Shown here: piece after piece, positions 1 through 64,000 of the stretch
Layout of the letters: each line of letters starts with the position of its first letter
How positions within the stretch are numbered: the first letter of the stretch is position 1
DNA from: Burkholderia cepacia
GTDB taxonomy: Bacteria; Pseudomonadota; Gammaproteobacteria; Burkholderiales; Burkholderiaceae
Direction of reading: 5' to 3'
Assembly: GCF_029962485.1 (NCBI RefSeq)
Contig: NZ_CP073637.1
Coordinates: 1,116,001-1,180,000 of the forward strand
Length of the DNA: 64,000 bases
Translations under genes and position numbers: made by a program
The notes under the pieces: generated by a model
What the model was told of the DNA's origin: nothing
The model's database searches: none
Seen by the model: the letters and a program-made list of their open reading frames with translations, nothing else

Positions 1-988
1 TGCTGGTGTCGAGCGACGGTATGACGCCGAGCCCGGTGTAGAACCACGTGCGTTGCGCGAGCCAGCCGAGCAGCGCGAGCAGCACGAGGCTCAGCACGAA
101 CGACACGAGCATCCGCTTCATCACGTGGCGGCGCTTGAAATGGCCGAGTTCGTGCGCGAGCACGGCCTCGATTTCCTGGCCGGACAGACGCGCGAGCAGC
201 GTGTCGAAGAACACGATCCGCTTCGATGCACCGAAGCCCGTGAAATACGCGTTGCCGTGCGCGGAGCGGCGGCTGCCGTCCATCACGAACAGTCCCTTCG
301 CCGCGAAGCCGCAGCGCTTCATCAGCGACTCGATGCGCGAGCGCAGCACGTCGTCCTTCAGCGGCTCGAATTTGTTGAAGATCGGTGCGATGAAGGTCGG
401 ATAGATCAGCAGCACGAGCATCTGGAACGCGACCCAGACGATCCAGGTCCACAGCCACCACAGGCTGCCGGCCTGGTTCATCAGCCACAGCACGACGAAC
501 AGCAGCGGCAGGCCGAGCGCGGCGCCGAGCAGCGAGTTTTTCAGCATGTCGGTGAAGAACAGCCGTTTCGTCATCCGGTTGAAGCCGAACCGCTGCTCGA
601 TCCCGAACTGGCGGTAGTACTCGAACGGGATGTCGATCACGCTCGTGATCACGAGTACCGCGGCGACGAGCGCGACCTGCTGCCCGTAGCCGCGGCCGAG
701 CCAGCCGGTCAGCAGCGTGTCGAGCGCGCCGACGCCGCCGAGCAGCGTCAGGCCGACCAGCACGGCCGCACTGACGACGATCTCGAGCATCGTCAGCCGG
801 GTGCGCTCGACCGTATAGTCGGCCGCACGCTGGTGGGCGGTCAGCGGGATGGTCGCGCTGAACTGCGCGGGGACGCCGTTGCGGTGCGCCGCGACGAAGC
901 GGATCTGCCGCGACGCGAGCCACAGCTTGGTGATGACCATCGCGAGTACGGCGATCGCGAACAGCAGGGTGAACGAAAAGGGTGACAT
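1..988 (-). CDS. M48 family (Ste24/CAAX-type) membrane metalloprotease, C-terminus cut by window
   Basis: The first 329 residues are present from an ATG at 988; the C-terminal end lies outside the window. The zinc-binding motif HELGH is at about residues 279-283 (bases 140-154), inside the context EAVLAHELGHFKRRH typical of Ste24-type M48 peptidases. Several hydrophobic segments flank it: one at the N-terminus, about four in the middle, and one right after the HELGH helix. This fits an integral inner-membrane protease with a cytoplasm-facing active site, acting in membrane protein quality control or prenyl-type peptide cleavage; the bacterial substrate is not known. The downstream glutamate that completes the zinc site would lie beyond base 1. 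It is divergent from orn, with 117 bases between the two starts. Confidence 0.9.
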   Translation of the reverse strand, partial: MSPFSFTLLFAIAVLAMVITKLWLASRQIRFVAAHRNGVPAQFSATIPLTAHQRAADYTVERTRLTMLEIVVSAAVLVGLTLLGGVGALDTLLTGWLGRGYGQQVALVAAVLVITSVIDIPFEYYRQFGIEQRFGFNRMTKRLFFTDMLKNSLLGAALGLPLLFVVLWLMNQAGSLWWLWTWIVWVAFQMLVLLIYPTFIAPIFNKFEPLKDDVLRSRIESLMKRCGFAAKGLFVMDGSRRSAHGNAYFTGFGASKRIVFFDTLLARLSGQEIEAVLAHELGHFKRRHVMKRMLVSFVLSLVLLALLGWLAQRTWFYTGLGVIPSLDTS

Positions 989-1105
989 CGAAGGCGCCAA
1001 AGGGTTCTATGCGAGAATTATATGTTCTTGCGGACCGGCCCCGCTGATGCGATGCCGGCCGTCCGGGCGGCGCCGCGCGCCGTCCGCCATTTTCCAGGAT
1101 GACTC

Positions 1106-1726
1106 ATGACCGATACCGCCGCTTCCACCAGCCAGCCCGCGCTCGTGCGCAACGAGTTGAACCTCGTCTGGCTCGATATGGAGATGACGGGCCTCGACCC
1201 GGATAACGACCGCATCATCGAGATCGCGGTCGTCGTGACCAATTCCACGCTCGACATCGCGATCGAAGGCCCCGTGTTCGCGATTCACCAGAGCGACGAA
1301 ACGCTTGCGAAGATGGACGACTGGAACAAGTCGACGCACGGCCGCTCGGGCCTGATCGACCGCGTGCGCGCATCGACCGTGACCGAGGCGGACGCCGCCG
1401 CGCAGTTGCAGGCGTTCCTCGCGCAGTACGTGTCGCCCGGCAAGTCGCCGATGTGCGGCAACTCGATCTGCCAGGACCGCCGCTTCATGGCGCGCTGGAT
1501 GCCGGAATTCGAGAAATTCTTCCACTACCGCAATCTCGACGTCAGCACGCTGAAAGAGCTGTGCCGCCGCTGGCAGCCCGCGATTTACAAGGGTTTCCAG
1601 AAGCGCGCGATGCATACGGCGCTCGCGGACATCCACGAGTCGATCGACGAGCTGAAGTACTACCGCGAGCATTTCCTGATTCCGGCCGCGTCGGCGCCGG
1701 CAGGCGAGTCCGCGCCGGCCGCCTGA
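1106..1726 (+). CDS. orn: oligoribonuclease (DEDDh 3'-5' exoribonuclease)
   Basis: The 206-aa product degrades very short RNAs, including pGpG from cyclic-di-GMP turnover, to mononucleotides in the cytoplasm. The DEDDh catalytic residues are visible: Asp24 and Glu26 in WLDMEMTG, Asp124 in [10 protein letters not shown], and His170 and Asp175 in [10 protein letters not shown]. The length is slightly above the usual 180 or so because of about 18 extra N-terminal residues and an alanine-rich tail of about 13 residues. The ATG at 1106 was chosen as the first in-frame start; a shorter start nearer residue 17 cannot be excluded. The gene stands alone, convergent with mog. Confidence 0.95.
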
Positions 1727-1760
1727 GCGGGCCGGCACGCGTTCGGTGCCCGGCAAACGC

Positions 1761-2369
1761 TCAGCGCCGCGCGCTTTTCGGCCGGAACGCCGCGACCACC
1801 GCGGCGTCGGTCTCGATGTACGGGCCGCCGATCAGGTCGATGCAGTAGGGCACCGCGGCGAAGATGCCGGGCACGGTCGACTTGCCGTCGGCATCGCGCA
1901 GCCCTTCGAGCGTTTCCCGGATCGACTTCGGCTGGCCGGGCAGGTTGATGATCAGCGCCGCATGGTCGGCCGTCTCGCGGATCACCGCGACCTGCCGCGA
2001 CAGGATCGCGGTCGGCACGAAATTCAGGCTGATCTGCCGCATCTGCTCGCCGAATCCCGGCATTTCCTTCGTCGCCACGGCCAGCGTGGCTTCGGGCGTC
2101 ACATCACGGCGCGCGGGGCCCGTGCCGCCGGTCGTCAGCACGAGGTCGCACCCCGCGACGTCGACGAGCTCGGCAAGCGTGGCGGAGATCGTGGGCGCAT
2201 CGTCCTGGATCAGGCGCGTTTCGGCGCGCCACGGCGAGACCAGCGTACCGGCGAGCCATTCCTGCAGGGCCGGAATGCCCTTGTCTTCGTAGACACCCGT
2301 GCTCGCGCGGTCGCTGATCGACACGAGGCCGACGATCAGCTCGTCCGGGTGATTACGCTTCGTCGTCAT
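1761..2369 (-). CDS. mog: molybdopterin adenylyltransferase (MogA family)
   Basis: The 202-aa protein adenylates molybdopterin before molybdate insertion by MoeA. It has the family fold signature [11 protein letters not shown] near the N-terminus and the molybdopterin-binding loop [16 protein letters not shown] at about residues 95-110. The ATG at 2369 overlaps the last 17 bases of the upstream yjgA gene, so translation is probably coupled. An in-frame upstream start would lengthen the protein by 13 basic residues and looks unlikely. The other molybdenum-cofactor genes of this window (moeA, mobA, moaA) are about 26 kb away, so the pathway is split. Confidence 0.92.
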
Positions 2370-2955
2370 GGTCGTCTTCGGCGTCGTCCGCCGCGTCGTC
2401 ACCCGCATCGGGCGTGCCGCTCGAGGTCTTGATCCACTGGAACAACTCGCGGAAATAGCGCGGCGGCTTGCCTTGCTGCGCTTCCTTGCGGGCGTTGCGG
2501 ATCAGCGTGCGGCCTTCCTGGATGTCTGCGTCCGGGTGCTGGCGCAGGAATTCGGTCAGCGCGTCGTCGTTGGCGAGCAACTGGTCGCGCGTGCGCTCGA
2601 TCCAGTGCAGGCGGGCCGTCGCGGCCTTGTTCACGCCGCGTTGCGCGTCGAGCGCGGTGCGCAGCGCGGCCGTTTCGTCGTCGGTCAGCGAGCGCATCAC
2701 GCGGCCGACGTACTGGAGCTGGCGGCGCTTGCCTTCGTGATCGGTGATCCGGCGTGCCTCACGGACGGCGTCCGAAAGGCTTTCGGGCATCGGCATGCGC
2801 TTGAGGGCGTCTTTCGGCAGATCGACGAGCGCCTGGCCGAGCACCTGCAACTCGTGCATCTCGCGCTTCAACTGGGATTTGCTGGGGCGATCGTAGCCGT
2901 TGTCGTCGTCTTCGACGGCATGCTCGATCGGCTGGATTCGGGTTTTGCGTGTCAT
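2353..2955 (-). CDS. darP: ribosome-associated protein, YjgA/DarP family (DUF615)
   Basis: The 200-aa product matches the DUF615 family, whose E. coli member (YjgA, renamed DarP) binds late 50S ribosomal precursors. Recognisable stretches are [15 protein letters not shown] near the N-terminus, [11 protein letters not shown] in the middle, and [11 protein letters not shown] towards the end. The C-terminus carries an acidic tail rich in Asp and Ala, outside the conserved domain. The start is ATG 2955 (MTRKTR); an in-frame ATG at 2964 is possible. It is divergent from pmbA, with 127 bases between the starts, and its 3' end overlaps mog. Confidence 0.9.
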
Positions 2956-3082
2956 GGGCGGCATTGTATCGCGGCGCGGACACCCCAAGCTTGTCTGTGT
3001 CCGGCCCCGGACCTTGCTATGATCGCGGGATACGCAACATTTTGACCATGCGGGCGCCCGCCCGCCACCGGATACCAAGACG

Positions 3083-4453
3083 ATGGCAGCCAATCTCGAC
3101 GTACAAGCGCGCTATTTCCCGCACACGCAGGACCAGCTCAAAGAAATCGCGTCGGACATCCTTCGCCATGCGAAGGCACTCGGCGCGTCGGACGCCGCGA
3201 CCGAAATCTCCGAAGGCGACGGCCTGTCGGTGTCGGTGCGTCGCGGCGAAGTCGAAACGATCGAGCACAACCGCGACAAGATGGTCGGCGTGACCGTGTT
3301 CATCGGCAAGAAGCGCGGCAACGCGAGCACGTCCGATTTCTCGCCGGCCGCGATCAAGGATACCGTCGCCGCCGCGTACAACATCGCACGCTTCACGGCA
3401 GAGGATGAAGCAGCCGGCCTCGCCGAGGCCGAACTGCTCGAAACCGACCCGCGCGACCTCGATCTGTACCACCCGTGGGCGCTGACGGCCGACGAGGCCG
3501 TTGAACTGGCCCGCCGTTCGGAAGATGCCGCATTCGCGGTCAGCCCGCAGATCCGCAATTCGGAAGGCGCGAGCGTGTCGGCCCAGCATTCGCAGTTCGT
3601 GCTTGCGACGTCGCGCGGCTTCCTGTCCGGCTACCCGTACTCGCGCCACTACATCGCCTGCGCGCCGATCGCGGGCAGTGGCCGTCACATGCAGCGCGAC
3701 GACTGGTATTCGTCGAAGCGCAGCGCGCTCGATCTCGCGGCACCCGAAGCGGTCGGCCGTTACGCGGCCGAGCGCGCACTCGCGCGGATGGGCGCACGCC
3801 GTCTCGACACCCGCAAGGTGCCCGTGCTGTTCGAGGCGCCGCTCGCGGCCGGCCTGCTCGGCGCATTCGTGCAGGCCGTGAGCGGCGGCGCGCTGTACCG
3901 CAAGACGTCGTTCCTCGTCGACAGCCTCGGCAAGCCGGTGTTCGCACCGCACATCCAGGTCGTCGAGGATCCGCACGTACCGCGCGCGATGGGCAGCGCA
4001 CCGTTCGACGAGGAAGGCGTGCGTACGCGCGCGCGCAGCGTCGTGAAGGACGGTGTCGTCGAAGGCTACTTCCTGTCGACCTATTCGGCGCGCAAGCTCG
4101 GCACGCAGACCACCGGTAACGCGGGCGGTTCGCACAACCTCGCGCTGCGCAGCTCGAACACGCAGGCGGGAGACGACTTCGAAGCAATGCTGAAGAAGCT
4201 CGGCACGGGCCTGCTGCTGACCGAGCTGATGGGGCAGGGCGTGAACTACGTGACGGGCGACTATTCGCGCGGCGCGGCAGGTTTCTGGGTGGAGAACGGC
4301 GTGATCCAGTATCCGGTCGAGGAAATCACCGTCGCGAGCACGCTGCAGGAAATGTTCCGGCACATCGTCGCGATCGGTGCCGATTCGATCGTGCGCGGCA
4401 CGAAGGAAACGGGCTCGGTGCTGATCGAGCAGATGACGATCGCAGGGCAGTAA
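3083..4453 (+). CDS. pmbA: metalloprotease PmbA/TldE
   Basis: The 456-aa protein is the PmbA (TldE) half of the TldD/TldE heterodimer, a cytoplasmic protease that unfolds and degrades peptides and matures some peptide antibiotics. The N-terminal segment [18 protein letters not shown] and the C-terminal [19 protein letters not shown] are typical. PmbA itself lacks the HExxxH zinc motif, which belongs to TldD; tldD is not in this window. The length is near the usual 450. ATG 3083 is the first start after the divergent yjgA promoter region. A strong bidirectional terminator follows 30 bases after the stop. Confidence 0.95.
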
Positions 4454-4483
4454 GCGACGCGCGGCGCCAGCCGCCATCCAACG

Positions 4484-4520
4484 AAAAAGCCCGACCGGCG
4501 TAAGCCGGTCGGGCTTTTTT
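4484..4520. terminator. bidirectional rho-independent terminator between pmbA and folA
   Basis: Arms AAAAAGCCCGACCGGC and GCCGGTCGGGCTTTTTT pair almost perfectly around a short GTAA loop, with an A-tract on one side and a T-tract on the other. It can therefore stop transcription from both convergent genes. Confidence 0.92.
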
Positions 4521-4544
4521 CATCGTGCGTGACTGCGAAACGCG

Positions 4545-5045
4545 TCAGCCGCGCTTGCGCGTGTAGACGACGAACGCATAGCCGAACGTGTTCGGCGCGG
4601 CAGCCTGGTGCGCATCGCGCGACACTTCCTGCCAGTGTGCGGCGTCGGGTGCGGGGAACGACGCATCGCCGTCGAAGTCGGCATCGATCTCGGTGACGAC
4701 CAGCTTGTCGGCGAGCGTGAGGCCTTCCGCATAGAGTTGCGCGCCGCCGATCAGGAATGCCTCGGGCACGCCGTCGTGTGCGGCGAGCGTCAGTGCATCG
4801 GCCAGCGACGTGACCGTGTCGCAGCCGTCGAAGCGCCTCGCTGCGTCGCGCGTGACGACGATATTGCGGCGGCCGGGCAGCGGCCGGCCGATCGATTCGT
4901 GGGTCTTGCGACCCATCACGATCGGCGCGCCCATCGTCGTGCGCTTGAAGAACGCGAGATCCTCGGGAAGTTTCCAGGGCAACTGGTTGTCGCGGCCGAT
5001 GATGCCGTTGCGGGCACGCGCGACGATCAGGGTCAACGTCGTCAT
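4545..5045 (-). CDS. folA: dihydrofolate reductase
   Basis: The 166-aa enzyme reduces dihydrofolate to tetrahydrofolate with NADPH and is the trimethoprim target. Family motifs are [22 protein letters not shown] at the N-terminus (the Asp/Glu active-site strand), [16 protein letters not shown] for NADPH binding, and [12 protein letters not shown] in the second nucleotide-binding loop. The start is ATG 5045; a longer reading adds 63 residues without family similarity. It is usually functionally coupled to thyA, which here lies 2.5 kb away on the other strand, separated by a sigma-54 regulatory unit. Confidence 0.95.
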
Positions 5046-5226
5046 GAAGGTCGGGGAAGAGGAAAACCGGAATGGCGCCGATTCTACCGGAACGGCGGCG
5101 CGCATCGGCTTTCGCGTGCTGCGCGCCGCGACGCTCGAGGCATTGCGTCGCGGCGACGAACCGAATAAAAAGAGTGCCCGCCGGGGGACGGAGCACAAAA
5201 CCTTTTCGTGTTGCGGGAGCGGCGAT

Positions 5227-5248
5227 GCCGGCACGGATCGGTGCCGGC
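5227..5248. repeat. perfect inverted repeat in the folA upstream region
   Basis: Arms GCCGGCAC and GTGCCGGC (8 bp each) flank a 6-base loop. It lies about 180-200 bases upstream of folA and 59 bases past the stop of the small secreted protein gene. There is no T-tract, so it is either a weak terminator for that gene or a leader element of folA. A second, AT-rich repeat TCAATA/TATTGA is at 5270-5290. Confidence 0.45.
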
Positions 5249-5306
5249 CGGCCTGTTCGAATCGTCAAATCAATACGTAATCCTTATTGAATGGGCCGGC
5301 GCACGC

Positions 5307-5633
5307 TCACTGGCGCGTATTGCTCTGCGCGTTGCCTTCCATTGCGTGCTGCACGTCGCCGGGTTGCGGTATCGGAAGCGGCATCGGCAGTTGGGGTGGC
5401 GGCGGGATCTCGTCCCACAGCGTGACGGTTGACTTGCCGGTTGGCAGCGGTTGCGGTGCCGACACGGTCACGATGCCGAAACCGTTGCCGTGCTGCAGGC
5501 TCGGCGCATTTTCGGCCAGCAGTATCGCGCGATCCGGTTTTGCGATTTCATCCGCGCGGGCCGGTGCTGGCGGGCCCGCGGCCGAGAGCGCAAGCGCTAT
5601 CGGCACGAAAGAAAGTAAAAGATGTTTGCGCAT
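5307..5633 (-). CDS. small secreted proline-rich protein, function unknown
   Basis: The 108-aa product starts with a clear Sec signal peptide (MRKHLLL, hydrophobic core, probable cleavage after ARA at residue 27) and is probably periplasmic or exported. The mature part, about 81 residues, is hydrophilic with a proline block PPPPQLPMPLPIPQPG near residues 77-92 and no cysteine. No family was recognised. The start ATG 5633 has a GGAGAC ribosome-binding site at 5641-5646. A sigma-54-type promoter is predicted 19 nt upstream of the start codon, and the divergent neighbour is a sigma-54 activator. The gene may thus be a dedicated target of that activator; this is inference. Confidence 0.75.
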   Translation of the reverse strand: MRKHLLLSFVPIALALSAAGPPAPARADEIAKPDRAILLAENAPSLQHGNGFGIVTVSAPQPLPTGKSTVTLWDEIPPPPQLPMPLPIPQPGDVQHAMEGNAQSNTRQ

Positions 5634-5662
5634 GGTCGCTGTCTCCGGTCGTTTACGTATTC

Positions 5663-5678
5663 AGCGAAATACATGCCA
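5663..5678 (-). promoter_or_regulatory. predicted sigma-54 (-24/-12) promoter for the small secreted protein
   Basis: On the minus strand the sequence reads TGGCATG-TATT-TCGCT, against the consensus TGGCACG-N4-TTGCW. It has two mismatches and exact spacing between the invariant GG (5677-5676) and GC (5665-5664). The expected transcription start, about 5652, leaves a 19-nt leader that contains the ribosome-binding site. The fit of promoter, leader and Shine-Dalgarno, beside a gene for a sigma-54 activator, supports the call. Confidence 0.6.
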
Positions 5679-5743
5679 CCGTGCCGGGACCGTTGTCGCG
5701 ACAGCGATTCGCGCTCAAGCGTTGCGAATTGTGGCCGAAAAAG

Positions 5744-5768
5744 CCTGAAAATGTTTCAGGCCTGAAAC
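5744..5768. promoter_or_regulatory. overlapping palindromes, candidate activator (enhancer) site
   Basis: CCTGAAA-ATG-TTTCAGG (5744-5760) overlaps the perfect 16-bp palindrome GTTTCAGGCCTGAAAC (5753-5768). There are thus three CCTGAAA half-sites in 25 bases. It lies about 92-116 bases upstream of the predicted transcription start of the small secreted protein, the usual distance for sigma-54 enhancers, and about 370 bases before the activator gene. Binding by that activator is inferred, not shown. Confidence 0.55.
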
Positions 5769-6137
5769 GAGGGGGCTTGGGAATACTGCGGATTCAATCG
5801 ATACGCTTCAAGGATGAAAATCGGCCCGTGTGTTGATGAACGAACACTTCGCTGCGCATGTGCTATGTGCAGATGATTGACTTGCATCGACCTCCTGAGC
5901 GATCGGGCCGCATCGCCGTCGGCGCTGAAACGGGTTTGTCGTATTCGGTGCCTATAACTAAGCTGTCTTGACCAAAATATAACTGGACGCAAGATAAGCG
6001 CCATCATGCGAGGCTTTGTCGTTGCCGAGCATCGGCATGGCGAATCGAGCCACCTCTGGCTGACCCGATTCGATCCTTTTCGCACGAGACCTGACGTGCG
6101 CGGCAATCGTTAGACGGTTGATGAACGGGGTGAGCAT

Positions 6138-7535
6138 ATGGGAGCCGATCAGCGGCACGTGATCTACTATTCGCGCGAACCGAACGACGCGTTGCGCGGC
6201 CATTTCGACGAATGCGGCTGGCGCGTCGATCTCGCGGAGACCGTACGTGATGTACGGCGCGTCGTGCAGCACGGTGTGGCAACCGCCGGCCTGCTCGATT
6301 TCTCGCCGGGCTTCAAGCCCTCGGACCTGCGCGAACTCGAATCCTGCCTGAGCATCCAGCACATCGGCTGGATCGCCGCGACGCGTCGCGGCCAGTTGCA
6401 GGACGCGACGTTGCGCCATCTCATTCGTGACTATTGCTTCGACTATGTGACGATGCCGTACGAGACGTCGCGGATCGTCGAGACCGTCGGTCATGCGCAC
6501 GGCATGGTCGCGTTGACCGAACCCGTTGCGCCGCCCGTCGGCGCCGGGCGCAGCGAAGGCGAGATGGTCGGTACCTGCGATGCGATGCTCGGGCTCTTCA
6601 GGACGATCCGCCGCGTCGCGGCGACCGATGCACCGGTGTTCATCTCCGGCGAATCGGGTACCGGCAAGGAACTGACGGCGGTTGCGATTCACGAGCGTTC
6701 GTCGCGCACGCAGGCGCCGTTCATCGCGATCAATTGCGGGGCGATTCCGTCGACGCTGCTGCAGGCCGAACTGTTCGGCTATGAGCGTGGCGCGTTCACC
6801 GGTGCGAACCAGCGCAAGATCGGCCGCGTCGAGGCCGCCAACGGCGGCACGCTGTTTCTCGACGAGATCGGCGATCTGCCGCTGGAAAGCCAGGCAAGCC
6901 TGTTGCGCTTCCTGCAGGAAGGCAAGATCGAGCGGCTCGGCGCGCACGTGTCGGTGCCCGTCGATGTGCGCGTGATCTGCGCGACGCACGTCGACATGGA
7001 AGTCGCGTTGCGCGAAGGGCGGTTCCGCGAGGACCTGTTCCATCGCCTGTGCGTGCTGAAGATCGAGGAGCCGCCGCTGCGCGCGCGCGGCAAGGACATC
7101 GAGGTGCTCGCGCGCCACATGCTCGAGCGTTTCAAGGGCGATGCACATCGCCGCCTGCGCGGTTTTTCGCCTGACGCGGTCGCGTCGCTGTACGGCTATT
7201 CGTGGCCGGGCAACGTGCGCGAGCTGATCAATCGCGTGCGCCGCGCGATCGTGATGTCGGAGGGCCGGATGATCACCGCGGCCGATCTCGAGCTGAACGA
7301 CTTCGCGACGCTTGCGCCCGTGTCGCTGCTGGAGGCGCGGGAAGCGGCCGAGCGGCAGGCGATCGAGCAGGCGCTGCTGCGCCACCGCGGCCGTTTCGCG
7401 GATGCCGCGCGTGAGCTCGGTGTGTCGCGTGTCACGCTCTACCGGCTGATGTGCGCACACGGGATGCGCGATCGCGGCGACACGCTGGCAGGGTTTTCGG
7501 CGCCGTTGCCGGAGCTTCCTCACCACGCTTGCTAA
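6138..7535 (+). CDS. VpsR-like sigma-54-dependent transcriptional activator
   Basis: The 465-aa protein has three parts. An N-terminal domain of about 140 residues resembles a degenerate receiver as in VpsR ([18 protein letters not shown] at the start). A central AAA+ domain (about 145-375) has Walker A GESGTGKE at 171-178, an intact sigma-54 contact loop GAFTGA at 218-223, and Walker [15 protein letters not shown]-terminal Fis-type helix-turn-helix ([18 protein letters not shown]) follows near 415-440. VpsR relatives bind cyclic-di-GMP and control exopolysaccharide or biofilm genes; in Burkholderia the activator BerB is of this type, but orthology cannot be decided here. The start at 6138 opens with ATGGGAGCC. 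The divergent secreted protein gene, with a -24/-12 promoter, is the obvious candidate target. Confidence 0.85.
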
Positions 7536-7576
7536 AATTGGCGGGTACGGCCGCCCTCGCGGCCGAAGGAACCCGC

Positions 7577-8548
7577 ATGAAACAGTATCTCGATCTCGTT
7601 CGTACCATTCTCGATACCGGCGCCTGGCAGGAAAACCGCACGGGGATCCGCACCATCAGCATGCCGGGCGCGATGCTCCGCTTCGACCTGCAGCAAGGCT
7701 TTCCGGCCGTGACGACCAAGAAGCTCGCGTTCAAGTCGGCGATCGGCGAGCTGGTCGGCTTCCTGCGCGCGTCGCGCAGCGCGGCCGATTTCCGCGCGCT
7801 CGGTTGCAAGGTGTGGGACGCGAACGCGAACGAGAACGCGCAGTGGCTTGCGAACCCGTATCGCCAGGGCGTTGACGATCTCGGCGACGTGTACGGCGTG
7901 CAATGGCGCCAGTGGCCGGGCTACAAGGTGCTCGACGCGGGCGCCGACGCGCAGATCGCCGACGCGACGCGCCGCGGCTTCCGGATCGTCACGCGTTTCG
8001 ACGAAGACGGCGCGCCGAAGGTGCTGCTGTACAAGGCGATCGACCAGCTGCGCCAGTGCCTGGACACGATCATGGAGAACCCGTCCGACCGCCGCATCCT
8101 GTTTCACGCGTGGAATCCGGCCGTGCTCGACCAGATCGCGCTGCCCGCGTGCCACCTGCTGTACCAGTTCCTGCCGAACGCGACCAAGCGCGAAATCTCG
8201 CTGTGCCTGTACATCCGCAGCAACGACGTCGGCCTCGGTACGCCGTTCAACCTGACGGAAGGGGCCGCGCTGCTGGCGCTCGTCGGCCGGCTGACGGGCT
8301 ATACGCCGCGCTGGTTCACGTACTTCATCGGCGACGCGCATATCTACGAGAACCAGCTCGACATGCTGCAGCAGCAGCTCACGCGCGAGCCGTACGAAAG
8401 CCCGGGGCTCGAGATTGCCGAGCGCGTGCCTGAATACGCGAAGACGGGCGTTTATGCGCCCGAATGGCTGGAGCAGATCGAGCCGTCCGACTTCTCGCTG
8501 GTCGGTTATCGCCACCATGAGCCGCTGACTGCGCCGATGGCGGTCTGA
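7577..8548 (+). CDS. thyA: thymidylate synthase
   Basis: The 323-aa enzyme makes dTMP from dUMP using methylene-tetrahydrofolate. The nucleophile is Cys192 in [11 protein letters not shown], followed by [21 protein letters not shown] (dUMP binding) and [12 protein letters not shown]. It is longer than the 264-aa E. coli enzyme by about 50 residues placed before the catalytic cysteine, as in the Lactobacillus-type long form. The start is ATG 7577 (MKQYLDL); an upstream in-frame reading overlaps the regulator gene and is not supported. It begins 41 bases after the sigma-54 activator stop and ends at a strong terminator. Confidence 0.96.
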
Positions 8549-8593
8549 GCGCGCGGTACGGGTCGCGCGGTTTCATCGATCCGCGCCCCGCGG

Positions 8594-8630
8594 AAAAAAG
8601 CCCGACCGGCTGAAACCGGTCGGGCTTTTT
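8594..8630. terminator. bidirectional rho-independent terminator after thyA
   Basis: Arms AAAAAGCCCGACCGG and CCGGTCGGGCTTTTT with a CTGAAA loop serve both thyA and the convergent DUF6600-type gene. The stem is almost the same as the pmbA/folA terminator at 4484-4520. Confidence 0.92.
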
Positions 8631-8648
8631 GTTTCACGTTTGCGGCAC

Positions 8649-11249
8649 TTACTGGCGATGCCGCTCTTCGTGACCGCCTTGCGGCGGCGGGCTGCTCGGG
8701 CGCGGCGCCTCGACGCGCGGTGCCGGTTGCGGCCGCGGTTCCATGCGCGGAGCGGGCATCGACGGGCGCGGTTCCATGCGTGGCGCCGGCTGCGGACGCG
8801 GTTCCATGCGTGGCGCGGGTTGGGGCCGCGGCTCCATGCGCGGCGCCTGCGGCTGCGGGCGCGGCATGTCGTGCACGGCGGGCGCCGGCGGCCGGTACTC
8901 GTTCACGCGCGGCGGCGCGATGTCGCGGTGCGGCGCCGGTTGCGCGAATTCGGGGCGCGGTTGCGGCGTCGGGGCGGCCCGTTCCGGTTGCGGCTGCGCG
9001 TGCTGGGCCGGCGTCTGGAAATCGGGGCGCGGTCGCGGTTGCGCAATCTGCGCCGTGTTGTCGATCCTCGGTTGCGGCAGCGCACGCGGCACCTCGTTCC
9101 GGCCGCCGGGCTGCATGCCTTGCGGCGTCAGTACGCCTTCCGGATGCGGCACCGCCGCACTGCGCACGGGCGGCAGCGCATTCTGGCCCGCCGCGTGAAG
9201 GGCGGTCGGCGGGGCGGAGCGCTGGCGCTCCATCGGCGTGTGCGGCTGCATCCACGCGGGTGACGGCGTCTCGGCTGCGTGTGCGCTGCCGATGCCCAGC
9301 GGCGTGTTGCTTGCGACCGGCGGATGCGGGACACCGTTGCCGGGCCCGAAGGCCTGATGCGGCGTCGCGTTGCCGGGCGCCTGTGGCATGCCGCCATTGG
9401 CGAAATGCGGTGCATTGGGCGGTTCGCCATTCGTCGGCCGTCCGGCATTCGGCATGCCCGGCACCGGCGTACCCGGCGCACCCGTCCGTCCGGCCTGCAC
9501 GGCGGGCGGCTGGCCTTCGTGCGGCGCGCGTGACGGCTGCACGACGGGGCCGTGCGGATTCACGAGCTGCACGTTGTGCATCGCCCACGCGCCGCCGTTC
9601 GGGTTACCCGGCACGCGGACCGGGCGGGCCCGGTAGTCGGCCGGCACGCTTGTTTTCACGACTGGCGCGCCGGCGCCCGGCACGCGCCCGCCTTGCTGGG
9701 CCAGGTGGGCGGCTGCCTGGTCGCGATAGGCGGCCGGCACCGCAGGGTTGCGCGTCGCGACGTACGGATGCTGCGCGACCACCGCGGGCGGACGGTAGCT
9801 GGCATTGCGCAGCCCGCCGGTAAAGCTCTGCCGCACCGGCGCGATGCCGGGCGTGCCCGGCGTGACGTGCGCATTGCGCCATTGCTGCGGATCGACGTGC
9901 TGCGAGAAGTGCGCGACCGGCTGGCCATGTACGAACGCGGAGGCCGGCACGGCCGTGATCGCGTGCGGCGCACGGAAGTTCACGTACGTCTTGTTGATGT
10001 TGGTGATATTGGTGATGTTCGTCACGTTCACGGTCTTGTTCACGTTCACGTTGACGTTGTTCACCACGACGTTGCGGTTCACGCGGTCGTAGTAGTGCGG
10101 GCTCCAGCCACCCCAGCCCGGGTGCCAGGGTTCGCCGGGGCCGAGCGCGAACCATGCGCAGCCGGCCGCGGCGACGCCGCCGACCGTGAGTGCGACGCTC
10201 CAGTCGGGACCGCCGCCCCCGCCGACGAACGCGACGAGTGCCGGCGCATAGACCGGCGGCTGGCTGACGACCATCGGGCCGGGCACCCATGCCCAGCTGT
10301 CGTCCACGTACGCCCAGCGGCCGTAGTGATACGGCGCGAAGCCCCACGGTGCATCGTCGACCCACGTCCAGCCCCACGGCGCCTGCCAGATCCAGTGGCC
10401 GTCGTGATACGGCGCCCAGTCGGCCGGCGTGTCGTTCGGTACCCAGACCGAGCCGTAATTCGGTGTTTCACGCCACGTACCGTTCGCGTCGAGATCCTGG
10501 TAGCCGGGAACATCGCGGGACACATAGCGGGCCGATACCGAGCGCTCCTCGGCCGCGTCGCGGCTGGCGGCCCATTGGTCGAGCGGGTCGGGGCCCGGCG
10601 CCGCCGATTGCTGCGCGACCTGCAGGTCGGTGCCCGTGAACACGACCTGCTGCCCGGGCGACAGCGGATACTGCCCGTTGCTGCCGTAGACGGTCGCGCT
10701 GCCGTTGCGCATCGTGACCGTCGTGCTCGCACCGTTCGGCGCGACGTCGACGCGATAGTCGCCGGGGCCGGTGATGCCGAGCGCGAGGTTCGGCGTGTCG
10801 ATTTCGTACGATCCGCCATGCGGCAGATCGCGCACGTGCGTCGATACGGTGCCGAGACCGACCTTCAGCTGCGTCGTCGTGTCGTCGAGATTCAGCACCG
10901 ACAGGCTCGTCGAATCGCCGAGCCGCACCGCGGTCGAGCCGATGTGCAGCTCCGAGCGTGCGCCGGCATCGTTCCAGAGCTGGTCGCCGGTCGTCAGCGG
11001 CCGGTTCACCGCCGCGTACGACCACGTATCGGTGCCGGCCGGTTCGGTCGTCACGGCGCCCGACAGGTAGTTGAGCCGCGCGACGCGGCCGGGCGGGTCG
11101 CCGCCCGGTTGCCGGGAGGCGGCCGCGTACGGCGGCGCATCGGCCGATTGCGCGAATGCGGGCGGCAGTGCCGCAAGCGCGGCGAACGCGAGCAACGTGT
11201 AGCGGGCGGTTCGCTTGAGCGTGAACAGGGTGGCCATGGTGAGCGTCAT
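8649..11249 (-). CDS. FecR/DUF6600-type exported protein with tryptophan-rich repeats and proline-rich tail
   Basis: The 866-aa product has a signal peptide (cleavage near PAFAQ at about residue 34), then a FecR-like beta domain (about 55-210, e.g. GDQLWNDAGARSELHIG). A tryptophan and tyrosine-rich segment follows (about 255-345, with APWGFAPYHYGRWAYVDD, as in YXWGXW/DUF6600 proteins). Next come a hydrophobic glycine-rich stretch and an Asn/Val-rich run VVVNNVNVNVNKTVNV near 390-420. The last 400 residues are low-complexity Pro, Gln and Arg, ending in four MEPRP units. A role at the cell surface or in the periplasm is likely; the function is unknown. The start used is at 11249; an internal ATG five codons later (MATLFTLKRT) fits the signal peptide as well. 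Confidence 0.8.
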   Translation of the reverse strand: MTLTMATLFTLKRTARYTLLAFAALAALPPAFAQSADAPPYAAASRQPGGDPPGRVARLNYLSGAVTTEPAGTDTWSYAAVNRPLTTGDQLWNDAGARSELHIGSTAVRLGDSTSLSVLNLDDTTTQLKVGLGTVSTHVRDLPHGGSYEIDTPNLALGITGPGDYRVDVAPNGASTTVTMRNGSATVYGSNGQYPLSPGQQVVFTGTDLQVAQQSAAPGPDPLDQWAASRDAAEERSVSARYVSRDVPGYQDLDANGTWRETPNYGSVWVPNDTPADWAPYHDGHWIWQAPWGWTWVDDAPWGFAPYHYGRWAYVDDSWAWVPGPMVVSQPPVYAPALVAFVGGGGGPDWSVALTVGGVAAAGCAWFALGPGEPWHPGWGGWSPHYYDRVNRNVVVNNVNVNVNKTVNVTNITNITNINKTYVNFRAPHAITAVPASAFVHGQPVAHFSQHVDPQQWRNAHVTPGTPGIAPVRQSFTGGLRNASYRPPAVVAQHPYVATRNPAVPAAYRDQAAAHLAQQGGRVPGAGAPVVKTSVPADYRARPVRVPGNPNGGAWAMHNVQLVNPHGPVVQPSRAPHEGQPPAVQAGRTGAPGTPVPGMPNAGRPTNGEPPNAPHFANGGMPQAPGNATPHQAFGPGNGVPHPPVASNTPLGIGSAHAAETPSPAWMQPHTPMERQRSAPPTALHAAGQNALPPVRSAAVPHPEGVLTPQGMQPGGRNEVPRALPQPRIDNTAQIAQPRPRPDFQTPAQHAQPQPERAAPTPQPRPEFAQPAPHRDIAPPRVNEYRPPAPAVHDMPRPQPQAPRMEPRPQPAPRMEPRPQPAPRMEPRPSMPAPRMEPRPQPAPRVEAPRPSSPPPQGGHEERHRQ
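8726..8845 (-). repeat. tandem 30-bp repeats encoding MEPRP-x-PAPR units
   Basis: Four copies begin at CCATG positions 8741, 8774, 8804 and 8834 (spacing 33, 30, 30) and encode MEPRPQPAPR-type units at the C-terminus of the DUF6600-type protein. One copy reads MEPRPSMPAPR and is one codon longer. Copy number could vary between strains by slippage or recombination. Confidence 0.85.
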
Positions 11250-11399
11250 CGTCGTTATCGCGGCGCGTCGATTCGTGCCGATGAGTTCACAATATCCGCT
11301 TGGCCTGTTTCAATGCCCCATGTTTTGTAAGTCGGATGGCACGCGATGTAACAAAACCTGTCCATCGCGCGCCGTTGTCGTGCAGACGCAATCCAGGCG

Positions 11400-12107
11400 T
11401 CAAGCGGACGTAAGCCACCCGTCGAAAACCTGTTGGCCGGGCACGGTCACGCGCAGCACGCGCGGTCGCGCGGAACGTTCGATCCAGCCGTTCGCACAGA
11501 AGCTCTCGAGCAGCGCCGCGCCGAGCGCGCCACCGAGATGCGAGCGCCGCTCGCTCCAGTCGAGGCAGCCGCAGGCGAAGCGGCGCCGGCGCGTGCGTTG
11601 CTGCGCGACGTCGATGCCCCATTGCGCGAGCGCCTGCGTGCCGAGCTCGGTGGTCTCGATCGCATCGCCGTCCGCGAGCAGCCAGCCTCGCGCGGTGAGC
11701 CCGTCGAAAATGCGGACGGCAAGTTCGCCGGCCATGTGGTCGTAGCAGGTGCGCGCGTAGCGCAGTTCGGCCGGTACCGTGCGCGTCGGCGGCGGAACCG
11801 GGCGGTGCGGCGCGGCCGCGCGGGCGACGTTGGCGAGCGCTTCGAGCGACGCTGCGATGTCGGCCGACGCGATGCGGTAGTAGCGGTGCCGGCCGCGCAC
11901 GTCGAGCGCGAGCAGGCCGCCTTCGGTCAGCCGCGCGAGGTGCGCGCTTGCCGCGGACGGCGACAGCCCCGCGATCATCGTCAGTTCGCCGGCCGGTCGT
12001 GCGCTGCCGTCCATCAGCACCCACAGCATCGCGGCACGCCCGGGGTCCGCGATCAGTGCGCCGATGCGGCTCAGGCCCGGAAAGTGGTGGTCGTCTTGAT
12101 CGGTCAT
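11400..12107 (-). CDS. ArsR-family winged-helix transcriptional regulator
   Basis: The 235-aa protein has an N-terminal winged helix-turn-helix (residues about 10-80: GRAAMLWVLMDG, then GELTMIAGLSPSAASAHLARL and a wing with RGRHRYYRIA), as in ArsR-family repressors. The C-terminal 130 residues are an extra domain containing FACGCLDWSERRSHLGGALG, seen in the longer members of this family. Two cysteines in ACGC and one in ARTCYDH could sense a metal or redox signal, but that is conjecture. It lies upstream of the DUF6600-type gene on the same strand and is divergent from a small putative lipoprotein. The targets are unknown. Confidence 0.85.
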   Translation of the reverse strand: MTDQDDHHFPGLSRIGALIADPGRAAMLWVLMDGSARPAGELTMIAGLSPSAASAHLARLTEGGLLALDVRGRHRYYRIASADIAASLEALANVARAAAPHRPVPPPTRTVPAELRYARTCYDHMAGELAVRIFDGLTARGWLLADGDAIETTELGTQALAQWGIDVAQQRTRRRRFACGCLDWSERRSHLGGALGAALLESFCANGWIERSARPRVLRVTVPGQQVFDGWLTSA

Positions 12108-12290
12108 CGTCGTCTCTCGTCAGGCGGGATGAGTTGCAGTGTAGTGGGTGCGGGCATTCGATGTTTCGCATCCGGATGAAATGTCGGATGCGGCGGCGTC
12201 CCGGCGGCAGGCACGACTGCGGCCCGTTGCGGCGCACGCGTAGAATGGCCGGACGCGGCGGCAGCGGGCCGCCGCATGTGACTCGACGCA

Positions 12291-12434
12291 ATGATGAAGA
12301 CGATTTTCTGTATGTTGGCCGCCGCGCTCGTCTGCGCGGCCTGTGCGCAGGGTGGCGCGGGCGCCACCGGCGGGCAGGGCGGCAGTATCGAGATGTACGG
12401 GACGATCGACCAGGGCATCACGGTGCGCCGCTGA
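12291..12434 (+). CDS. 47-aa putative lipoprotein or exported small protein
   Basis: The reading frame ATG 12291 to TGA 12432-12434 encodes a short hydrophobic leader (MMKTIFCMLAAALVCAAC) with a lipobox-like LVCAAC, then a Gly-rich linker and a conserved-looking tail SIEMYGTIDQGITVRR. Similar small proteins ending in MYGTIDxGI are, as I recall, common in Burkholderia genomes, but I could not search. Either Cys15 or Cys18 could be lipidated. The gene is divergent from the ArsR-type regulator, with 183 bases between starts. The alternative start is the second ATG. Confidence 0.7.
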   Translation: MMKTIFCMLAAALVCAACAQGGAGATGGQGGSIEMYGTIDQGITVRR

Positions 12435-12455
12435 CCGGCGCCGATCCGCGGCCTT

Positions 12456-12491
12456 GCCCGGTATAGCCGCCGCAGCCGCGTCATACCGGGC
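12456..12491 (+). repeat. inverted repeat downstream of the small lipoprotein gene
   Basis: Perfect 9-bp arms GCCCGGTAT and ATACCGGGC flank an 18-base loop, 22 bases past the stop. It has no T-tract, so it may be a weak terminator or a transcript-stabilising stem. Confidence 0.45.
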
Positions 12492-12564
12492 TTGCCGCGA
12501 CGCGTTGCCGCAGCGCAACGTATAATGGCCCGATTACAGCGCCTCTGCCGCCTGGAGCCAAAAG

Positions 12565-13077
12565 ATGTCCCAACCGTCCCCCGTGCCGGCCGCCCTCGAC
12601 CGCACCGAAACCGTATTCCGCTTCCTCGCCGAGCCTTCGTCCGTGAACTTCGGCGGCAAGGTGCATGGCGGCGCGCTGATGAAGTGGATCGACGAGGTCG
12701 CGTATGCGTGCGCGGCTGTCTGGTCGAGCCGCTATTGCGTGACGGTCAGCGTCGGCAACATCCGTTTCCAGCGTCCGATCCTGGTCGGCAATCTGGTCGA
12801 GCTGAAAGCGCGCGTCGTGGCGACGGGCCGCACCAGCATGCACATCCATGTGTCCGTGCACGCAGGGGATCCGAAGGGCGGCGTGCTGCGCCAGACGACC
12901 GATTGCCTCGTCGTGTTCGTCGCGGTCGACGAGAACGGCAACCCGGTGCCGGTGCCGCCGTTCGTGCCCGAGACCGACGAGCAGAAGGTGCTCGCGAAAT
13001 ATGCGGCCGACGTGCGTGCCGCGCTCGACAAGATCGTCGAGATGAAACCGGAAGAAGTCGCGAAGGGCGCGGTCTGA
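12565..13077 (+). CDS. acyl-CoA thioesterase (hotdog fold)
   Basis: The 170-aa cytoplasmic protein hydrolyses acyl-CoA to free acid and CoA. It is a single hotdog domain of the YciA/acyl-CoA hydrolase type, with VNFGGKVHGGALMKWIDEVA (about residues 26-46, containing the catalytic Asp of the HGG...D motif) and VSVGNIRFQRPILVGNLVEL. The last 30 residues form a charged helix. The substrate range cannot be read from the sequence. The start ATG 12565 follows AAAAG rather than a strong ribosome-binding site. The gene is convergent with fumC, with a 46-base gap. Confidence 0.9.
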   Translation: MSQPSPVPAALDRTETVFRFLAEPSSVNFGGKVHGGALMKWIDEVAYACAAVWSSRYCVTVSVGNIRFQRPILVGNLVELKARVVATGRTSMHIHVSVHAGDPKGGVLRQTTDCLVVFVAVDENGNPVPVPPFVPETDEQKVLAKYAADVRAALDKIVEMKPEEVAKGAV

Positions 13078-13123
13078 CCGCGACGGGCGCCGCGCTCGAC
13101 GCACCGCGCCCGCCGTCCTGCCT

Positions 13124-14518
<1,395 letters not shown>

Positions 14519-14673
14519 GATGCACTCCTCCTGGAAAGGGGAAAGGCCGCGCGTCGTCGCGCGGCATCAGACGTAATCGGGCGTATCGTGAGGCAGTCGC
14601 GCCGCTCGCGCGGCGTCTCGAGGTGTTCAGCCGACAAGCATAGCGCCGGCCGGGATTTCGCGTCGTGTCGCGC

Positions 14674-16062
14674 TCAGCGCGGCGACGTCACGAGCGACGC
14701 GCTCTTCAGATGAAAGCGCCACGCCATCAGCATGGCCACGCTGGCAAGGCCGGCCGCGAGGCCCCACCAGAGGCCCCGGGCACCGAGGCCTACGTGGAAC
14801 GCGAACCAGTAGCCGGTCGGAAAACCGATGCCCCAGTAGCCGAGGGTCGCCGCGAGCATCGGGATGCGCGTGTCCTTCAGGCCGCGCAACGCGCCCGACG
14901 CGACGGTCTGCGCGCCGTCGACGATCTGGAACACCGCGGCGATGCCGAGCAGCGACGCGGCAAGCGACACGGTGGCCGCGTTCGACGGATCGTCGAGGTT
15001 CAGGTACAGGCCGACGATCGCATGCGGCGCGACGATCAGCACGATGCCCGACAGCGTCATGAACGCGACACCGAGCCCGAGTGCGACGAAGCCCGCGTGC
15101 CGCGCGGCGACGGGCGCCCCTGCGCCGACCCAGTAGCCGACCCGCACGTTGGCGGCCTGGCCGATCGCGAGCGGCACCATGAACGCGACCGACGCGACGT
15201 TCAGCGCGATCTGGTGCGCGGCCAGCGACGTCGCACCGAGCACGCCGATGGTCAGGCCGGTTGCGAGGAACAGCGTCGACTCGACCCCGTACGTGATCGC
15301 CACTGGCCAGCCGATGCCGATCAGTTCGCCCATCATGGGCAGCTTCGGGCGCGCGGCGGTGACGAAATGACGGAAGCGTTGCCGGCCGTGCAGCAGCCAG
15401 ATCAGTGCGAGCGCGGTAAGCCAGATCGTGATCGTCGTTGCGACCGCCGAACCGAGGAAGCCGAGGCGCGGCAGCCCGAACGCGCCGTGGATCAGCCCGT
15501 AGTTGAGCACGCCGTTGACGCCGACGCCGCCGATCGACACCCACAGCAGCCGCCGCGCCGCGCCGATCGCCGGCAGGAATGCACGCATCAACCCGACGCC
15601 GATCAGGCTGCCGAGCGCGGCGAAGCGCAGGATGCCCGTGTATTCGCCGACGTGATGCGCGAGCAATGGCGGCTCGTGGAACATCAGCAGGATCGGTTCG
15701 GACAGCGACAGCGCGATGATGGCCGGAATCGCGAGCAGCACGGACAGCGCGAAGCCGGTCCAGTAGATGTGCGGTACGCGCTCGTCGGCTTTGGCGCCGC
15801 GCGCGTGCGCGACGCTGACGCTCACCGACGACAGCACGCCTTGCAGCACGGTCACGATGACGAAGAAGAAGTTAGCGCCCAGTCCGCCCGCTGCGAGCGA
15901 ATCGGGGCCGAGCGAACCGAGCAGCACCGTGTCGGTGACGCTCATCGCCATCTGCGAGAGTTGCGCGATCGCGAGCGGCGCGGCGAGGCGTGCGGTATCG
16001 GCGGCGTGACTGGATAGCGACGGCGGCGCGGCGACCGTCCGCGTAAGACCGGAATGCGACAT
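14674..16062 (-). CDS. MATE family multidrug efflux transporter
   Basis: The 462-aa inner-membrane protein has about 12 hydrophobic segments and the MATE start LAAPLAIAQLSQMAMSVTDTVLLGSLG. In this family export of cationic drugs is driven by Na+ or H+. The typical two-fold repeat is visible, with the second half beginning near IGIGWPVAITYGVESTLF. It belongs to the NorM-like group, but the symbol cannot be set from sequence alone. The start ATG 16062 (MSHSGLTRT) is the first in frame. No local regulator is present. Confidence 0.9.
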   Translation of the reverse strand: MSHSGLTRTVAAPPSLSSHAADTARLAAPLAIAQLSQMAMSVTDTVLLGSLGPDSLAAGGLGANFFFVIVTVLQGVLSSVSVSVAHARGAKADERVPHIYWTGFALSVLLAIPAIIALSLSEPILLMFHEPPLLAHHVGEYTGILRFAALGSLIGVGLMRAFLPAIGAARRLLWVSIGGVGVNGVLNYGLIHGAFGLPRLGFLGSAVATTITIWLTALALIWLLHGRQRFRHFVTAARPKLPMMGELIGIGWPVAITYGVESTLFLATGLTIGVLGATSLAAHQIALNVASVAFMVPLAIGQAANVRVGYWVGAGAPVAARHAGFVALGLGVAFMTLSGIVLIVAPHAIVGLYLNLDDPSNAATVSLAASLLGIAAVFQIVDGAQTVASGALRGLKDTRIPMLAATLGYWGIGFPTGYWFAFHVGLGARGLWWGLAAGLASVAMLMAWRFHLKSASLVTSPR

Positions 16063-16199
16063 GGAATGGGCGCTCGCGCGGGTGCGAGCCCGCGCTCTAT
16101 GTATTTATTTTGAGAGACGCTCAGCTTACGGCTTTATTCAAACCGTGTCGAACGCGTGCACCGATGGCCATGTCGCAGGCAGGGGGAACGACGCGGGTG

Positions 16200-16418
16200 C
16201 TAGGCCTCGCGCACCGCAATGCGCGTGTCGCCGAGCAGCACGACCTGGCCCGCGCGGATCTTGCAGGTCTTGCGCAGCTCGACCGCGCCGTCGACTTTCA
16301 CCGCGCCGGACGCGACGATCAGCTTCGCGGTGCCGCCGCTGTCCGCGAGGCCGGTGATCTTGAGAAGGTTGTGCAGCTCGACGTATTCGCCGGTCAGCGT
16401 GAAATCCAGGTTGGGCAT
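16200..16418 (-). CDS. RNA-binding S4 domain protein (YbcJ-like)
   Basis: The 72-aa protein consists almost wholly of one S4 domain: YVELHNLLKITGLADSGGTAKLIVASGAVKVDG, then a VLLGDTRI strand. Relatives such as YbcJ bind RNA and associate with ribosome biogenesis. The start is ATG 16418; upstream in-frame codons up to 16667 give no family-like sequence. The gene lies alone between the MATE pump gene and a divergent alanine-rich protein gene. Confidence 0.88.
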   Translation of the reverse strand: MPNLDFTLTGEYVELHNLLKITGLADSGGTAKLIVASGAVKVDGAVELRKTCKIRAGQVVLLGDTRIAVREA

Positions 16419-16688
16419 GACGAAGAAGGTGCGCAAGGCGCGGGAGGAAACGCTCCGCATCATACGGCACCGCGGGCCGGCACGCGAGCGCGGGCCGCCG
16501 CGGCATGCAGTTGTTAAGGACTGTGAGCGATTCGTCAGCAAATGAAACGGTGGGTAACAGTCTGAGAGATTCGAGAACCGGCCGGGCGCGCCGCGGGTCT
16601 TTTGTCGTACCTGCTGCGTGTTGCGGCGGGTGGTGCCACGGGCCGCATCGCTGCGGTCCGGGCTCACAACTCATTGAGGAGAATTGCC

Positions 16689-17090
16689 ATGTCCAAGATT
16701 CGTACGATGCTGATCGGTGCCGCGCTGACGGCGTTCGCCACTTCGGCCGCATTTGCCCAGACGGGCACGGCGGCGCAGGGTGCAGCCGGTGCCGCCGTGC
16801 AGGCGCAGACTCCGGCGGCAGGCGTCGGCGCAGGCGTGCAGGGCAGTGCCGGCGCGAACGCGTCGGGCAACGCGGTCGGCGGTGCGACCGATGCGGTCGG
16901 CGCGGCAGCCGACGGCGCGAAGGATTCGGCGACGTCGGCCGTCCATTCGGCCAAGAAGCACACGAAGCATGCCGCGAAGTCGGCCAAGGGCCATGTCGGC
17001 GCAGCCAAGGCGAAGGCCGGCGAAGCGACCGAAGGCGGCGCATCGGTCGGCGCGGAAGGCGGTGCATCGGCCCAGGGCGCCACGCAGTAA
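16689..17090 (+). CDS. alanine/glycine-rich exported protein with a lysine-rich segment
   Basis: The 133-aa product has a signal peptide (MSKIRTMLIGAALTAFATSA, cleavage after AFA near residue 23). The mature region is low-complexity Ala, Gly, Val and Gln, with a basic segment AKKHTKHAAKSAKGHVGAAK around residues 79-98. It has no cysteine and only trivial motifs, so function cannot be assigned; it is probably periplasmic and disordered. The start is ATG 16689, after a good GAGGAG ribosome-binding site at about 16676-16681. An in-frame extension to 16602 is not supported. A strong terminator follows at 17148-17184. Confidence 0.8.
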   Translation: MSKIRTMLIGAALTAFATSAAFAQTGTAAQGAAGAAVQAQTPAAGVGAGVQGSAGANASGNAVGGATDAVGAAADGAKDSATSAVHSAKKHTKHAAKSAKGHVGAAKAKAGEATEGGASVGAEGGASAQGATQ

Positions 17091-17147
17091 GCGGTGCCTG
17101 ACGCCGTGTGACGCTCGCCCCCCGGGCGTTGCGCCGGCGGCAGTACG

Positions 17148-17184
17148 ACGGCCCGGTCCGCTGCGTGCGAACCGGGCCGTTTTC
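17148..17184 (+). terminator. rho-independent terminator after the alanine-rich protein gene
   Basis: Perfect 10-bp arms ACGGCCCGGT and ACCGGGCCGT enclose a 13-base loop and are followed by TTTC. Confidence 0.8.
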
Positions 17185-17218
17185 ATGGGTTCATGCTTTC
17201 AGCGGGATGGGCGCGCGG

Positions 17219-18004
17219 TCAGGGCCGGCGCGGTCCTTGCCCCTGTCCCGGTTGTCCCTGCGCCGGTCGCACGGCGGCCGGCGTGAACACGCTGCGCAGC
17301 CACGCGGCAAGCCGCGCGAAGACGTCGTACGGTTCCTCGACGAAGATCTCCGGCTTGAGCAGCCGCAGGTACTCCATGATCTGCTGCGCTTCCTGCTTCT
17401 GGAACGAGCCGTGCGCGAGCCCGAGCCGCAGCAGCCCGCGCAGTTCACCGAGCTTGTCGCGCGCGGTGCTGCCGACGCTCATCTCGCACGCGAGCTTGGC
17501 CTCGTAAATGCGCTGGCGCAACGATTCGGCGAGCCGCCACGCGGGCGTCTGCATCAGTTCCTCGAGCGTCTGGATGTCCTGCGCCGCGCCCTTGATCTGC
17601 GACGCGAGCGGGTCGATCAGCGACGGGTCGCCCTGCGCTTCGGCGACGATCGCCTTCGCCCAGTCGCGGCACGCTTTCGCGAGTTCGTCGGGGGTCCATT
17701 CGGAGCGCGATGCGAAGCCGAAGCCGAATTCGCCGGCCTGTCGCATCAGGATCGCGACGACGTCCGGAAATTCCTTGTCGAGCGTGCGCTTGGCCCACGC
17801 GTACTGGCCGCCCTGCAGCATCCGCTGCACCGCGTGTTCGGTCAGCGGCACCATGTTGTCGAGCAGCTTGGCGCGCAGGAAATCCTCGAACGACGGCGTC
17901 GCGAACTGCGGGTCGAGTTTCAGCGACACGCGCACGAACGCGTCGTAGTCCTTGCGCAGGGACTCGAGCGTGTCGTCCTTGAGGGAAAGGGTGATCTGGC
18001 CCAT
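17219..18004 (-). CDS. conserved protein of unknown function
   Basis: The 261-aa protein is predicted to be soluble and largely helical, with no signal peptide. I recognise no family. Features are GQITLSLKDDTLESLRKDY at the N-terminus, three tryptophan-containing segments (QYAWAKRTL, RSEWTPDEL, TPAWRLAESL), and a Gln/Gly/Pro-rich disordered tail of about 20 residues. The start ATG 18004 (MGQITLS) is preferred; in-frame extension to 18046 adds an arginine-rich stretch. It stands alone, with 162 bases to the azlD stop and convergent to the alanine-rich gene. Confidence 0.7.
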   Translation of the reverse strand: MGQITLSLKDDTLESLRKDYDAFVRVSLKLDPQFATPSFEDFLRAKLLDNMVPLTEHAVQRMLQGGQYAWAKRTLDKEFPDVVAILMRQAGEFGFGFASRSEWTPDELAKACRDWAKAIVAEAQGDPSLIDPLASQIKGAAQDIQTLEELMQTPAWRLAESLRQRIYEAKLACEMSVGSTARDKLGELRGLLRLGLAHGSFQKQEAQQIMEYLRLLKPEIFVEEPYDVFARLAAWLRSVFTPAAVRPAQGQPGQGQGPRRP

Positions 18005-18166
18005 GAATCGTCTCGATGGCGGCCCGCGCAAGCCGACGGCCGGCACGGCGCACCGGAGCGGGCGCAGTGTCGACTGACCGGTGCGCGCAGAGGCCGGTGG
18101 CGGGTCTTCATTCCCTATATCGGCGCGCCGGGCGAAAACTTGAGCGCGCGCGGGTAGAGCGTCCGC

Positions 18167-18505
18167 TCAGGCGGGCAGCCAGTGCGGGATCACGACCCCT
18201 TGCCAGAAGAAGAACACCGCGAGGCCCGCGGCGATCGTCACGAGCGGGCGACGGGTTGCCGCCGACACGAGCACGGCGGCGAGCGCGCCGACGAGCTGCG
18301 GATTGCGCCAGGTCAGCTCGGCCGTGCCGCCGTGCGGGGAGACGGTCATCGGCACGATGATCGCCGTCAGCACGGTGACGGGCACGAAGCCGAGCGCGGT
18401 CCGCACGAGCGGCGGGAAGGTCAGCCGTTCGCCGAACAGGAACAGCGTCGAGCGGATCGCGTACGTGATGACGGCCATCCCGAGGATCAGGAGCGCGTAG
18501 TTCAC
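18167..18505 (-). CDS. azlD: AzlD family branched-chain amino acid exporter subunit
   Basis: The 112-aa membrane protein has about four hydrophobic segments (NYALLILGMAVITYAIRS, VLTAIIVPM, ALAAVLVSAATRRPLV, GLAVFFFWQGVVI), as expected for AzlD. It partners AzlC in amino-acid export. The start is GTG 18505, which overlaps the azlC stop as GTGA, so the two are translationally coupled. No ATG start in this frame fits. Confidence 0.88.
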   Translation of the reverse strand: MNYALLILGMAVITYAIRSTLFLFGERLTFPPLVRTALGFVPVTVLTAIIVPMTVSPHGGTAELTWRNPQLVGALAAVLVSAATRRPLVTIAAGLAVFFFWQGVVIPHWLPA

Positions 18506-19254
18506 GATGCGGCCTCCGTGCGCGAGCCGGCACGCGTGCGTTCGTGCAGCAGCGTGAGCGCGACGCCGATCGCGACGCCCGCGGCGACCGCGCCGAGCAG
18601 CCCGAGCTTGTACGGCCAGCCCTGCCAGAAGTACGCGAGCGTGCCGGCCGTCGCGGCCGCCGCGAAGTAGCGCAGCGTGCCGAGTTGCGGGACGACGATC
18701 GCGATGAAGGTGGCCGCCATCGCGAAATCGAGGCCGAGCGACTGCAGGCCCGGGAACGCGGCGCCGAAGCCGATGCCCGCGAGCGTCCAGACCTGCCAGT
18801 TCAGGTACATCGCGAGCCCGGAGCCGAAGAAGTAGTGGGGGCCGATCGTACCGGGCGCGAAGTGCCGGTAGTGCGCATAGGCGACCGCGAACACCTCGTC
18901 GGTCATCAGCGCGCCGAGCGTCGCGCGCCAGCGCAGCGGCAGGTGTGCGACATAGGGCGCGAGCGTCGCGCTGTACAGCAGGTGGCGCAGGTTCACGATC
19001 AGCGTGGTCGCGAGCACGACGACGAAGCTCGCGCTGCCCGCGATCAGGCCGAGCGCGATGAACTGAGCGGAGCCCGCGAACACGGCGAGCGACATCAGCG
19101 CGCCATGCCATGCGGCGAGCGGGCCGCCGCCGACGAGCGTGCCGAAAATCACGCCGAACGGCGCGGCGCCGATCATCATCGGAATCGTGTCGCGCGCGCC
19201 GTCGAGCCATTCGTTGAGCGGGCGGCGAGGGGGCGATGCGGGTGTCGGGTTCAA
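18502..19254 (-). CDS. azlC: AzlC family branched-chain amino acid exporter subunit
   Basis: The protein is about 250 aa with the AzlC core: IGAAPFGVIFGTLVGGG, FAGSAQFIALGLIAG and VVLATTLIVNLRHLLYSA, then further transmembrane helices. It forms the large subunit of the AzlCD exporter in the inner membrane. No ATG start is available near the N-terminus. I place it at TTG 19254, which has GGAGGAAA 8-10 bases upstream; the frame stays open to another TTG at 19326. An AraC-family gene lies just upstream in the same direction and may control it. Confidence 0.88.
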   Translation of the reverse strand: MNPTPASPPRRPLNEWLDGARDTIPMMIGAAPFGVIFGTLVGGGPLAAWHGALMSLAVFAGSAQFIALGLIAGSASFVVVLATTLIVNLRHLLYSATLAPYVAHLPLRWRATLGALMTDEVFAVAYAHYRHFAPGTIGPHYFFGSGLAMYLNWQVWTLAGIGFGAAFPGLQSLGLDFAMAATFIAIVVPQLGTLRYFAAAATAGTLAYFWQGWPYKLGLLGAVAAGVAIGVALTLLHERTRAGSRTEAAS

Positions 19255-19341
19255 AGGGTTTCCTCCATGGATGGGAGGATAGCGGGCCGGTGGCGGGCCG
19301 GCTTGTATGTTCTTGCGCTCGCGCAATCGGAGGCGGCCGCG

Positions 19342-20241
19342 TCAGCTCGCCTGCCAGCGCCCGGGCGGCACGCCGAACATCCGTTTGAAATGGCGCGTGA
19401 AGTGGCTCTGGTCGACGAAGCCGCTGGCCGCCGCGACGTCGGCGACGGGCACGCCCGCGCGCAGCGGCGCCAGCGCGCGCTGCAGCCGCAACTGGTTGCG
19501 CCACGCATGCGGCGGCATGCCGGTCGTGCGCGTGAACAGGCGCGCCGCGTGAAACGGCGACAGGCCGGCCGCCTGCGCGATGTCGTCGAGCGTCACCGCG
19601 CACATGAGATCGGCCGCGAGCCGCTCGCGCATCGCATCGACGCGCGGTTCGTCCGCCGCGAGCAGCGCCGGTCGCGGCAGCGCGTCGGCATGGCGCACGA
19701 TCAGCGTCGACAGCGCGTCGAGCATCGCCGTTTCGGCGGCGAGCGGATCGTAGATGCGCGTCGCGTCGATCACCATGTCGCTGGCCGGCTGCCCGTGCGC
19801 ATTCGACGACAGGGCGCGCTCGCTGCCGGCTTCCATCATCCGGTGCGCGAGGGTGAGCCGGGCCGCGAGATCGGCGTCGCGAATCACGTCGGGGGCAAAC
19901 CACGGCGCATCCTGCGGGCGGCCGGCGATCGCGCTCGTGAGTTCGCGGATGAATTCGACCGGCATGTAGCTGACGCGATAGCACCAGCCTTCGTCGGCCG
20001 CGCGCGAGCCCGTATGCACTTCACCGGGATTGATCACGGGCACGGTGCCCGTTTCGGCGACATAGCCGTTGCCGCGATAGGTGAAGCGTTCCGCGCCTTC
20101 GAGAATCACGGGGATCGTGTACGCGTCGTGCCAGTGCGGCGCGAACGTGTGGTCGCGATAGGTCGCCGTGACGAGATCAGCCTCCGGCAGCAGCGGCGTG
20201 CGCCAGTAGCGTGCGGCGTCGGGAAGGCGAGGGGCGGACAT
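19342..20241 (-). CDS. AraC family transcriptional regulator
   Basis: The 299-aa protein has an N-terminal cupin-like sensor domain (FAPHWHDAYTIPVILEGAERF, VINPGEVHTG) and a C-terminal AraC DNA-binding domain of two helix-turn-helices (LDDIAQAAGLSPFHAARLF and VADVAAASGFVDQSHFTRHFKR). The HxH and GEVH residues in the sensor resemble those of AraC members with amino-acid export partners. It lies 87 bases upstream of azlC on the same strand, so control of azlCD is plausible. The start ATG 20241 gives MSAPRLPDA; upstream codons in frame overlap creA and are not used. Confidence 0.88.
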   Translation of the reverse strand: MSAPRLPDAARYWRTPLLPEADLVTATYRDHTFAPHWHDAYTIPVILEGAERFTYRGNGYVAETGTVPVINPGEVHTGSRAADEGWCYRVSYMPVEFIRELTSAIAGRPQDAPWFAPDVIRDADLAARLTLAHRMMEAGSERALSSNAHGQPASDMVIDATRIYDPLAAETAMLDALSTLIVRHADALPRPALLAADEPRVDAMRERLAADLMCAVTLDDIAQAAGLSPFHAARLFTRTTGMPPHAWRNQLRLQRALAPLRAGVPVADVAAASGFVDQSHFTRHFKRMFGVPPGRWQAS

Positions 20242-20303
20242 GATCGGGCGCGGGAGCGGTCGAACCGACAGTGTATCGCTCGCGCGCCCGGCCGGTGTGC
20301 GCG

Positions 20304-20789
20304 TTACTTGACCGGAATCGTCGTACCGGCGGGCATCGGTACCGCGGTGACCGCGTTCTTCGGGCTGCCGCTGACGATGCGGTCGCTGTAGGTCAGGTAG
20401 ACGATCGTGTTGCGCTTCTTGTCGACCACGCGCACGACGTGCAGCGTCTTGAAGATGAACGACATGCGCTCGCTGAACACGTCGGTCTGCTGCTTGAGCG
20501 GTTCCTTGAAGCTGATCGGGCCGACCTGCCGGCAGGCGATCGACGCTTCGCTCGGATCCTCGGCGACGCCGAGCGTGCCCTTGATCCCGCCGGTGCGGGC
20601 GCGGGATACGTAGCAAGTCACGCCGTTCACGACCGGATCGTCATACGCTTCGACGACCACGCGATCGGAGCCCGTGACGCGGAAATGAGTGTTGACGCTG
20701 CCGACTTCCTCCGCGTGCGCGAGCGGTGCCGCGGCGAATGCGGAAAACAGAAGGGCGAACGGGGCGGAGCGGAGGAGGCGATGCTTCAT
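20304..20789 (-). CDS. creA: CreA family periplasmic protein
   Basis: The 161-aa protein has a signal peptide (cleavage after AHA, residue 26) and the CreA domain: [41 protein letters not shown], and [18 protein letters not shown] near the end. The pair of cysteines in VTCYV and IACRQ may form a disulfide. The function in the envelope is not established. The start ATG 20789 is the family-like start. In E. coli creA precedes creBCD; here it is alone. Confidence 0.92.
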
Positions 20790-20874
20790 CGACGGAACCG
20801 GAGGCGAATGCGGGACAGAGACTCTAGCATGCGCGTGAGCGGGCGACGAAAGACGGAAAAGCGAGAGGGCGGCC

Positions 20875-20910
20875 GGAAAAACAAAAGGCCCGTCGAATGA
20901 CGGGCCTTTC
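20875..20910 (-). terminator. rho-independent terminator of the downstream tRNA-Asn
   Basis: Perfect 11-bp arms AAAGGCCCGTC and GACGGGCCTTT with a GAAT loop are followed on the minus strand by a T-rich run (TTTTGTTTTT). It ends the tRNA transcript 7 bases past its 3' end. Confidence 0.88.
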
Positions 20911-20916
20911 GCTGTC

Positions 20917-20992
20917 TGGCTCCCCGACCTGGGCTCGAACCAGGGACCTACGGATTAACAGTCCGGCGCTCTACCGACTGAGCTATCGGGGA
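20917..20992 (-). tRNA. tRNA-Asn (GTT)
   Basis: The 76-nt cloverleaf on the minus strand has acceptor TCCCCGA paired with TCGGGGA, discriminator G, and an encoded CCA (TGG at 20917-20919 on the plus strand). The anticodon loop CTGTTAA carries GTT, and the T-loop GGTTCGAGCCC is canonical. It is identical base for base to the copy at 21064-21139. Confidence 0.97.
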
Positions 20993-21024
20993 ATAAATCG
21001 GTACGTCTGCGTGTGCTAGTTCCA

Positions 21025-21057
21025 ACAAAAAACCCGTCCACTTTCAACGGGCTTTTG
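21025..21057 (-). terminator. terminator between the two tRNA-Asn genes
   Basis: A short stem CCCGT/ACGGG, extended by A-T pairs, with a T6 run on the minus strand ends the transcript of the upstream tRNA-Asn. The two tRNAs may therefore be separate units. Confidence 0.75.
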
Positions 21058-21063
21058 TGTTTT

Positions 21064-21139
21064 TGGCTCCCCGACCTGGGCTCGAACCAGGGACCTACGG
21101 ATTAACAGTCCGGCGCTCTACCGACTGAGCTATCGGGGA
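21064..21139 (-). tRNA. tRNA-Asn (GTT), second copy
   Basis: This 76-nt sequence has the same features as the copy at 20917-20992 and is identical to it, including the encoded CCA. The two copies are 71 bases apart in tandem. Confidence 0.97.
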
Positions 21140-21242
21140 ACAAACAACAACAGCAGAGAAACGAGATTGTATGGAGTGGTCGCTAACCTGTCAATACTTT
21201 TGGGCCACGATCCACAAAAAAATTTCTGCGGCCGCCGCGCGA

Positions 21243-21566
21243 TCAGCGCTCGAGCAGGTGCAGCTTCTCCTGCACGTCCTTCCACTCGTCCGCGTCGGCC
21301 GGTGCCGGCTTGGTCTTCGTGATCGACGGCCAGCCCTTTGCCAGCTCGGCATTCAGCTCGGTGAACTGCTGCTGGTCGCCCGGAACGTCTTCTTCGGCAT
21401 AGATCGCATTGGTCGGGCACTCGGCGACGCACACGGCGCAGTCGATGCACTCGTCCGGATCGATGGCGAGAAAGTTGGGACCTTCACGGAAGCAATCCAC
21501 CGGGCACACATCCACGCAGTCCGTGTATTTGCACTTGATGCAGCCTTCGGTCACAACGTGAGTCAT
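21243..21566 (-). CDS. fdxA: FdxA-type 7Fe ferredoxin
   Basis: The 107-aa electron-transfer protein has cluster-binding cysteines in [18 protein letters not shown] (residues about 10-27) and [12 protein letters not shown] (about 40-51), the arrangement for one [3Fe-4S] and one [4Fe-4S] cluster as in Azotobacter-type ferredoxin I. The C-terminal 50 residues are charged, also typical. The start ATG 21566 follows GGAGCG. The gene is a single unit, divergent from pncB and downstream of no partner enzyme, so its redox partner is unknown. Confidence 0.94.
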
Positions 21567-21855
21567 TAAAACGCTCCTGCTTGGCGGTATATATGGGGTG
21601 GCGTTTGCGCCAAAAGCGGCATTGTAACTGAAGCGCAAAACCCGCATGGCGTGGTCGGCTATCCGGCTTATATCGTTTCGTGATTAGTTTATGGGGTGGG
21701 CAAGACAGGACCCTGCGCATGGCGCGCCGGCGCGCCGGGAGCAGGGCGACAGGCGGTTTCACGATGGTCGGGCCCGCATTCGGGTAACATGGCCGACAGA
21801 CCGGGCGGCGCGCGGTGCGCCGAGGCCTTGTCACGATATTGGCGGTGCCGCAATC

Positions 21856-23055
21856 ATGATCATCACTTCGCTGCTCGACACGGATCTCTACAAGTTCACG
21901 ATGATGCAGGTCGTCCTGCATCACTTCCCCGCCGCAAGCGTCGAATACCGCTTCCGGTGCCGCACGCAAGGCGTCGATCTCGTGCCGTACATCGACGAGA
22001 TCCGCGACGAGGTGCGCGGCCTGTGTTCGCTGCGTTTCTCCGACGTCGAACTCGACTACCTGCGGCGGATGCGCTTCATCAAGAGCGATTTCGTCGACTT
22101 CCTCGCGCTGTTCCACCTGAACGAGAAGTACATCTCGATCACGCCTTCGCCGAAGGGCGGCGGCGAGATCGACATCGTGATCGAGGGGCCGTGGCTGCAC
22201 ACGATCCTGTTCGAGATCCCGGTGCTCGCGATCGTCAATGAAGTCTATTTCCGCAACACGCAGCGCGAGCCTGACTATCGCGAGGGCCGCGAGCGGCTGC
22301 GCGAGAAGATCAAGCTGCTCGGCGCGAAGCCCGAGTTCGCCGACTGCAAGATCGCCGACTACGGTACGCGCCGGCGCTTCTCGAAGGTCTGGCACGAGGA
22401 AGTCGCGCTCACGCTGCGCGACGGGCTCGGCCCGCAGTTCGCGGGCACGAGCAACGTGCTGTACGCGATGAAGCACGACATCACGCCGCTTGGCACGATG
22501 GCGCACGAGTACCTGCAGGCTTGCCAGGCGCTCGGCCCGCGGCTGCGCGATTCGCAGATCTACGGGTTCGAGATGTGGGCGAAGGAATACCGCGGCGACC
22601 TCGGGATCGCGCTGTCGGACGTCTACGGGATGGATGCGTTCCTGAACGACTTCGACATGTACTTCTGCAAGCTGTTCGACGGCGCGCGCCACGATTCGGG
22701 CGATCCGTTCGAATGGGGCGAGCGGATGCTGCGCCACTACGAGGCGAACCGCTGCGACCCGCGCACCAAGGTGCTCGTGTTCTCGGACGCGCTCGACATC
22801 CCGAAGGTCATGCAGTTGTACGAACGGTTCCGCGGCCGCTGCAAGCTCGCGTTCGGCGTCGGCACGAACCTCACCAACGATCTCGGCTACGTGCCGCTGC
22901 AGATCGTGATCAAGATGGTCCGTTGCAACGGCCAGCCGGTCGCGAAGCTGTCGGATTCGCCGGGCAAGAGCATGTGCGACGACAAGGCGTATCTCGCGTA
23001 CCTGCGCCAGGTGTTCGGCATCGCGCAGCCGGTCGAGGAAAGCGCGTCGAAGTGA
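21856..23055 (+). CDS. pncB: nicotinate phosphoribosyltransferase
   Basis: The 399-aa enzyme joins nicotinate to PRPP in NAD salvage. Family motifs: [20 protein letters not shown] at the N-terminus, [22 protein letters not shown] (the histidine phosphorylated in the ATP-coupled cycle lies in this region), and [19 protein letters not shown] for phosphoribose binding. The length is usual. ATG 21856 was chosen over an upstream frame extension to 21691, which has no similarity. Confidence 0.95.
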
Positions 23056-23143
23056 GCACCGGCCGTTCGGCCGAAGGTGCGTGGCGGCAGGGGCGGCCGG
23101 TATAATCCGACGGTATTGCACGCCAACGTCACGAGGACCGTTC

Positions 23144-23806
23144 ATGGACACTTCCGCTGCCCGTCGCCAGATCCTCGCGCGCATCCGCGCGGCGCAGGGG
23201 CGCCCGGCCGAACCCGATGCAGCGGAGCGCGACGGCGTCGCCGACTATCTCGCGCAGCATCCGCAGGGCCCGCGTCCGCCGGCGCCGGCCGACCTCGTCG
23301 CCGCGTTCGTCGACGAAGCCGCGCGCCTGTCGACCACGGTCGACGAAGTCGCGACGCTGGCCGACGCGCCCGCCGCCGCCGCCCGCTATCTTTCCGCTCA
23401 CGGCCTGCCGACGCAGGCCGTCGCGTGGCGCACGCTGGCCGATCTCGACTGGGCCGGCGCCGGCCTGTCGGTCGAGTGCCGCAAGCCGCGCGACGGCGAT
23501 CTCGTCGGCCTCACCGGCTGCTTTTGCGCGACCGCCGAAACGGGGTCGCTGGTGCTGCTGTCGGGCCCGGACACCTATGCTTCGGCAGGCCTGCTGCCGG
23601 AAACACATATTGCGATCGTACCGGCTTCGCGGATCGTCGCCGGGCATGAAGACGCGTTCGCGCTGATCCGTGCGGAGCGCGGCGAATTGCCGCGTGCGGT
23701 CAATTTCGTGTCGGGCCCGTCGCGCACGGGCGACATCGAGCAGACCATCGTCCTGGGCGCGCACGGCCCGTACCGCGTGCACGTGATCGTCGTACGGGGC
23801 GCATGA
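23144..23806 (+). CDS. lutC: LutC/YkgG family (LUD domain) protein
   Basis: The 220-aa protein is a LUD-domain subunit like LutC of the L-lactate oxidation complex. It starts MDTSAARRQILARIR and has the loop TGCFCATAETGSLVLLSG and the end motif FVSGPSRTGDIEQTIVLGAHGP. LutA and LutB, its usual Fe-S partners, are not beside it: pncB is upstream and an antiporter downstream. It may work with a lutAB pair elsewhere or have another role. The start ATG 23144 has AGGA upstream; the frame remains open to 23081. Confidence 0.88.
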   Translation: MDTSAARRQILARIRAAQGRPAEPDAAERDGVADYLAQHPQGPRPPAPADLVAAFVDEAARLSTTVDEVATLADAPAAAARYLSAHGLPTQAVAWRTLADLDWAGAGLSVECRKPRDGDLVGLTGCFCATAETGSLVLLSGPDTYASAGLLPETHIAIVPASRIVAGHEDAFALIRAERGELPRAVNFVSGPSRTGDIEQTIVLGAHGPYRVHVIVVRGA

Positions 23807-23849
23807 CGCGCCCGCTGCATCCACTACCACTCAAACAAGGAAGTTCTGC

Positions 23850-25280
23850 ATGAAACGACATGCCGCCTGGGCGGGCATGGCGTCGGGAATCGCGCTTGGC
23901 GCGACTCCCGCGCTCGCATCGGCCGCCACGCTCGACGGTGCCACGCTGTCCGCACTCTGGGGCATCCCGTTCGCCGGTATCCTGCTGTCGATCGCACTGT
24001 TCCCGCTCGTCGCGCCCGTGTTCTGGCATCACCACTTCGGCAAGATCGCGGCCGGCTGGGCGGTCATGTTCCTGATTCCGTTCGCGTTCGCGTTCGGTGC
24101 GGGCACCGCGTTCGGCACGCTCGTGCATGCGCTGCTCGAGGAATACATTCCGTTCATCGTGCTGCTCACCGCGCTCTATACGGTCGCGGGCGGCATCTGC
24201 GTGAACGGCAACCTGCACGGCTCGCCGAAGCTGAATACCGCGATCCTCGCGCTCGGCACGCTGCTCGCGAGCGTGATGGGCACGACGGGCGCCGCGATGC
24301 TGCTGATCCGGCCGCTCTTGCGCGCGAACGACAACCGCAAGCATGTCGTGCACGTCGTGATCTTCTTCATCTTCCTCGTCGCGAACGCGGGCGGCTCGCT
24401 GTCGCCGCTCGGTGATCCGCCGCTGTTCCTCGGCTTCCTGAACGGCGTGAGCTTCTTCTGGACCACCACCCATCTCGCGCTGCCGATGCTGTTCATCTGC
24501 GTCGTGCTGCTGGCGCTGTTCTTCGTGCTCGATACGTACTTCTACCGGAAGGGCGGCGAGGAGCGGCCGGCCGCGCTCGACCCGACACCCGACGGCGCGG
24601 CGCTGTCGATCGACGGCAAGATCAACTTCGTGCTGCTCGCGGCCGTGATCGCGCTCGTGCTGATGAGCGGCATCTGGAAGCCGGGCATCACGTTCGACGT
24701 GTGGGGCACGCACGTGGCGCTGCAGAATCTCGTGCGCGACGTCGCGCTCGCGGGCGTGACGCTCGCGTCGCTCGCGCTCACCCCCCGTTCCGCGCGTGAG
24801 GGCAATGCATTCAACTGGGCGCCGATCGAGGAAGTCGCGAAGCTGTTCGCGGGGATCTTCGTGACGATCGCGCCGGTGATCGTGATCCTGCGCGCGGGCG
24901 CGGACGGTGCGTTCGCTCAGATCGTCCATCTCGTCACGGGGCCGGACGGCAAGCCGATCGACGCGATGTACTTCTGGGCGACGGGCATCCTGTCGTCGTT
25001 CCTCGACAACGCGCCGACCTATCTGGTGTTCTTCAACCTCGCGGGCGGCGATGCGCAGGCGCTGATGACGACGGGTGCATCGACGCTCGCCGCGATTTCC
25101 GCGGGCGCGGTGTTCATGGGCGCGAACAGCTATATCGGCAACGCGCCGAACTTCATGGTGAAGGCGATCGCGGAGTCGCGCGGCGTGAAGATGCCGAGCT
25201 TCTTCGCGTACCTCGGTTGGGCACTCGTGATACTGGTCCCCGTGTTCCTGCTGACGTCGCTGATCTTCTTCCCGGCGTAA
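23850..25280 (+). CDS. NhaD-type sodium/proton antiporter
   Basis: The 476-aa inner-membrane protein has about 12 hydrophobic segments and belongs to the ion-transporter superfamily. Typical stretches are SVMGTTGAAMLLIRPLLRAN, ANAGGSLSPLGDPPLFLGFL and GILSSFLDNAPTYLVFFN, which contain the conserved Gly, Pro and Asp residues of NhaD. The N-terminus has a signal-like segment (ATPALASAA). It is expected to exchange Na+ for H+; substrate choice is inferred from the family. The start ATG 23850 follows AAGGAAG. Confidence 0.88.
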   Translation: MKRHAAWAGMASGIALGATPALASAATLDGATLSALWGIPFAGILLSIALFPLVAPVFWHHHFGKIAAGWAVMFLIPFAFAFGAGTAFGTLVHALLEEYIPFIVLLTALYTVAGGICVNGNLHGSPKLNTAILALGTLLASVMGTTGAAMLLIRPLLRANDNRKHVVHVVIFFIFLVANAGGSLSPLGDPPLFLGFLNGVSFFWTTTHLALPMLFICVVLLALFFVLDTYFYRKGGEERPAALDPTPDGAALSIDGKINFVLLAAVIALVLMSGIWKPGITFDVWGTHVALQNLVRDVALAGVTLASLALTPRSAREGNAFNWAPIEEVAKLFAGIFVTIAPVIVILRAGADGAFAQIVHLVTGPDGKPIDAMYFWATGILSSFLDNAPTYLVFFNLAGGDAQALMTTGASTLAAISAGAVFMGANSYIGNAPNFMVKAIAESRGVKMPSFFAYLGWALVILVPVFLLTSLIFFPA

Positions 25281-25355
25281 CCTGACGACTTTCAACCCAG
25301 CGCGGGCGATCCCGGCGGCGCGGCGCGCACCGCGATCGGCTCGCGGCATACGGAG

Positions 25356-26351
25356 ATGGCGATGCAGAAGATCCTGGTCGCGCGTCCGATCTTTCCGGAC
25401 GTGATCGAACGGCTCGAGCAGTATTTCGAAGTCGACTGGAACAACGGCGACGCGCTCGCACCCGATGCGCTCGCCGCGCGTCTCGCCGACAAGGACGGCG
25501 CGCTGACGGCTGGCGACCCGGTCGGCGCGGCGGCGCTCGCGGCGGCCCCGCGCTTGCGCGTCGTGGCGAACATGGCGGTCGGCTACAACAACTTCGACAT
25601 GGCCGCGTTCAATGCGGCGAACGTGCTCGGCACCAACACGCCCGACGTGCTGAACGAGTCGACCGCCGATTTCGGCTGGGCGCTGATGATGGCCGCCGCG
25701 CGCCGGATCGCCGAATCCGAGCACTGGCTGCGCGCCGGTCACTGGCAGAAGTGGGCGTACGACGGTTTCCTCGGCTCCGACATTTACGGCTCGACGCTGG
25801 GCGTCATCGGGATGGGTCGCATCGGCCAGGCGCTCGCGCGCCGCGCACGCGGCTTCGGGATGCAGGTGATCTATCACAACCGTTCGCGGGTCGCGCCCGA
25901 GATCGAGGCCGAGCTGAGTGCCGAGTACGTGTCGAAGGATGCGCTGCTCGCGCGTGCCGATCACGTCGTGCTCGTGCTGCCGTACACGAAGGAGAACCAC
26001 CACACGATCGGTGCGGCCGAACTCGCGAAGATGAAACCCACCGCGACGCTCACCAACATCGCGCGCGGCGGGATCGTCGACGACGCGGCGCTGGCCGCCG
26101 CGCTGCGCGACGGGACGATCGCCGCGGCCGGCCTCGACGTGTACGAAGGCGAGCCGGCCGTGCATCCGGCGCTGCTCGAGGTGCCGAACGTCGTGCTGAC
26201 GCCGCATATCGCGAGTGCGACCGAAAAGACGCGCCGCGCGATGGCGAACCTTGCCGCCGACAACCTGATCGCCGCACTGGGCGAGGGGCCGCGCGCCGGG
26301 CAGCCGGCGAATCCGATCAACCCTGACGTGATCGGGAAGCCGCGCGCATGA
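25356..26351 (+). CDS. D-isomer 2-hydroxyacid dehydrogenase (glyoxylate/hydroxypyruvate or 2-ketogluconate reductase)
   Basis: The 331-aa enzyme has the NAD(P) fold GMGRIGQALARRARGFG (about residues 150-166) and the catalytic Arg in NIARGGIVDD, Glu in VYEGEP and His in TPHIASAT. These are standard for GhrB-type reductases of 2-keto acids. Whether it prefers glyoxylate, hydroxypyruvate or 2-ketogluconate cannot be told. The start is ATG 25356 with a possible second ATG two codons later. Its stop overlaps the rmuC start as ATGA. Confidence 0.92.
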   Translation: MAMQKILVARPIFPDVIERLEQYFEVDWNNGDALAPDALAARLADKDGALTAGDPVGAAALAAAPRLRVVANMAVGYNNFDMAAFNAANVLGTNTPDVLNESTADFGWALMMAAARRIAESEHWLRAGHWQKWAYDGFLGSDIYGSTLGVIGMGRIGQALARRARGFGMQVIYHNRSRVAPEIEAELSAEYVSKDALLARADHVVLVLPYTKENHHTIGAAELAKMKPTATLTNIARGGIVDDAALAAALRDGTIAAAGLDVYEGEPAVHPALLEVPNVVLTPHIASATEKTRRAMANLAADNLIAALGEGPRAGQPANPINPDVIGKPRA

Positions 26352-27826
26352 CGATGACGTTGTTGCTTGCGGCGGTTGTCGTACTGGCCGTCGCGCTCGC
26401 GGTGGCGATCGTCGCGCTCGTGCGCGGCGGTGGCCGCCACGACGATGCGGCCGTACTCGGCGACCAGATCGAGGACGCCGCGCATGCGCAGGCGCGCGCG
26501 GTCGAGCGGCTCGAACGCGAATTGCGCGGCGAGATCGTCGAGAACGCGCGCGGCTCGCGCACCGAGTTGGCCGGCAGCTTCGCGCAGCTTCAGCAGACGC
26601 TCGCCGCACAGCTGACGAGCGTGGCGACCGTGCAGAACAGTCAGATCGAGGGCTTCGCGCAGCAGCTCGGCAAGCTCGTCGCCGGCAATGCGCAGCAGTT
26701 CGACGCGATGCGCGAGAGCGTACAGCGCCAGGCGCAGCAGGCGCGCGAAGAGCAGACCGGCGCGCTCCGGCTGTTCGGCGACACGTTGAACCGGCAGCTC
26801 ACGCAACTGACCGAGTCGAACGACCGTCGGATCGGCGAGGTACGTGCGACGCTCGAACAGCGGCTGAAGGAAATCGAGACCAATAACGCGGCGAAGCTCG
26901 AGGAGATGCGCCGCACCGTCGACGAGAAACTGCACGCGACGCTCGAGCAGCGTCTCGGCGAATCGTTCAAGCTCGTGTCGGACCGGCTCGAGCAGGTCCA
27001 TCGCGGGCTCGGCGAGATGCAGACGCTCGCGGCCGGCGTCGGCGATCTGAAGAAAGTGCTGACCAACGTGAAGACGCGCGGCACCTGGGGCGAAGTCCAG
27101 CTCGAGGCGCTGCTCGAACAGATGCTGACGCCCGAACAGTACGCGAAGAACGTCGCGACGGTGCCGAAGAGCACGGAGCGCGTCGAGTTCGCGATCCGGT
27201 TGCCGGGGCGCGATGCGGGCACGCGCGACGCGCCGCCGGTGTGGTTGCCGATCGACGCGAAATTTCCGCGCGAAGACTACGAGCGGCTGATCGATGCGCA
27301 GGAGCGCGCCGATGCGCCGGCGGTCGAGGAAGCGGCCCGCGCACTCGAAGCGCGCGTGCGGCTGGAGGCGCGCACGATTGCCGAGAAATACGTCGCGCCG
27401 CCGCACACGACCGATTTCGCGCTGCTGTTCCTGCCGACCGAGGGGCTCTATGCGGAGATCCTGCGCCGCCCGGGGCTGACCGACCTGCTGCAGCGCGACT
27501 ATCGTGTGACGGTCGCGGGGCCGACGACGCTCACCGCGCTGCTGAACAGCCTGCAGATGGGGTTCCGCACGCTCGCGATCGAGCAGCGCTCGAGCGAGGT
27601 GTGGCAGGTGCTCGGCGCGGTAAAAACGGAATTCGGCAAGTTCGGCGACGTGCTCGCGCGCACGAAGGCGCAACTCGAAACGGTCACGCGCTCGATCGAG
27701 TCCGCCGAGCAGCGTACGCGCGTGATGAGCCGCAAGCTGAAGCAGGTCGAGGCGCTGCCGGGCGACGCGGCGGCCGGGCTGCTCGGCGCGGAGGGTAGCG
27801 ACGGCGCCGATGCGGACGACGCGTGA
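26348..27826 (+). CDS. rmuC: DNA recombination protein RmuC
   Basis: The 492-aa protein has an N-terminal membrane anchor (about residues 3-26), then a coiled-coil region (about 45-240), and the RmuC nuclease-like core with GTWGEVQLEALLEQML, VWLPIDAKFPREDYERL and FLPTEGLYAEILRR. The core belongs to the PD-(D/E)xK fold; D and K in PIDAKFP are visible. RmuC limits inversions at short repeats. It is translationally coupled to the dehydrogenase by the ATGA overlap and ended by a strong terminator at 27854. Confidence 0.94.
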   Translation: MTMTLLLAAVVVLAVALAVAIVALVRGGGRHDDAAVLGDQIEDAAHAQARAVERLERELRGEIVENARGSRTELAGSFAQLQQTLAAQLTSVATVQNSQIEGFAQQLGKLVAGNAQQFDAMRESVQRQAQQAREEQTGALRLFGDTLNRQLTQLTESNDRRIGEVRATLEQRLKEIETNNAAKLEEMRRTVDEKLHATLEQRLGESFKLVSDRLEQVHRGLGEMQTLAAGVGDLKKVLTNVKTRGTWGEVQLEALLEQMLTPEQYAKNVATVPKSTERVEFAIRLPGRDAGTRDAPPVWLPIDAKFPREDYERLIDAQERADAPAVEEAARALEARVRLEARTIAEKYVAPPHTTDFALLFLPTEGLYAEILRRPGLTDLLQRDYRVTVAGPTTLTALLNSLQMGFRTLAIEQRSSEVWQVLGAVKTEFGKFGDVLARTKAQLETVTRSIESAEQRTRVMSRKLKQVEALPGDAAAGLLGAEGSDGADADDA

Positions 27827-27853
27827 CGCGCGCGGCCGCACCGGCCGGAACGA

Positions 27854-27880
27854 AAACGGGCGCCGCGGCGCCCGTTTTTT
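27854..27880. terminator. rho-independent terminator after rmuC
   Basis: Arms AACGGGCGCC and GGCGCCCGTT around a GC-rich tip, followed by a T-tract. It may also serve the convergent GNAT gene. Confidence 0.9.
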
Positions 27881-27913
27881 CATGAAGCGATCGCCGATGC
27901 GGCCGCTGTGCGC

Positions 27914-28399
27914 TCAATGTCCGGCGAGCGTGTCCAGCGCGGCGCCCGTCACGCGGACGATGCGCCAGTCGGGCAGCACGGTGGCGCCCATCTTCTCGTA
28001 GAAATCGATCGCCGGCTGGTTCCAGTCGAGGACCGACCATTCGAAGCGCCCGCAGCGGCGCTCGACGGCCAGTGCCGCGAGGTGACGCAGCATCGCAGTG
28101 CCGAGGCCCGTGCCGCGCTGCGACGGTTGCACGTACAGATCCTCGAGATAGAGGCCGCGGCGGCCGAGAAACGTCGAATAGTTGTGGAAGAACAGCGCAT
28201 ACGCGACGATCGCGCCGTCATGCTCGGCCACCCGTGCTTCGGCGGCGGGGTGTGCGCCGAACAGCGCGTCGGCGAGATCGGCTTCAGTCGCGACGAACAG
28301 ATCCGTGAGCTTCTCGAACTCGGCCAGCTCGCGCATCAGCGCGAGGATCGCACCGACGTCGCGTGTTTCGGCCGCGCGGATCAGCGGCGTGTCGCTCAC
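27914..28399 (-). CDS. GNAT family N-acetyltransferase
   Basis: The 161-aa protein has the GNAT acetyl-CoA site LEDLYVQPSQRGTGLGTAML (motif A Q/RxxGxG/A) and the following LDWNQPAIDFYEKMGA. It is close to the spermidine/diamine acetyltransferase-like group (thialysine acetyltransferase), but the substrate is not known. The start is GTG 28399 with GGAGGAA directly upstream, overlapping the stop of the membrane protein gene as GTGA. The pair is translationally coupled. Confidence 0.88.
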   Translation of the reverse strand: MSDTPLIRAAETRDVGAILALMRELAEFEKLTDLFVATEADLADALFGAHPAAEARVAEHDGAIVAYALFFHNYSTFLGRRGLYLEDLYVQPSQRGTGLGTAMLRHLAALAVERRCGRFEWSVLDWNQPAIDFYEKMGATVLPDWRIVRVTGAALDTLAGH

Positions 28400-28671
28400 G
28401 CTTCCTCCGGCGGATCGGACAGCACGATCTCGATGCCGCCAAAGCGCGACGCGACCCAGTTGTACGCGTGGCAGGCGATCCACAGCAGCACGAAACCGAG
28501 GATCGCGTTCAGCAGCAGCGCGCTCAGGATCGTGCTCAGTTCGACCATCCCGTAGCGGATGTAGGCGACGAGAATGCCGAGCAGCACGATCGGCACGCTG
28601 AACGTCAGGTAGACGAGGATCAGCGCCTTCGCGGTCTGTCCCGCGGCGATCGACGAGATTTGTTTCTTCAT
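28396..28671 (-). CDS. small membrane protein, unknown function
   Basis: The 91-aa protein has two long hydrophobic segments (ALILVYLTFSVPIVLLGILVAYI and LLLNAILGFVLLWIACHAY) and a short acidic tail. No family was recognised. The start is ATG 28671 (MKKQISS), with a purine-rich but weak ribosome-binding site; a TTG at 28701 could extend it by 10 residues. It lies 39 bases after moeA on the same strand and is coupled to the GNAT gene, so it is probably the tail end of the molybdenum-cofactor operon. Confidence 0.65.
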   Translation of the reverse strand: MKKQISSIAAGQTAKALILVYLTFSVPIVLLGILVAYIRYGMVELSTILSALLLNAILGFVLLWIACHAYNWVASRFGGIEIVLSDPPEEA

Positions 28672-28710
28672 GTGCGGATTGCCCCCGTAGAGATATACCA
28701 ATAGTGGAAT

Positions 28711-30003
28711 TCAGATCAGGCCGTCGAGCGGCAGGATGTCGACCGGGGTGCCCGCGTCGACTGCCGCGGTATCGTGGCCCAGGACGATGAAACAGTTGGC
28801 GGCCGCGAGGCCGCTCAACGATGCGGAACTCTGCGAACCGGCCGGCGTGACGTGCCAGTGGCCGTCAGCGGCGCGAGTCGCGATGCCGCGCAGGTATTCG
28901 GTGCGGCCGGGGCGCTTCTTCAATGCCTGCGTGCTGAGCGCCGGGTACATCGCCGGCGGCGGCGTTTGCGCGCCGGCCAGCGTCAGCAGTGCCGGGCGCA
29001 CGATCGCGTAGAACGTGACGGCCGACGCGACCGGATTGCCGGGCAGCCCGAAGAACAGCGCGTGACCGGCGCCGCCTGTCGCGCATGCGAGCGTGCCGCA
29101 GGCGAGCGGCCGGCCGGGCCGCAGCGCGAGGCTCGCGAACGTCACGTCGCCGAGTTTTGCCATCACGTCGCGCGTGAAGTCGGCTTCGCCGACCGAGACG
29201 CCGCCCGACGTGATCACCGCGTCGGCTTGCGCGGCGACGGCGTCGCGCAACGCGGCTTCGAGCGCGGCCGGGTCGTCGCGGACGATCCCGAGATCGATCG
29301 CGTCGACATTCAGTCTTTCCAGCATCGCGATCAGCATGCCGCGATTGCTGTCGTACAGCGCGCCGCGATCGAGCGGTTCGCCGGCCTCGCGCAGTTCGTC
29401 GCCGGTCGAGAACACGGCGACGCGCACGCGGCGGCGCACCGTGACGTCGGTGAGACCGAACGATGCGAGCAGGCCGAGATCGGAAGGGCGCAGGATGCGG
29501 CCCGCGGCGAGCGCGCAGGCGCCGCGCGCCAGATCCTCGCCGGCCTTGCGGCAGTTTGCACCGCGTGCGACGTCGTGCGCGGCGAAACGGATCGTGTCGC
29601 CGTCGACGCGCACGCGTTCCTGTGGAATCACCGTGTCGCATCCGGCCGGCATCGGCGCGCCCGTCATGATGCGCACGCATGAGCCGGCTGCCACGGCGCC
29701 GTCGAACGGGTGGCCCGCGAACGCGGTGCCGGCGACCGTCATCCCGATGTCACCCTGCGACGACGCGGGCGTGCCGGCGCTGCCGTCGAATGCATAGCCG
29801 TCCATCGCCGAGTTGTCATACGCGGGGATGTTGAACGGCGCGTTCACGTCGGCCGCGAGCACGCGGTCGAGCGCATCGCGCAGCGTCACCGTGTCGCACG
29901 CGTCGACCGGCGCCGCGAAACGGCACGCGAGTGCCTGTGCGTCGGCGAGCGACAGCGCGGCATCGGAATCGGTTCGGGAGGCGGACGAGGATTGCGTGAT
30001 CAT
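28711..30003 (-). CDS. moeA: molybdopterin molybdenumtransferase
   Basis: The 430-aa enzyme inserts molybdate into adenylated molybdopterin. Motifs in order: NIPAYDNSAMDGYAF, RIMTGAPMPAGCDTVIPQE, VFSTGDELREAG, VITSGGVSVGEADFTRDVM and FFGLPGNPVASAVTF. The C-terminal domain IV is complete. The length is near the usual 410-420. The start ATG 30003 gives MITQSSSAS; the longer frame has no similarity. It follows mobA by 112 bases and moaA further upstream. Confidence 0.95.
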   Translation of the reverse strand: MITQSSSASRTDSDAALSLADAQALACRFAAPVDACDTVTLRDALDRVLAADVNAPFNIPAYDNSAMDGYAFDGSAGTPASSQGDIGMTVAGTAFAGHPFDGAVAAGSCVRIMTGAPMPAGCDTVIPQERVRVDGDTIRFAAHDVARGANCRKAGEDLARGACALAAGRILRPSDLGLLASFGLTDVTVRRRVRVAVFSTGDELREAGEPLDRGALYDSNRGMLIAMLERLNVDAIDLGIVRDDPAALEAALRDAVAAQADAVITSGGVSVGEADFTRDVMAKLGDVTFASLALRPGRPLACGTLACATGGAGHALFFGLPGNPVASAVTFYAIVRPALLTLAGAQTPPPAMYPALSTQALKKRPGRTEYLRGIATRAADGHWHVTPAGSQSSASLSGLAAANCFIVLGHDTAAVDAGTPVDILPLDGLI

Positions 30004-30115
30004 CAGTCGGACTGCGCCGCAAGGCGTATCGGGTTCGTGGCCGGTGGCGCGAGGAGGGTGCCTGGGCGCGGGTTTCGCGTGCGGCGGGCGCCGGGCGGGA
30101 ACGACGCGTGTGCCG

Positions 30116-30733
30116 TCAGCGGCGGGCCAGCGCGGCGAGTTCCTGCCAGGAGTTGGCATTGTAAAACGCACGCTCGTCGCGAAACTCGACTTCGACCGTC
30201 TTGTGGCGTGCGTACCACGCACGCACCTTGCGGTCGCCGGCCGCGAGCCGGGCGGCCAGATCGTCGGCCAGCGACGTGCGCAGCAGCGCGAACGTCGGCT
30301 GCGGCGAGCGCACCTGCAGCGCATCGACGGTCACGGCCATCGCGATGTCGGCCTGTTGCGCGTCGAGGGCCGCGTGCAGCCGCGCGACGAGGTCGTCGGA
30401 CAGGTAGGGCGTATCGCAGGGCGAGCACACGACGAGCGGTGCGCGCGCCGCCCGCATGCCGGCGAGCAGGCCCGCAAGCGGGCCGGGGAAGTCGGGTGTT
30501 TCGTCCGCGACGATGCGCGCGTCGAACGGCGCACCGAGCTCGGCATAGCGATCGGCGTGACGATTCGCGCTGATCAGCGTTTCGTCGACCTGCGGCGAAA
30601 GCCGGCGCAGCACATGCAGCGCGAGCGGCGTACCGTCGAGTAACTGCAGGCCCTTGTCGACGCCGTCCATGCGTGTGGCGCGCCCGCCTGCGAGCAGCAG
30701 GCCGGCGATCGAGGGGGAGGCGGAAACGGGCAT
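30116..30733 (-). CDS. mobA: molybdenum cofactor guanylyltransferase
   Basis: The 205-aa enzyme transfers GMP to the molybdenum cofactor to make the MGD form used by DMSO-reductase-type enzymes. It has the nucleotide-binding loop GLLLAGGRATRMDGVDKGLQ, DFPGPLAGLLAGM and VVCSPCDTPYLSDDLV. The length is usual for the family. The start is ATG 30733. It lies 29 bases after the moaA stop, so it is very probably co-transcribed. Confidence 0.94.
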   Translation of the reverse strand: MPVSASPSIAGLLLAGGRATRMDGVDKGLQLLDGTPLALHVLRRLSPQVDETLISANRHADRYAELGAPFDARIVADETPDFPGPLAGLLAGMRAARAPLVVCSPCDTPYLSDDLVARLHAALDAQQADIAMAVTVDALQVRSPQPTFALLRTSLADDLAARLAAGDRKVRAWYARHKTVEVEFRDERAFYNANSWQELAALARR

Positions 30734-30762
30734 CGTGCGAAAGCGGAATGAGCCGGCGTGCG

Positions 30763-31875
30763 TCAGCCGCCGATATACGACATTTCGACACGCTTGCCGG
30801 TGCCGTCGGGCATGGCTTCGGCCGACGCGCTGCCACGCAGCTGCGAATAGCGGTCGGTGCGGGCCTGCCAGATGCGGGCAATCGCGGTCGCGATCTCGGC
30901 GTCGGTCGCACCGCCGCGCACGAGCGCGCGCAGGTCGTGGCCCGTCGACGCGAACAGGCACAGGTACAGCTTGCCTTCGGTCGACAGCCGCGCGCGCGTA
31001 CAGTCGCCGCAGAACGCCTGCGTGACGCTCGAGATCACACCGATCTCGCCGCTGCCGTCCGCATAGCCCCAGCGTTGCGCGGTCTCGGCCGCCGTGTGCG
31101 GCTCGAGCGGCACGAGCGGGAAATGTTCGGCGATCCGCGCGACGACGTCGGCAGACGGCAGCACCTCGGTCATGTTCCAGCCGTTCGACGTGCCGACGTC
31201 CATGTATTCGATGAAGCGCAGGACCACGCCGGTGCCGCGGAAACGCTCGGCCATCGGCAGGATCTCGCTGTCGTTGGTGCCGCGCTTCACGACCATGTTG
31301 ACCTTGACCGGCGCGAGGCCCACGGCCTGCGCGGCGAAGATGCCGTCGAGCACGTCGGCGCTCGCGAACTCGGCATCGTTCATGCGCTTGAACAGTGCAT
31401 CGTCGAGCGCATCGAGGCTGACCGTCACACGCGTGAGCCCGGCGTCCTTCAGCGCGCGCGCCTTGCGCGCAAGCAGCGAGCCGTTGGTCGTCAGCGTCAG
31501 GTCGAGCGGGCGGCCGGCGTGCGTCGTCAGGCGTGCGAGGCGCTCGATCAGGAATTCGAGATTCTTGCGCAGCAGTGGCTCGCCGCCGGTGATGCGGATC
31601 TTCTCGACGCCATGTGCGACAAAGAGTCGCGCCACGCGCTCGATTTCCTCGTGCGTGAGCAGCGCGCTGTGCGGCAGGAACGGGTAGTCCTTGTCGAAGA
31701 CCGCGCGCGGCATGCAGTACACGCAACGGAAGTTGCAGCGATCCGTCACCGAAATGCGCAGGTCGCGTAGCGGCCTGGCGAACGTGTCGGCCAGCGTGCC
31801 GTCAGGGGCATGCGCGACGCCGGAGACGTCCGGCATCCCGCTGACGTCGGCGAGAGGAATGATGCGTGGGGACAT
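30763..31875 (-). CDS. moaA: GTP 3',8-cyclase (molybdenum cofactor synthesis step 1)
   Basis: The 370-aa radical-SAM enzyme converts GTP towards cyclic pyranopterin. The radical SAM CxxxCxxC motif is in CNFRCVYC (residues about 47-54), the GGEPLL motif binds SAM, and the second Fe-S cluster cysteines are in [21 protein letters not shown]. The protein ends in the Gly-Gly needed for activity (YIGG). The N-terminal 40 residues are longer than usual. ATG 31875 was taken as the start. It is the first gene of the moaA-mobA-moeA cluster. Confidence 0.95.
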
Positions 31876-31957
31876 GTTGAAAGAAGTGCGAACCAGATCT
31901 CTATTTTAGCCGCAAGCGGCCGACTGGTCCGGTGGGCGGAAACCCGCAGCGCGGACA

Positions 31958-31985
31958 TGAAAAAGCCCGCCGGAGGCGGGCTTTT
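31958..31985 (-). terminator. rho-independent terminator after rne
   Basis: Perfect 11-bp arms AAAAGCCCGCC and GGCGGGCTTTT with a GGA loop. It sits 23 bases beyond the rne stop on the minus strand and would separate rne from moaA. Confidence 0.9.
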
Positions 31986-32007
31986 CCTGGTCAGGCGATG
32001 CGCCGTT

Positions 32008-35000
32008 TTAGTGGTGCGTCGTTTCGACCTGCTGCATCGGGGCCGTATCGGCCGGCGGCAGCGCCTTGCGTTCACGCGGCACGCGGGACGGACGCGGGAG
32101 TTGCGACGCGGCTTCCTGCGCAGCGGCGAACTTGTTGGCGTCCGTGTTCACCCAGACGAGGCCGGCTTGCTCCAGCACGACATCCAGGCTCGCCGAAGCG
32201 GGCGCGGCTGCCGGTTGCGCGGGAGCTGCTGCCGGCGCTGCTGCTGCCGGTGCCGGTGCTGCCGGTGCCGGTGCTGCGACGGCCTCGACCGGCGCAACTT
32301 CGACCGGTGCCGGCTCGACAGCCACCGGAGCGGCTTCGATCGCCACGGCCGGTGCGGCTTGCTCGACGGCCGCGGACTGCGGCGCCTCGACAACGGCCGG
32401 GGCCGCAGCCGGAACTGCCGGCACTTCGAACGCGTCGGTCGGCGAAACCTCGACCGGAGCCGGGCCGGCTTCGGTGACGACAGCCGGTGCAACCGGTGCC
32501 GGTTCCACTGCCTGGACGGCGACGGCCGGCTCGACCGGAGCAGCTTCGGCGGGTGCCGGTGCCGGCTGGGCTTCGACAGCGGCCGGTGCAGCATGCTGCT
32601 CGACGACTGCTTCCACGGCGACGGCGCTTGCCACGGCCGCGACGACTGCCGGTGCGGCCGTGTGGGCCGGTTCGACAGCAGCCGGTGCTTCCGGCGTCAC
32701 GGCTTGCACGGCCGCTTCGCCATCCGCGCCTTGCTCGGCCTGGTCGATGATTGCGCCGTCTTCGTCACGCTCGCGACGACCGCCGCGGCGGCCGCGGCGG
32801 CGGCGGCGGCGCTCTTCACCGTCACGCGCGCCGGCTTCCGCATCGGCTGCCAGGTCGGCGCCGGGCAGGGCCTCTGCAACGGCCTTGTCGTCTTCCGATT
32901 CCGGATGGTTTTCACCGCGGTTGACGGTCTCGAGCGTGGCCGCATGCTGGGTCGGCTTGCGGCGCTCGCCGCGCTCGCGACGCTCGCCGCGTTCCTGGCG
33001 CTCGCCACGGCCGGTTGCCTCGACGGCTTCCGGCTGCTCGGCACGCTCGCGCGGTTCGCGGTTCTCGCGCGGTTCACGCGGTTCACGGCTTTCACGCGGT
33101 TCGCGCGGTTCGCGGCCTTCGCGCGGGCCACGGCCCTCGCGACCTTCGCGGCCCTCACGACCTTCGCGGTTTTCGCGACCTTCACGCGGCTCGCGACCCT
33201 CGCGCGGCTCACGGCCTTCACGCGGTTCGCGCACTTCCTTGCCTTCGCGTTCCTGGCGTTGCGGCTGGCCACGGCCTACTGCTGCCTGGTCGCGGCCGCC
33301 TTGCGCCTGCTGCGCGCCGCCACGACGGTTGCGATTGCGGTCGCCGCCGCGTTGCTCGCTCTTCTCGGTCCGCTCGCGGGCCGGACGGGCTGTCTGCTCC
33401 TTGGCCGGTGCCGGAGCAACCGGTGCGGGTGCCGGGGCCGGCGACACGCCGAACAGGCCTTTCAGCCAGCCGATGAAGCCGCCGCTTGCCGCGACGACAG
33501 GGGCGGGCGCGGCAACCGGTTCGACCGGACGCTGCGGTGCCGGGCTCGGGGCCGGACGCTCGGGCGTGATGCCCTTGACCGCGGCTTCCTGCTTCGGCTT
33601 CACCTCTGCTGCGCGCTTGCTGTAGCCGGTTTCCGACTCCAGTTCGCGGGCGGCTTCCTCGGCCATCTTCCACGACGCGCGCGGATCGTCGAGGCGCGCA
33701 TCGTCGTGACGCAGGCGCTCGAGCTTGTAATGCGGCGTATCGAGGTGCTTGTTCGGGATCAGCACGATGCCGACCTTGAAGCGCGACTCGATCTTGTTGA
33801 TTTCCTGACGCTTTTCGTTGAGCAGGAAGGCGGTCACCTCGACCGGCACCTGGCAGTGGATCGCCGCGGTGTTTTCCTTCATCGCTTCTTCCTGAATGAT
33901 CCGCAGGACCTGCAGCGCGGACGATTCGGTATCGCGGATGTGGCCGGTGCCGTTACAACGCGGGCAGGTCACGTGGCTGCCTTCCGACAGGGCCGGACGC
34001 AGGCGCTGGCGCGACAGTTCCATCAGGCCGAAACGGGAGATCTTGCCCATCTGCACGCGCGCGCGGTCATGCTTGAGCGCGTCTTTCAGGCGCTGCTCGA
34101 CTTCGCGCTGGCTCTTCGCCGATTCCATGTCGATGAAATCGATCACGATCAGGCCGCCGAGGTCGCGCAGGCGGAGCTGGCGGGCGACTTCGTCGGCTGC
34201 TTCGAGGTTCGTGCGGGTCGCCGTTTCCTCGATGTCCGCGCCCTTGGTCGCGCGCGCCGAGTTCACGTCGATCGCGACGAGCGCTTCGGTGTGGTCGATC
34301 ACGATCGCGCCGCCCGACGGCAGCGGCACCGTGCGCGAGTACGCGGTCTCGATCTGGTGCTCGATCTGGAAGCGGGAGAACAGCGGCACGTCGTCGTGGT
34401 AGCGCTTCACCTTCGCGACGTTGTCCGGCATCACGATATCCATGAATGCGCGGGCCTGATCGTGAATTTCGTTCGTATCGATCAGGATTTCGCCGATATC
34501 GGGCTGGAAATAGTCCCGGATCGCGCGGATCACGAGGCTCGATTCCAGATAGATCAGCATCGGCTGGCCGGCGTTGCCGCTTTGCGATGCCGCTTCGATC
34601 GCGCGCCACAGTTGCAGCAGGTAGTTCAGGTCCCACTGCAGTTCTTCGGCGCTGCGGCCGATGCCCGCGGTACGGGCGATCATGCTCATGCCGTCCGGAA
34701 TCTGCAGTTGCGCCATCGTTTCGCGCAGTTCCTGGCGCTCGTCGCCTTCGATCCGGCGCGACACGCCGCCGCCGCGCGGATTGTTCGGCATCAGCACGAG
34801 GTAACGGCCGGCGAGCGAGATGAAGGTGGTGAGGGCGGCGCCCTTGTTGCCACGCTCTTCCTTCTCGACCTGGACGATCAGCTCCTGGCCTTCGCGCAGG
34901 GCATCCTGAATGCGCGCGGAGCGCATGTCGATGCCTTCCTTGAAGTACTGGCGGGCGACTTCCTTGAACGGCAGGAAGCCGTGGCGGTCTTCGCCGTAGT

Positions 35001-35175
35001 TGACGAAGCACGCTTCGAGCGACGGCTCGATGCGGGTGATGACACCTTTGTAGATATTGCCTTTGCGCTGTTCGCGCCCGGCTGTCTCGATGTCGATGTC
35101 GATGAGCTTCTGCCCGTCAACGATGGCGACGCGCAGCTCCTCCTGCTGCGTCGCATTGAACAGCATGCGTTTCAT
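32008..35175 (-). CDS. rne: ribonuclease E
   Basis: The 1055-aa endoribonuclease is central to mRNA decay and rRNA/tRNA processing. The N-terminal catalytic half has [19 protein letters not shown], the S1 domain ([23 protein letters not shown]), the DNase I-like and RNase H-like segments, and the Zn-link CPRCNGTGH near residue 403. The C-terminal half is disordered: a basic patch about 580-640, tandem REPREG-type repeats at about 645-712, then a long Ala/Pro/Val region. The tail [16 protein letters not shown] follows. The degradosome-binding sites cannot be read by eye. The start ATG 35175 is typical. A long leader precedes it. Confidence 0.96.
33040..33240 (-). repeat. tandem Arg/Glu/Pro-Gly repeats in RNase E
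   Basis: The DNA carries short direct repeats of a GCGAACCGCGTGAAGG-like unit, encoding repeated [12 protein letters not shown] and REG blocks at about residues 645-712 of RNase E. The tract is strongly charged with alternating positive and negative residues. Slippage could change its length between strains. Confidence 0.75.
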
Positions 35176-35897
35176 GAACGACTCCAGGCGGCTCCGCTGC
35201 CGGCGCCTCGCGGTTGTCAGTCGCGAAGGCGGGAACGACGGCAGGCCGCACCTTGTTGTGTTGTCACAAGCACGCTGGAGCGGGAACGATGGCGGGGAGA
35301 ATTGCCTGAAGAGGCGCTTGGGCCCGAAAGACGGGGCCGGCGGCCGTAGGGCACCTGCGAATACGGTTTCAAAGCACGGCGTTCACACACCGCACGCTGC
35401 AAAAGCGCGCTAAGCCTGAGTCCGGGCATTGCCACGGGCGCGCGCAATGCGTCGCGCGCGCCGACGGGCGGCAGATGCTGCGGCTTGGGCCGCAGCGGGG
35501 AGTATCGAATCCAGCCCGACTTTCCCGCTTGGGGTGTACTTCCCTGGTTTGACGTCGCCAAGTCCCGCACGCTTCGCGGGACCAAATCGGGCGCAACGCC
35601 GTAATTTTCGCAACCGGCAGCCTGCGGACGCACTTCGCGCCGTCGGGCTGCCGATCAAATTCTTTTCAACCAACTTTCCGTTACCGCGGCGCCTTGCCGA
35701 CCGAATCCGCCTGTGGGCGCGATCCTTGCCGACGGGCAGCGCCGTGCGTGCAACTTGCTGCATCTCTTTGATTAGGGGCGAGCAGTAGACCCCCGGCGCA
35801 AGTAAAATAACGGTTTCCGCTTGCGCCTTGCCCGACTCGGTCGGGGCCGGCCGGTCAGGCCACCCTCAACGTCAGGCTGGGCAAAATTATATTCAGT
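35176..35897. promoter_or_regulatory. 722-base region between rne and rluC, probable long rne leader with stem-loops
   Basis: No gene was found. Three stems stand out: GGCGCGCG/CGCGCGCC around 35438-35463; GCTGCGGC-TTGG-GCCGCAGC at 35477-35496; and GTCCCGC/GCGGGAC at 35562-35582. They would lie about 260-410 bases upstream of rne in its transcript. RNase E of E. coli controls its own mRNA through such a leader; whether this one does is inference. The last 100 bases before rluC are AT-richer and should hold its promoter, but no clear -35/-10 pair was seen. Confidence 0.5.
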
Positions 35898-36902
35898 ATG
35901 AATGAGTTAGGCAAAATATCCCAGAATTCAGTCGCAAGCGGCCAGGTATCGATGATCGAGATCGACGAAAACTCGGCCGGTCAGCGGATCGACAACTTCC
36001 TGTTGCGCGTCTGTAAAGGCGTGCCGAAAAGCCATATTTACCGGATCCTCCGCAGCGGCGAAGTGCGTGTGAACAAGGGCCGGATCGATGCGCAGTACCG
36101 CCTGGCCCTGGGCGACGTTGTCCGCGTGCCGCCCGTGCGTGTGGCGGCGGCGGACCTCGCACGCGCCGACACGCCCATCGTGCCACCCGCGAATTTCAAC
36201 GTGCTGTACGAGGACGACGCGATGCTCGTCATCGACAAGCCGGCCGGCGTTGCCGTGCACGGCGGCAGCGGCGTCGCGTTCGGCGTGATCGAGCAGATGC
36301 GCCAGGCGCGCCCGCGCGCGAAATTCCTCGAACTCGTGCACCGGCTCGACCGCGAGACGTCCGGGATCCTGATGCTCGCGAAGAAGCGCACGGCGCTGGT
36401 CGGCCTGCACGAACAGATCCGCGAGAACCGGATGGACAAGCGCTACTTCGCCTGTGCGCACGGCGAATGGCAGCCCGACTGGGGGCGCCGCCGCGCGGTG
36501 AAGGTGCCGCTGTTCAAGTATTCGACCCCGGAAGGGGAGCGCCGCGTGCGCGTGCAGGACGACGGGCAGCCGTCGCATACGGTGTTCAACCTCGTCGACA
36601 GCTGGTCCGACTACGTGCTCGTCGAAGCGGAACTCAAAACGGGTCGAACCCATCAGATCCGCGTGCACCTCGCGCATCTCGGCCTGCCGATCGCCGGCGA
36701 CGCCAAGTATGGCGATTTCGCACTCAACAAGGCGCTGGCGCGCGCGAACGCGCAACCGTCGCTGAAGCGGATGTTCCTGCATGCGTACCGGCTGCGGCTT
36801 GCCCATCCGATCACCGGCGAGGCGCTGCAGTTCGACGCGCCGCTGCCGGATGACTGCCAGCGTTTCCTCGATCAACTCAGCGCATTGCGCGATACCGCCT
36901 GA
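35898..36902 (+). CDS. rluC: 23S rRNA pseudouridine synthase RluC family
   Basis: The 334-aa protein has an N-terminal S4 RNA-binding domain (QRIDNFLLRVCKGVPKSHIYRIL) and the RluA-type catalytic domain with the Asp motif HRLDRETSGILMLAKK (about residues 150-165). C-terminal GRTHQIRVHLAHLGLPIAGD also fits. RluC modifies U955, U2504 and U2580 of 23S rRNA in E. coli. The start is ATG 35898. It is followed after 5 bases by a HAD gene and heads a co-directional set that ends with sppA. Confidence 0.93.
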   Translation: MNELGKISQNSVASGQVSMIEIDENSAGQRIDNFLLRVCKGVPKSHIYRILRSGEVRVNKGRIDAQYRLALGDVVRVPPVRVAAADLARADTPIVPPANFNVLYEDDAMLVIDKPAGVAVHGGSGVAFGVIEQMRQARPRAKFLELVHRLDRETSGILMLAKKRTALVGLHEQIRENRMDKRYFACAHGEWQPDWGRRRAVKVPLFKYSTPEGERRVRVQDDGQPSHTVFNLVDSWSDYVLVEAELKTGRTHQIRVHLAHLGLPIAGDAKYGDFALNKALARANAQPSLKRMFLHAYRLRLAHPITGEALQFDAPLPDDCQRFLDQLSALRDTA

Positions 36903-36907
36903 ACCGC

Positions 36908-37567
36908 ATGGCTCGACAGCAATTTGACCTGATCGTCTTCGACTGGGACGGCACGCTGATGGATTCGACTGCGCACATCGCGCACAGCATCCAGGCCGCA
37001 TGCCGCGATCTCGGCCTGCCCACGCCCTCCGACGAGGCGTCGCGCTACGTGATCGGCCTCGGCCTGCGCGATGCGCTGCAGATTACGGCTCCGACCCTCG
37101 ATCCGTCCGAGTACTCGAGACTCGCCGAGCGCTACCGCTATCACTATCTGCTCGACGACCAGCGCATCGAGCTGTTCGCCGGCGTACGCGAACTGCTCGC
37201 TGAACTGCGCGACACGGGCTATCTGCTCGCGGTGGCGACCGGCAAGGGGCGGGTGGGGCTGAACCGCGTGCTCGACCAGTCGAAGCTGACGAGCGTGTTC
37301 GATGCGACGCGCTGCGCGGACGAGACGTTCTCGAAACCGCACCCGGCGATGCTGCACGAGTTGTCGCGGGAATTGGGGCAGGACTTGTCGCGCACCGTGA
37401 TGATCGGCGACACGACGCACGACCTGCAGATGGCCGCGAGCGCCGGTGCGGCTGGCGTCGGGGTCGCGTATGGCGCGCACACGGCCGATGCGCTGGCGGC
37501 GCTCGCGCCGCGCTTCGTCGCGCCCGATGTCGGTGCGCTGGCCGAATGGCTGAGGGAGTACGCATGA
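36908..37567 (+). CDS. HAD family (phosphoglycolate phosphatase-like) hydrolase
   Basis: The 219-aa protein has HAD motif I FDWDGTLMDS (residues about 10-19), motif II in VATGKGR, motif III lysine in SKPHPAM, and motif IV MIGDTTHDLQMA. It is a subfamily IA HAD with an alpha-helical cap, like Gph. The substrate is unknown. It starts 5 bases after rluC, and the stop overlaps the Rieske gene as ATGA, so the three are probably one operon. Confidence 0.9.
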   Translation: MARQQFDLIVFDWDGTLMDSTAHIAHSIQAACRDLGLPTPSDEASRYVIGLGLRDALQITAPTLDPSEYSRLAERYRYHYLLDDQRIELFAGVRELLAELRDTGYLLAVATGKGRVGLNRVLDQSKLTSVFDATRCADETFSKPHPAMLHELSRELGQDLSRTVMIGDTTHDLQMAASAGAAGVGVAYGAHTADALAALAPRFVAPDVGALAEWLREYA

Positions 37568-37965
37568 GCACGGCGCCGGACGCCGTGCGCGTGTGCGCAT
37601 CGGACGCGCTGACCGACGGCGGCGCCGGCGTGCGCGTCGACGCGACGCTGCGCGGTGAGCAGGCCGTCGTGTTCTTCGTGCGCTACGACGGCCGTGCCTA
37701 CGGCTACCTGAATCGTTGTGCGCATGTGCCGATGGAGCTCGACTGGGCCGAAGGGCAGTTCTTCGAGTCGTCGGGCCTCTACCTGATGTGCGCGACACAT
37801 GGCGCGATCTACGAGCCGAACACCGGCAAGTGCGTCGGCGGCCCGTGCCGCGGCGGCCGCCTGCGGCCGGTCGAGGTCGACGAACGCGACACGCCCGACG
37901 GCCGTGCGGTATTCTGGGTGCCGGATGCCGACCTGCATCCTGCCACTCCCGCCACGACCGACTGA
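37564..37965 (+). CDS. Rieske [2Fe-2S] protein
   Basis: The 133-aa soluble protein has the Rieske ligands as CxH (residues in RCAHVPMELDW) and CxxH (CATHGAIYEP), 20 or so residues apart. It contains no hydrophobic anchor, so it is a ferredoxin-like electron carrier rather than a bc1 subunit. The start ATG 37564 overlaps the preceding stop. Such a protein next to an sppA gene is common in beta-proteobacteria; its partner enzyme is not known. Confidence 0.88.
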   Translation: MSTAPDAVRVCASDALTDGGAGVRVDATLRGEQAVVFFVRYDGRAYGYLNRCAHVPMELDWAEGQFFESSGLYLMCATHGAIYEPNTGKCVGGPCRGGRLRPVEVDERDTPDGRAVFWVPDADLHPATPATTD

Positions 37966-37977
37966 CGACACCACTGC

Positions 37978-38970
37978 ATGGCCGACCAACCGAATTCCCC
38001 GGAATCCTCCTCCCGTCCCGACAGCCGTGAACCGAACTGGGAGCGCGCGGCGCTCGAACGGATCGCGCTCGCGGCCGTCAAGGAGCAGCGTGCGGCGCGG
38101 CGCTGGAAGATCTTCTTCCGCTTCGCGTTCCTCGGCGTGTTCGTGCTGTTCGCGTTCGCGCTGATCGATTTCTCGAGCGATTCGAAGTTTTCGTCGAGCG
38201 GGCGGCACACGGCGCTCGTGACGATCGACGGCGAGATCGCGGCCGGCGTCAATGCGAACGCCGACGACATCAATACGGCGCTCGACGCCGCATTCGACGA
38301 CGACGGCACGGCCGGCGTCGTGCTGCGGATCAACAGCCCGGGCGGCAGCCCCGTGCAGGCCGGGATGGTCTACGACGAGATCCGGCGGCTGCGTGCGAAG
38401 CATCCGGACAAGCCGCTGTATGTCGTCGTGACCGACATGTGCGCATCGGGCGGCTATTACATCGCGGCCGCGGCCGACAAGATCTTCGTCGACAAGGCGA
38501 GCATCGTCGGGTCGATCGGCGTGCTGATGGACGGTTTCGGTTTCACGGGGCTGATGGGCAAGCTCGGCGTCGAACGCCGCCTGCATACGTCAGGTGAAAA
38601 CAAGGGCTTCTACGATCCGTTCTCGCCGGAGACGCCGAAGATGGACGCGCACGCGCAGGCGCTGCTCGATCAGGTGCACGCGCAGTTCATCAAGGCCGTG
38701 AAGGATGGCCGCGGCAAGCGGCTGCACGAGACGCCCGACATGTTCTCGGGCCTGTTCTGGACGGGCGAGAAGAGCGTCGAGCTGGGGCTTGCCGACGGTT
38801 ACGGCACGACCGACACGGTCGCGCGCGACGTGCTGAAGGCGCCGGATCTCGTCGATTACACGGTGAAGGAAAGCCTGACGAACCGTGTCGCGCGCAAGTT
38901 CGGCGCGGCCGTCGGCGGCGCCGCGATGAAGGCGCTGACGGCCGGCGGCGCGTCGGTCAGCCTGCGCTGA
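37978..38970 (+). CDS. sppA: S49 signal peptide peptidase SppA
   Basis: The 330-aa membrane protease degrades cleaved signal peptides. A single N-terminal membrane segment (IFFRFAFLGVFVLFAFALIDF, about residues 45-65) is followed by the S49 domain with INSPGGSPVQAGMVYDEI and the catalytic serine in CASGGYYIAAAADKIF. The Lys of the dyad is expected in the second half (the short, single-domain arrangement). The start is ATG 37978, 12 bases after the Rieske stop. Confidence 0.93.
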   Translation: MADQPNSPESSSRPDSREPNWERAALERIALAAVKEQRAARRWKIFFRFAFLGVFVLFAFALIDFSSDSKFSSSGRHTALVTIDGEIAAGVNANADDINTALDAAFDDDGTAGVVLRINSPGGSPVQAGMVYDEIRRLRAKHPDKPLYVVVTDMCASGGYYIAAAADKIFVDKASIVGSIGVLMDGFGFTGLMGKLGVERRLHTSGENKGFYDPFSPETPKMDAHAQALLDQVHAQFIKAVKDGRGKRLHETPDMFSGLFWTGEKSVELGLADGYGTTDTVARDVLKAPDLVDYTVKESLTNRVARKFGAAVGGAAMKALTAGGASVSLR

Positions 38971-39029
38971 CAGGCTGGCGGCGGGCCGCGATGGCCCGCC
39001 TGTCAGTTGGCTGATCGCCGAGCGTGGCG

Positions 39030-39752
39030 TCAGTTCGCGAGCAGCAGGAAGATCGCGGGTCGCTTGTGCAGGTTCGGCGCAGGCGCCTTTTTCCAGTCGG
39101 CCACGGTGCGGCTCGCGATCGTCTCGGTCGCGAGGGTCAGGTCGGCCGCGACGCAAATCTGCGTCGACGGCGCGCAGGTCGCGACCAGCGTGTCGAGCAT
39201 CGCGTGATTCCGGTACGGCGTTTCGATGAAGATCTGCGTCTGGCGCGCCTTGCGTGACAGTTGCTCGAGTTCGCGCAAGCGCTTCGCGCGCGCGGCCGCA
39301 TCGACCGGCAGGTAGCCGTTGAACGCGAAGCTCTGGCCGTTCAGGCCCGATGCCATCAGCGCGAGCAGGATCGAACTCGGCCCGACGAGCGGCACGACCT
39401 TCACGCCGCGCTCGTGCGCGCGGCGCACCAGCAGCGCGCCGGGATCGGCGACGGCCGGGCAGCCGGCCTCCGACACCAGGCCGGCGTCAGCGCCGGCCAG
39501 TATGGGCGCGAGCAGCCGGTCGATCGCGCCGGCCGGCGTATTGACGTTCAGTTCGCTGATCTCGATTTCCTGGATCGGGCGCGTCGTGCCGATCTTCTTC
39601 AGAAACGCGCGCGTCGTTTTCGCGTTCTCGCCGATGTAATAGCCGAGCGTGCCGGCGCGCGCCTGGACGGCCGCGGGCAGCACCGCGGCGAGCATCGATT
39701 CGTCGCCTTCGCCAAGCGTGTTCGGGACGAGGTAAAGCGTGCCGGCGGTCAT
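39030..39752 (-). CDS. RsmI-like SAM-dependent methyltransferase, short form
   Basis: The 240-aa protein has the tetrapyrrole-methylase-like fold: [36 protein letters not shown] and [19 protein letters not shown]. RsmI 2'-O-methylates C1402 of 16S rRNA but is about 286 aa; this one lacks the C-terminal 45 residues. It may be a paralogue with a different or reduced role. The start ATG 39752 overlaps the maf stop as ATGA. Confidence 0.8.
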
Positions 39753-40381
39753 GCGCGGTCTCCACGGGTGGTTGCAAACAGCGGGTATTCGGCGGCGCGC
39801 AGCATCCGCGTGAGCGCGATCAGCGGCAGGCCGACGAGCGCGGTCGGGTCGTTGGAATCGATCGCGTCGAGCAGCGCGATGCCGAGCCCTTCGGATTTCG
39901 CGCTGCCGGCGACGTCGTATGGCGTTTCCGCGCGCAGGTAGGCGTCGAGTTCGGCCTCGGGCAGCGAGCGGAAGCGCACGTGCGTGACGATGTCCTCGAC
40001 CTGCGCTTCGCCCGTCCGGCTGTCGTACAGGCAAAGCGCGCTGTGGAATTCGACGGCGCGGCCCTGCATCAACACGAGCTGCGCGAGTGCGCGCTCGTGC
40101 GTGCCGGGCTTGCCGATCTGGTGGCCGTCGAAGGTCGCGACCTGGTCCGACCCGATCACGAGCACGCCGTCGGGCGCGTCGATCGTCGCGGCGACGGCGC
40201 GTGCTTTCGCATCGGCGAGGCGCAGCGCGGTCGCAGCCGGCGTTTCGCCGTCGAGCGGGGTTTCGTCGAGGTCGGGCGACACGACGTCGAACGGTACGCC
40301 GAGGCGCTCGAGGAGCGCGCGGCGGTAGCGGGAACTGGAGGCGAGAATCAGCCGCGGCGGGCGGCAAACGGTATCCGGCAT
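39749..40381 (-). CDS. Maf family nucleoside triphosphate pyrophosphatase
   Basis: The 210-aa protein has the Maf signature [18 protein letters not shown] and the acidic residues in [11 protein letters not shown], plus [14 protein letters not shown]. Maf enzymes hydrolyse non-canonical or modified NTPs; YceF-type members act on 7-methyl-GTP, and the conserved ASSSRYRR start suggests this type. The start ATG 40381 was chosen; a longer frame up to 40543 has no similarity. It is divergent from yceD-rpmF. Confidence 0.9.
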
Positions 40382-40611
40382 GGTCGGTTGGATCGGTGAG
40401 TCGTCAGGTGTGGAGCGGCGTTGCGCGGACGCAAGCTTAAGTGATTGACCGCAAAAGGTAAAACAGGTATGCTTTCCCGCTTTTCGTCGGCAGGCTTCTG
40501 TTGTGGTGGCGCCTGCCGGGTCTTCGGAAGTAAAGTACGTCATCCGCGGATGAGCCGTACGCGAGCGGTGCCAAGCCGGATTCGCAAGTCAGCCTGTAGG
40601 CAGGAGCGCAC

Positions 40612-41247
40612 ATGAACACTTCTTCTGGCAAACCTGCGGCGGCGCTTGATCCGCATGCGGTCGACCTGTTCGAGTTCGCCCGCAGCGGCCGGCAGGCAGC
40701 AGGGGCGGTGCGCCTCTCGCAACTGCCGCGCATGTTAAACGAAGTGCCGGCGGACGCGCCAGATCGCGACACGGTTTTCACTTGGCAGGCGGAAGGGTTC
40801 ACGCAGAAGGAATTGCAGGACGACGGCGCCGATGGGCAGCAGCCGTATCTGCGCCTCGCGGTGCATGGCCATGCGTGGCTCACGTGCCAGCGCTGCGTGA
40901 CCCCGTACGACCAGACGTTCGACGTCGACATGACGTACCGGGTCGTCGCGACCGAAGAAGAAGCTGAAGAATTTCCGCTCGACGACGATGAAGCCGATGT
41001 GATCGTGGGCTCACGCCAGTTCGATCTCGTCGACTTGATCGAAGAGGAATTGCTGCTTTCGTTGCCGCTCGTGCCCAAGCACGAGGTTTGCCCGGCAGTC
41101 CACGAAAGCCTCGTGTCGGGTGCGAGCGGTCCCGCGGAAGAGACGGATGAAGAGTCCGAGGAAGCCGGGGACGAAGGCAAACGGCCGAATCCGTTCGCAG
41201 CGCTGGAAGCGTTGAAGAAGGGCGGTGACGGCACCAAGAAACACTAA
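40612..41247 (+). CDS. yceD: YceD/DUF177 family protein, 23S rRNA accumulation
   Basis: The 211-aa protein has the DUF177 core with HGHAWLTCQRCVTPYDQTFDVD (CxxC), LIEEELLLSLPLVPKHEVC (another Cys), and an acidic region of Glu-Ser. YceD lies upstream of rpmF in most proteobacteria and is needed for 23S rRNA accumulation. The C-terminal KRPNPFAALEALKK is conserved. The start ATG 40612 has GGAG upstream. A 98-base gap separates it from rpmF. Confidence 0.9.
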   Translation: MNTSSGKPAAALDPHAVDLFEFARSGRQAAGAVRLSQLPRMLNEVPADAPDRDTVFTWQAEGFTQKELQDDGADGQQPYLRLAVHGHAWLTCQRCVTPYDQTFDVDMTYRVVATEEEAEEFPLDDDEADVIVGSRQFDLVDLIEEELLLSLPLVPKHEVCPAVHESLVSGASGPAEETDEESEEAGDEGKRPNPFAALEALKKGGDGTKKH

Positions 41248-41345
41248 GCAGTTGTGGCGCGGGAAGGCGTAAGGGCTTTGGGCCAGGGTAGTTAAGCGTC
41301 GGATCGGGCTGTGTTAGAATCCGGAAAATTATTTAGGAGTTAGTC

Positions 41346-41525
41346 ATGGCAGTCCAGCAAAACAAGAAGTCGCCGTCGAAGCGCGGCATGCATCGTTCGC
41401 ACGATTTCCTGACGGCAGCGCCGCTGGCAGTCGAGCCGAGCACGGGTGAAGTGCATCTGCGTCACCACGTCAGCCCGAACGGCTACTATCGCGGCAAGAA
41501 AGTCGTCAAGACGAAGAACGACTAA
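41346..41525 (+). CDS. rpmF: 50S ribosomal protein L32
   Basis: This 59-aa protein ([20 protein letters not shown] at the start) is a full-length L32. The start ATG 41346 has a TTAGGAG ribosome-binding site at about 41333-41339. It lacks the CxxC zinc ribbon, as in C-minus L32 proteins. It is followed by a terminator and then the fatty-acid synthesis genes, the standard order in proteobacteria. Confidence 0.96.
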
Positions 41526-41601
41526 GCGTCAAGTCACGCGTTGCGCGCTACGCTCGTCGTTCGCGTGACAACTGGTCGCTTGACACTTTCCTGGCGCAAC
41601 A

Positions 41602-41631
41602 AAAAGGCGGCATTCAACTGCCGCTTTTTTG
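41602..41631 (+). terminator. rho-independent terminator between rpmF and plsX
   Basis: Arms GCGGCA and TGCCGC around TTCAAC are preceded by AAAAAG and followed by T6. Some read-through into plsX is likely, since no separate plsX promoter was seen. Confidence 0.8.
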
Positions 41632-41653
41632 TGCCTGAAATTCGTCGCATTCC

Positions 41654-42760
41654 ATGACCGTAAAGCTCACTATCGATTGCATGGGAGGCGACCACGGCCC
41701 GTCCGTGACCGTTCCCGCAGCAGTCAAGTTCGTCCGCGCGCATCCCGATGCGCACCTGATGCTCGTCGGCATCGAAAGCGCAATCCGCGCTCAGCTGAAG
41801 AAGCTGAAAGCCCTCGACGATCCCGCGCTGACCATCGTTCCCGCCACCGAAGTCGTGGCGATGGACGACCCTGTCGAAGTGGCGCTGCGCAAGAAGAAGG
41901 ATTCTTCGATGCGTGTCGCGCTCAACCACGTCAAGGAAGGCGCGGCGCAGGCCTGTATCTCCGCCGGCAATACCGGCGCGCTGATGGCCGTTTCCCGTTA
42001 CGTACTCAAGACGCTGCCCGGCATCGAGCGGCCCGCGATCGCGTTCGCGCTGCCGAACCCGACCGGCTACACGATGATGCTGGACCTCGGCGCGAACGTC
42101 GACTGCGAACCGCAGCACCTGCTGCAGTTCGCGGAGATGGGGCACGCCCTCGTGGCCGCGCTCGAAGGCAAGGAGCGCCCGACGATCGGCCTGCTGAACA
42201 TCGGCGAAGAGGTCATCAAGGGCAACGAGACGATCAAGCGCGCAGGTGAACTGCTGCGTGCCAGCACGCTCAATTTCCGCGGCAACGTGGAAGGCAACGA
42301 CATCTACAAGGGCACCGTCGACGTGATCGTGTGCGACGGCTTCGTCGGCAACGTCGCGCTGAAGACGTCGGAAGGGCTCGCGCAGATGCTGTCCGACATC
42401 ATCCGCGAGGAGTTCGGCCGTTCGCTGATGTCGAAGCTGATGGCGCTGCTCGCGCTGCCGGTGCTGATGCGTTTCAAGAAGCGCGTCGACCACCGCCAGT
42501 ACAACGGCGCGGCGCTGCTGGGGCTGAAGAGCCTCGTGATCAAGAGCCATGGTTCGGCCGACGCCTACGCGTTTGAGTGGGCAATCAAACGCGGGTATGA
42601 TGCCGTCAAAAACGGCGTGCTGGAGCGCCTCACGCGTGCGATGGCGGATAATTCGGTGTCGCTCGGCGATGGCGAACACAACGCGGGCGGCGCGGGCCAT
42701 GCAAGCCCCGCCGCAGGCCATCACGCCGAACCTTCCGCTGCGCAATCCTCTAAAGCATAA
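41654..42760 (+). CDS. plsX: phosphate acyltransferase PlsX
   Basis: The 368-aa enzyme makes acyl-phosphate from acyl-ACP for phospholipid synthesis. Motifs: [20 protein letters not shown] at the N-terminus, [16 protein letters not shown] and [13 protein letters not shown]. The last 30 residues are an Ala/His-rich tail beyond the usual end. The start is ATG 41654. The fabH start follows directly after the stop (no gap). Confidence 0.96.
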
Positions 42761-43750
42761 ATGGCCCAATCGACTCTCTATTCCCGCGTGCTCGGCACGG
42801 GCAGCTATCTGCCGCCTGACCGCGTCACGAACCAGCAGTTGACCGATCGCCTTGCGAAGGAAGGCATCGAGACGAGCGATGAGTGGATCGTTGCGCGCAC
42901 GGGCATCCATGCGCGCCATTTCGCCGCACCGGACGTCACGACGAGCGATCTCGCGCTCGAGGCGTCGCGTCGCGCGATCGAAGCGGCCGGCATCGATCCG
43001 CAGTCGATCGACCTGATCATCGTCGCGACTTCGACCCCCGATTTCGTGTTCCCGAGCACCGCGTGCCTGCTGCAGAACAAGCTCGGCATCAAGAACGGCG
43101 GCGCGGCATTCGACGTGCAGGCCGTGTGTTCGGGCTTCGCGTACGCGATGGCGACGGCCGACAGCTTCATCCGCAGCGGCCAGCACCGTACGGCGCTCGT
43201 GGTCGGCGCGGAGACGTTCTCGCGCATTCTCGACTTCAAGGACCGCACGACCTGCGTGCTGTTCGGCGACGGCGCGGGCGCGGTGATCCTGTCCGCGTCG
43301 GAAGAGCCGGGCATCCTCGGCAGCGCGCTGCACGCGGACGGCAGCTATTCGCACATCCTCTGCACGCCGGGCAACGTCAATCGCGGCGTGATCGAGGGCA
43401 GCGCATTCCTGTACATGGACGGGCAGGCCGTGTTCAAGCTCGCCGTCAACGTGCTCGAAAAGGTCGCGATCGAGGCGCTCGCGAAGGCGAATCTCGCGCC
43501 CGAGCAGATCGACTGGCTGATTCCGCACCAGGCCAACATCCGCATCATGACCAGCACTTGCCGCAAGCTCGGCCTGCCGCAGGAGCGCATGGTCGTGACG
43601 GTCGACCAGCACGGCAACACGTCGGCTGCGTCGATCCCGCTGGCGCTCGACACCGCGGTGCGCGACGGTCGCATCCAGCGTGGCCAGCACGTGTTGATTG
43701 AAGGCGTCGGCGGCGGCTTCACCTGGGGCGCGTCGGTCTTCCGCTTCTGA
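42761..43750 (+). CDS. fabH: 3-oxoacyl-ACP synthase III
   Basis: The 329-aa enzyme condenses acetyl-CoA with malonyl-ACP to start fatty acid synthesis. The active-site Cys is in [16 protein letters not shown] (about residue 120), the His in [12 protein letters not shown] and the Asn in [11 protein letters not shown]. The protein has the usual length. Its ATG abuts the plsX stop. Confidence 0.97.
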
Positions 43751-43833
43751 TCCGCGGCGCGCGATTGCTGCGCGCGGATCCCATCGGCGCGCCGTTCGTG
43801 CGCGCCGTCCGAATCGATTCAATTGGGGACGAT

Positions 43834-44766
43834 ATGAAATTTGCATTCGTTTTTCCGGGGCAGGGCTCGCAGGCGATCGGCATGCTCAACGCATTCGCCG
43901 ATCTGGCCGTCGTGCGCGAGACGCTTCAGGAAGCGTCCGATGCACTCAATCAGGATCTCGGCAAGCTGATCGCCGAAGGCCCGGCCGAAGAGCTGAACCT
44001 GACCACCAATACGCAGCCCGTGATGCTGACGGCCGCCTACGCGTGCTACCGCGCGTGGCAGCAGGCAGGCGGCCCGGCACCGTCGATCGTCGCCGGCCAC
44101 AGCCTCGGTGAATACACGGCACTCGTCGCCGCGGGTGCGCTCGCGTTCAAGGACGCGGTGCCGCTCGTGCGCTTCCGTGCGCAGGCGATGCAAACGGCCG
44201 TGCCGGTCGGCCAGGGCGGCATGGCCGCGATCCTGGGCCTCGACGACGACACGGTGCGCGCAGTGTGCGCCGAAGCCGCGGAAGCGGGCGTCGTCGAAGC
44301 GGTGAACTTCAATGCGCCCGCGCAGGTCGTGATCGCAGGCAGCAAGGCCGCGGTCGAGAAGGCGTGCGAGATCGCGAAGGCGAAGGGCGCGAAGCGCGCG
44401 CTGCCGCTGGCGGTGTCGGCGCCGTTCCATTCGTCGCTGCTCAAGCCGGCGTCGGACCAACTGCGCGACTACCTCGTGAACGTCGACGTGAAGGCGCCGC
44501 AGATTCCGGTCGTCAACAACATCGACGTGGCCGTGATCAGCGATCCGGCCGCGATCAAGGACGCGCTGGTGCGCCAGGCCGCGGGCCCGGTGCGCTGGGT
44601 CGAGTGCGTGCAGCACATTGCCGGCACCGGCGTCACGCACGTGATCGAATGTGGTCCGGGCAAGGTGCTCGCCGGCCTGACGAAGCGCATCGACGGCAAC
44701 CTGACGGGTGCGTCGGTGTTCGATCCGGCGTCGCTCGACGAAGCCCTCAAGCTGGTGACCGCCTGA
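43834..44766 (+). CDS. fabD: malonyl-CoA:ACP transacylase
   Basis: The 310-aa enzyme transfers malonyl from CoA to ACP. It has FVFPGQGSQAIGM at the N-terminus, the catalytic Ser in GHSLGEYTALVAAG and His in APFHSSLLKP. The start ATG 43834 has GGGGAC upstream; an upstream frame is open to 43765. Confidence 0.97.
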   Translation: MKFAFVFPGQGSQAIGMLNAFADLAVVRETLQEASDALNQDLGKLIAEGPAEELNLTTNTQPVMLTAAYACYRAWQQAGGPAPSIVAGHSLGEYTALVAAGALAFKDAVPLVRFRAQAMQTAVPVGQGGMAAILGLDDDTVRAVCAEAAEAGVVEAVNFNAPAQVVIAGSKAAVEKACEIAKAKGAKRALPLAVSAPFHSSLLKPASDQLRDYLVNVDVKAPQIPVVNNIDVAVISDPAAIKDALVRQAAGPVRWVECVQHIAGTGVTHVIECGPGKVLAGLTKRIDGNLTGASVFDPASLDEALKLVTA

Positions 44767-44802
44767 CGCGGCGCCTTTTTTCAAGAAACGGATATTCGAT
44801 TC

Positions 44803-45552
44803 ATGGAAAAGACTCTGGATAAACAGGTTGCGATCGTGACCGGCGCGTCGCGCGGCATCGGCCGTTCGATCGCGCTCGAACTCGCGCGCCTGGGCGCGAC
44901 GGTGATCGGCACGGCGACGAGCGAATCGGGCGCCGCCGCGATCACCGCGGCATTCGCGGACGCGGGCGTCACGGGCCGCGGCGCGGTGCTGAACGTCAAC
45001 GACGCAGCCGCCGCCGAGGCGCTGATCGATGCGACCGTGAAGGAATTTGGCGCACTGAACGTGCTCGTCAACAACGCGGGCATCACGCAGGACCAGCTCG
45101 CGATGCGGATGAAGGACGAGGACTGGGACGCGGTGATCGACACCAACCTGAAGTCGGTGTTCCGCCTGTCGCGCGCGGTGCTGCGCCCGATGATGAAGGC
45201 GCGCGGCGGCCGTATCATCAACATCACGTCGGTGGTCGGTTCGGCCGGCAACCCGGGTCAGGTCAACTATGCGGCCGCGAAGGCCGGCGTGGCGGGCATG
45301 ACGCGTGCGCTCGCGCGCGAGATCGGCAGCCGCGGCATCACCGTGAACTGCGTGGCGCCGGGCTTCATCGATACCGACATGACGAAGACGCTGCCGGAAG
45401 AACAGCAGGCCGCGCTCAAGACCCAGATTCCGCTCGGCCGCCTCGGCAGCCCGGAAGACATCGCCCATGCCGTCGCGTTCCTCGCATCGCCGCAGGCCGG
45501 TTACATCACCGGCACGACGCTGCACGTGAACGGCGGCATGTACATGTCGTAA
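44803..45552 (+). CDS. fabG: 3-oxoacyl-ACP reductase
   Basis: The 249-aa NADPH-dependent reductase of the short-chain dehydrogenase family has the cofactor loop TGASRGIGRSIA, NNAGITQDQLAMRM, the catalytic Ser in INITSVVGSAGNPGQVNYAAAKAGV with Tyr and Lys (YAAAK), and the C-terminal GGMYMS. The length is usual. It lies between fabD and acpP. Confidence 0.97.
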   Translation: MEKTLDKQVAIVTGASRGIGRSIALELARLGATVIGTATSESGAAAITAAFADAGVTGRGAVLNVNDAAAAEALIDATVKEFGALNVLVNNAGITQDQLAMRMKDEDWDAVIDTNLKSVFRLSRAVLRPMMKARGGRIINITSVVGSAGNPGQVNYAAAKAGVAGMTRALAREIGSRGITVNCVAPGFIDTDMTKTLPEEQQAALKTQIPLGRLGSPEDIAHAVAFLASPQAGYITGTTLHVNGGMYMS

Positions 45553-45696
45553 CGGTTTTCGTTTACCATCCGCGCCGTATCCCGATTTTCAGGCGGATCG
45601 GCGCTTGATCGACCATCAAGCCAACGCGCGTTTTGGCGTCAGCAAACCTGATAAAATGCGCGCACTTGTAAATCTGAACTTTCCCTCGGAGGGGTA

Positions 45697-45936
45697 ATGG
45701 ACAACATCGAACAACGTGTCAAGAAGATCGTCGCTGAACAACTGGGCGTCGCGGAAGCCGAGATCAAGAACGAAGCTTCGTTCGTGAACGACCTGGGCGC
45801 CGACTCGCTCGACACGGTCGAACTGGTGATGGCTCTGGAAGACGAGTTCGGCATGGAAATCCCGGACGAAGAAGCAGAGAAGATCACGACCGTTCAGCAA
45901 GCGATCGACTACGCTCGCGCAAACGTCAAGGCGTAA
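45697..45936 (+). CDS. acpP: acyl carrier protein
   Basis: The 79-aa acidic protein has the DSL motif with Ser37 ([10 protein letters not shown]), the site of 4'-phosphopantetheine attached by AcpS, which is encoded 13 kb downstream. The start ATG 45697 follows GGAGGGGTA. Two mutually exclusive hairpins follow in the acpP-fabF gap and would let acpP be made in excess over fabF. Confidence 0.97.
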
Positions 45937-46020
45937 GCGCCTTTCGCGCTTGTCCGCCACGTCGCCGCGATCTTCGCGATTGACGCGCCATCCTGCCGGC
46001 TTCGCGCCGGACGGACTAAC

Positions 46021-46072
46021 AGCCACAGGGCTCGCAGGGCTGGTTCCTGTGGCCACTGTGGCTTTTGTTTTT
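46021..46072 (+). terminator. alternative hairpins between acpP and fabF, partial terminator
   Basis: AGCCACAG (46021-46028) can pair with CTGTGGCT (46056-46063), followed by a T-rich run (TTTGTTTTTG), or the same arm shifted by one (GCCACAGG 46022-46029) can pair with CCTGTGGC (46046-46053). The first form would terminate after acpP; the second would not. Confidence 0.6.
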
Positions 46073-46100
46073 GTCATCCAATAATGGAAAAGAGGTTACC

Positions 46101-47333
46101 GTGAGCCGCCGTCGTGTTGTCGTTACAGGCCTGGGGCTGATTTCGCCTGTTGGCAATAGTGTTGCCGACGGCTGGGCCAATCTCGTCGCCGGCAAGTCCG
46201 GTATCGCCACCGTCACGAAGTTCGATGCGTCGAACCTCGCCTGCCATTTCGCGGGCGAAGTGAAGGGTTTCAGCGCCGAGGAGTACATCCCGGCGAAGGA
46301 AGCCCGGAACATGGATACGTTCATCCATTACGGCATCGCCGCCGGCGTCCAGGCCATCAAGGACAGCGGGCTGGAAGTGACCGAAGCCAACGCCGAACGC
46401 ATCGGCGTGCTGGTCGGTTCCGGCATCGGCGGCCTGCCGATGATCGAAGATACGCACCAGACCTACGTCGATCGCGGCCCGCGCCGGATTTCGCCGTTCT
46501 TCGTGCCGGGTTCGATCATCAACATGATCTCGGGCCACCTGAGCATCATGTTCGGCCTGAAGGGCCCGAACCTCGCGGCCGTGACGGCCTGCACGACCGG
46601 CCTGCACAGCATTGGCCTCGCCGCGCGCCTGATCCAGGCCGGCGACGCCGACGTGATGGTCGCGGGCGGTGCCGAATCGACGGTGTCGCCGCTCGGTATC
46701 GGCGGGTTCGCGGCAGCGCGTGCGCTGTCGACCCGCAACGACGATCCGGCGAGCGCATCGCGTCCGTGGGACAAGGACCGCGACGGCTTCGTGCTGGGCG
46801 AGGGCGCCGGCGTGATGGTGCTCGAGGAGTACGAGGCGGCGAAGGCGCGCGGCGCGAAGATCTATGCGGAAGTCTCGGGCTTCGGCATGACGGGCGACGC
46901 GTACCACATGACCGCCCCGAACATGGACGGCCCGCGCCGCTGCATGGTCGCGGCACTGCGCGACGCCGGCGTGAACGCGGACGAGGTCCAGTACCTGAAC
47001 GCGCACGGCACGTCGACGCCGTTGGGCGACAAGAACGAGTCCGACGCGGTGAAGGCGGCCTTCGGCGAGCATGCGTACAAGCTCGTCGTGAACTCGACGA
47101 AGTCGATGACGGGCCACCTGCTGGGCGGCGCGGGCGGCCTCGAATCGGTGTTCACGGTGCTGGCGCTGCACAACAACGTGTCGCCGCCGACCATCAACAT
47201 CTTCAACCAGGACCCCGAGTGCGATCTCGATTACTGCGCGAACACCGCGCGTGACATGAAGATCGACGTTGCCGTGAAGAACAACTTCGGCTTCGGCGGG
47301 ACCAACGGCACGCTGGTGTTCAAGCGCGTCTGA
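46101..47333 (+). CDS. fabF: 3-oxoacyl-ACP synthase II
   Basis: The 410-aa condensing enzyme has the Cys-His-His triad: Cys in [13 protein letters not shown], His in [12 protein letters not shown] and His in [13 protein letters not shown]. The start is GTG 46101 with an AGAGG ribosome-binding site at 46091-46095; a TTG at 46065 would extend it but has no such site. It ends the fatty-acid cluster. Confidence 0.97.
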
Positions 47334-47344
47334 CGCTGAATCGC

Positions 47345-47809
47345 TTGACGAGTCCATTCGATGCGCCGGCCGGGCGTCCGCAGCGCTTTGCGTTGCGGGC
47401 CTCGGCCGTGTCGTATGTCGTGCTGGCCGTGTTCGTCGCGGCGGCTGCCGCGTCGGCGTACCTGTTCTGGGCGCCGCGCGCGGGCGCTGCCGCCGGTGCA
47501 TGCGTGTCGGCCGCGACGGCCGCCTTGCTGGCCGTGTGTGCCGCGCGGGCCTGCGCCCGCCGGTTGCCGGCCGAGCTGCGGATCGACGCATTCGGGGAAA
47601 TTGCGGCGTTTGGTCGCACCGGGAGGCTGCTGGCCCGCGGCCGCGTGACGGGCCATGCGCACTGGAGCAGCCTGCTGCTGGTGCTGTCGGTCGGGCAGGG
47701 CGCCCGGCGGGCCCGGCCGCTGCTGATTCCGGCCGATGCGCTCGACGCGGCATCGTTCAGCGCGCTTTCCGTGCTGGCGAGCACGGCGGGTGCGGCGGGG
47801 CGGGCATGA
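47345..47809 (+). CDS. two-helix membrane protein of the fabF-rpoE interval, YgfX/CptA-like
   Basis: The 154-aa protein has two hydrophobic helices (about residues 21-66) and a C-terminal cytoplasmic domain with LRIDAFGEIAAFGRTGRLL, the layout of YgfX-like proteins. Similarity was judged by eye only. The frame opens with TTG 47345; no in-frame ATG is near. The ribosome-binding site is weak. It starts 11 bases after fabF and lies just upstream of rpoE. Confidence 0.55.
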   Translation: MTSPFDAPAGRPQRFALRASAVSYVVLAVFVAAAAASAYLFWAPRAGAAAGACVSAATAALLAVCAARACARRLPAELRIDAFGEIAAFGRTGRLLARGRVTGHAHWSSLLLVLSVGQGARRARPLLIPADALDAASFSALSVLASTAGAAGRA

Positions 47810-47818
47810 CGACGGCGC

Positions 47819-47835
47819 GGTTACGTACCGTAACC
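47819..47835. promoter_or_regulatory. short palindrome upstream of rpoE
   Basis: GGTTACG and CGTAACC (7-bp arms, 3-base spacer), about 66 bases upstream of the rpoE start. It is a possible operator or part of the rpoE promoter region; there is no direct evidence for use. Confidence 0.35.
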
Positions 47836-47900
47836 AGCGTCCGGCGCGGGAACGTTACAATGACGCTCCGCGTTGCATCCCTAGTTAATGGATTTGTCAG

Positions 47901-48500
47901 GTGAGTGAAAAAGAAATCGATCAGGCTCTGGTCGAACGCGTACAGAAGGGCGACAAGGCGGCGTTCGAACTCCTGGTCTCCAAATACCACCGCAAGATCA
48001 TTCGGCTGATCTCGCGCCTCGTGCGGGATCCCGCCGAGGTCGAGGATGTGGCCCAGGACGCGTTCATCAAGGCGTATCGTGCGCTGCCGCAATTTCGCGG
48101 CGAATCGGCGTTCTATACGTGGTTGTACCGAATTGCCGTCAACACGGCGAAGAACTACCTTGCGACGCAAGGCCGCCGGGCGCCGACCTCGACCGAGGCC
48201 GATGCGGAAGAAGCGGAAACTTTCTCCGACGCAGACCAACTAAGGGATATCAACACGCCTGAGTCGATGTTGATGAGCAAGCAGATTGCCGAAACGGTCA
48301 ACGCTGCAATGGCTCTGCTGCCCGAAGAACTGCGCCAGGCAATCACGCTGCGCGAGATCGAGGGCCTGAGCTACGAAGAGATCGCGGAAATGATGGGCTG
48401 TCCGATCGGGACGGTCCGGTCGCGGATCTTCCGTGCGCGCGAAGCAATCGCTGCCAAATTGCGTCCGCTGCTCGATACGCCCGAAGGCAAGCGCTGGTAA
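47901..48500 (+). CDS. rpoE: RNA polymerase sigma-E (RpoE)
   Basis: The 199-aa extracytoplasmic-stress sigma factor has region 2 (AFELLVSKYHRKIIRLISR, FIKAYRALPQFRGESAFYTWLYRIAVNTAKNYL) and region 4 (LREIEGLSYEEIAEMMGCPIGTVRSRIFRAR). It is followed by rseA, rseB and mucD in the classic order. The start is GTG 47901. Autoregulation is expected in this family. Confidence 0.97.
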   Translation: MSEKEIDQALVERVQKGDKAAFELLVSKYHRKIIRLISRLVRDPAEVEDVAQDAFIKAYRALPQFRGESAFYTWLYRIAVNTAKNYLATQGRRAPTSTEADAEEAETFSDADQLRDINTPESMLMSKQIAETVNAAMALLPEELRQAITLREIEGLSYEEIAEMMGCPIGTVRSRIFRAREAIAAKLRPLLDTPEGKRW

Positions 48501-48586
48501 GCGCCAGGGGCGGAACGACGCGGGTCGGGGTCTAGTTACGGATAGAGTCGTGAAGTCACGACGGGGTGTGCAAGATGGGGAGCATC

Positions 48587-49204
48587 ATGGGGTCGGTCAA
48601 TACGCAATCGCAAGCGTGCTCGCGCGGCGAGCGCCTTTCCGCGCTGGTCGATGGCGAAATGTTCGATGGCCCGGACCACGGGCAGTTTCTGGGTGAGCTC
48701 GACCGCGCGGATCGCGCTGTGTGGGCCCAATACCACCTGATCGGCGATGCGCTGCGCTCGGACGAGCTCGCGCTGTCGCCCGCGCTGAGCGTTGCGTTCA
48801 CCGCGCGCATGTCAGCTGCGCTCGAGAGCGAGCCGCACCTGCTCGCGCCGGCGGCCGCGCCGGTCGCGCGCAAGCTGCTGTCGCTGCGCCGGCGAGTCGT
48901 GCCCGCGTTCGCGGTTGCGGCCGCGGCGGCCACGCTGACGTGGATCGTCGTCCCGCAGATGCAGACGGCCGGTGCCCCGGGCGCCGTCCAGGTCGCGTCG
49001 GCCGGTGCGCAGCAAGGCGGTAATATGCAGCGCGTGACGGTTGCACAGGCATCGGCCCAGCCGGGCCTGCAGGACGTCAACATCATTCGCGACGCGAGCC
49101 TCGACCAATATCTTGAAGCGCACCAGCAATTCGCGCAGCAGCCCGTCGTCACGGGTTCGATGCCGCTGATTCGCGCAGCCGTGACCACCACGCCAGGCCA
49201 ATAA
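48587..49204 (+). CDS. rseA: anti-sigma-E factor RseA
   Basis: The 205-aa protein has a cytoplasmic N-terminal domain (ERLSALVDGEMFDGPDHGQFLGELDRADRAVWAQYHLIGDAL), one transmembrane helix (VVPAFAVAAAAATLTWIVVP, about residues 105-124) and a periplasmic tail of about 80 residues. This is the layout of RseA/MucA. The start may be ATG 48587 (GGGGAG upstream), ATG 48575 or GTG 48566. Confidence 0.92.
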   Translation: MGSVNTQSQACSRGERLSALVDGEMFDGPDHGQFLGELDRADRAVWAQYHLIGDALRSDELALSPALSVAFTARMSAALESEPHLLAPAAAPVARKLLSLRRRVVPAFAVAAAAATLTWIVVPQMQTAGAPGAVQVASAGAQQGGNMQRVTVAQASAQPGLQDVNIIRDASLDQYLEAHQQFAQQPVVTGSMPLIRAAVTTTPGQ

Positions 49205-49209
49205 ACCCG

Positions 49210-50262
49210 ATGCGGACATTGCAGTTGAATCACGCCATCTCCGGATGGAAGCGGCTGCCGGCTCTCCTGCTTTGCGCAGCCGCCCTGTTGTCCGTTCAAT
49301 CCCTTCCTGCCAGCGCCCAGCAACCGGACGATCCCGTCGCGACCCGCAAGGGCGCCGCGGACTGGCTCGACCGCGTCCAGCAGGCGGCGCAGCAGCAGAG
49401 CTACGAAGGCACGTTCGTCTATCAGCGCGGCGGGTATGTCCAGTCGTCGCGCATTGCGCACGTCGCGTCCCGCGACGGCGAGTTCGAGCGGATCGAGACG
49501 CTCGACGGCAAGCCCCGCAAGCTGCTGCGACATAACGACGAGCTGTACACGTTCGTTCCCGAGCGCAAGCTGTGCGTGGTCGAGCGCCGTCAGACGCGCG
49601 ACTCGTTCCCCGCGCTGCTCGGCGCGAGCGGCGAGCACGTGATGTCCGTCTACGACGCGAAGTCGCTCGGCAAGGACCGCGTGGCCGGGATCGACGCGCA
49701 GGTCGTCGAGCTCGTGCCGAAGGATGCATACCGCTTCACGTACAAGCTGTGGGCCGACGCGCGCACGGGGCTGCTGCTGCGTTCGCAGACGCTCGATGCG
49801 AACGATCACGTGCTCGAACAGATTGCGTTCTCCCAGTTGCAGACGGGCGGCGCGAGCGGCGACAAGGCCGCGATCGCGGCGGGCATGCGCAACCTGAGTG
49901 GCTGGACGGTCGTGCGCCCGCCGGTCGCGACGGTCGACATGGAAGCGCAGGGCTGGCAGCTCGCACCGAGCGTCGCCGGCTTCCAGAAGATTCGTGAAGT
50001 GCGCCGGCCGATGGCCGCGCGCGACGCGGGTGAGCCGCCGATTCCGGTCGATCAGGCCGTCTTCACCGACGGTCTCGCGACGATCTCGGTGTTCATCGAG
50101 CCGGCCGAGAAGAATACGCGCAAGGAAGGCGCGGGCAGCACCGGTGCAACGAACGTTCTCGTGAAGCGCCGCGGCGACTACTGGATCACCGTGCTCGGCG
50201 AAGTGCCGCCGGCTACGTTGCAGCAGTTCGCGTCTGCCATAGAATACAAGGCTTCCAAGTAA
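49210..50262 (+). CDS. rseB: sigma-E regulatory protein RseB/MucB
   Basis: The 350-aa periplasmic protein has a signal peptide (cleavage after SAQ near residue 37) and the MucB/RseB two-domain fold (SYEGTFVYQRGGYVQSSRIAH, then GKPRKLLRHNDELYTFVPERKL). It binds RseA and senses lipid or LPS signals. The start ATG 49210 is 5 bases after the rseA stop, as in an operon. Confidence 0.93.
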   Translation: MRTLQLNHAISGWKRLPALLLCAAALLSVQSLPASAQQPDDPVATRKGAADWLDRVQQAAQQQSYEGTFVYQRGGYVQSSRIAHVASRDGEFERIETLDGKPRKLLRHNDELYTFVPERKLCVVERRQTRDSFPALLGASGEHVMSVYDAKSLGKDRVAGIDAQVVELVPKDAYRFTYKLWADARTGLLLRSQTLDANDHVLEQIAFSQLQTGGASGDKAAIAAGMRNLSGWTVVRPPVATVDMEAQGWQLAPSVAGFQKIREVRRPMAARDAGEPPIPVDQAVFTDGLATISVFIEPAEKNTRKEGAGSTGATNVLVKRRGDYWITVLGEVPPATLQQFASAIEYKASK

Positions 50263-50278
50263 CGCTACGGCTTCCGAC

Positions 50279-51784
50279 ATGATGAAACTCACGCTGCGCA
50301 AATGGCTCGCGGCGGCGGCGCTGTCTGCCTGCCTGCCGCTCGTGCCGCATACCGCGTTCGCGGTGACGGCTCCCGCGGCCAGCCTGCCCGACTTCGCCGA
50401 TCTCGTCGAAAAGGTCGGGCCGGCCGTCGTGAACATCCGGACCACCGCCAACGTGCCGACGAACAGCGGCCCGCGCGGGATGCTCCCGCCGGGCTTCGAC
50501 AACGGCGACATGTCGGAATTCTTCCGGCGCTTCTTCGGCATTCCACTGCCGCAGGCGCCCGGTAACGGTAACGGCGGCGGCAACGGCAGCAACCCGAAGA
50601 ACGCGCCGGCGCCGGACAATCCGCCCGACACCGAGCAGAACCGTGGCGTGGGTTCGGGCTTCATCGTGTCGGCCGACGGTTACGTGATGACCAATGCGCA
50701 CGTCGTCGACGATGCGGACACCATCTACGTGACGCTGACCGACAAGCGTGAATTCAAGGCGAAGCTGATTGGCGTCGACGATCGCACGGACGTCGCGGTC
50801 GTGAAGATCCAGGCGTCGAACCTGCCGGTCGTCGCGATCGGCGATTCGAACAAGGTGCGCGTCGGCGAGTGGGTCGTCGCGATCGGTTCGCCGTTCGGCC
50901 TCGACAACACGGTCACGGCCGGCATCGTCAGCTCGAAGAGCCGCAACACGGGCGACTACCTGCCGTTCATCCAGACCGACGTCGCCGTGAACCCCGGCAA
51001 CTCGGGCGGCCCGCTGATCAACATGCAGGGCGAGGTGATCGGCATCAACTCGCAGATCTACAGCCGGACCGGCGGCTTCATGGGCATCTCGTTCGCGATT
51101 CCGATCGACGAGGCGATGCGCGTGGCCGACCAGCTGAAGGCGACCGGCAAGGTCACGCGTGGCCGGATCGCGGTCGCGATCGGCGAGGTGACGAAGGACG
51201 TGGCCGACTCGATCGGGCTGCCGAAGGCCGAAGGCGCGCTCGTCAGCAGCGTCGAGCCGGGTGGCCCGGCCGACAAGGCGGGCATCCAGCCGGGCGACAT
51301 TATCCTGAAGTTCAACGGCCGTTCGGTCGATACGGCGTCGGATCTGCCGCGCATGGTCGGCGACACGAAGCCCGGCGCGAAGGCGACGGTCAGCGTGTGG
51401 CGCAAGGGTCAGGCACGCGATCTGCCGATCACGATCGCGGAGACGCCGGCCGAGTCGACGGCGAAGGCCGAGCAGCGCAAGAACGCGCCGCAGAAGCCGC
51501 GCCAGACCAATTCGCTCGGCCTGACGGTCAGCGACCTGACGGCCGACCAGATGAAGACGCTGAAGCTGAAGAACGGCGTGCAGATTGACGGCGTCGACGG
51601 TCCGGCCGCCCGTGCGGGCCTGCAGCGCGGCGACATCGTGCTGCGTGTCGGCGACACCGACATCACGAACGCGAAGCAGTTCGCCGACGTGACGGCGCAG
51701 CTCGATCCGCAGAAGGCGGTCGCGGTGCTCGTGCGGCGTGGCGACAACACGCAGTTCGTGCCCGTGCGGCCACGCCAGAAGTAA
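50279..51784 (+). CDS. mucD: Do family periplasmic serine protease (MucD/DegP)
   Basis: The 501-aa protease has a signal peptide, the trypsin-like domain with His in TNAHVVDDAD, Asp in DDRTDVAVVKI and Ser in NPGNSGGPLINMQGEV, and two PDZ domains. A flexible Gly/Asn loop (APGNGNGGGNGSNP) sits before the His domain. It degrades misfolded envelope proteins and belongs to the rpoE operon. The start is ATG 50279; ATG 50282 is possible. Confidence 0.96.
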   Translation: MMKLTLRKWLAAAALSACLPLVPHTAFAVTAPAASLPDFADLVEKVGPAVVNIRTTANVPTNSGPRGMLPPGFDNGDMSEFFRRFFGIPLPQAPGNGNGGGNGSNPKNAPAPDNPPDTEQNRGVGSGFIVSADGYVMTNAHVVDDADTIYVTLTDKREFKAKLIGVDDRTDVAVVKIQASNLPVVAIGDSNKVRVGEWVVAIGSPFGLDNTVTAGIVSSKSRNTGDYLPFIQTDVAVNPGNSGGPLINMQGEVIGINSQIYSRTGGFMGISFAIPIDEAMRVADQLKATGKVTRGRIAVAIGEVTKDVADSIGLPKAEGALVSSVEPGGPADKAGIQPGDIILKFNGRSVDTASDLPRMVGDTKPGAKATVSVWRKGQARDLPITIAETPAESTAKAEQRKNAPQKPRQTNSLGLTVSDLTADQMKTLKLKNGVQIDGVDGPAARAGLQRGDIVLRVGDTDITNAKQFADVTAQLDPQKAVAVLVRRGDNTQFVPVRPRQK

Positions 51785-51791
51785 CGCACCG

Positions 51792-52028
51792 ATGTTCACG
51801 CTCTACGGCCGCGGCTGGTGTCACCTGTGCGACGACATGCGCGACGCACTGGCGCCGGTGGCGGCCGAATTCGGCGTCGCGGTCGATTACGTCGACATCG
51901 ATACCGATGCGGCGCTGGTTGCCCGTTACGACGAGGACGTGCCCGTGCTGCTGCTGGACGGCGCGGAAGTGTGCCGCCACCGGTTCGACGACACGCGGGT
52001 GCGCGACGCGCTGGCGGCCCGGTGCTGA
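51792..52028 (+). CDS. glutaredoxin family protein (DUF836-like)
   Basis: The 78-aa protein has the CxxC redox motif in YGRGWCHLCDDMRDAL (residues 10-13) and a thioredoxin fold ending VPVLLLDGAEVCRHRFDD. It starts 7 bases after mucD and is probably transcribed with it. The role in thiol metabolism is inferred from the family. Confidence 0.88.
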   Translation: MFTLYGRGWCHLCDDMRDALAPVAAEFGVAVDYVDIDTDAALVARYDEDVPVLLLDGAEVCRHRFDDTRVRDALAARC

Positions 52029-52215
52029 GCCCGGCCTGCAGCCGGCTGGCGTCGCTTCGTGCGGGGCTCGGCCCGGTGGGCGCCTCCGGCGGGCCGCCGT
52101 CCGAAATCCCGCCCGTCGTAAGCCTTTTCGGCTAAAATAGGCTGTTTTTTCACCGACTTACACAAGGCGTGCTCCGCAGTCGTCGAGCGCGCCTTTTTCG
52201 CTTGATCGGCACTGA

Positions 52216-54009
<1,794 letters not shown>

Positions 54010-54025
54010 CAGGACTGTTCCTTTT

Positions 54026-54919
54026 ATGAATTTTGCGCTGATTCTTTTTGTGCTCGTCGTCGTGACGGGCGTAGCGTGGGTGCTGGACAAGCTGGTGTTC
54101 CTGCCGCGGCGACGCAAAGCGGCCGACTCGGCGATCGAGGAGTTCGATCGCCAGCAGTCGCGTATCGACAAGCGTTTCGCGGACGAAAACGCTGTGCAGA
54201 CGCGTTCGAAGCTGCGTGACGAGAAGCTGCGCCAGCCGTGGTGGCTCGAGTACACCGCAAGCTTCTTCCCGGTGATCCTGGCCGTGTTCGTCGTACGTTC
54301 GTTCGTCGTCGAGCCGTTCAAGATTCCGTCGGGCTCGATGGTGCCGACGCTGCTCGTCGGCGACTTCATCCTCGTCAACAAGTTCGAATACGGGCTGCGC
54401 CTGCCGGTCACGAACACGAAGATCACGCAGGGCAGCCCGCTGTCGCGCGGCGACGTCGTCGTGTTCCGTTATCCGAAGGACGAGTCGGTCGACTACATCA
54501 AGCGTGTGATCGGCCTGCCGGGCGATACGGTTGCGTATCAGGACAAGCAGCTCACGATCAACGGCCAGCCGGTGCCTGAAACGCCGCTGCCCGATTTCTT
54601 CGACGACGAGCGTCAGAACTACGCGAAGCAGTTCGAAGAAACGATCGGCAACAAGAAGAACGCGATCCTCAACAACCCGGCCGTGCCGCCGTTCGTGATG
54701 GGCGCTTACGACTATCCGTATCGCGACAACTGCACGTACAACAGCCGCGGTGTGATCTGCAAGGTGCCGCCCGGTCACTACTTCATGATGGGCGACAACC
54801 GCGACAACAGTGCGGACAGCCGCTACTGGGGTTTCGTGCCGGACCAGAACATCGTCGGCCGCGCGTTCTTCATCTGGATGAACTTCAGCGACCTGAAGCG
54901 CATCGGTTCCTTCAACTGA
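54026..54919 (+). CDS. lepB: signal peptidase I
   Basis: The 297-aa membrane protease has an N-terminal helix (NFALILFVLVVVTGVAWVLD), a second helix (ASFFPVILAVFVVRSFVVEPF) and the catalytic Ser in FKIPSGSMVPTL and Lys in DYIKRVIGLPGD. The box E motif GDNRDNSADSRYWGFV is complete. It starts 16 bases after lepA. The rnc gene follows after 153 bases with a strong hairpin. Confidence 0.96.
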   Translation: MNFALILFVLVVVTGVAWVLDKLVFLPRRRKAADSAIEEFDRQQSRIDKRFADENAVQTRSKLRDEKLRQPWWLEYTASFFPVILAVFVVRSFVVEPFKIPSGSMVPTLLVGDFILVNKFEYGLRLPVTNTKITQGSPLSRGDVVVFRYPKDESVDYIKRVIGLPGDTVAYQDKQLTINGQPVPETPLPDFFDDERQNYAKQFEETIGNKKNAILNNPAVPPFVMGAYDYPYRDNCTYNSRGVICKVPPGHYFMMGDNRDNSADSRYWGFVPDQNIVGRAFFIWMNFSDLKRIGSFN

Positions 54920-54937
54920 TCGCAGTCGACTCGCACG

Positions 54938-54970
54938 CAATACGTGACGCACGGGCCGCGTCACGTATTG
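54938..54970 (+). promoter_or_regulatory. 13-bp perfect inverted repeat between lepB and rnc
   Basis: Arms CAATACGTGACGC and GCGTCACGTATTG (13 bp each, perfect) flank a 7-base loop, 18 bases after lepB and about 100 before rnc. No T-tract follows, so it may not be a plain terminator. In E. coli RNase III cleaves a stem in the rnc leader to limit its own mRNA; a similar role is inferred here. Confidence 0.6.
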
Positions 54971-55072
54971 TCGAACTACTTTAAGAACCGGCGGTAACAC
55001 CGCCTCGTCACGCCTTTTCGTGTCCGGCCGAGCCGTTTCGGCCCGACCGGCGCCCGCGTTATACTCCTGCAC

Positions 55073-56293
55073 ATGCCCCTATCCCAGTTGGAAAGCCGGC
55101 TGCGCTACGAATTTCGCAATGCGGAATTGTTGCGCCAGGCTTTGACCCATCGCAGTCACAGTGCCACGCACAACGAACGGCTCGAGTTTCTCGGCGACTC
55201 CGTTCTGAATTGCGCGGTGGCCGCCCTTTTGTTCCAGCGTTTCAGCAAGCTGGACGAAGGCGATCTGTCGCGCGTACGCGCCAACCTCGTCAAACAGCAG
55301 TCGCTGTACGAAATTGCTCAGGCCCTGAATATCTCGGACGGCTTGCGGCTGGGCGAGGGCGAGTTGCGCAGCGGCGGGTTCCGTCGCCCGTCGATCCTCG
55401 CGGACGCGTTCGAAGCCATCATCGGGGCCGTGTTCCTCGATGGCGGCTTCGAAGCCGCCCAAGGGGTCATCAAGCGCCTCTACATCCCGATTCTCGACCA
55501 CATCGATCCGCGCACGCTCGGCAAGGACGCGAAGACGCTGCTGCAGGAATACCTGCAGGGGCACAAGATCGCGCTGCCGACCTACACGGTCGTCGCGACG
55601 CATGGTGCGGCGCACAATCAGCAGTTCGAGGTCGAATGCACGGTGCCGAAGCTTGACGTGAAGGTATCGGGCTCCGGCGCGAGCCGGCGCGCGGCCGAGC
55701 AGGCCGCCGCGAAGAAGGCGCTCGACGAAGTGATGGCGGCCGCGCCGATGCTGGCCACGAAGCCGAAGCGCTCGAAAAACGCGCGCGGGTCGAAGCATGT
55801 CGAACCCGAAATCGTGCCGGGCGTGAAGGGCGTGCAGGAAGCGCTCGACCTGCGCTCGCCGGAACGGAAGGAACGTGCGGCTGCACGCGAGGCGCGGGCG
55901 GCGGCCGCCGGCGCGGTGCCCGCGGCAACCGCCGCGGCCGGCGCCGAGCCGGCCGTCGCACCGATGGCCGCGATCCGCGCGGCGCATGTAGAGACGGCGG
56001 CCGACAAGGGCGAACGGGCGGCGAAGCCGGCGACCGACAAGGTGGCCGATAAACCCGCCGACCGGCCCGACAAGCCCGCGGACAAGCCCGCGGACGCCAC
56101 GCCGCGCGCAGCCGATCCGGCTGCCTCGGCTGCTTCGGCCGCTTCGCCCGCCGACAAGCCGTCCACCGGATCCGACCCCGCGGCGCGCCCGGCCGCGCGC
56201 GCACGCGATGCCGCGGCACCGGATGCCGAGACGCCGCCGGGCGGCGCGAGCCTCGCTGCCGCGCAGGCGCGCGTGGCCGATGCCGACCACTGA
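55073..56293 (+). CDS. rnc: ribonuclease III with long alanine/proline-rich tail
   Basis: The 406-aa enzyme cuts double-stranded RNA (rRNA processing, mRNA control). The catalytic domain has [13 protein letters not shown] (signature), the metal-binding Glu/Asp further on, and a dsRNA-binding domain (about residues 155-225, [20 protein letters not shown]). The last 180 residues are a disordered Ala/Pro/Asp-Lys-rich tail with DKPAD-like repeats, absent from the 226-aa E. coli enzyme. The start is ATG 55073. era follows after 60 bases. Confidence 0.95.
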
Positions 56294-56353
56294 ATTGCCC
56301 ATCGATCGCGCCGCGCGCCGCGCGGCCGTTTCCGAACCTGTCTCCCAAACGAT

Positions 56354-57253
56354 ATGAACACTCCCGCTCCTACCGGTTTCCGTTGCGGCATGATCGCGAT
56401 CGTGGGCCGCCCGAACGTCGGCAAGTCGACGTTGATGAACGCACTCGTCGGCCAGAAGATCAGCATCACGTCGCGCAAGGCGCAGACGACCCGCCACCGC
56501 ATCACCGGCATCAACACGTTCGACGACGCGCAATTCGTGTTCGTCGACACGCCGGGTTTCCAGACCCGTCACAGCACCGCGCTGAACCGCTCGCTGAACC
56601 GCGCGGTCACGTCGACGCTGACGTCGGTCGACGTGATCCTGTTCGTGATCGAGGCCGGCCGCTTCGGGCCCGACGACCAGAAGGTGCTCGATCTGATCCC
56701 GCCCGGCATGCCGACGCTGCTGATCACGAACAAGATCGACCGTGTGGCCGACAAGGCCACGCTGTATCCGTTCATGCAGAAAATGAACGCGCTGCGCGAG
56801 TTCGCCGAGCTCGTGCCGCTGTCGGCGCAGCAGCCGGAAGACATCAAGCGCCTGCTCGAGACGATCAAGCCGTACCTGCCGGAAGGCGCGCCGATCTACG
56901 GCGAGGACGAGCTGACCGACCGCAGCTCGCGCTTCCTCGCGGCTGAGATCCTGCGCGAGAAGGTGTTCCGCTGGACCGGCGACGAGCTGCCGTACACGAG
57001 CACCGTCGTGATCGACAAGTTCGAGGAAGAAGGGCGGCTGAAGCGCATCTTCGCGACGATCCTCGTCGAACGCGATTCGCACAAGGCGATGGTGATCGGC
57101 AAGAAGGGCGAGAAGCTCAAGCAGATCAGCACCGAGGCGCGGATGGACATGGAGAAGCTGTTCGACGGCCCCGTGTACCTCGAGACCTTCGTGAAGGTGA
57201 GGAGCGGCTGGGCCGACAACGAGGCCGGACTGCGCGCCTATGGGTACGAATGA
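56354..57253 (+). CDS. era: GTPase Era
   Basis: The 299-aa ribosome assembly GTPase has G1 [15 protein letters not shown]3 DTPGFQTRH and G4 NKIDRV, then a KH RNA-binding domain with [12 protein letters not shown]. It binds 16S rRNA near the 3' end and works with RNase III. The start is ATG 56354. It overlaps recO by 14 bases. Confidence 0.97.
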
Positions 57254-58076
57254 CGCGCTGACGTCGACTGAAGACGCGGTGACGGCCGGCGCGAACGACG
57301 CGCCGCTGCCGGCTCCGCCCGAACCGCCGCGCAAGGCGCGGCGCGCGACGTCTCGCACGTCCGATTTTCGCGTCGCCGAGCAGCCGGCGTTCGTTCTGCA
57401 CAGCTATCCGTATCGCGAAACGAGCCTGATCGTCGACGTGCTGACGCGCGATCACGGCCGGCTCGCGCTCGTCGCGAAAGGCGCCAAGCGCCCGCACTCC
57501 GCGCTGCGCGGCGTGCTGCAGACCTTCCAGCCGCTGCTGCTGTCCTGGTCCGGAAAATCCGAAGTGCGCACGCTGACGGGTGCCGAGTGGGTCGGCGGCA
57601 TGCTGCCGCTCGGCGGCGACGGGTTGTTGTGCGGTTTCTACGCGAACGAACTGCTCGTGAAATTCTGCGCGCGCGAGGATCCCCAGCCGCCGCTGTTCAA
57701 TCATTATGTCCTGACGCTCACGCGCCTCGCGCACGGCGAACCCGCGGTGCAGGTGCTGCGCTCGTTCGAGCGCGTGCTGCTGCGCGAGACCGGCTATGCG
57801 ATGGCGCTGAACCGCACGGTCGCGCGCCGCGCGGTCGAGCCCGATCGCCGCTACGTGTTCGATCCCGAGCGCGGCGTGCGCAATGCGGACGACGACGTGC
57901 CGTCGCACTGGCCGGTCATCACCGGACAGACGTTGCTCGACATGGAGCAGGACGATTACCATCGAGCCCAGACGGTTGCGCAAAGCAAGACGCTGATGCG
58001 CTTCCTGCTGAACACCTATCTCGGCGGTACGCCGCTTGCCACGCGTCAGATCCTGATCGACCTGCAAAACCTATGA
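57240..58076 (+). CDS. recO: DNA repair protein RecO
   Basis: The 278-aa protein of the RecFOR pathway has an N-terminal OB-like fold ([35 protein letters not shown]) and the C-terminal helical domain. About 45 extra residues precede the conserved start, rich in Ala and Pro. The start ATG 57240 overlaps era; the stop overlaps the pdxJ ATG. Confidence 0.92.
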
Positions 58077-58849
58077 GCTTCTTCCTGACAACGCCCACCG
58101 CCATCGACCTCGGCGTGAACATCGACCACGTCGCGACGCTGCGCAATGCGCGCGGCACGACCTATCCCGATCCGATCCGCGCGGCGCTCGCCGCCGAAGA
58201 GGCCGGTGCGGATGCGATCACGCTGCATCTGCGCGAGGATCGCCGCCACATCGTCGACGCCGACGTGCGCAAGCTGCGCCCGTTGCTGAAGACGCGCATG
58301 AACCTCGAATGCGCGGTGACGGCCGAGATGCTCGACATCGCGTGCGAAGTGCGTCCGCACGACGCGTGCCTCGTGCCCGAGAAGCGCGAAGAGCTGACGA
58401 CCGAAGGCGGTCTCGATGTCGCCGGCCACTTCGAGGCCGTGCGCGCGGCGTGCAAGCAGCTGGCCGACGTCGGCGTGCGCGTGTCGCTGTTCATCGACCC
58501 TGACGAGACGCAGATCCGCGCCGCGCATGAAGCCGGTGCGCCGGTGATCGAACTGCACACGGGCCGCTACGCCGAAGCGCACGACGAAGCCGAACAGCAG
58601 CGCGAGTACGAGCGCATCGTCGCGGGCGTGCAGGCCGGTGCGCAGCTTGGCCTGAAGGTCAATGCGGGGCACGGGCTGCATTACACGAACGTGCAGCAGA
58701 TCGCCGCGATCGACGGCATCGTCGAGCTGAACATCGGCCACGCGATCGTCGCGCACGCGATCTTCGCGGGCTGGGACAACGCGGTGCGCGAGATGAAGGC
58801 GATCATGGTCGCCGCCCGTGTCGCCGCGCTGCACGGCGGCGCGCGCTGA
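58073..58849 (+). CDS. pdxJ: pyridoxine 5'-phosphate synthase
   Basis: The 258-aa TIM-barrel enzyme forms pyridoxine phosphate from 1-deoxy-xylulose 5-phosphate and 3-amino-2-oxopropyl phosphate. Motifs: [28 protein letters not shown], and [13 protein letters not shown]. The start ATG 58073 overlaps the recO stop (ATGA). acpS follows after 33 bases. Confidence 0.96.
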
Positions 58850-58882
58850 AGATGAAATTCCACCGCGTGCGCGCGTACTGAC

Positions 58883-59323
58883 ATGGCGATCTACGGCATC
58901 GGTACCGACATCGCCCAGGTGAGCCGCGTCGCGGCCGTGCTCGAACGCACGGGCGGCCGGTTTGCCGAGAAGGTGCTGGGTCCCGACGAACTGCGCGTGT
59001 TCCATGCGCGCCGCGCCCGCTCCGAGGCGCGCGGCATCGCGTTTCTCGCGACGCGCTTTTCCGCGAAGGAAGCGTTCTCGAAAGCGATCGGGCTCGGCAT
59101 GCACTGGCCGATGACGTGGCGCGCGCTGCAGACGCTCAACCACCCGAGCGGCGAGCCATACGTGGTCGCGTCGGGCGAGCTGGCCGACTGGCTGGCCGCG
59201 CGCGGCATCACGGCGCGTGTGACGGTCAGCGACGAACGCGACTACGCGGTGTCGTTCGTGATCGCGGAGACGGACGCCGCGCCTGCACCTGCACCTGCAC
59301 CTGTTTCCCGAACCTCCTCCTGA
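58883..59323 (+). CDS. acpS: holo-ACP synthase
   Basis: The 146-aa enzyme transfers 4'-phosphopantetheine to AcpP Ser37. It has [13 protein letters not shown] and [17 protein letters not shown] (metal-binding Asp and Glu). The C-terminus ends in PAPAPAPV, encoded by a short hexamer repeat at about 59283-59303, and is longer than usual by about 15 residues. The start is ATG 58883. Confidence 0.95.
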
Positions 59324-59339
59324 CGGAATTTCCGATTCG

Positions 59340-60368
59340 ATGAAAACGACTCCCGGCCCGGTCATGCTCGACATCGTCGGCACGGCCCTGTCGCGCGACG
59401 ATGCGCGGCGCCTTGCGCATCCGAATACCGGCGGCGTGATCCTGTTCGCGCGGCATTTCCAGAATCGCGCGCAGCTGACCGCGCTGACCGACTCGATCCG
59501 CGCGGTGCGCGAAGACATCCTGATCGCCGTCGATCATGAAGGCGGGCGCGTGCAGCGGTTCCGCACCGACGGCTTCACGGTGTTGCCCGCGATGCGCCGC
59601 CTCGGCGAACTGTGGGATCGCGACGTGCTGCTCGCGGCGAAGGTCGCGACCGCCGTCGGCTACATCCTCGCCGCCGAGCTGCGCGCGTGCGGGATCGACA
59701 TGAGCTTCACGCCGGTGCTCGACCTCGACTACGGGCACTCGAAGGTGATCGGCGATCGCGCGTTCCACCGCGACGCGCGTGTCGTCGCGCTGCTCGCGAA
59801 GAGCCTGAACCACGGGCTGTCGCTCGCCGGCATGGCGAACTGCGGCAAGCATTTCCCGGGGCATGGTTTCGCGGAAGCCGATTCGCACGTCGCATTGCCG
59901 ACCGACGATCGCACGCTCGACGCGATCCTCAAGCAGGACGTCGCGCCGTATGACTGGCTCGGCCTGTCGCTGTCGGCCGTGATTCCCGCGCACGTGATCT
60001 ATACGCAGGTCGACAAGCGGCCGGCCGGATTCTCGCGCGTGTGGCTGCAGGACATCCTGCGCGGAAAGCTCGGGTTCACGGGCGCGATCTTCAGCGACGA
60101 CCTGTCGATGGAGGCCGCCCGCGAAGGCGGCACGCTTACGCAGGCGGCTGACGCCGCGATCGCCGCCGGTTGTGACATGGTGCTCGTCTGCAACCAGCCG
60201 GAGGCGGCCGAGGTCGTGCTGAACGGGTTGAAGGCGCAGGCGTCGGCCGAGTCGGTGCGGCGCATCAAGCGGATGCGCGCGCGCGGCAAGGCGCTCAAGT
60301 GGGACAAGCTGATTGCGCAGCCGGAGTATCTGCAGGCGCAGGCACTGCTGAAAAGCGCACTGGCGTAA
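59340..60368 (+). CDS. nagZ: beta-N-acetylhexosaminidase NagZ
   Basis: The 342-aa cytoplasmic glycosidase recycles peptidoglycan by removing GlcNAc from anhydro-muropeptides; in other bacteria its products can induce AmpC. The catalytic loop with the family His is in NCGKHFPGHGFAEADSHVALP, and the substrate-binding VDHEGGRVQRF and FSDDLSMEAA (nucleophile Asp) are visible. The start is ATG 59340, 16 bases after acpS. A terminator follows. Confidence 0.95.
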   Translation: MKTTPGPVMLDIVGTALSRDDARRLAHPNTGGVILFARHFQNRAQLTALTDSIRAVREDILIAVDHEGGRVQRFRTDGFTVLPAMRRLGELWDRDVLLAAKVATAVGYILAAELRACGIDMSFTPVLDLDYGHSKVIGDRAFHRDARVVALLAKSLNHGLSLAGMANCGKHFPGHGFAEADSHVALPTDDRTLDAILKQDVAPYDWLGLSLSAVIPAHVIYTQVDKRPAGFSRVWLQDILRGKLGFTGAIFSDDLSMEAAREGGTLTQAADAAIAAGCDMVLVCNQPEAAEVVLNGLKAQASAESVRRIKRMRARGKALKWDKLIAQPEYLQAQALLKSALA

Positions 60369-60414
60369 GCGGGGGAGGGGACGACGCGGGTTCGCGTCCT
60401 TCCGGTCGCCCAAA

Positions 60415-60444
60415 CAAAAAGCCGCGCAATTGCGCGGCTTTTTT
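60415..60444 (+). terminator. rho-independent terminator after nagZ
   Basis: Arms AAAAAGCCGCGCAA and TTGCGCGGCTTTTTT form a continuous stem with a T-tract. It ends the rnc-era-recO-pdxJ-acpS-nagZ set and could also serve the convergent response regulator gene. Confidence 0.92.
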
Positions 60445-60559
60445 CATGGACTGCATTCATGGGCTGTGTTGCGGCAGCGACGAAGCAGGTAATCGGGCGG
60501 CGGGCTTTAACGCAACTAACGGTCAAGCCCAGCCCGTGCCCGCATTCACGGGCGGCCGC

Positions 60560-61945
60560 TCAGTTCACCTTCATTCGCTGCAGCTTGTTGTACAGCGTCT
60601 TCGGGCTGATGCCGAGCAGCGTGGCCGCGCGATGACGCGTGCCGCCGACCGCGTCGAGCGTCGCGCGGATCAGCAGGTCCTCGACGTCGGACAGCGGCGT
60701 GCCGACCTTGATCTGCACGCTGCTGCCGTTCAGCGCGGCACCGGCGGAGAAGCTCGGCTCGCCCGCGCGCAACGTCTCGATGAAATCGCCCGAGGCGTCG
60801 TATGCGAAGCGCACGCGCTCCTGCAGTTCGCGCACGTTGCCGGGCCATTCGTAGGACAGGCATTCGCGCACGAAGCCCGGCGCCGCGCGCTTGTCGGTCG
60901 TGCTGCGGCCGGTGGCGCGTGCTTCGCGGTTCAGTTCGTCGATCTGCGCGTCCGCGATCGCGAGTGCGTCGCCGTCGCGCTCGCGCAGCGGCGGCATCGT
61001 GATCGACGCCGCATCGAGACGCAGCCACAGATCCTCGCGCAGCGTGCCGTTCGCCACCGCTTCGCGCGCCGGGCGGCGCGTGGTCGCGATCAACCGGAAA
61101 TCGCTCGTGATCGAGCTCGTGCCGCCGATCCGCATGAAGTTCTGCGAATCGAGCGCGTGCAGCAGCGCTTCCTGCAGCACGAGCGGCAGCGCGGTGATCT
61201 CGTCGAGGAACAGCGTGCCGCCGCCGGCCTGTTCGAACAGGCCCGATTCGCGGCGCTCGGCACCGTCGAACGCGCCGCGCTCATGGCCGAACAGCACGCT
61301 GTCGAGCGATGCGCCGTGCCGGCCGGCCTGCGCGATCGTCCGGCAGTCGAACGACACGAACGGCCCCTTGCGGCGCCGGCTCAGGTCGTGCAGCGTGCGC
61401 GCGGCCAGCTTCTTGCCGGTACCGGCTTCGCCCGCGAACAGCACGGCCGTTTCGGTGCGCGCGTTGTGCTCGATCATGTCGTACACGTGCTGCATCGCGT
61501 CGCTGCGGCCGACCAGTGCGCCGAAGCGGCCGAGATGACGCAGCGACGCACGCAGCGACTGCACTTCGTCGATCAGTTCGTACGGGCGCGGGATCCGCGC
61601 GAGCAGGCTGCGCAGGCGCGGGATGTTGATCGGCTTCAGCAGGTAGTCCCAGATGCCGTGACGCAGGCCCTCGATTGCGCTCTCGACCGTAGCGTTGCCC
61701 GTCAGCACGATCACGGGCAGCGAGCCGTTCGGCTGTTGCTGCGGCAGGTGCTGGAGCAGGTCGAACCCGCTGCCGTCCGGCAGGTTCAGGTCGACGAGGA
61801 CGACGTCGGGGATCGAGCGGCCGAGCGCCGTGCGCGCTTCGGCGAGCGATGTGGCCGTGTCGACCGAGAAGCCGTCTGCGGCGAGCAGCGCGGTGAGGCC
61901 GGAGAGACTGTTGGGATCGTCTTCGACAATCAGGGCGTGTGGCAT
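60560..61945 (-). CDS. NtrC-type response regulator with altered sigma-54 contact loop
   Basis: The 461-aa protein has a receiver domain (MPHALIVEDD, phospho-acceptor Asp52 in VLVDLNLPDGSG, Lys in LLKPINIP), a linker, an AAA+ domain with Walker A GEAGTGKK (172-179) and Walker B TLFLDEITALPL, and a C-terminal Fis-type helix-turn-helix (RHRAATLLGISPKTLYNKLQ). The sigma-54 loop reads GAFDGA (Asp at 227) instead of GAFTGA. No histidine kinase gene is nearby, so it is an orphan in this window. The start ATG 61945 was chosen; the frame is open to 62005. Confidence 0.88.
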   Translation of the reverse strand: MPHALIVEDDPNSLSGLTALLAADGFSVDTATSLAEARTALGRSIPDVVLVDLNLPDGSGFDLLQHLPQQQPNGSLPVIVLTGNATVESAIEGLRHGIWDYLLKPINIPRLRSLLARIPRPYELIDEVQSLRASLRHLGRFGALVGRSDAMQHVYDMIEHNARTETAVLFAGEAGTGKKLAARTLHDLSRRRKGPFVSFDCRTIAQAGRHGASLDSVLFGHERGAFDGAERRESGLFEQAGGGTLFLDEITALPLVLQEALLHALDSQNFMRIGGTSSITSDFRLIATTRRPAREAVANGTLREDLWLRLDAASITMPPLRERDGDALAIADAQIDELNREARATGRSTTDKRAAPGFVRECLSYEWPGNVRELQERVRFAYDASGDFIETLRAGEPSFSAGAALNGSSVQIKVGTPLSDVEDLLIRATLDAVGGTRHRAATLLGISPKTLYNKLQRMKVN

Positions 61946-62164
61946 GGTGGACGCGAGTCGAGTCAATAGAGGCGGGCTGTCGGCCATCGGGGGCCGCAGC
62001 CGCATGTCAGATTAAAAACTGATTTTATGCCCCACCGAACGCGTAACGCTCATTATTTCTCCCACGCTATAAAACAGTTACCGATGATACAAATTGAATA
62101 TCTTTACCGGTGGATTTTGTGCTTCTTATACCCTTGGCGCATGCCCGCTGTTGGCGCCAGACAA

Positions 62165-62190
62165 ACAAAAAGCGCCCCGAAGGGCGCTTT
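62165..62190 (-). terminator. rho-independent terminator after efp
   Basis: Perfect 9-bp arms AAAGCGCCC and GGGCGCTTT with a CGAA loop and a T-rich run on the minus strand, 25 bases past the efp stop. The remaining bases to 61945 are AT-rich and may hold the promoter of the response regulator. Confidence 0.85.
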
Positions 62191-62214
62191 GTTCGATGCG
62201 GGTATCGCTGACGA

Positions 62215-62772
62215 TTACGCGCGGCTGCGGTATTCGTTCGTACGCGTATCGATTTCGATCTTGTCGCCGGTGTTGCAGAACAGCGGCACTTGCAGTTCGA
62301 AGCCCGTTGCGAGCTTGGCGTTCTTCAGCACCTTGCCCGACGACGTATCGCCCTTGACAGCCGGTTCCGTGTAGGTGATCTCGCGAACGAGGACCGTCGG
62401 CAGGTCGACCGAGATCGCCTTCTCGTTGTAGAACACGACTTCGCACGCCATGCCGTCTTCGAGGTAGTTCAGCGCTTCGCCCATCATTTCGGCTTCGACT
62501 TCGTACTGGTTGTAGTCGGCGTCCATGAACACGTACATCGGGTCGGCGAAGTACGAATACGTCACTTCCTTGCGATCGAGCACGACGACGTCGAACTTGT
62601 CGTCCGCCTTGTAGACCGATTCCTGGCCTGCGTTGGTCAGCAGGTTCTTCATCTTCATCTTGACGACGGCGGAATTACGGCCCGACTTGTTGTATTCCGC
62701 CTTTGCGATGACCCAAGCATCGCTGCCGATCTGCACGACGTTGCCTACGCGGAGTTCCTGTGCGGTCTTCAT
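62215..62772 (-). CDS. efp: elongation factor P with Arg32 (rhamnosylated type)
   Basis: The 185-aa protein relieves ribosome stalling at polyproline. The tip loop reads [19 protein letters not shown] with Arg at position 32, the residue modified by EarP in Pseudomonas and Neisseria, rather than the lysine used by the EpmA/GenX pathway. The start is ATG 62772. The neighbour on the same strand, 126 bases upstream, is the modifying enzyme EarP. Polyproline-rich proteins in this window (for example the 108-aa secreted protein) may depend on it. Confidence 0.97.
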
Positions 62773-62898
62773 AAAAACTGTCCTGATCAAATCAAATAAA
62801 TAGGTGCCTGAGCGTTGCGCAACGGCTGACGGCGCAAGCGGCGCGTTCCGGTGGACGCCAAAAGCGAGCGCTTGCCTGGTCAGCCGTCGGATAACCGC

Positions 62899-64000
62899 TT
62901 ATTTTAACTGAGATTTTGCGTATTCCGCCAGCTTTCCGGCGAGATCGCCGACGGCCGCAAGCGCGTCGGCCCAGCGGGCCGCGTTGGCGTCGAGTGCGGC
63001 GCGGTGCTGCCAGAAATCGGCCCAGTCAGGCGTGCCGACACCGTTCCATGCATGCCAGAACCGCTCGAGCACCGCGCGCGGCGCGTCGGCGAGGCCGGCC
63101 GACAGGTGCGCGAGCGCGGCGTCGAGCTTCGGCAGGTGCACGTCGTCGGCCTGCGGGTAGATGTGCCACACGAACGGCTTGCGCGCCCACTGCGCACGGA
63201 CGAACGAATCCTCGCCGCGCACGAAATTGATGTCGGCCACCCACAGCAATGGATCGTAGTCGGCCTGAGGGACGAATGCGAGGCCATGTGCGACCAGATT
63301 GCCGCTGTGCGCATGCGCGCCCGCGCCGAACGACTCGACCCCGAAAAAGCGCGCGACAGCCGGCGACAGGCGACCGGCTGGCACGAGCGCGACGACCGGC
63401 GACGGGCCGTCGCGCCATTGGGCGAGCAGCGCGTCGACGGCCGGATTCTCGTACGCGAACAGGCTGACGACCGTCGTGCCGGCGGCCGGCGGCGCGCCGC
63501 CGGTCGAGCGCCGCCACCATGCGTCGCGTGCCGCCGCGTCGGCTTCGAAGGCCATGCGGCGCGAATCGAGGTCGTGCTCCTTCAGGACGCCGCCGGTGCC
63601 GGCCGACAGGCCAGGGAAGAAGAATGTCTTCAGCAGCGGGTAGCGCGGGTGCGGCGACGGCCGCAGATGGAAATCGGCGACCCAGTCCTCGGCGCTCAGG
63701 TATTCGAGGTTGATCCACACGGGGCGGCGCTCGCGGCGCGCCATCGCCGCGAGATATGCGCCGGGCAGCTCGCACGCGAATGCCTCGATCACGACATCGG
63801 CGATCTCCAGCGCGTCGCCGACTTCCGCGTGCCAGTGCTCGATCACGATCGTGTCGACCGTCTGCCGCCCGGCGTCGGGGTCGACCCCCGGCAGCAGGCG
63901 CGCGAACGTACGCAGGTCGTCGACGAACAGCCGAACCTGCCAGCCGTGCTCGTGCGCGAGCTGGCGCGCCACGCGCCAGCACACGCCGATGTCGCCGAAA
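62899..64000 (-). CDS. earP: EF-P arginine rhamnosyltransferase EarP, N-terminus cut by window
   Basis: About 366 C-terminal residues are present; the start is beyond base 64000. The protein uses dTDP-rhamnose to modify Arg32 of EF-P. Family features: FGDIGVCWRVARQLAHEHG at the window edge, RRPVWINLEYLSAEDWV, and FVRGEDSFVRAQWARKPFVWHIYPQ (donor-binding glutamate region). The stop is at 62899. It is upstream of efp and probably transcribed with it. Confidence 0.95.
   Translation of the reverse strand, partial: FGDIGVCWRVARQLAHEHGWQVRLFVDDLRTFARLLPGVDPDAGRQTVDTIVIEHWHAEVGDALEIADVVIEAFACELPGAYLAAMARRERRPVWINLEYLSAEDWVADFHLRPSPHPRYPLLKTFFFPGLSAGTGGVLKEHDLDSRRMAFEADAAARDAWWRRSTGGAPPAAGTTVVSLFAYENPAVDALLAQWRDGPSPVVALVPAGRLSPAVARFFGVESFGAGAHAHSGNLVAHGLAFVPQADYDPLLWVADINFVRGEDSFVRAQWARKPFVWHIYPQADDVHLPKLDAALAHLSAGLADAPRAVLERFWHAWNGVGTPDWADFWQHRAALDANAARWADALAAVGDLAGKLAEYAKSQLK

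Follow-up and report, generated by a model that had tools for sequence, protein, structure and literature searches.

Among the closest described counterparts of the locus analysed here is BerB of Burkholderia cenocepacia, a c-di-GMP-binding activator of RpoN-dependent transcription which, in the available portions of the report, controls berA and hence the bep exopolysaccharide (PMC5552954). In Pseudomonas fluorescens PF07, the available parts of two papers describe BrfA as a c-di-GMP-sensing RpoN activator of the fap genes (PMC9207406, PMC13101488). A survey of Fap systems, as far as its text was accessible, gives the gene order as fapABCDEF and reports that Fap is frequent in Burkholderia, with the B. 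cepacia complex having no fap genes (PMC3792158). A later review, likewise available in part, lists B. cepacia among the Fap-encoding species (PMC6173800), contrary to the survey and to the loci presented below.

The locus reported here resembles the BerB/berA pair, as far as that is described in the accessible text, in that a sigma-54 activator and an RpoN promoter would serve matrix control; the activator, however, is paired with the probable lead gene of a Fap operon, whereas BerB controls berA (PMC5552954). The likeness to the PF07 system, judged from the same partial texts, lies in an RpoN promoter in front of a fap operon combined with a putative c-di-GMP-sensing enhancer-binding protein, but in PF07 brfA is located downstream of fapF in reversed orientation and fapA is the first gene (PMC9207406, PMC13101488). 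The gene order and the lack of fap genes in the B. cepacia complex match the loci examined here, while the accessible parts of the survey do not mention a lead gene or a divergent activator, both of which outlive fapA-F in the present data (PMC3792158). Finally, the activator shares a VpsR domain and an AAA+ core with VpsR of Vibrio cholerae (PDB 7v2b); the latter is reported, in the available text, to act without RpoN (PMC5552954), in contrast to the window activator with its intact GAFTGA loop and RpoN-type promoter. The main text of a study on rpoN in P. phymatum, as available, contains neither 'amyloid' nor 'fap' (PMC5979394), and among the open-access papers listed in the literature searches, none refers in its title or in the opening of its abstract to a lead gene of fap or to VpsR-like control of fap in Burkholderiaceae.

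The reading favoured here, at a probability of about 0.7, is that a Fap functional-amyloid operon is represented in the window by its regulatory head, the amyloid genes being absent, and that the VTLWDE part of the small protein has been kept for a Fap-independent role.

Organization of the locus

The window is the whole 64,000-nt stretch that was analysed, taken from a B. cepacia genome (G000) of 7.70 Mb in three contigs, designated C1 to C3. Its features are collected in Table 1. A preliminary description, made from the letters alone, had placed a -24/-12 element, a transcription start at about 5652, a 19-nt leader and a GGAGAC site in front of an ATG at 5633, and each of these was found exactly there, with the predicted start lying 12 nt beyond the GC of the -12 element. 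The same description had a divergently encoded activator with an intact GAFTGA loop, which was confirmed.

Table 1. Features of the small gene, its predicted promoter and the divergent activator gene in the window
Feature	Position	Strand	Basis
Small VTLWDE-motif gene	5633-5307	-	ORF, 108 aa
Invariant core codons VTLWDEIPPP, residues 70-79	5397..5426	-	VTLWDE in 81/81 loci
ENAPSLQHGNG, a decayed form of what is (L)DDxxLxxQRGG in fap-bearing relatives	5481..5513	-	Motif comparison
Ribosome-binding site GGAGAC	5646-5641	-	Sequence and promoter alignment
Sigma-54 -24/-12 element TGGCATGTATTTCGCT (TGGCATG-N4-TCGCT)	5678-5663	-	Motif and conservation
Palindrome GTTTCAGGCCTGAAAC, predicted activator binding site (enhancer)	5753..5768	.	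74 bp upstream of TGGC
VpsR-like sigma-54 activator, 465 aa: VpsR domain, AAA+, Fis-type HTH	6138-7535	+	ORF and Pfam
GAFTGA loop codons	6789..6806	+	Activator residues 218-223
Terminator-like hairpin and T run, gap between small gene and folA	5177..5192	-	Consensus match

Pfam searches of the activator returned VpsR (PF20161, 75.9 bits; cut-off 23.7), Sigma54_activat (PF00158, 227.8 bits; cut-off 20.2), AAA_lid_14 and HTH_8 (PF02954, 41.6 bits; cut-off 22). The three domains together with the intact loop place it among the VpsR-like sigma-54 enhancer-binding proteins. The genome contains two rpoN-type genes (C1:3146968 and C3:279870) with Sigma54_DBD matches above the cut-off. Control of the small gene by RpoN and the divergent activator is what the arrangement suggests, and by analogy with its relative BerB the activator may respond to c-di-GMP.

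The neighbour of the small gene on the minus strand (4545-5045) is presumably folA, and the gene that comes after the activator gene, from 7577, we take to be thyA; both were recognised in the list of open reading frames. The hairpin between the small gene and folA comes from a consensus scan that gave 2 matches compared with 1.3 expected from shuffles. An Rfam search gave no match. A second sigma-54-like site, TGGCGCTTATCTTGCG at 5988-6003 (-), is retained in most fap-less Burkholderia loci; located 370 nt upstream of the ATG, it was not taken up as the promoter of the small gene.

Conservation of the promoter, palindrome and gene pair

The -24/-12 motif proves little by itself. With one mismatch allowed, the window contains 1 match compared with 4.0 in shuffles, and genome-wide there are 15 exact matches versus 8 for the reversed pattern; the site is counted as more than chance because it is conserved across loci. 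A search for the small protein in 299 genomes of the family matched 89 with a single sequence and 131 with a profile. From the 89 non-own single-sequence matches, 80 were fetched, which together with the window gave 81 aligned loci.

The GG/GC sigma-54 site is present in 81/81 loci, in a search which demanded TGGC and GC. The preliminary description had named loss of these bases in close relatives as refuting its reading; no such loss occurred, and the sigma-54 promoter that it proposed is supported. It had mentioned palindromes as the usual binding sites of such activators and had seen none here. The palindrome GTTTCA-N4-TGAAAC, which the search did not demand, lies 74-76 bp upstream of the site at all 81 loci, with 12/12 bases in 77 of them and 11/12 in 4, and an ATG follows 41-46 nt after TGGC at every locus. 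The exact palindrome occurs once in the 7.7-Mb genome, as the window copy. All 14 named loci of B. cepacia-complex type, which overlap with the 81, carry the exact palindrome at a gap of 74 and the activator.

Another 20 loci contain the activator and were missed by the single-sequence search for the small protein, and 18 of these were analysed as one set. In all 18, a GG/GC site is accompanied by a palindrome that agrees at 11-12/12 bases and lies 74-75 bp away; here the site was chosen jointly with the palindrome in a 44-94-bp range, which makes this set less independent than the 81. Their small proteins contain (V/I)TLWDE in 17 of the 18 cases and VILWDE in L211. The fap-bearing L213 has SITLWDE and a fap-type motif, with the exact palindrome absent, and in L212, where the activator is present, no such sigma-54 site, exact palindrome or VTLWDE was found.

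The activator is divergently adjacent to the small gene in 78 of the 80 fetched loci; at L128 it is close by but points the same way as the small gene, and none was found at L086. In a genus sample of 41 genomes, 39 have both the activator and the small gene, and two (G134 and G187) have neither, in keeping with the earlier proposal that the VpsR-like activator is the partner of the small gene. Taken across the aligned loci, the comparisons show that the predicted promoter, the palindrome, their spacing, the activator and the small gene are conserved together.

Probable Fap genes behind the small gene in relatives

A link to Fap genes in relatives was absent from the preliminary description. 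Matches to fapA-F follow the small gene in 43 of the 80 fetched loci (Paraburkholderia, Trinickia, other genera and five Burkholderia loci), and they stand in the order of the Fap operon. fapD was found at 43 of the 80, each with matches to all of fapA-F, some of them cut by the end of the locus. The divergent activator is present at 41 of these 43 loci, the other two being L086 and L128. The best NCBIfam matches at L095 were FapA (1.7e-9), FapB (1.8e-20), FapC (3.9e-12), FapD (6.4e-59; also Pfam Peptidase_C39, 1.6e-23) and FapE (9.3e-11), and L116 gave a FapF match of 2.8e-107. Every Fap match falls below the NCBIfam equivalog cut-off (359 versus 700 bits for FapF), and the assignments therefore rest on best match and gene order. 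Its position gives the small gene the appearance of a lead gene in a Fap functional-amyloid operon.

The window itself is not classed as a Fap system. No fapA-F match was found at its locus, and FapF had no match in the whole genome, where C39 matches occur only in frames of 754 and 762 aa, unlike the 240-aa FapD; the genome-wide absence covers FapF and C39 domains, with FapA, FapB, FapC and FapE sought at the locus. A fap match within 9 kb is lacking at all 14 named loci, those of B. cepacia and B. cenocepacia included. Five of the 41 genomes in the genus sample had strong FapF matches (> 330 bits), all of them lying no more than 6 kb from the small gene, and four other genomes had weaker matches (140-150 bits) located elsewhere. 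Since the small gene and its switch are kept without the fibre genes, the small protein likely has a second job.

The small protein and its conserved core

The N-terminus of the small protein (MRKH / LLLSFVPIALALSAAG / ARA-DE) is signal-peptide-like by eye, and the protein is probably exported. It matched no Pfam or NCBIfam family up to E = 1, and the 120 homologues listed of 611 carry 'hypothetical'-type names or none, save two UniRef tags ('PRC-barrel' and 'Lipoprotein'); the earlier remark that no description of the protein was known thus holds among the sources searched. Its closest named relative is in Burkholderia sp. BCC1644 (95%), and other named matches include B. cepacia, B. cenocepacia, B. 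lata, B. seminalis, B. arboris, B. anthina, B. metallica, B. puraquae, B. aenigmatica and B. catarinensis, which suggests that the strain belongs to the B. cepacia complex. At L128 (genome G072) and in several other genomes of group g11, the profile of the small protein matched weakly a second time, about 6 kb away and on the opposite strand; in G072 this match is close to fapF.

VTLWDE is present in 81/81 loci with variable synonymous codons, and on that ground an RNA- or DNA-level cause of its conservation was rejected. The B. cepacia complex, represented by 20 loci, gave a dN/dS of 0.014 for VTLWDEIxPP and 0.38 for the whole gene; the signal-peptide-like part had 0.39, the middle 0.61 and the activator 0.046. 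For 12 other fap-less Burkholderia the corresponding values were 0.138 for VTLWDEIxPP, 0.81 for the signal-peptide-like part and 0.73 for the middle. Judged by these codon comparisons, the results show strong purifying selection on the VTLWDE core despite the absence of fapA-F.

These values bear on the possibility that the small gene is a neutral, decaying leftover of the loss of fapA-F, and that only the activator matters, for other targets. The fast evolution of the middle in both groups is what such a relic would display, as is the decay of the QRGG motif discussed below, but the dN/dS of the core, with its varying synonymous sites, is at odds with neutrality. Moreover, none of the fap-less Burkholderia loci among the 81 aligned has lost the site, the palindrome or the spacing, and these have been retained across several changes of fap state on the tree. 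We consider a relic quite improbable.

An AlphaFold model of the small protein had a mean pLDDT of 58.9 and a pTM of 0.15, with the best values around residues 71-90, and the protein is accordingly predicted to be largely disordered. Inspection by eye showed no evident signal peptide on the VTLWDE protein of several fap-less relatives, and this speaks against a single exported role throughout. The loci L194-L198, L202 and L203 (group g10) have a predicted VTLWDE protein of 64-66 aa starting with MALDSS or MARDSS, in which no signal peptide is evident by eye.

PspA is known to act back on the divergently encoded PspF, and by analogy the VTLWDE peptide may act back on the VpsR-like activator. 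Such feedback would fit with the activator and the VTLWDE protein being kept or lost together in the 41 genus genomes, with the survival of the core in the predicted 64-66-aa versions, and with a model whose disorder is least around residues 71-90. Most aligned members, however, start with a signal-peptide-like stretch (by eye) that would take the protein out of the cytoplasm, which speaks against feedback, and we regard it as unlikely. For the preferred reading, a lead gene retained for a Fap-independent role, the envelope or the matrix is the most likely place of action of the small protein at present, with feedback on the activator as the bolder option.

The QRGG motif and fapD

Fap-linked members of the small-protein family carry (L)DDxxLxxQRGG ahead of VTLWDEIAPPxPxP. 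The motif and fapD agree at 78 of the 81 loci, with both present at 42 and neither at 36; two loci have the motif only and one has fapD only. The two motif-only loci are L129, which retains the motif with fapD missing, and L121, whose DAGVFARQRER passes the looser motif pattern and fails the stricter one. The locus with fapD only (L085) has N in place of the first D, a variant missed by the pattern.

Fisher's test gives p = 1.9e-19 for the association of motif and fapD, a value that ignores kinship. A tree of 101 regulators (99 labelled) indicated about nine changes of fap state, at least four of them forced by well-supported branches. Among independent pairs, three of four agree and one does not differ (sign test, p = 0.25), and with kinship counted the association is thus no longer significant. 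Genome G205 serves as a natural control: the fap-linked copy L086, with all six fap genes, retains the motif, and the activator-adjacent copy L120 has lost it. The strict FapD-type pattern was also found in 24 of 43 FapE and 2 of 41 FapA proteins, and in none of 43 FapB, 43 FapC, 39 FapD and 7 FapF proteins; this occurrence in other Fap proteins is suggestive only.

A possible elaboration gives the small protein, as a seventh component of Fap, two modules, a FapD-read QRGG module for the fibre and a VTLWDE-PP module signalling back to the activator, in which case the sensor pair would survive loss of the fibre and steer a wider matrix regulon. We hold this two-module version to be rather improbable.

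Similar layouts elsewhere in the genome

The preliminary description regarded the two genes as a self-contained unit, with the small protein as the dedicated matrix or surface target of the activator. The strict pairing of the genes and the single occurrence of the exact palindrome in the genome are consistent with such a unit. Similar palindrome-75 bp-promoter layouts, however, occur before other genes of this genome, among them genes for Tad pili, repeat proteins and exopolysaccharide-type products. The pattern TGAAAC-N60-90-TGGCNNGNNNNTNGC has 8 matches, the one in the window included, compared with 0 for the reversed pattern, and across 46 Burkholderia genomes, which are kin and not independent, the TGAAAC-N60-90-sigma-54 pattern has 325 matches versus 23 for the control.

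The site at C1:1393690 precedes a polysaccharide-deacetylase-like gene (Pfam match just over the cut-off); GT2, YaiO and bactofilin domains are encoded by the upstream genes of that region. C2:29169 lies before epimerase, UGD and glycosyltransferase genes, and C2:30002, divergent from it, about 0.9 kb before serine/glycine-rich secreted-looking proteins, adjoining the VpsR-like paralogue L003. A further site (C3:533369) is situated upstream of Flp/Tad pilus genes at a distance of approximately 540 nt, and C2:531446, which has just the half-site, precedes the gene of a 266-aa protein that matched nothing in Pfam. At C1:2858668 (L159), found in a scan of 12 chosen regions only, a sigma-54 site and a palindrome-like element (11/12, gap 76) precede a long glycine-rich repeat protein.

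Two observations concern individual sites. At C3:533369-533626 (L166), two palindrome-like copies lie upstream of the pilus genes, and a leader of approximately 540 nt precedes the first flp gene. The repeats of the protein at C1:2858668 are GGGTS and HGNGGG.

Two further matches were set aside. C2:2502668 (L164), a TGAAAC-type half-site 86 bp ahead of the sigma-54 site of a prpB-like gene, was judged probably to belong to another activator, and C1:814229, inside a reading frame, was judged a chance match.

The genome encodes three VpsR-like paralogues, 57-60% identical to the window activator. One of them, L002 (60% identical), is probably BerB, judged by its position. This genome contains an exact copy of the 16-base core of the published berA site (PMC5552954). 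In the region upstream of berA, the only counterpart of the palindrome seen by eye is a diverged half-site, TGAGAC, at a roughly corresponding distance.

Neither 'self-contained' nor 'dedicated target' is supported by these results: palindrome-like elements with similar spacing precede the deacetylase-like, glycine-rich and Flp/Tad genes and genes beside a VpsR-like paralogue, the activator has three paralogues, and in related genera the same promoter precedes the fapA-F matches. An activator serving one protein in a two-gene unit is, in our assessment, distinctly unlikely. The broader suggestion of a role in matrix or surface physiology was supported. From the sites found, we infer that the activator may drive a matrix regulon through similar palindromes.

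Model and implications

Under the favoured reading, a regulatory head that has lost its amyloid genes, the VpsR-like activator would at high c-di-GMP bind GTTTCA-N4-TGAAAC and open the RpoN promoter. In fap-bearing relatives this promoter would yield the small protein together with FapA-F, and the small protein would be a seventh Fap component, its QRGG motif read by the C39 peptidase FapD. In the window the small protein would be made alone, with the terminator-like hairpin before folA. After the loss of fapA-F, the VTLWDE part would have been retained to serve independently of Fap, most likely in the cell envelope or the biofilm matrix.

The new finding is the persistence of the lead gene, the promoter, the palindrome and the activator at loci where no fap genes were found. 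The results indicate that the switch and the lead gene were retained, and the fibre given up, in the B. cepacia complex, for which a lack of fap genes had been described. The decay of the QRGG motif, which accompanies the loss of fapD, bears on what the peptidase FapD reads. Together with the VTLWDE peptide and the shared palindrome-75 bp-RpoN layout, it offers handles on the co-ordination of the biofilm matrix in Burkholderiaceae.
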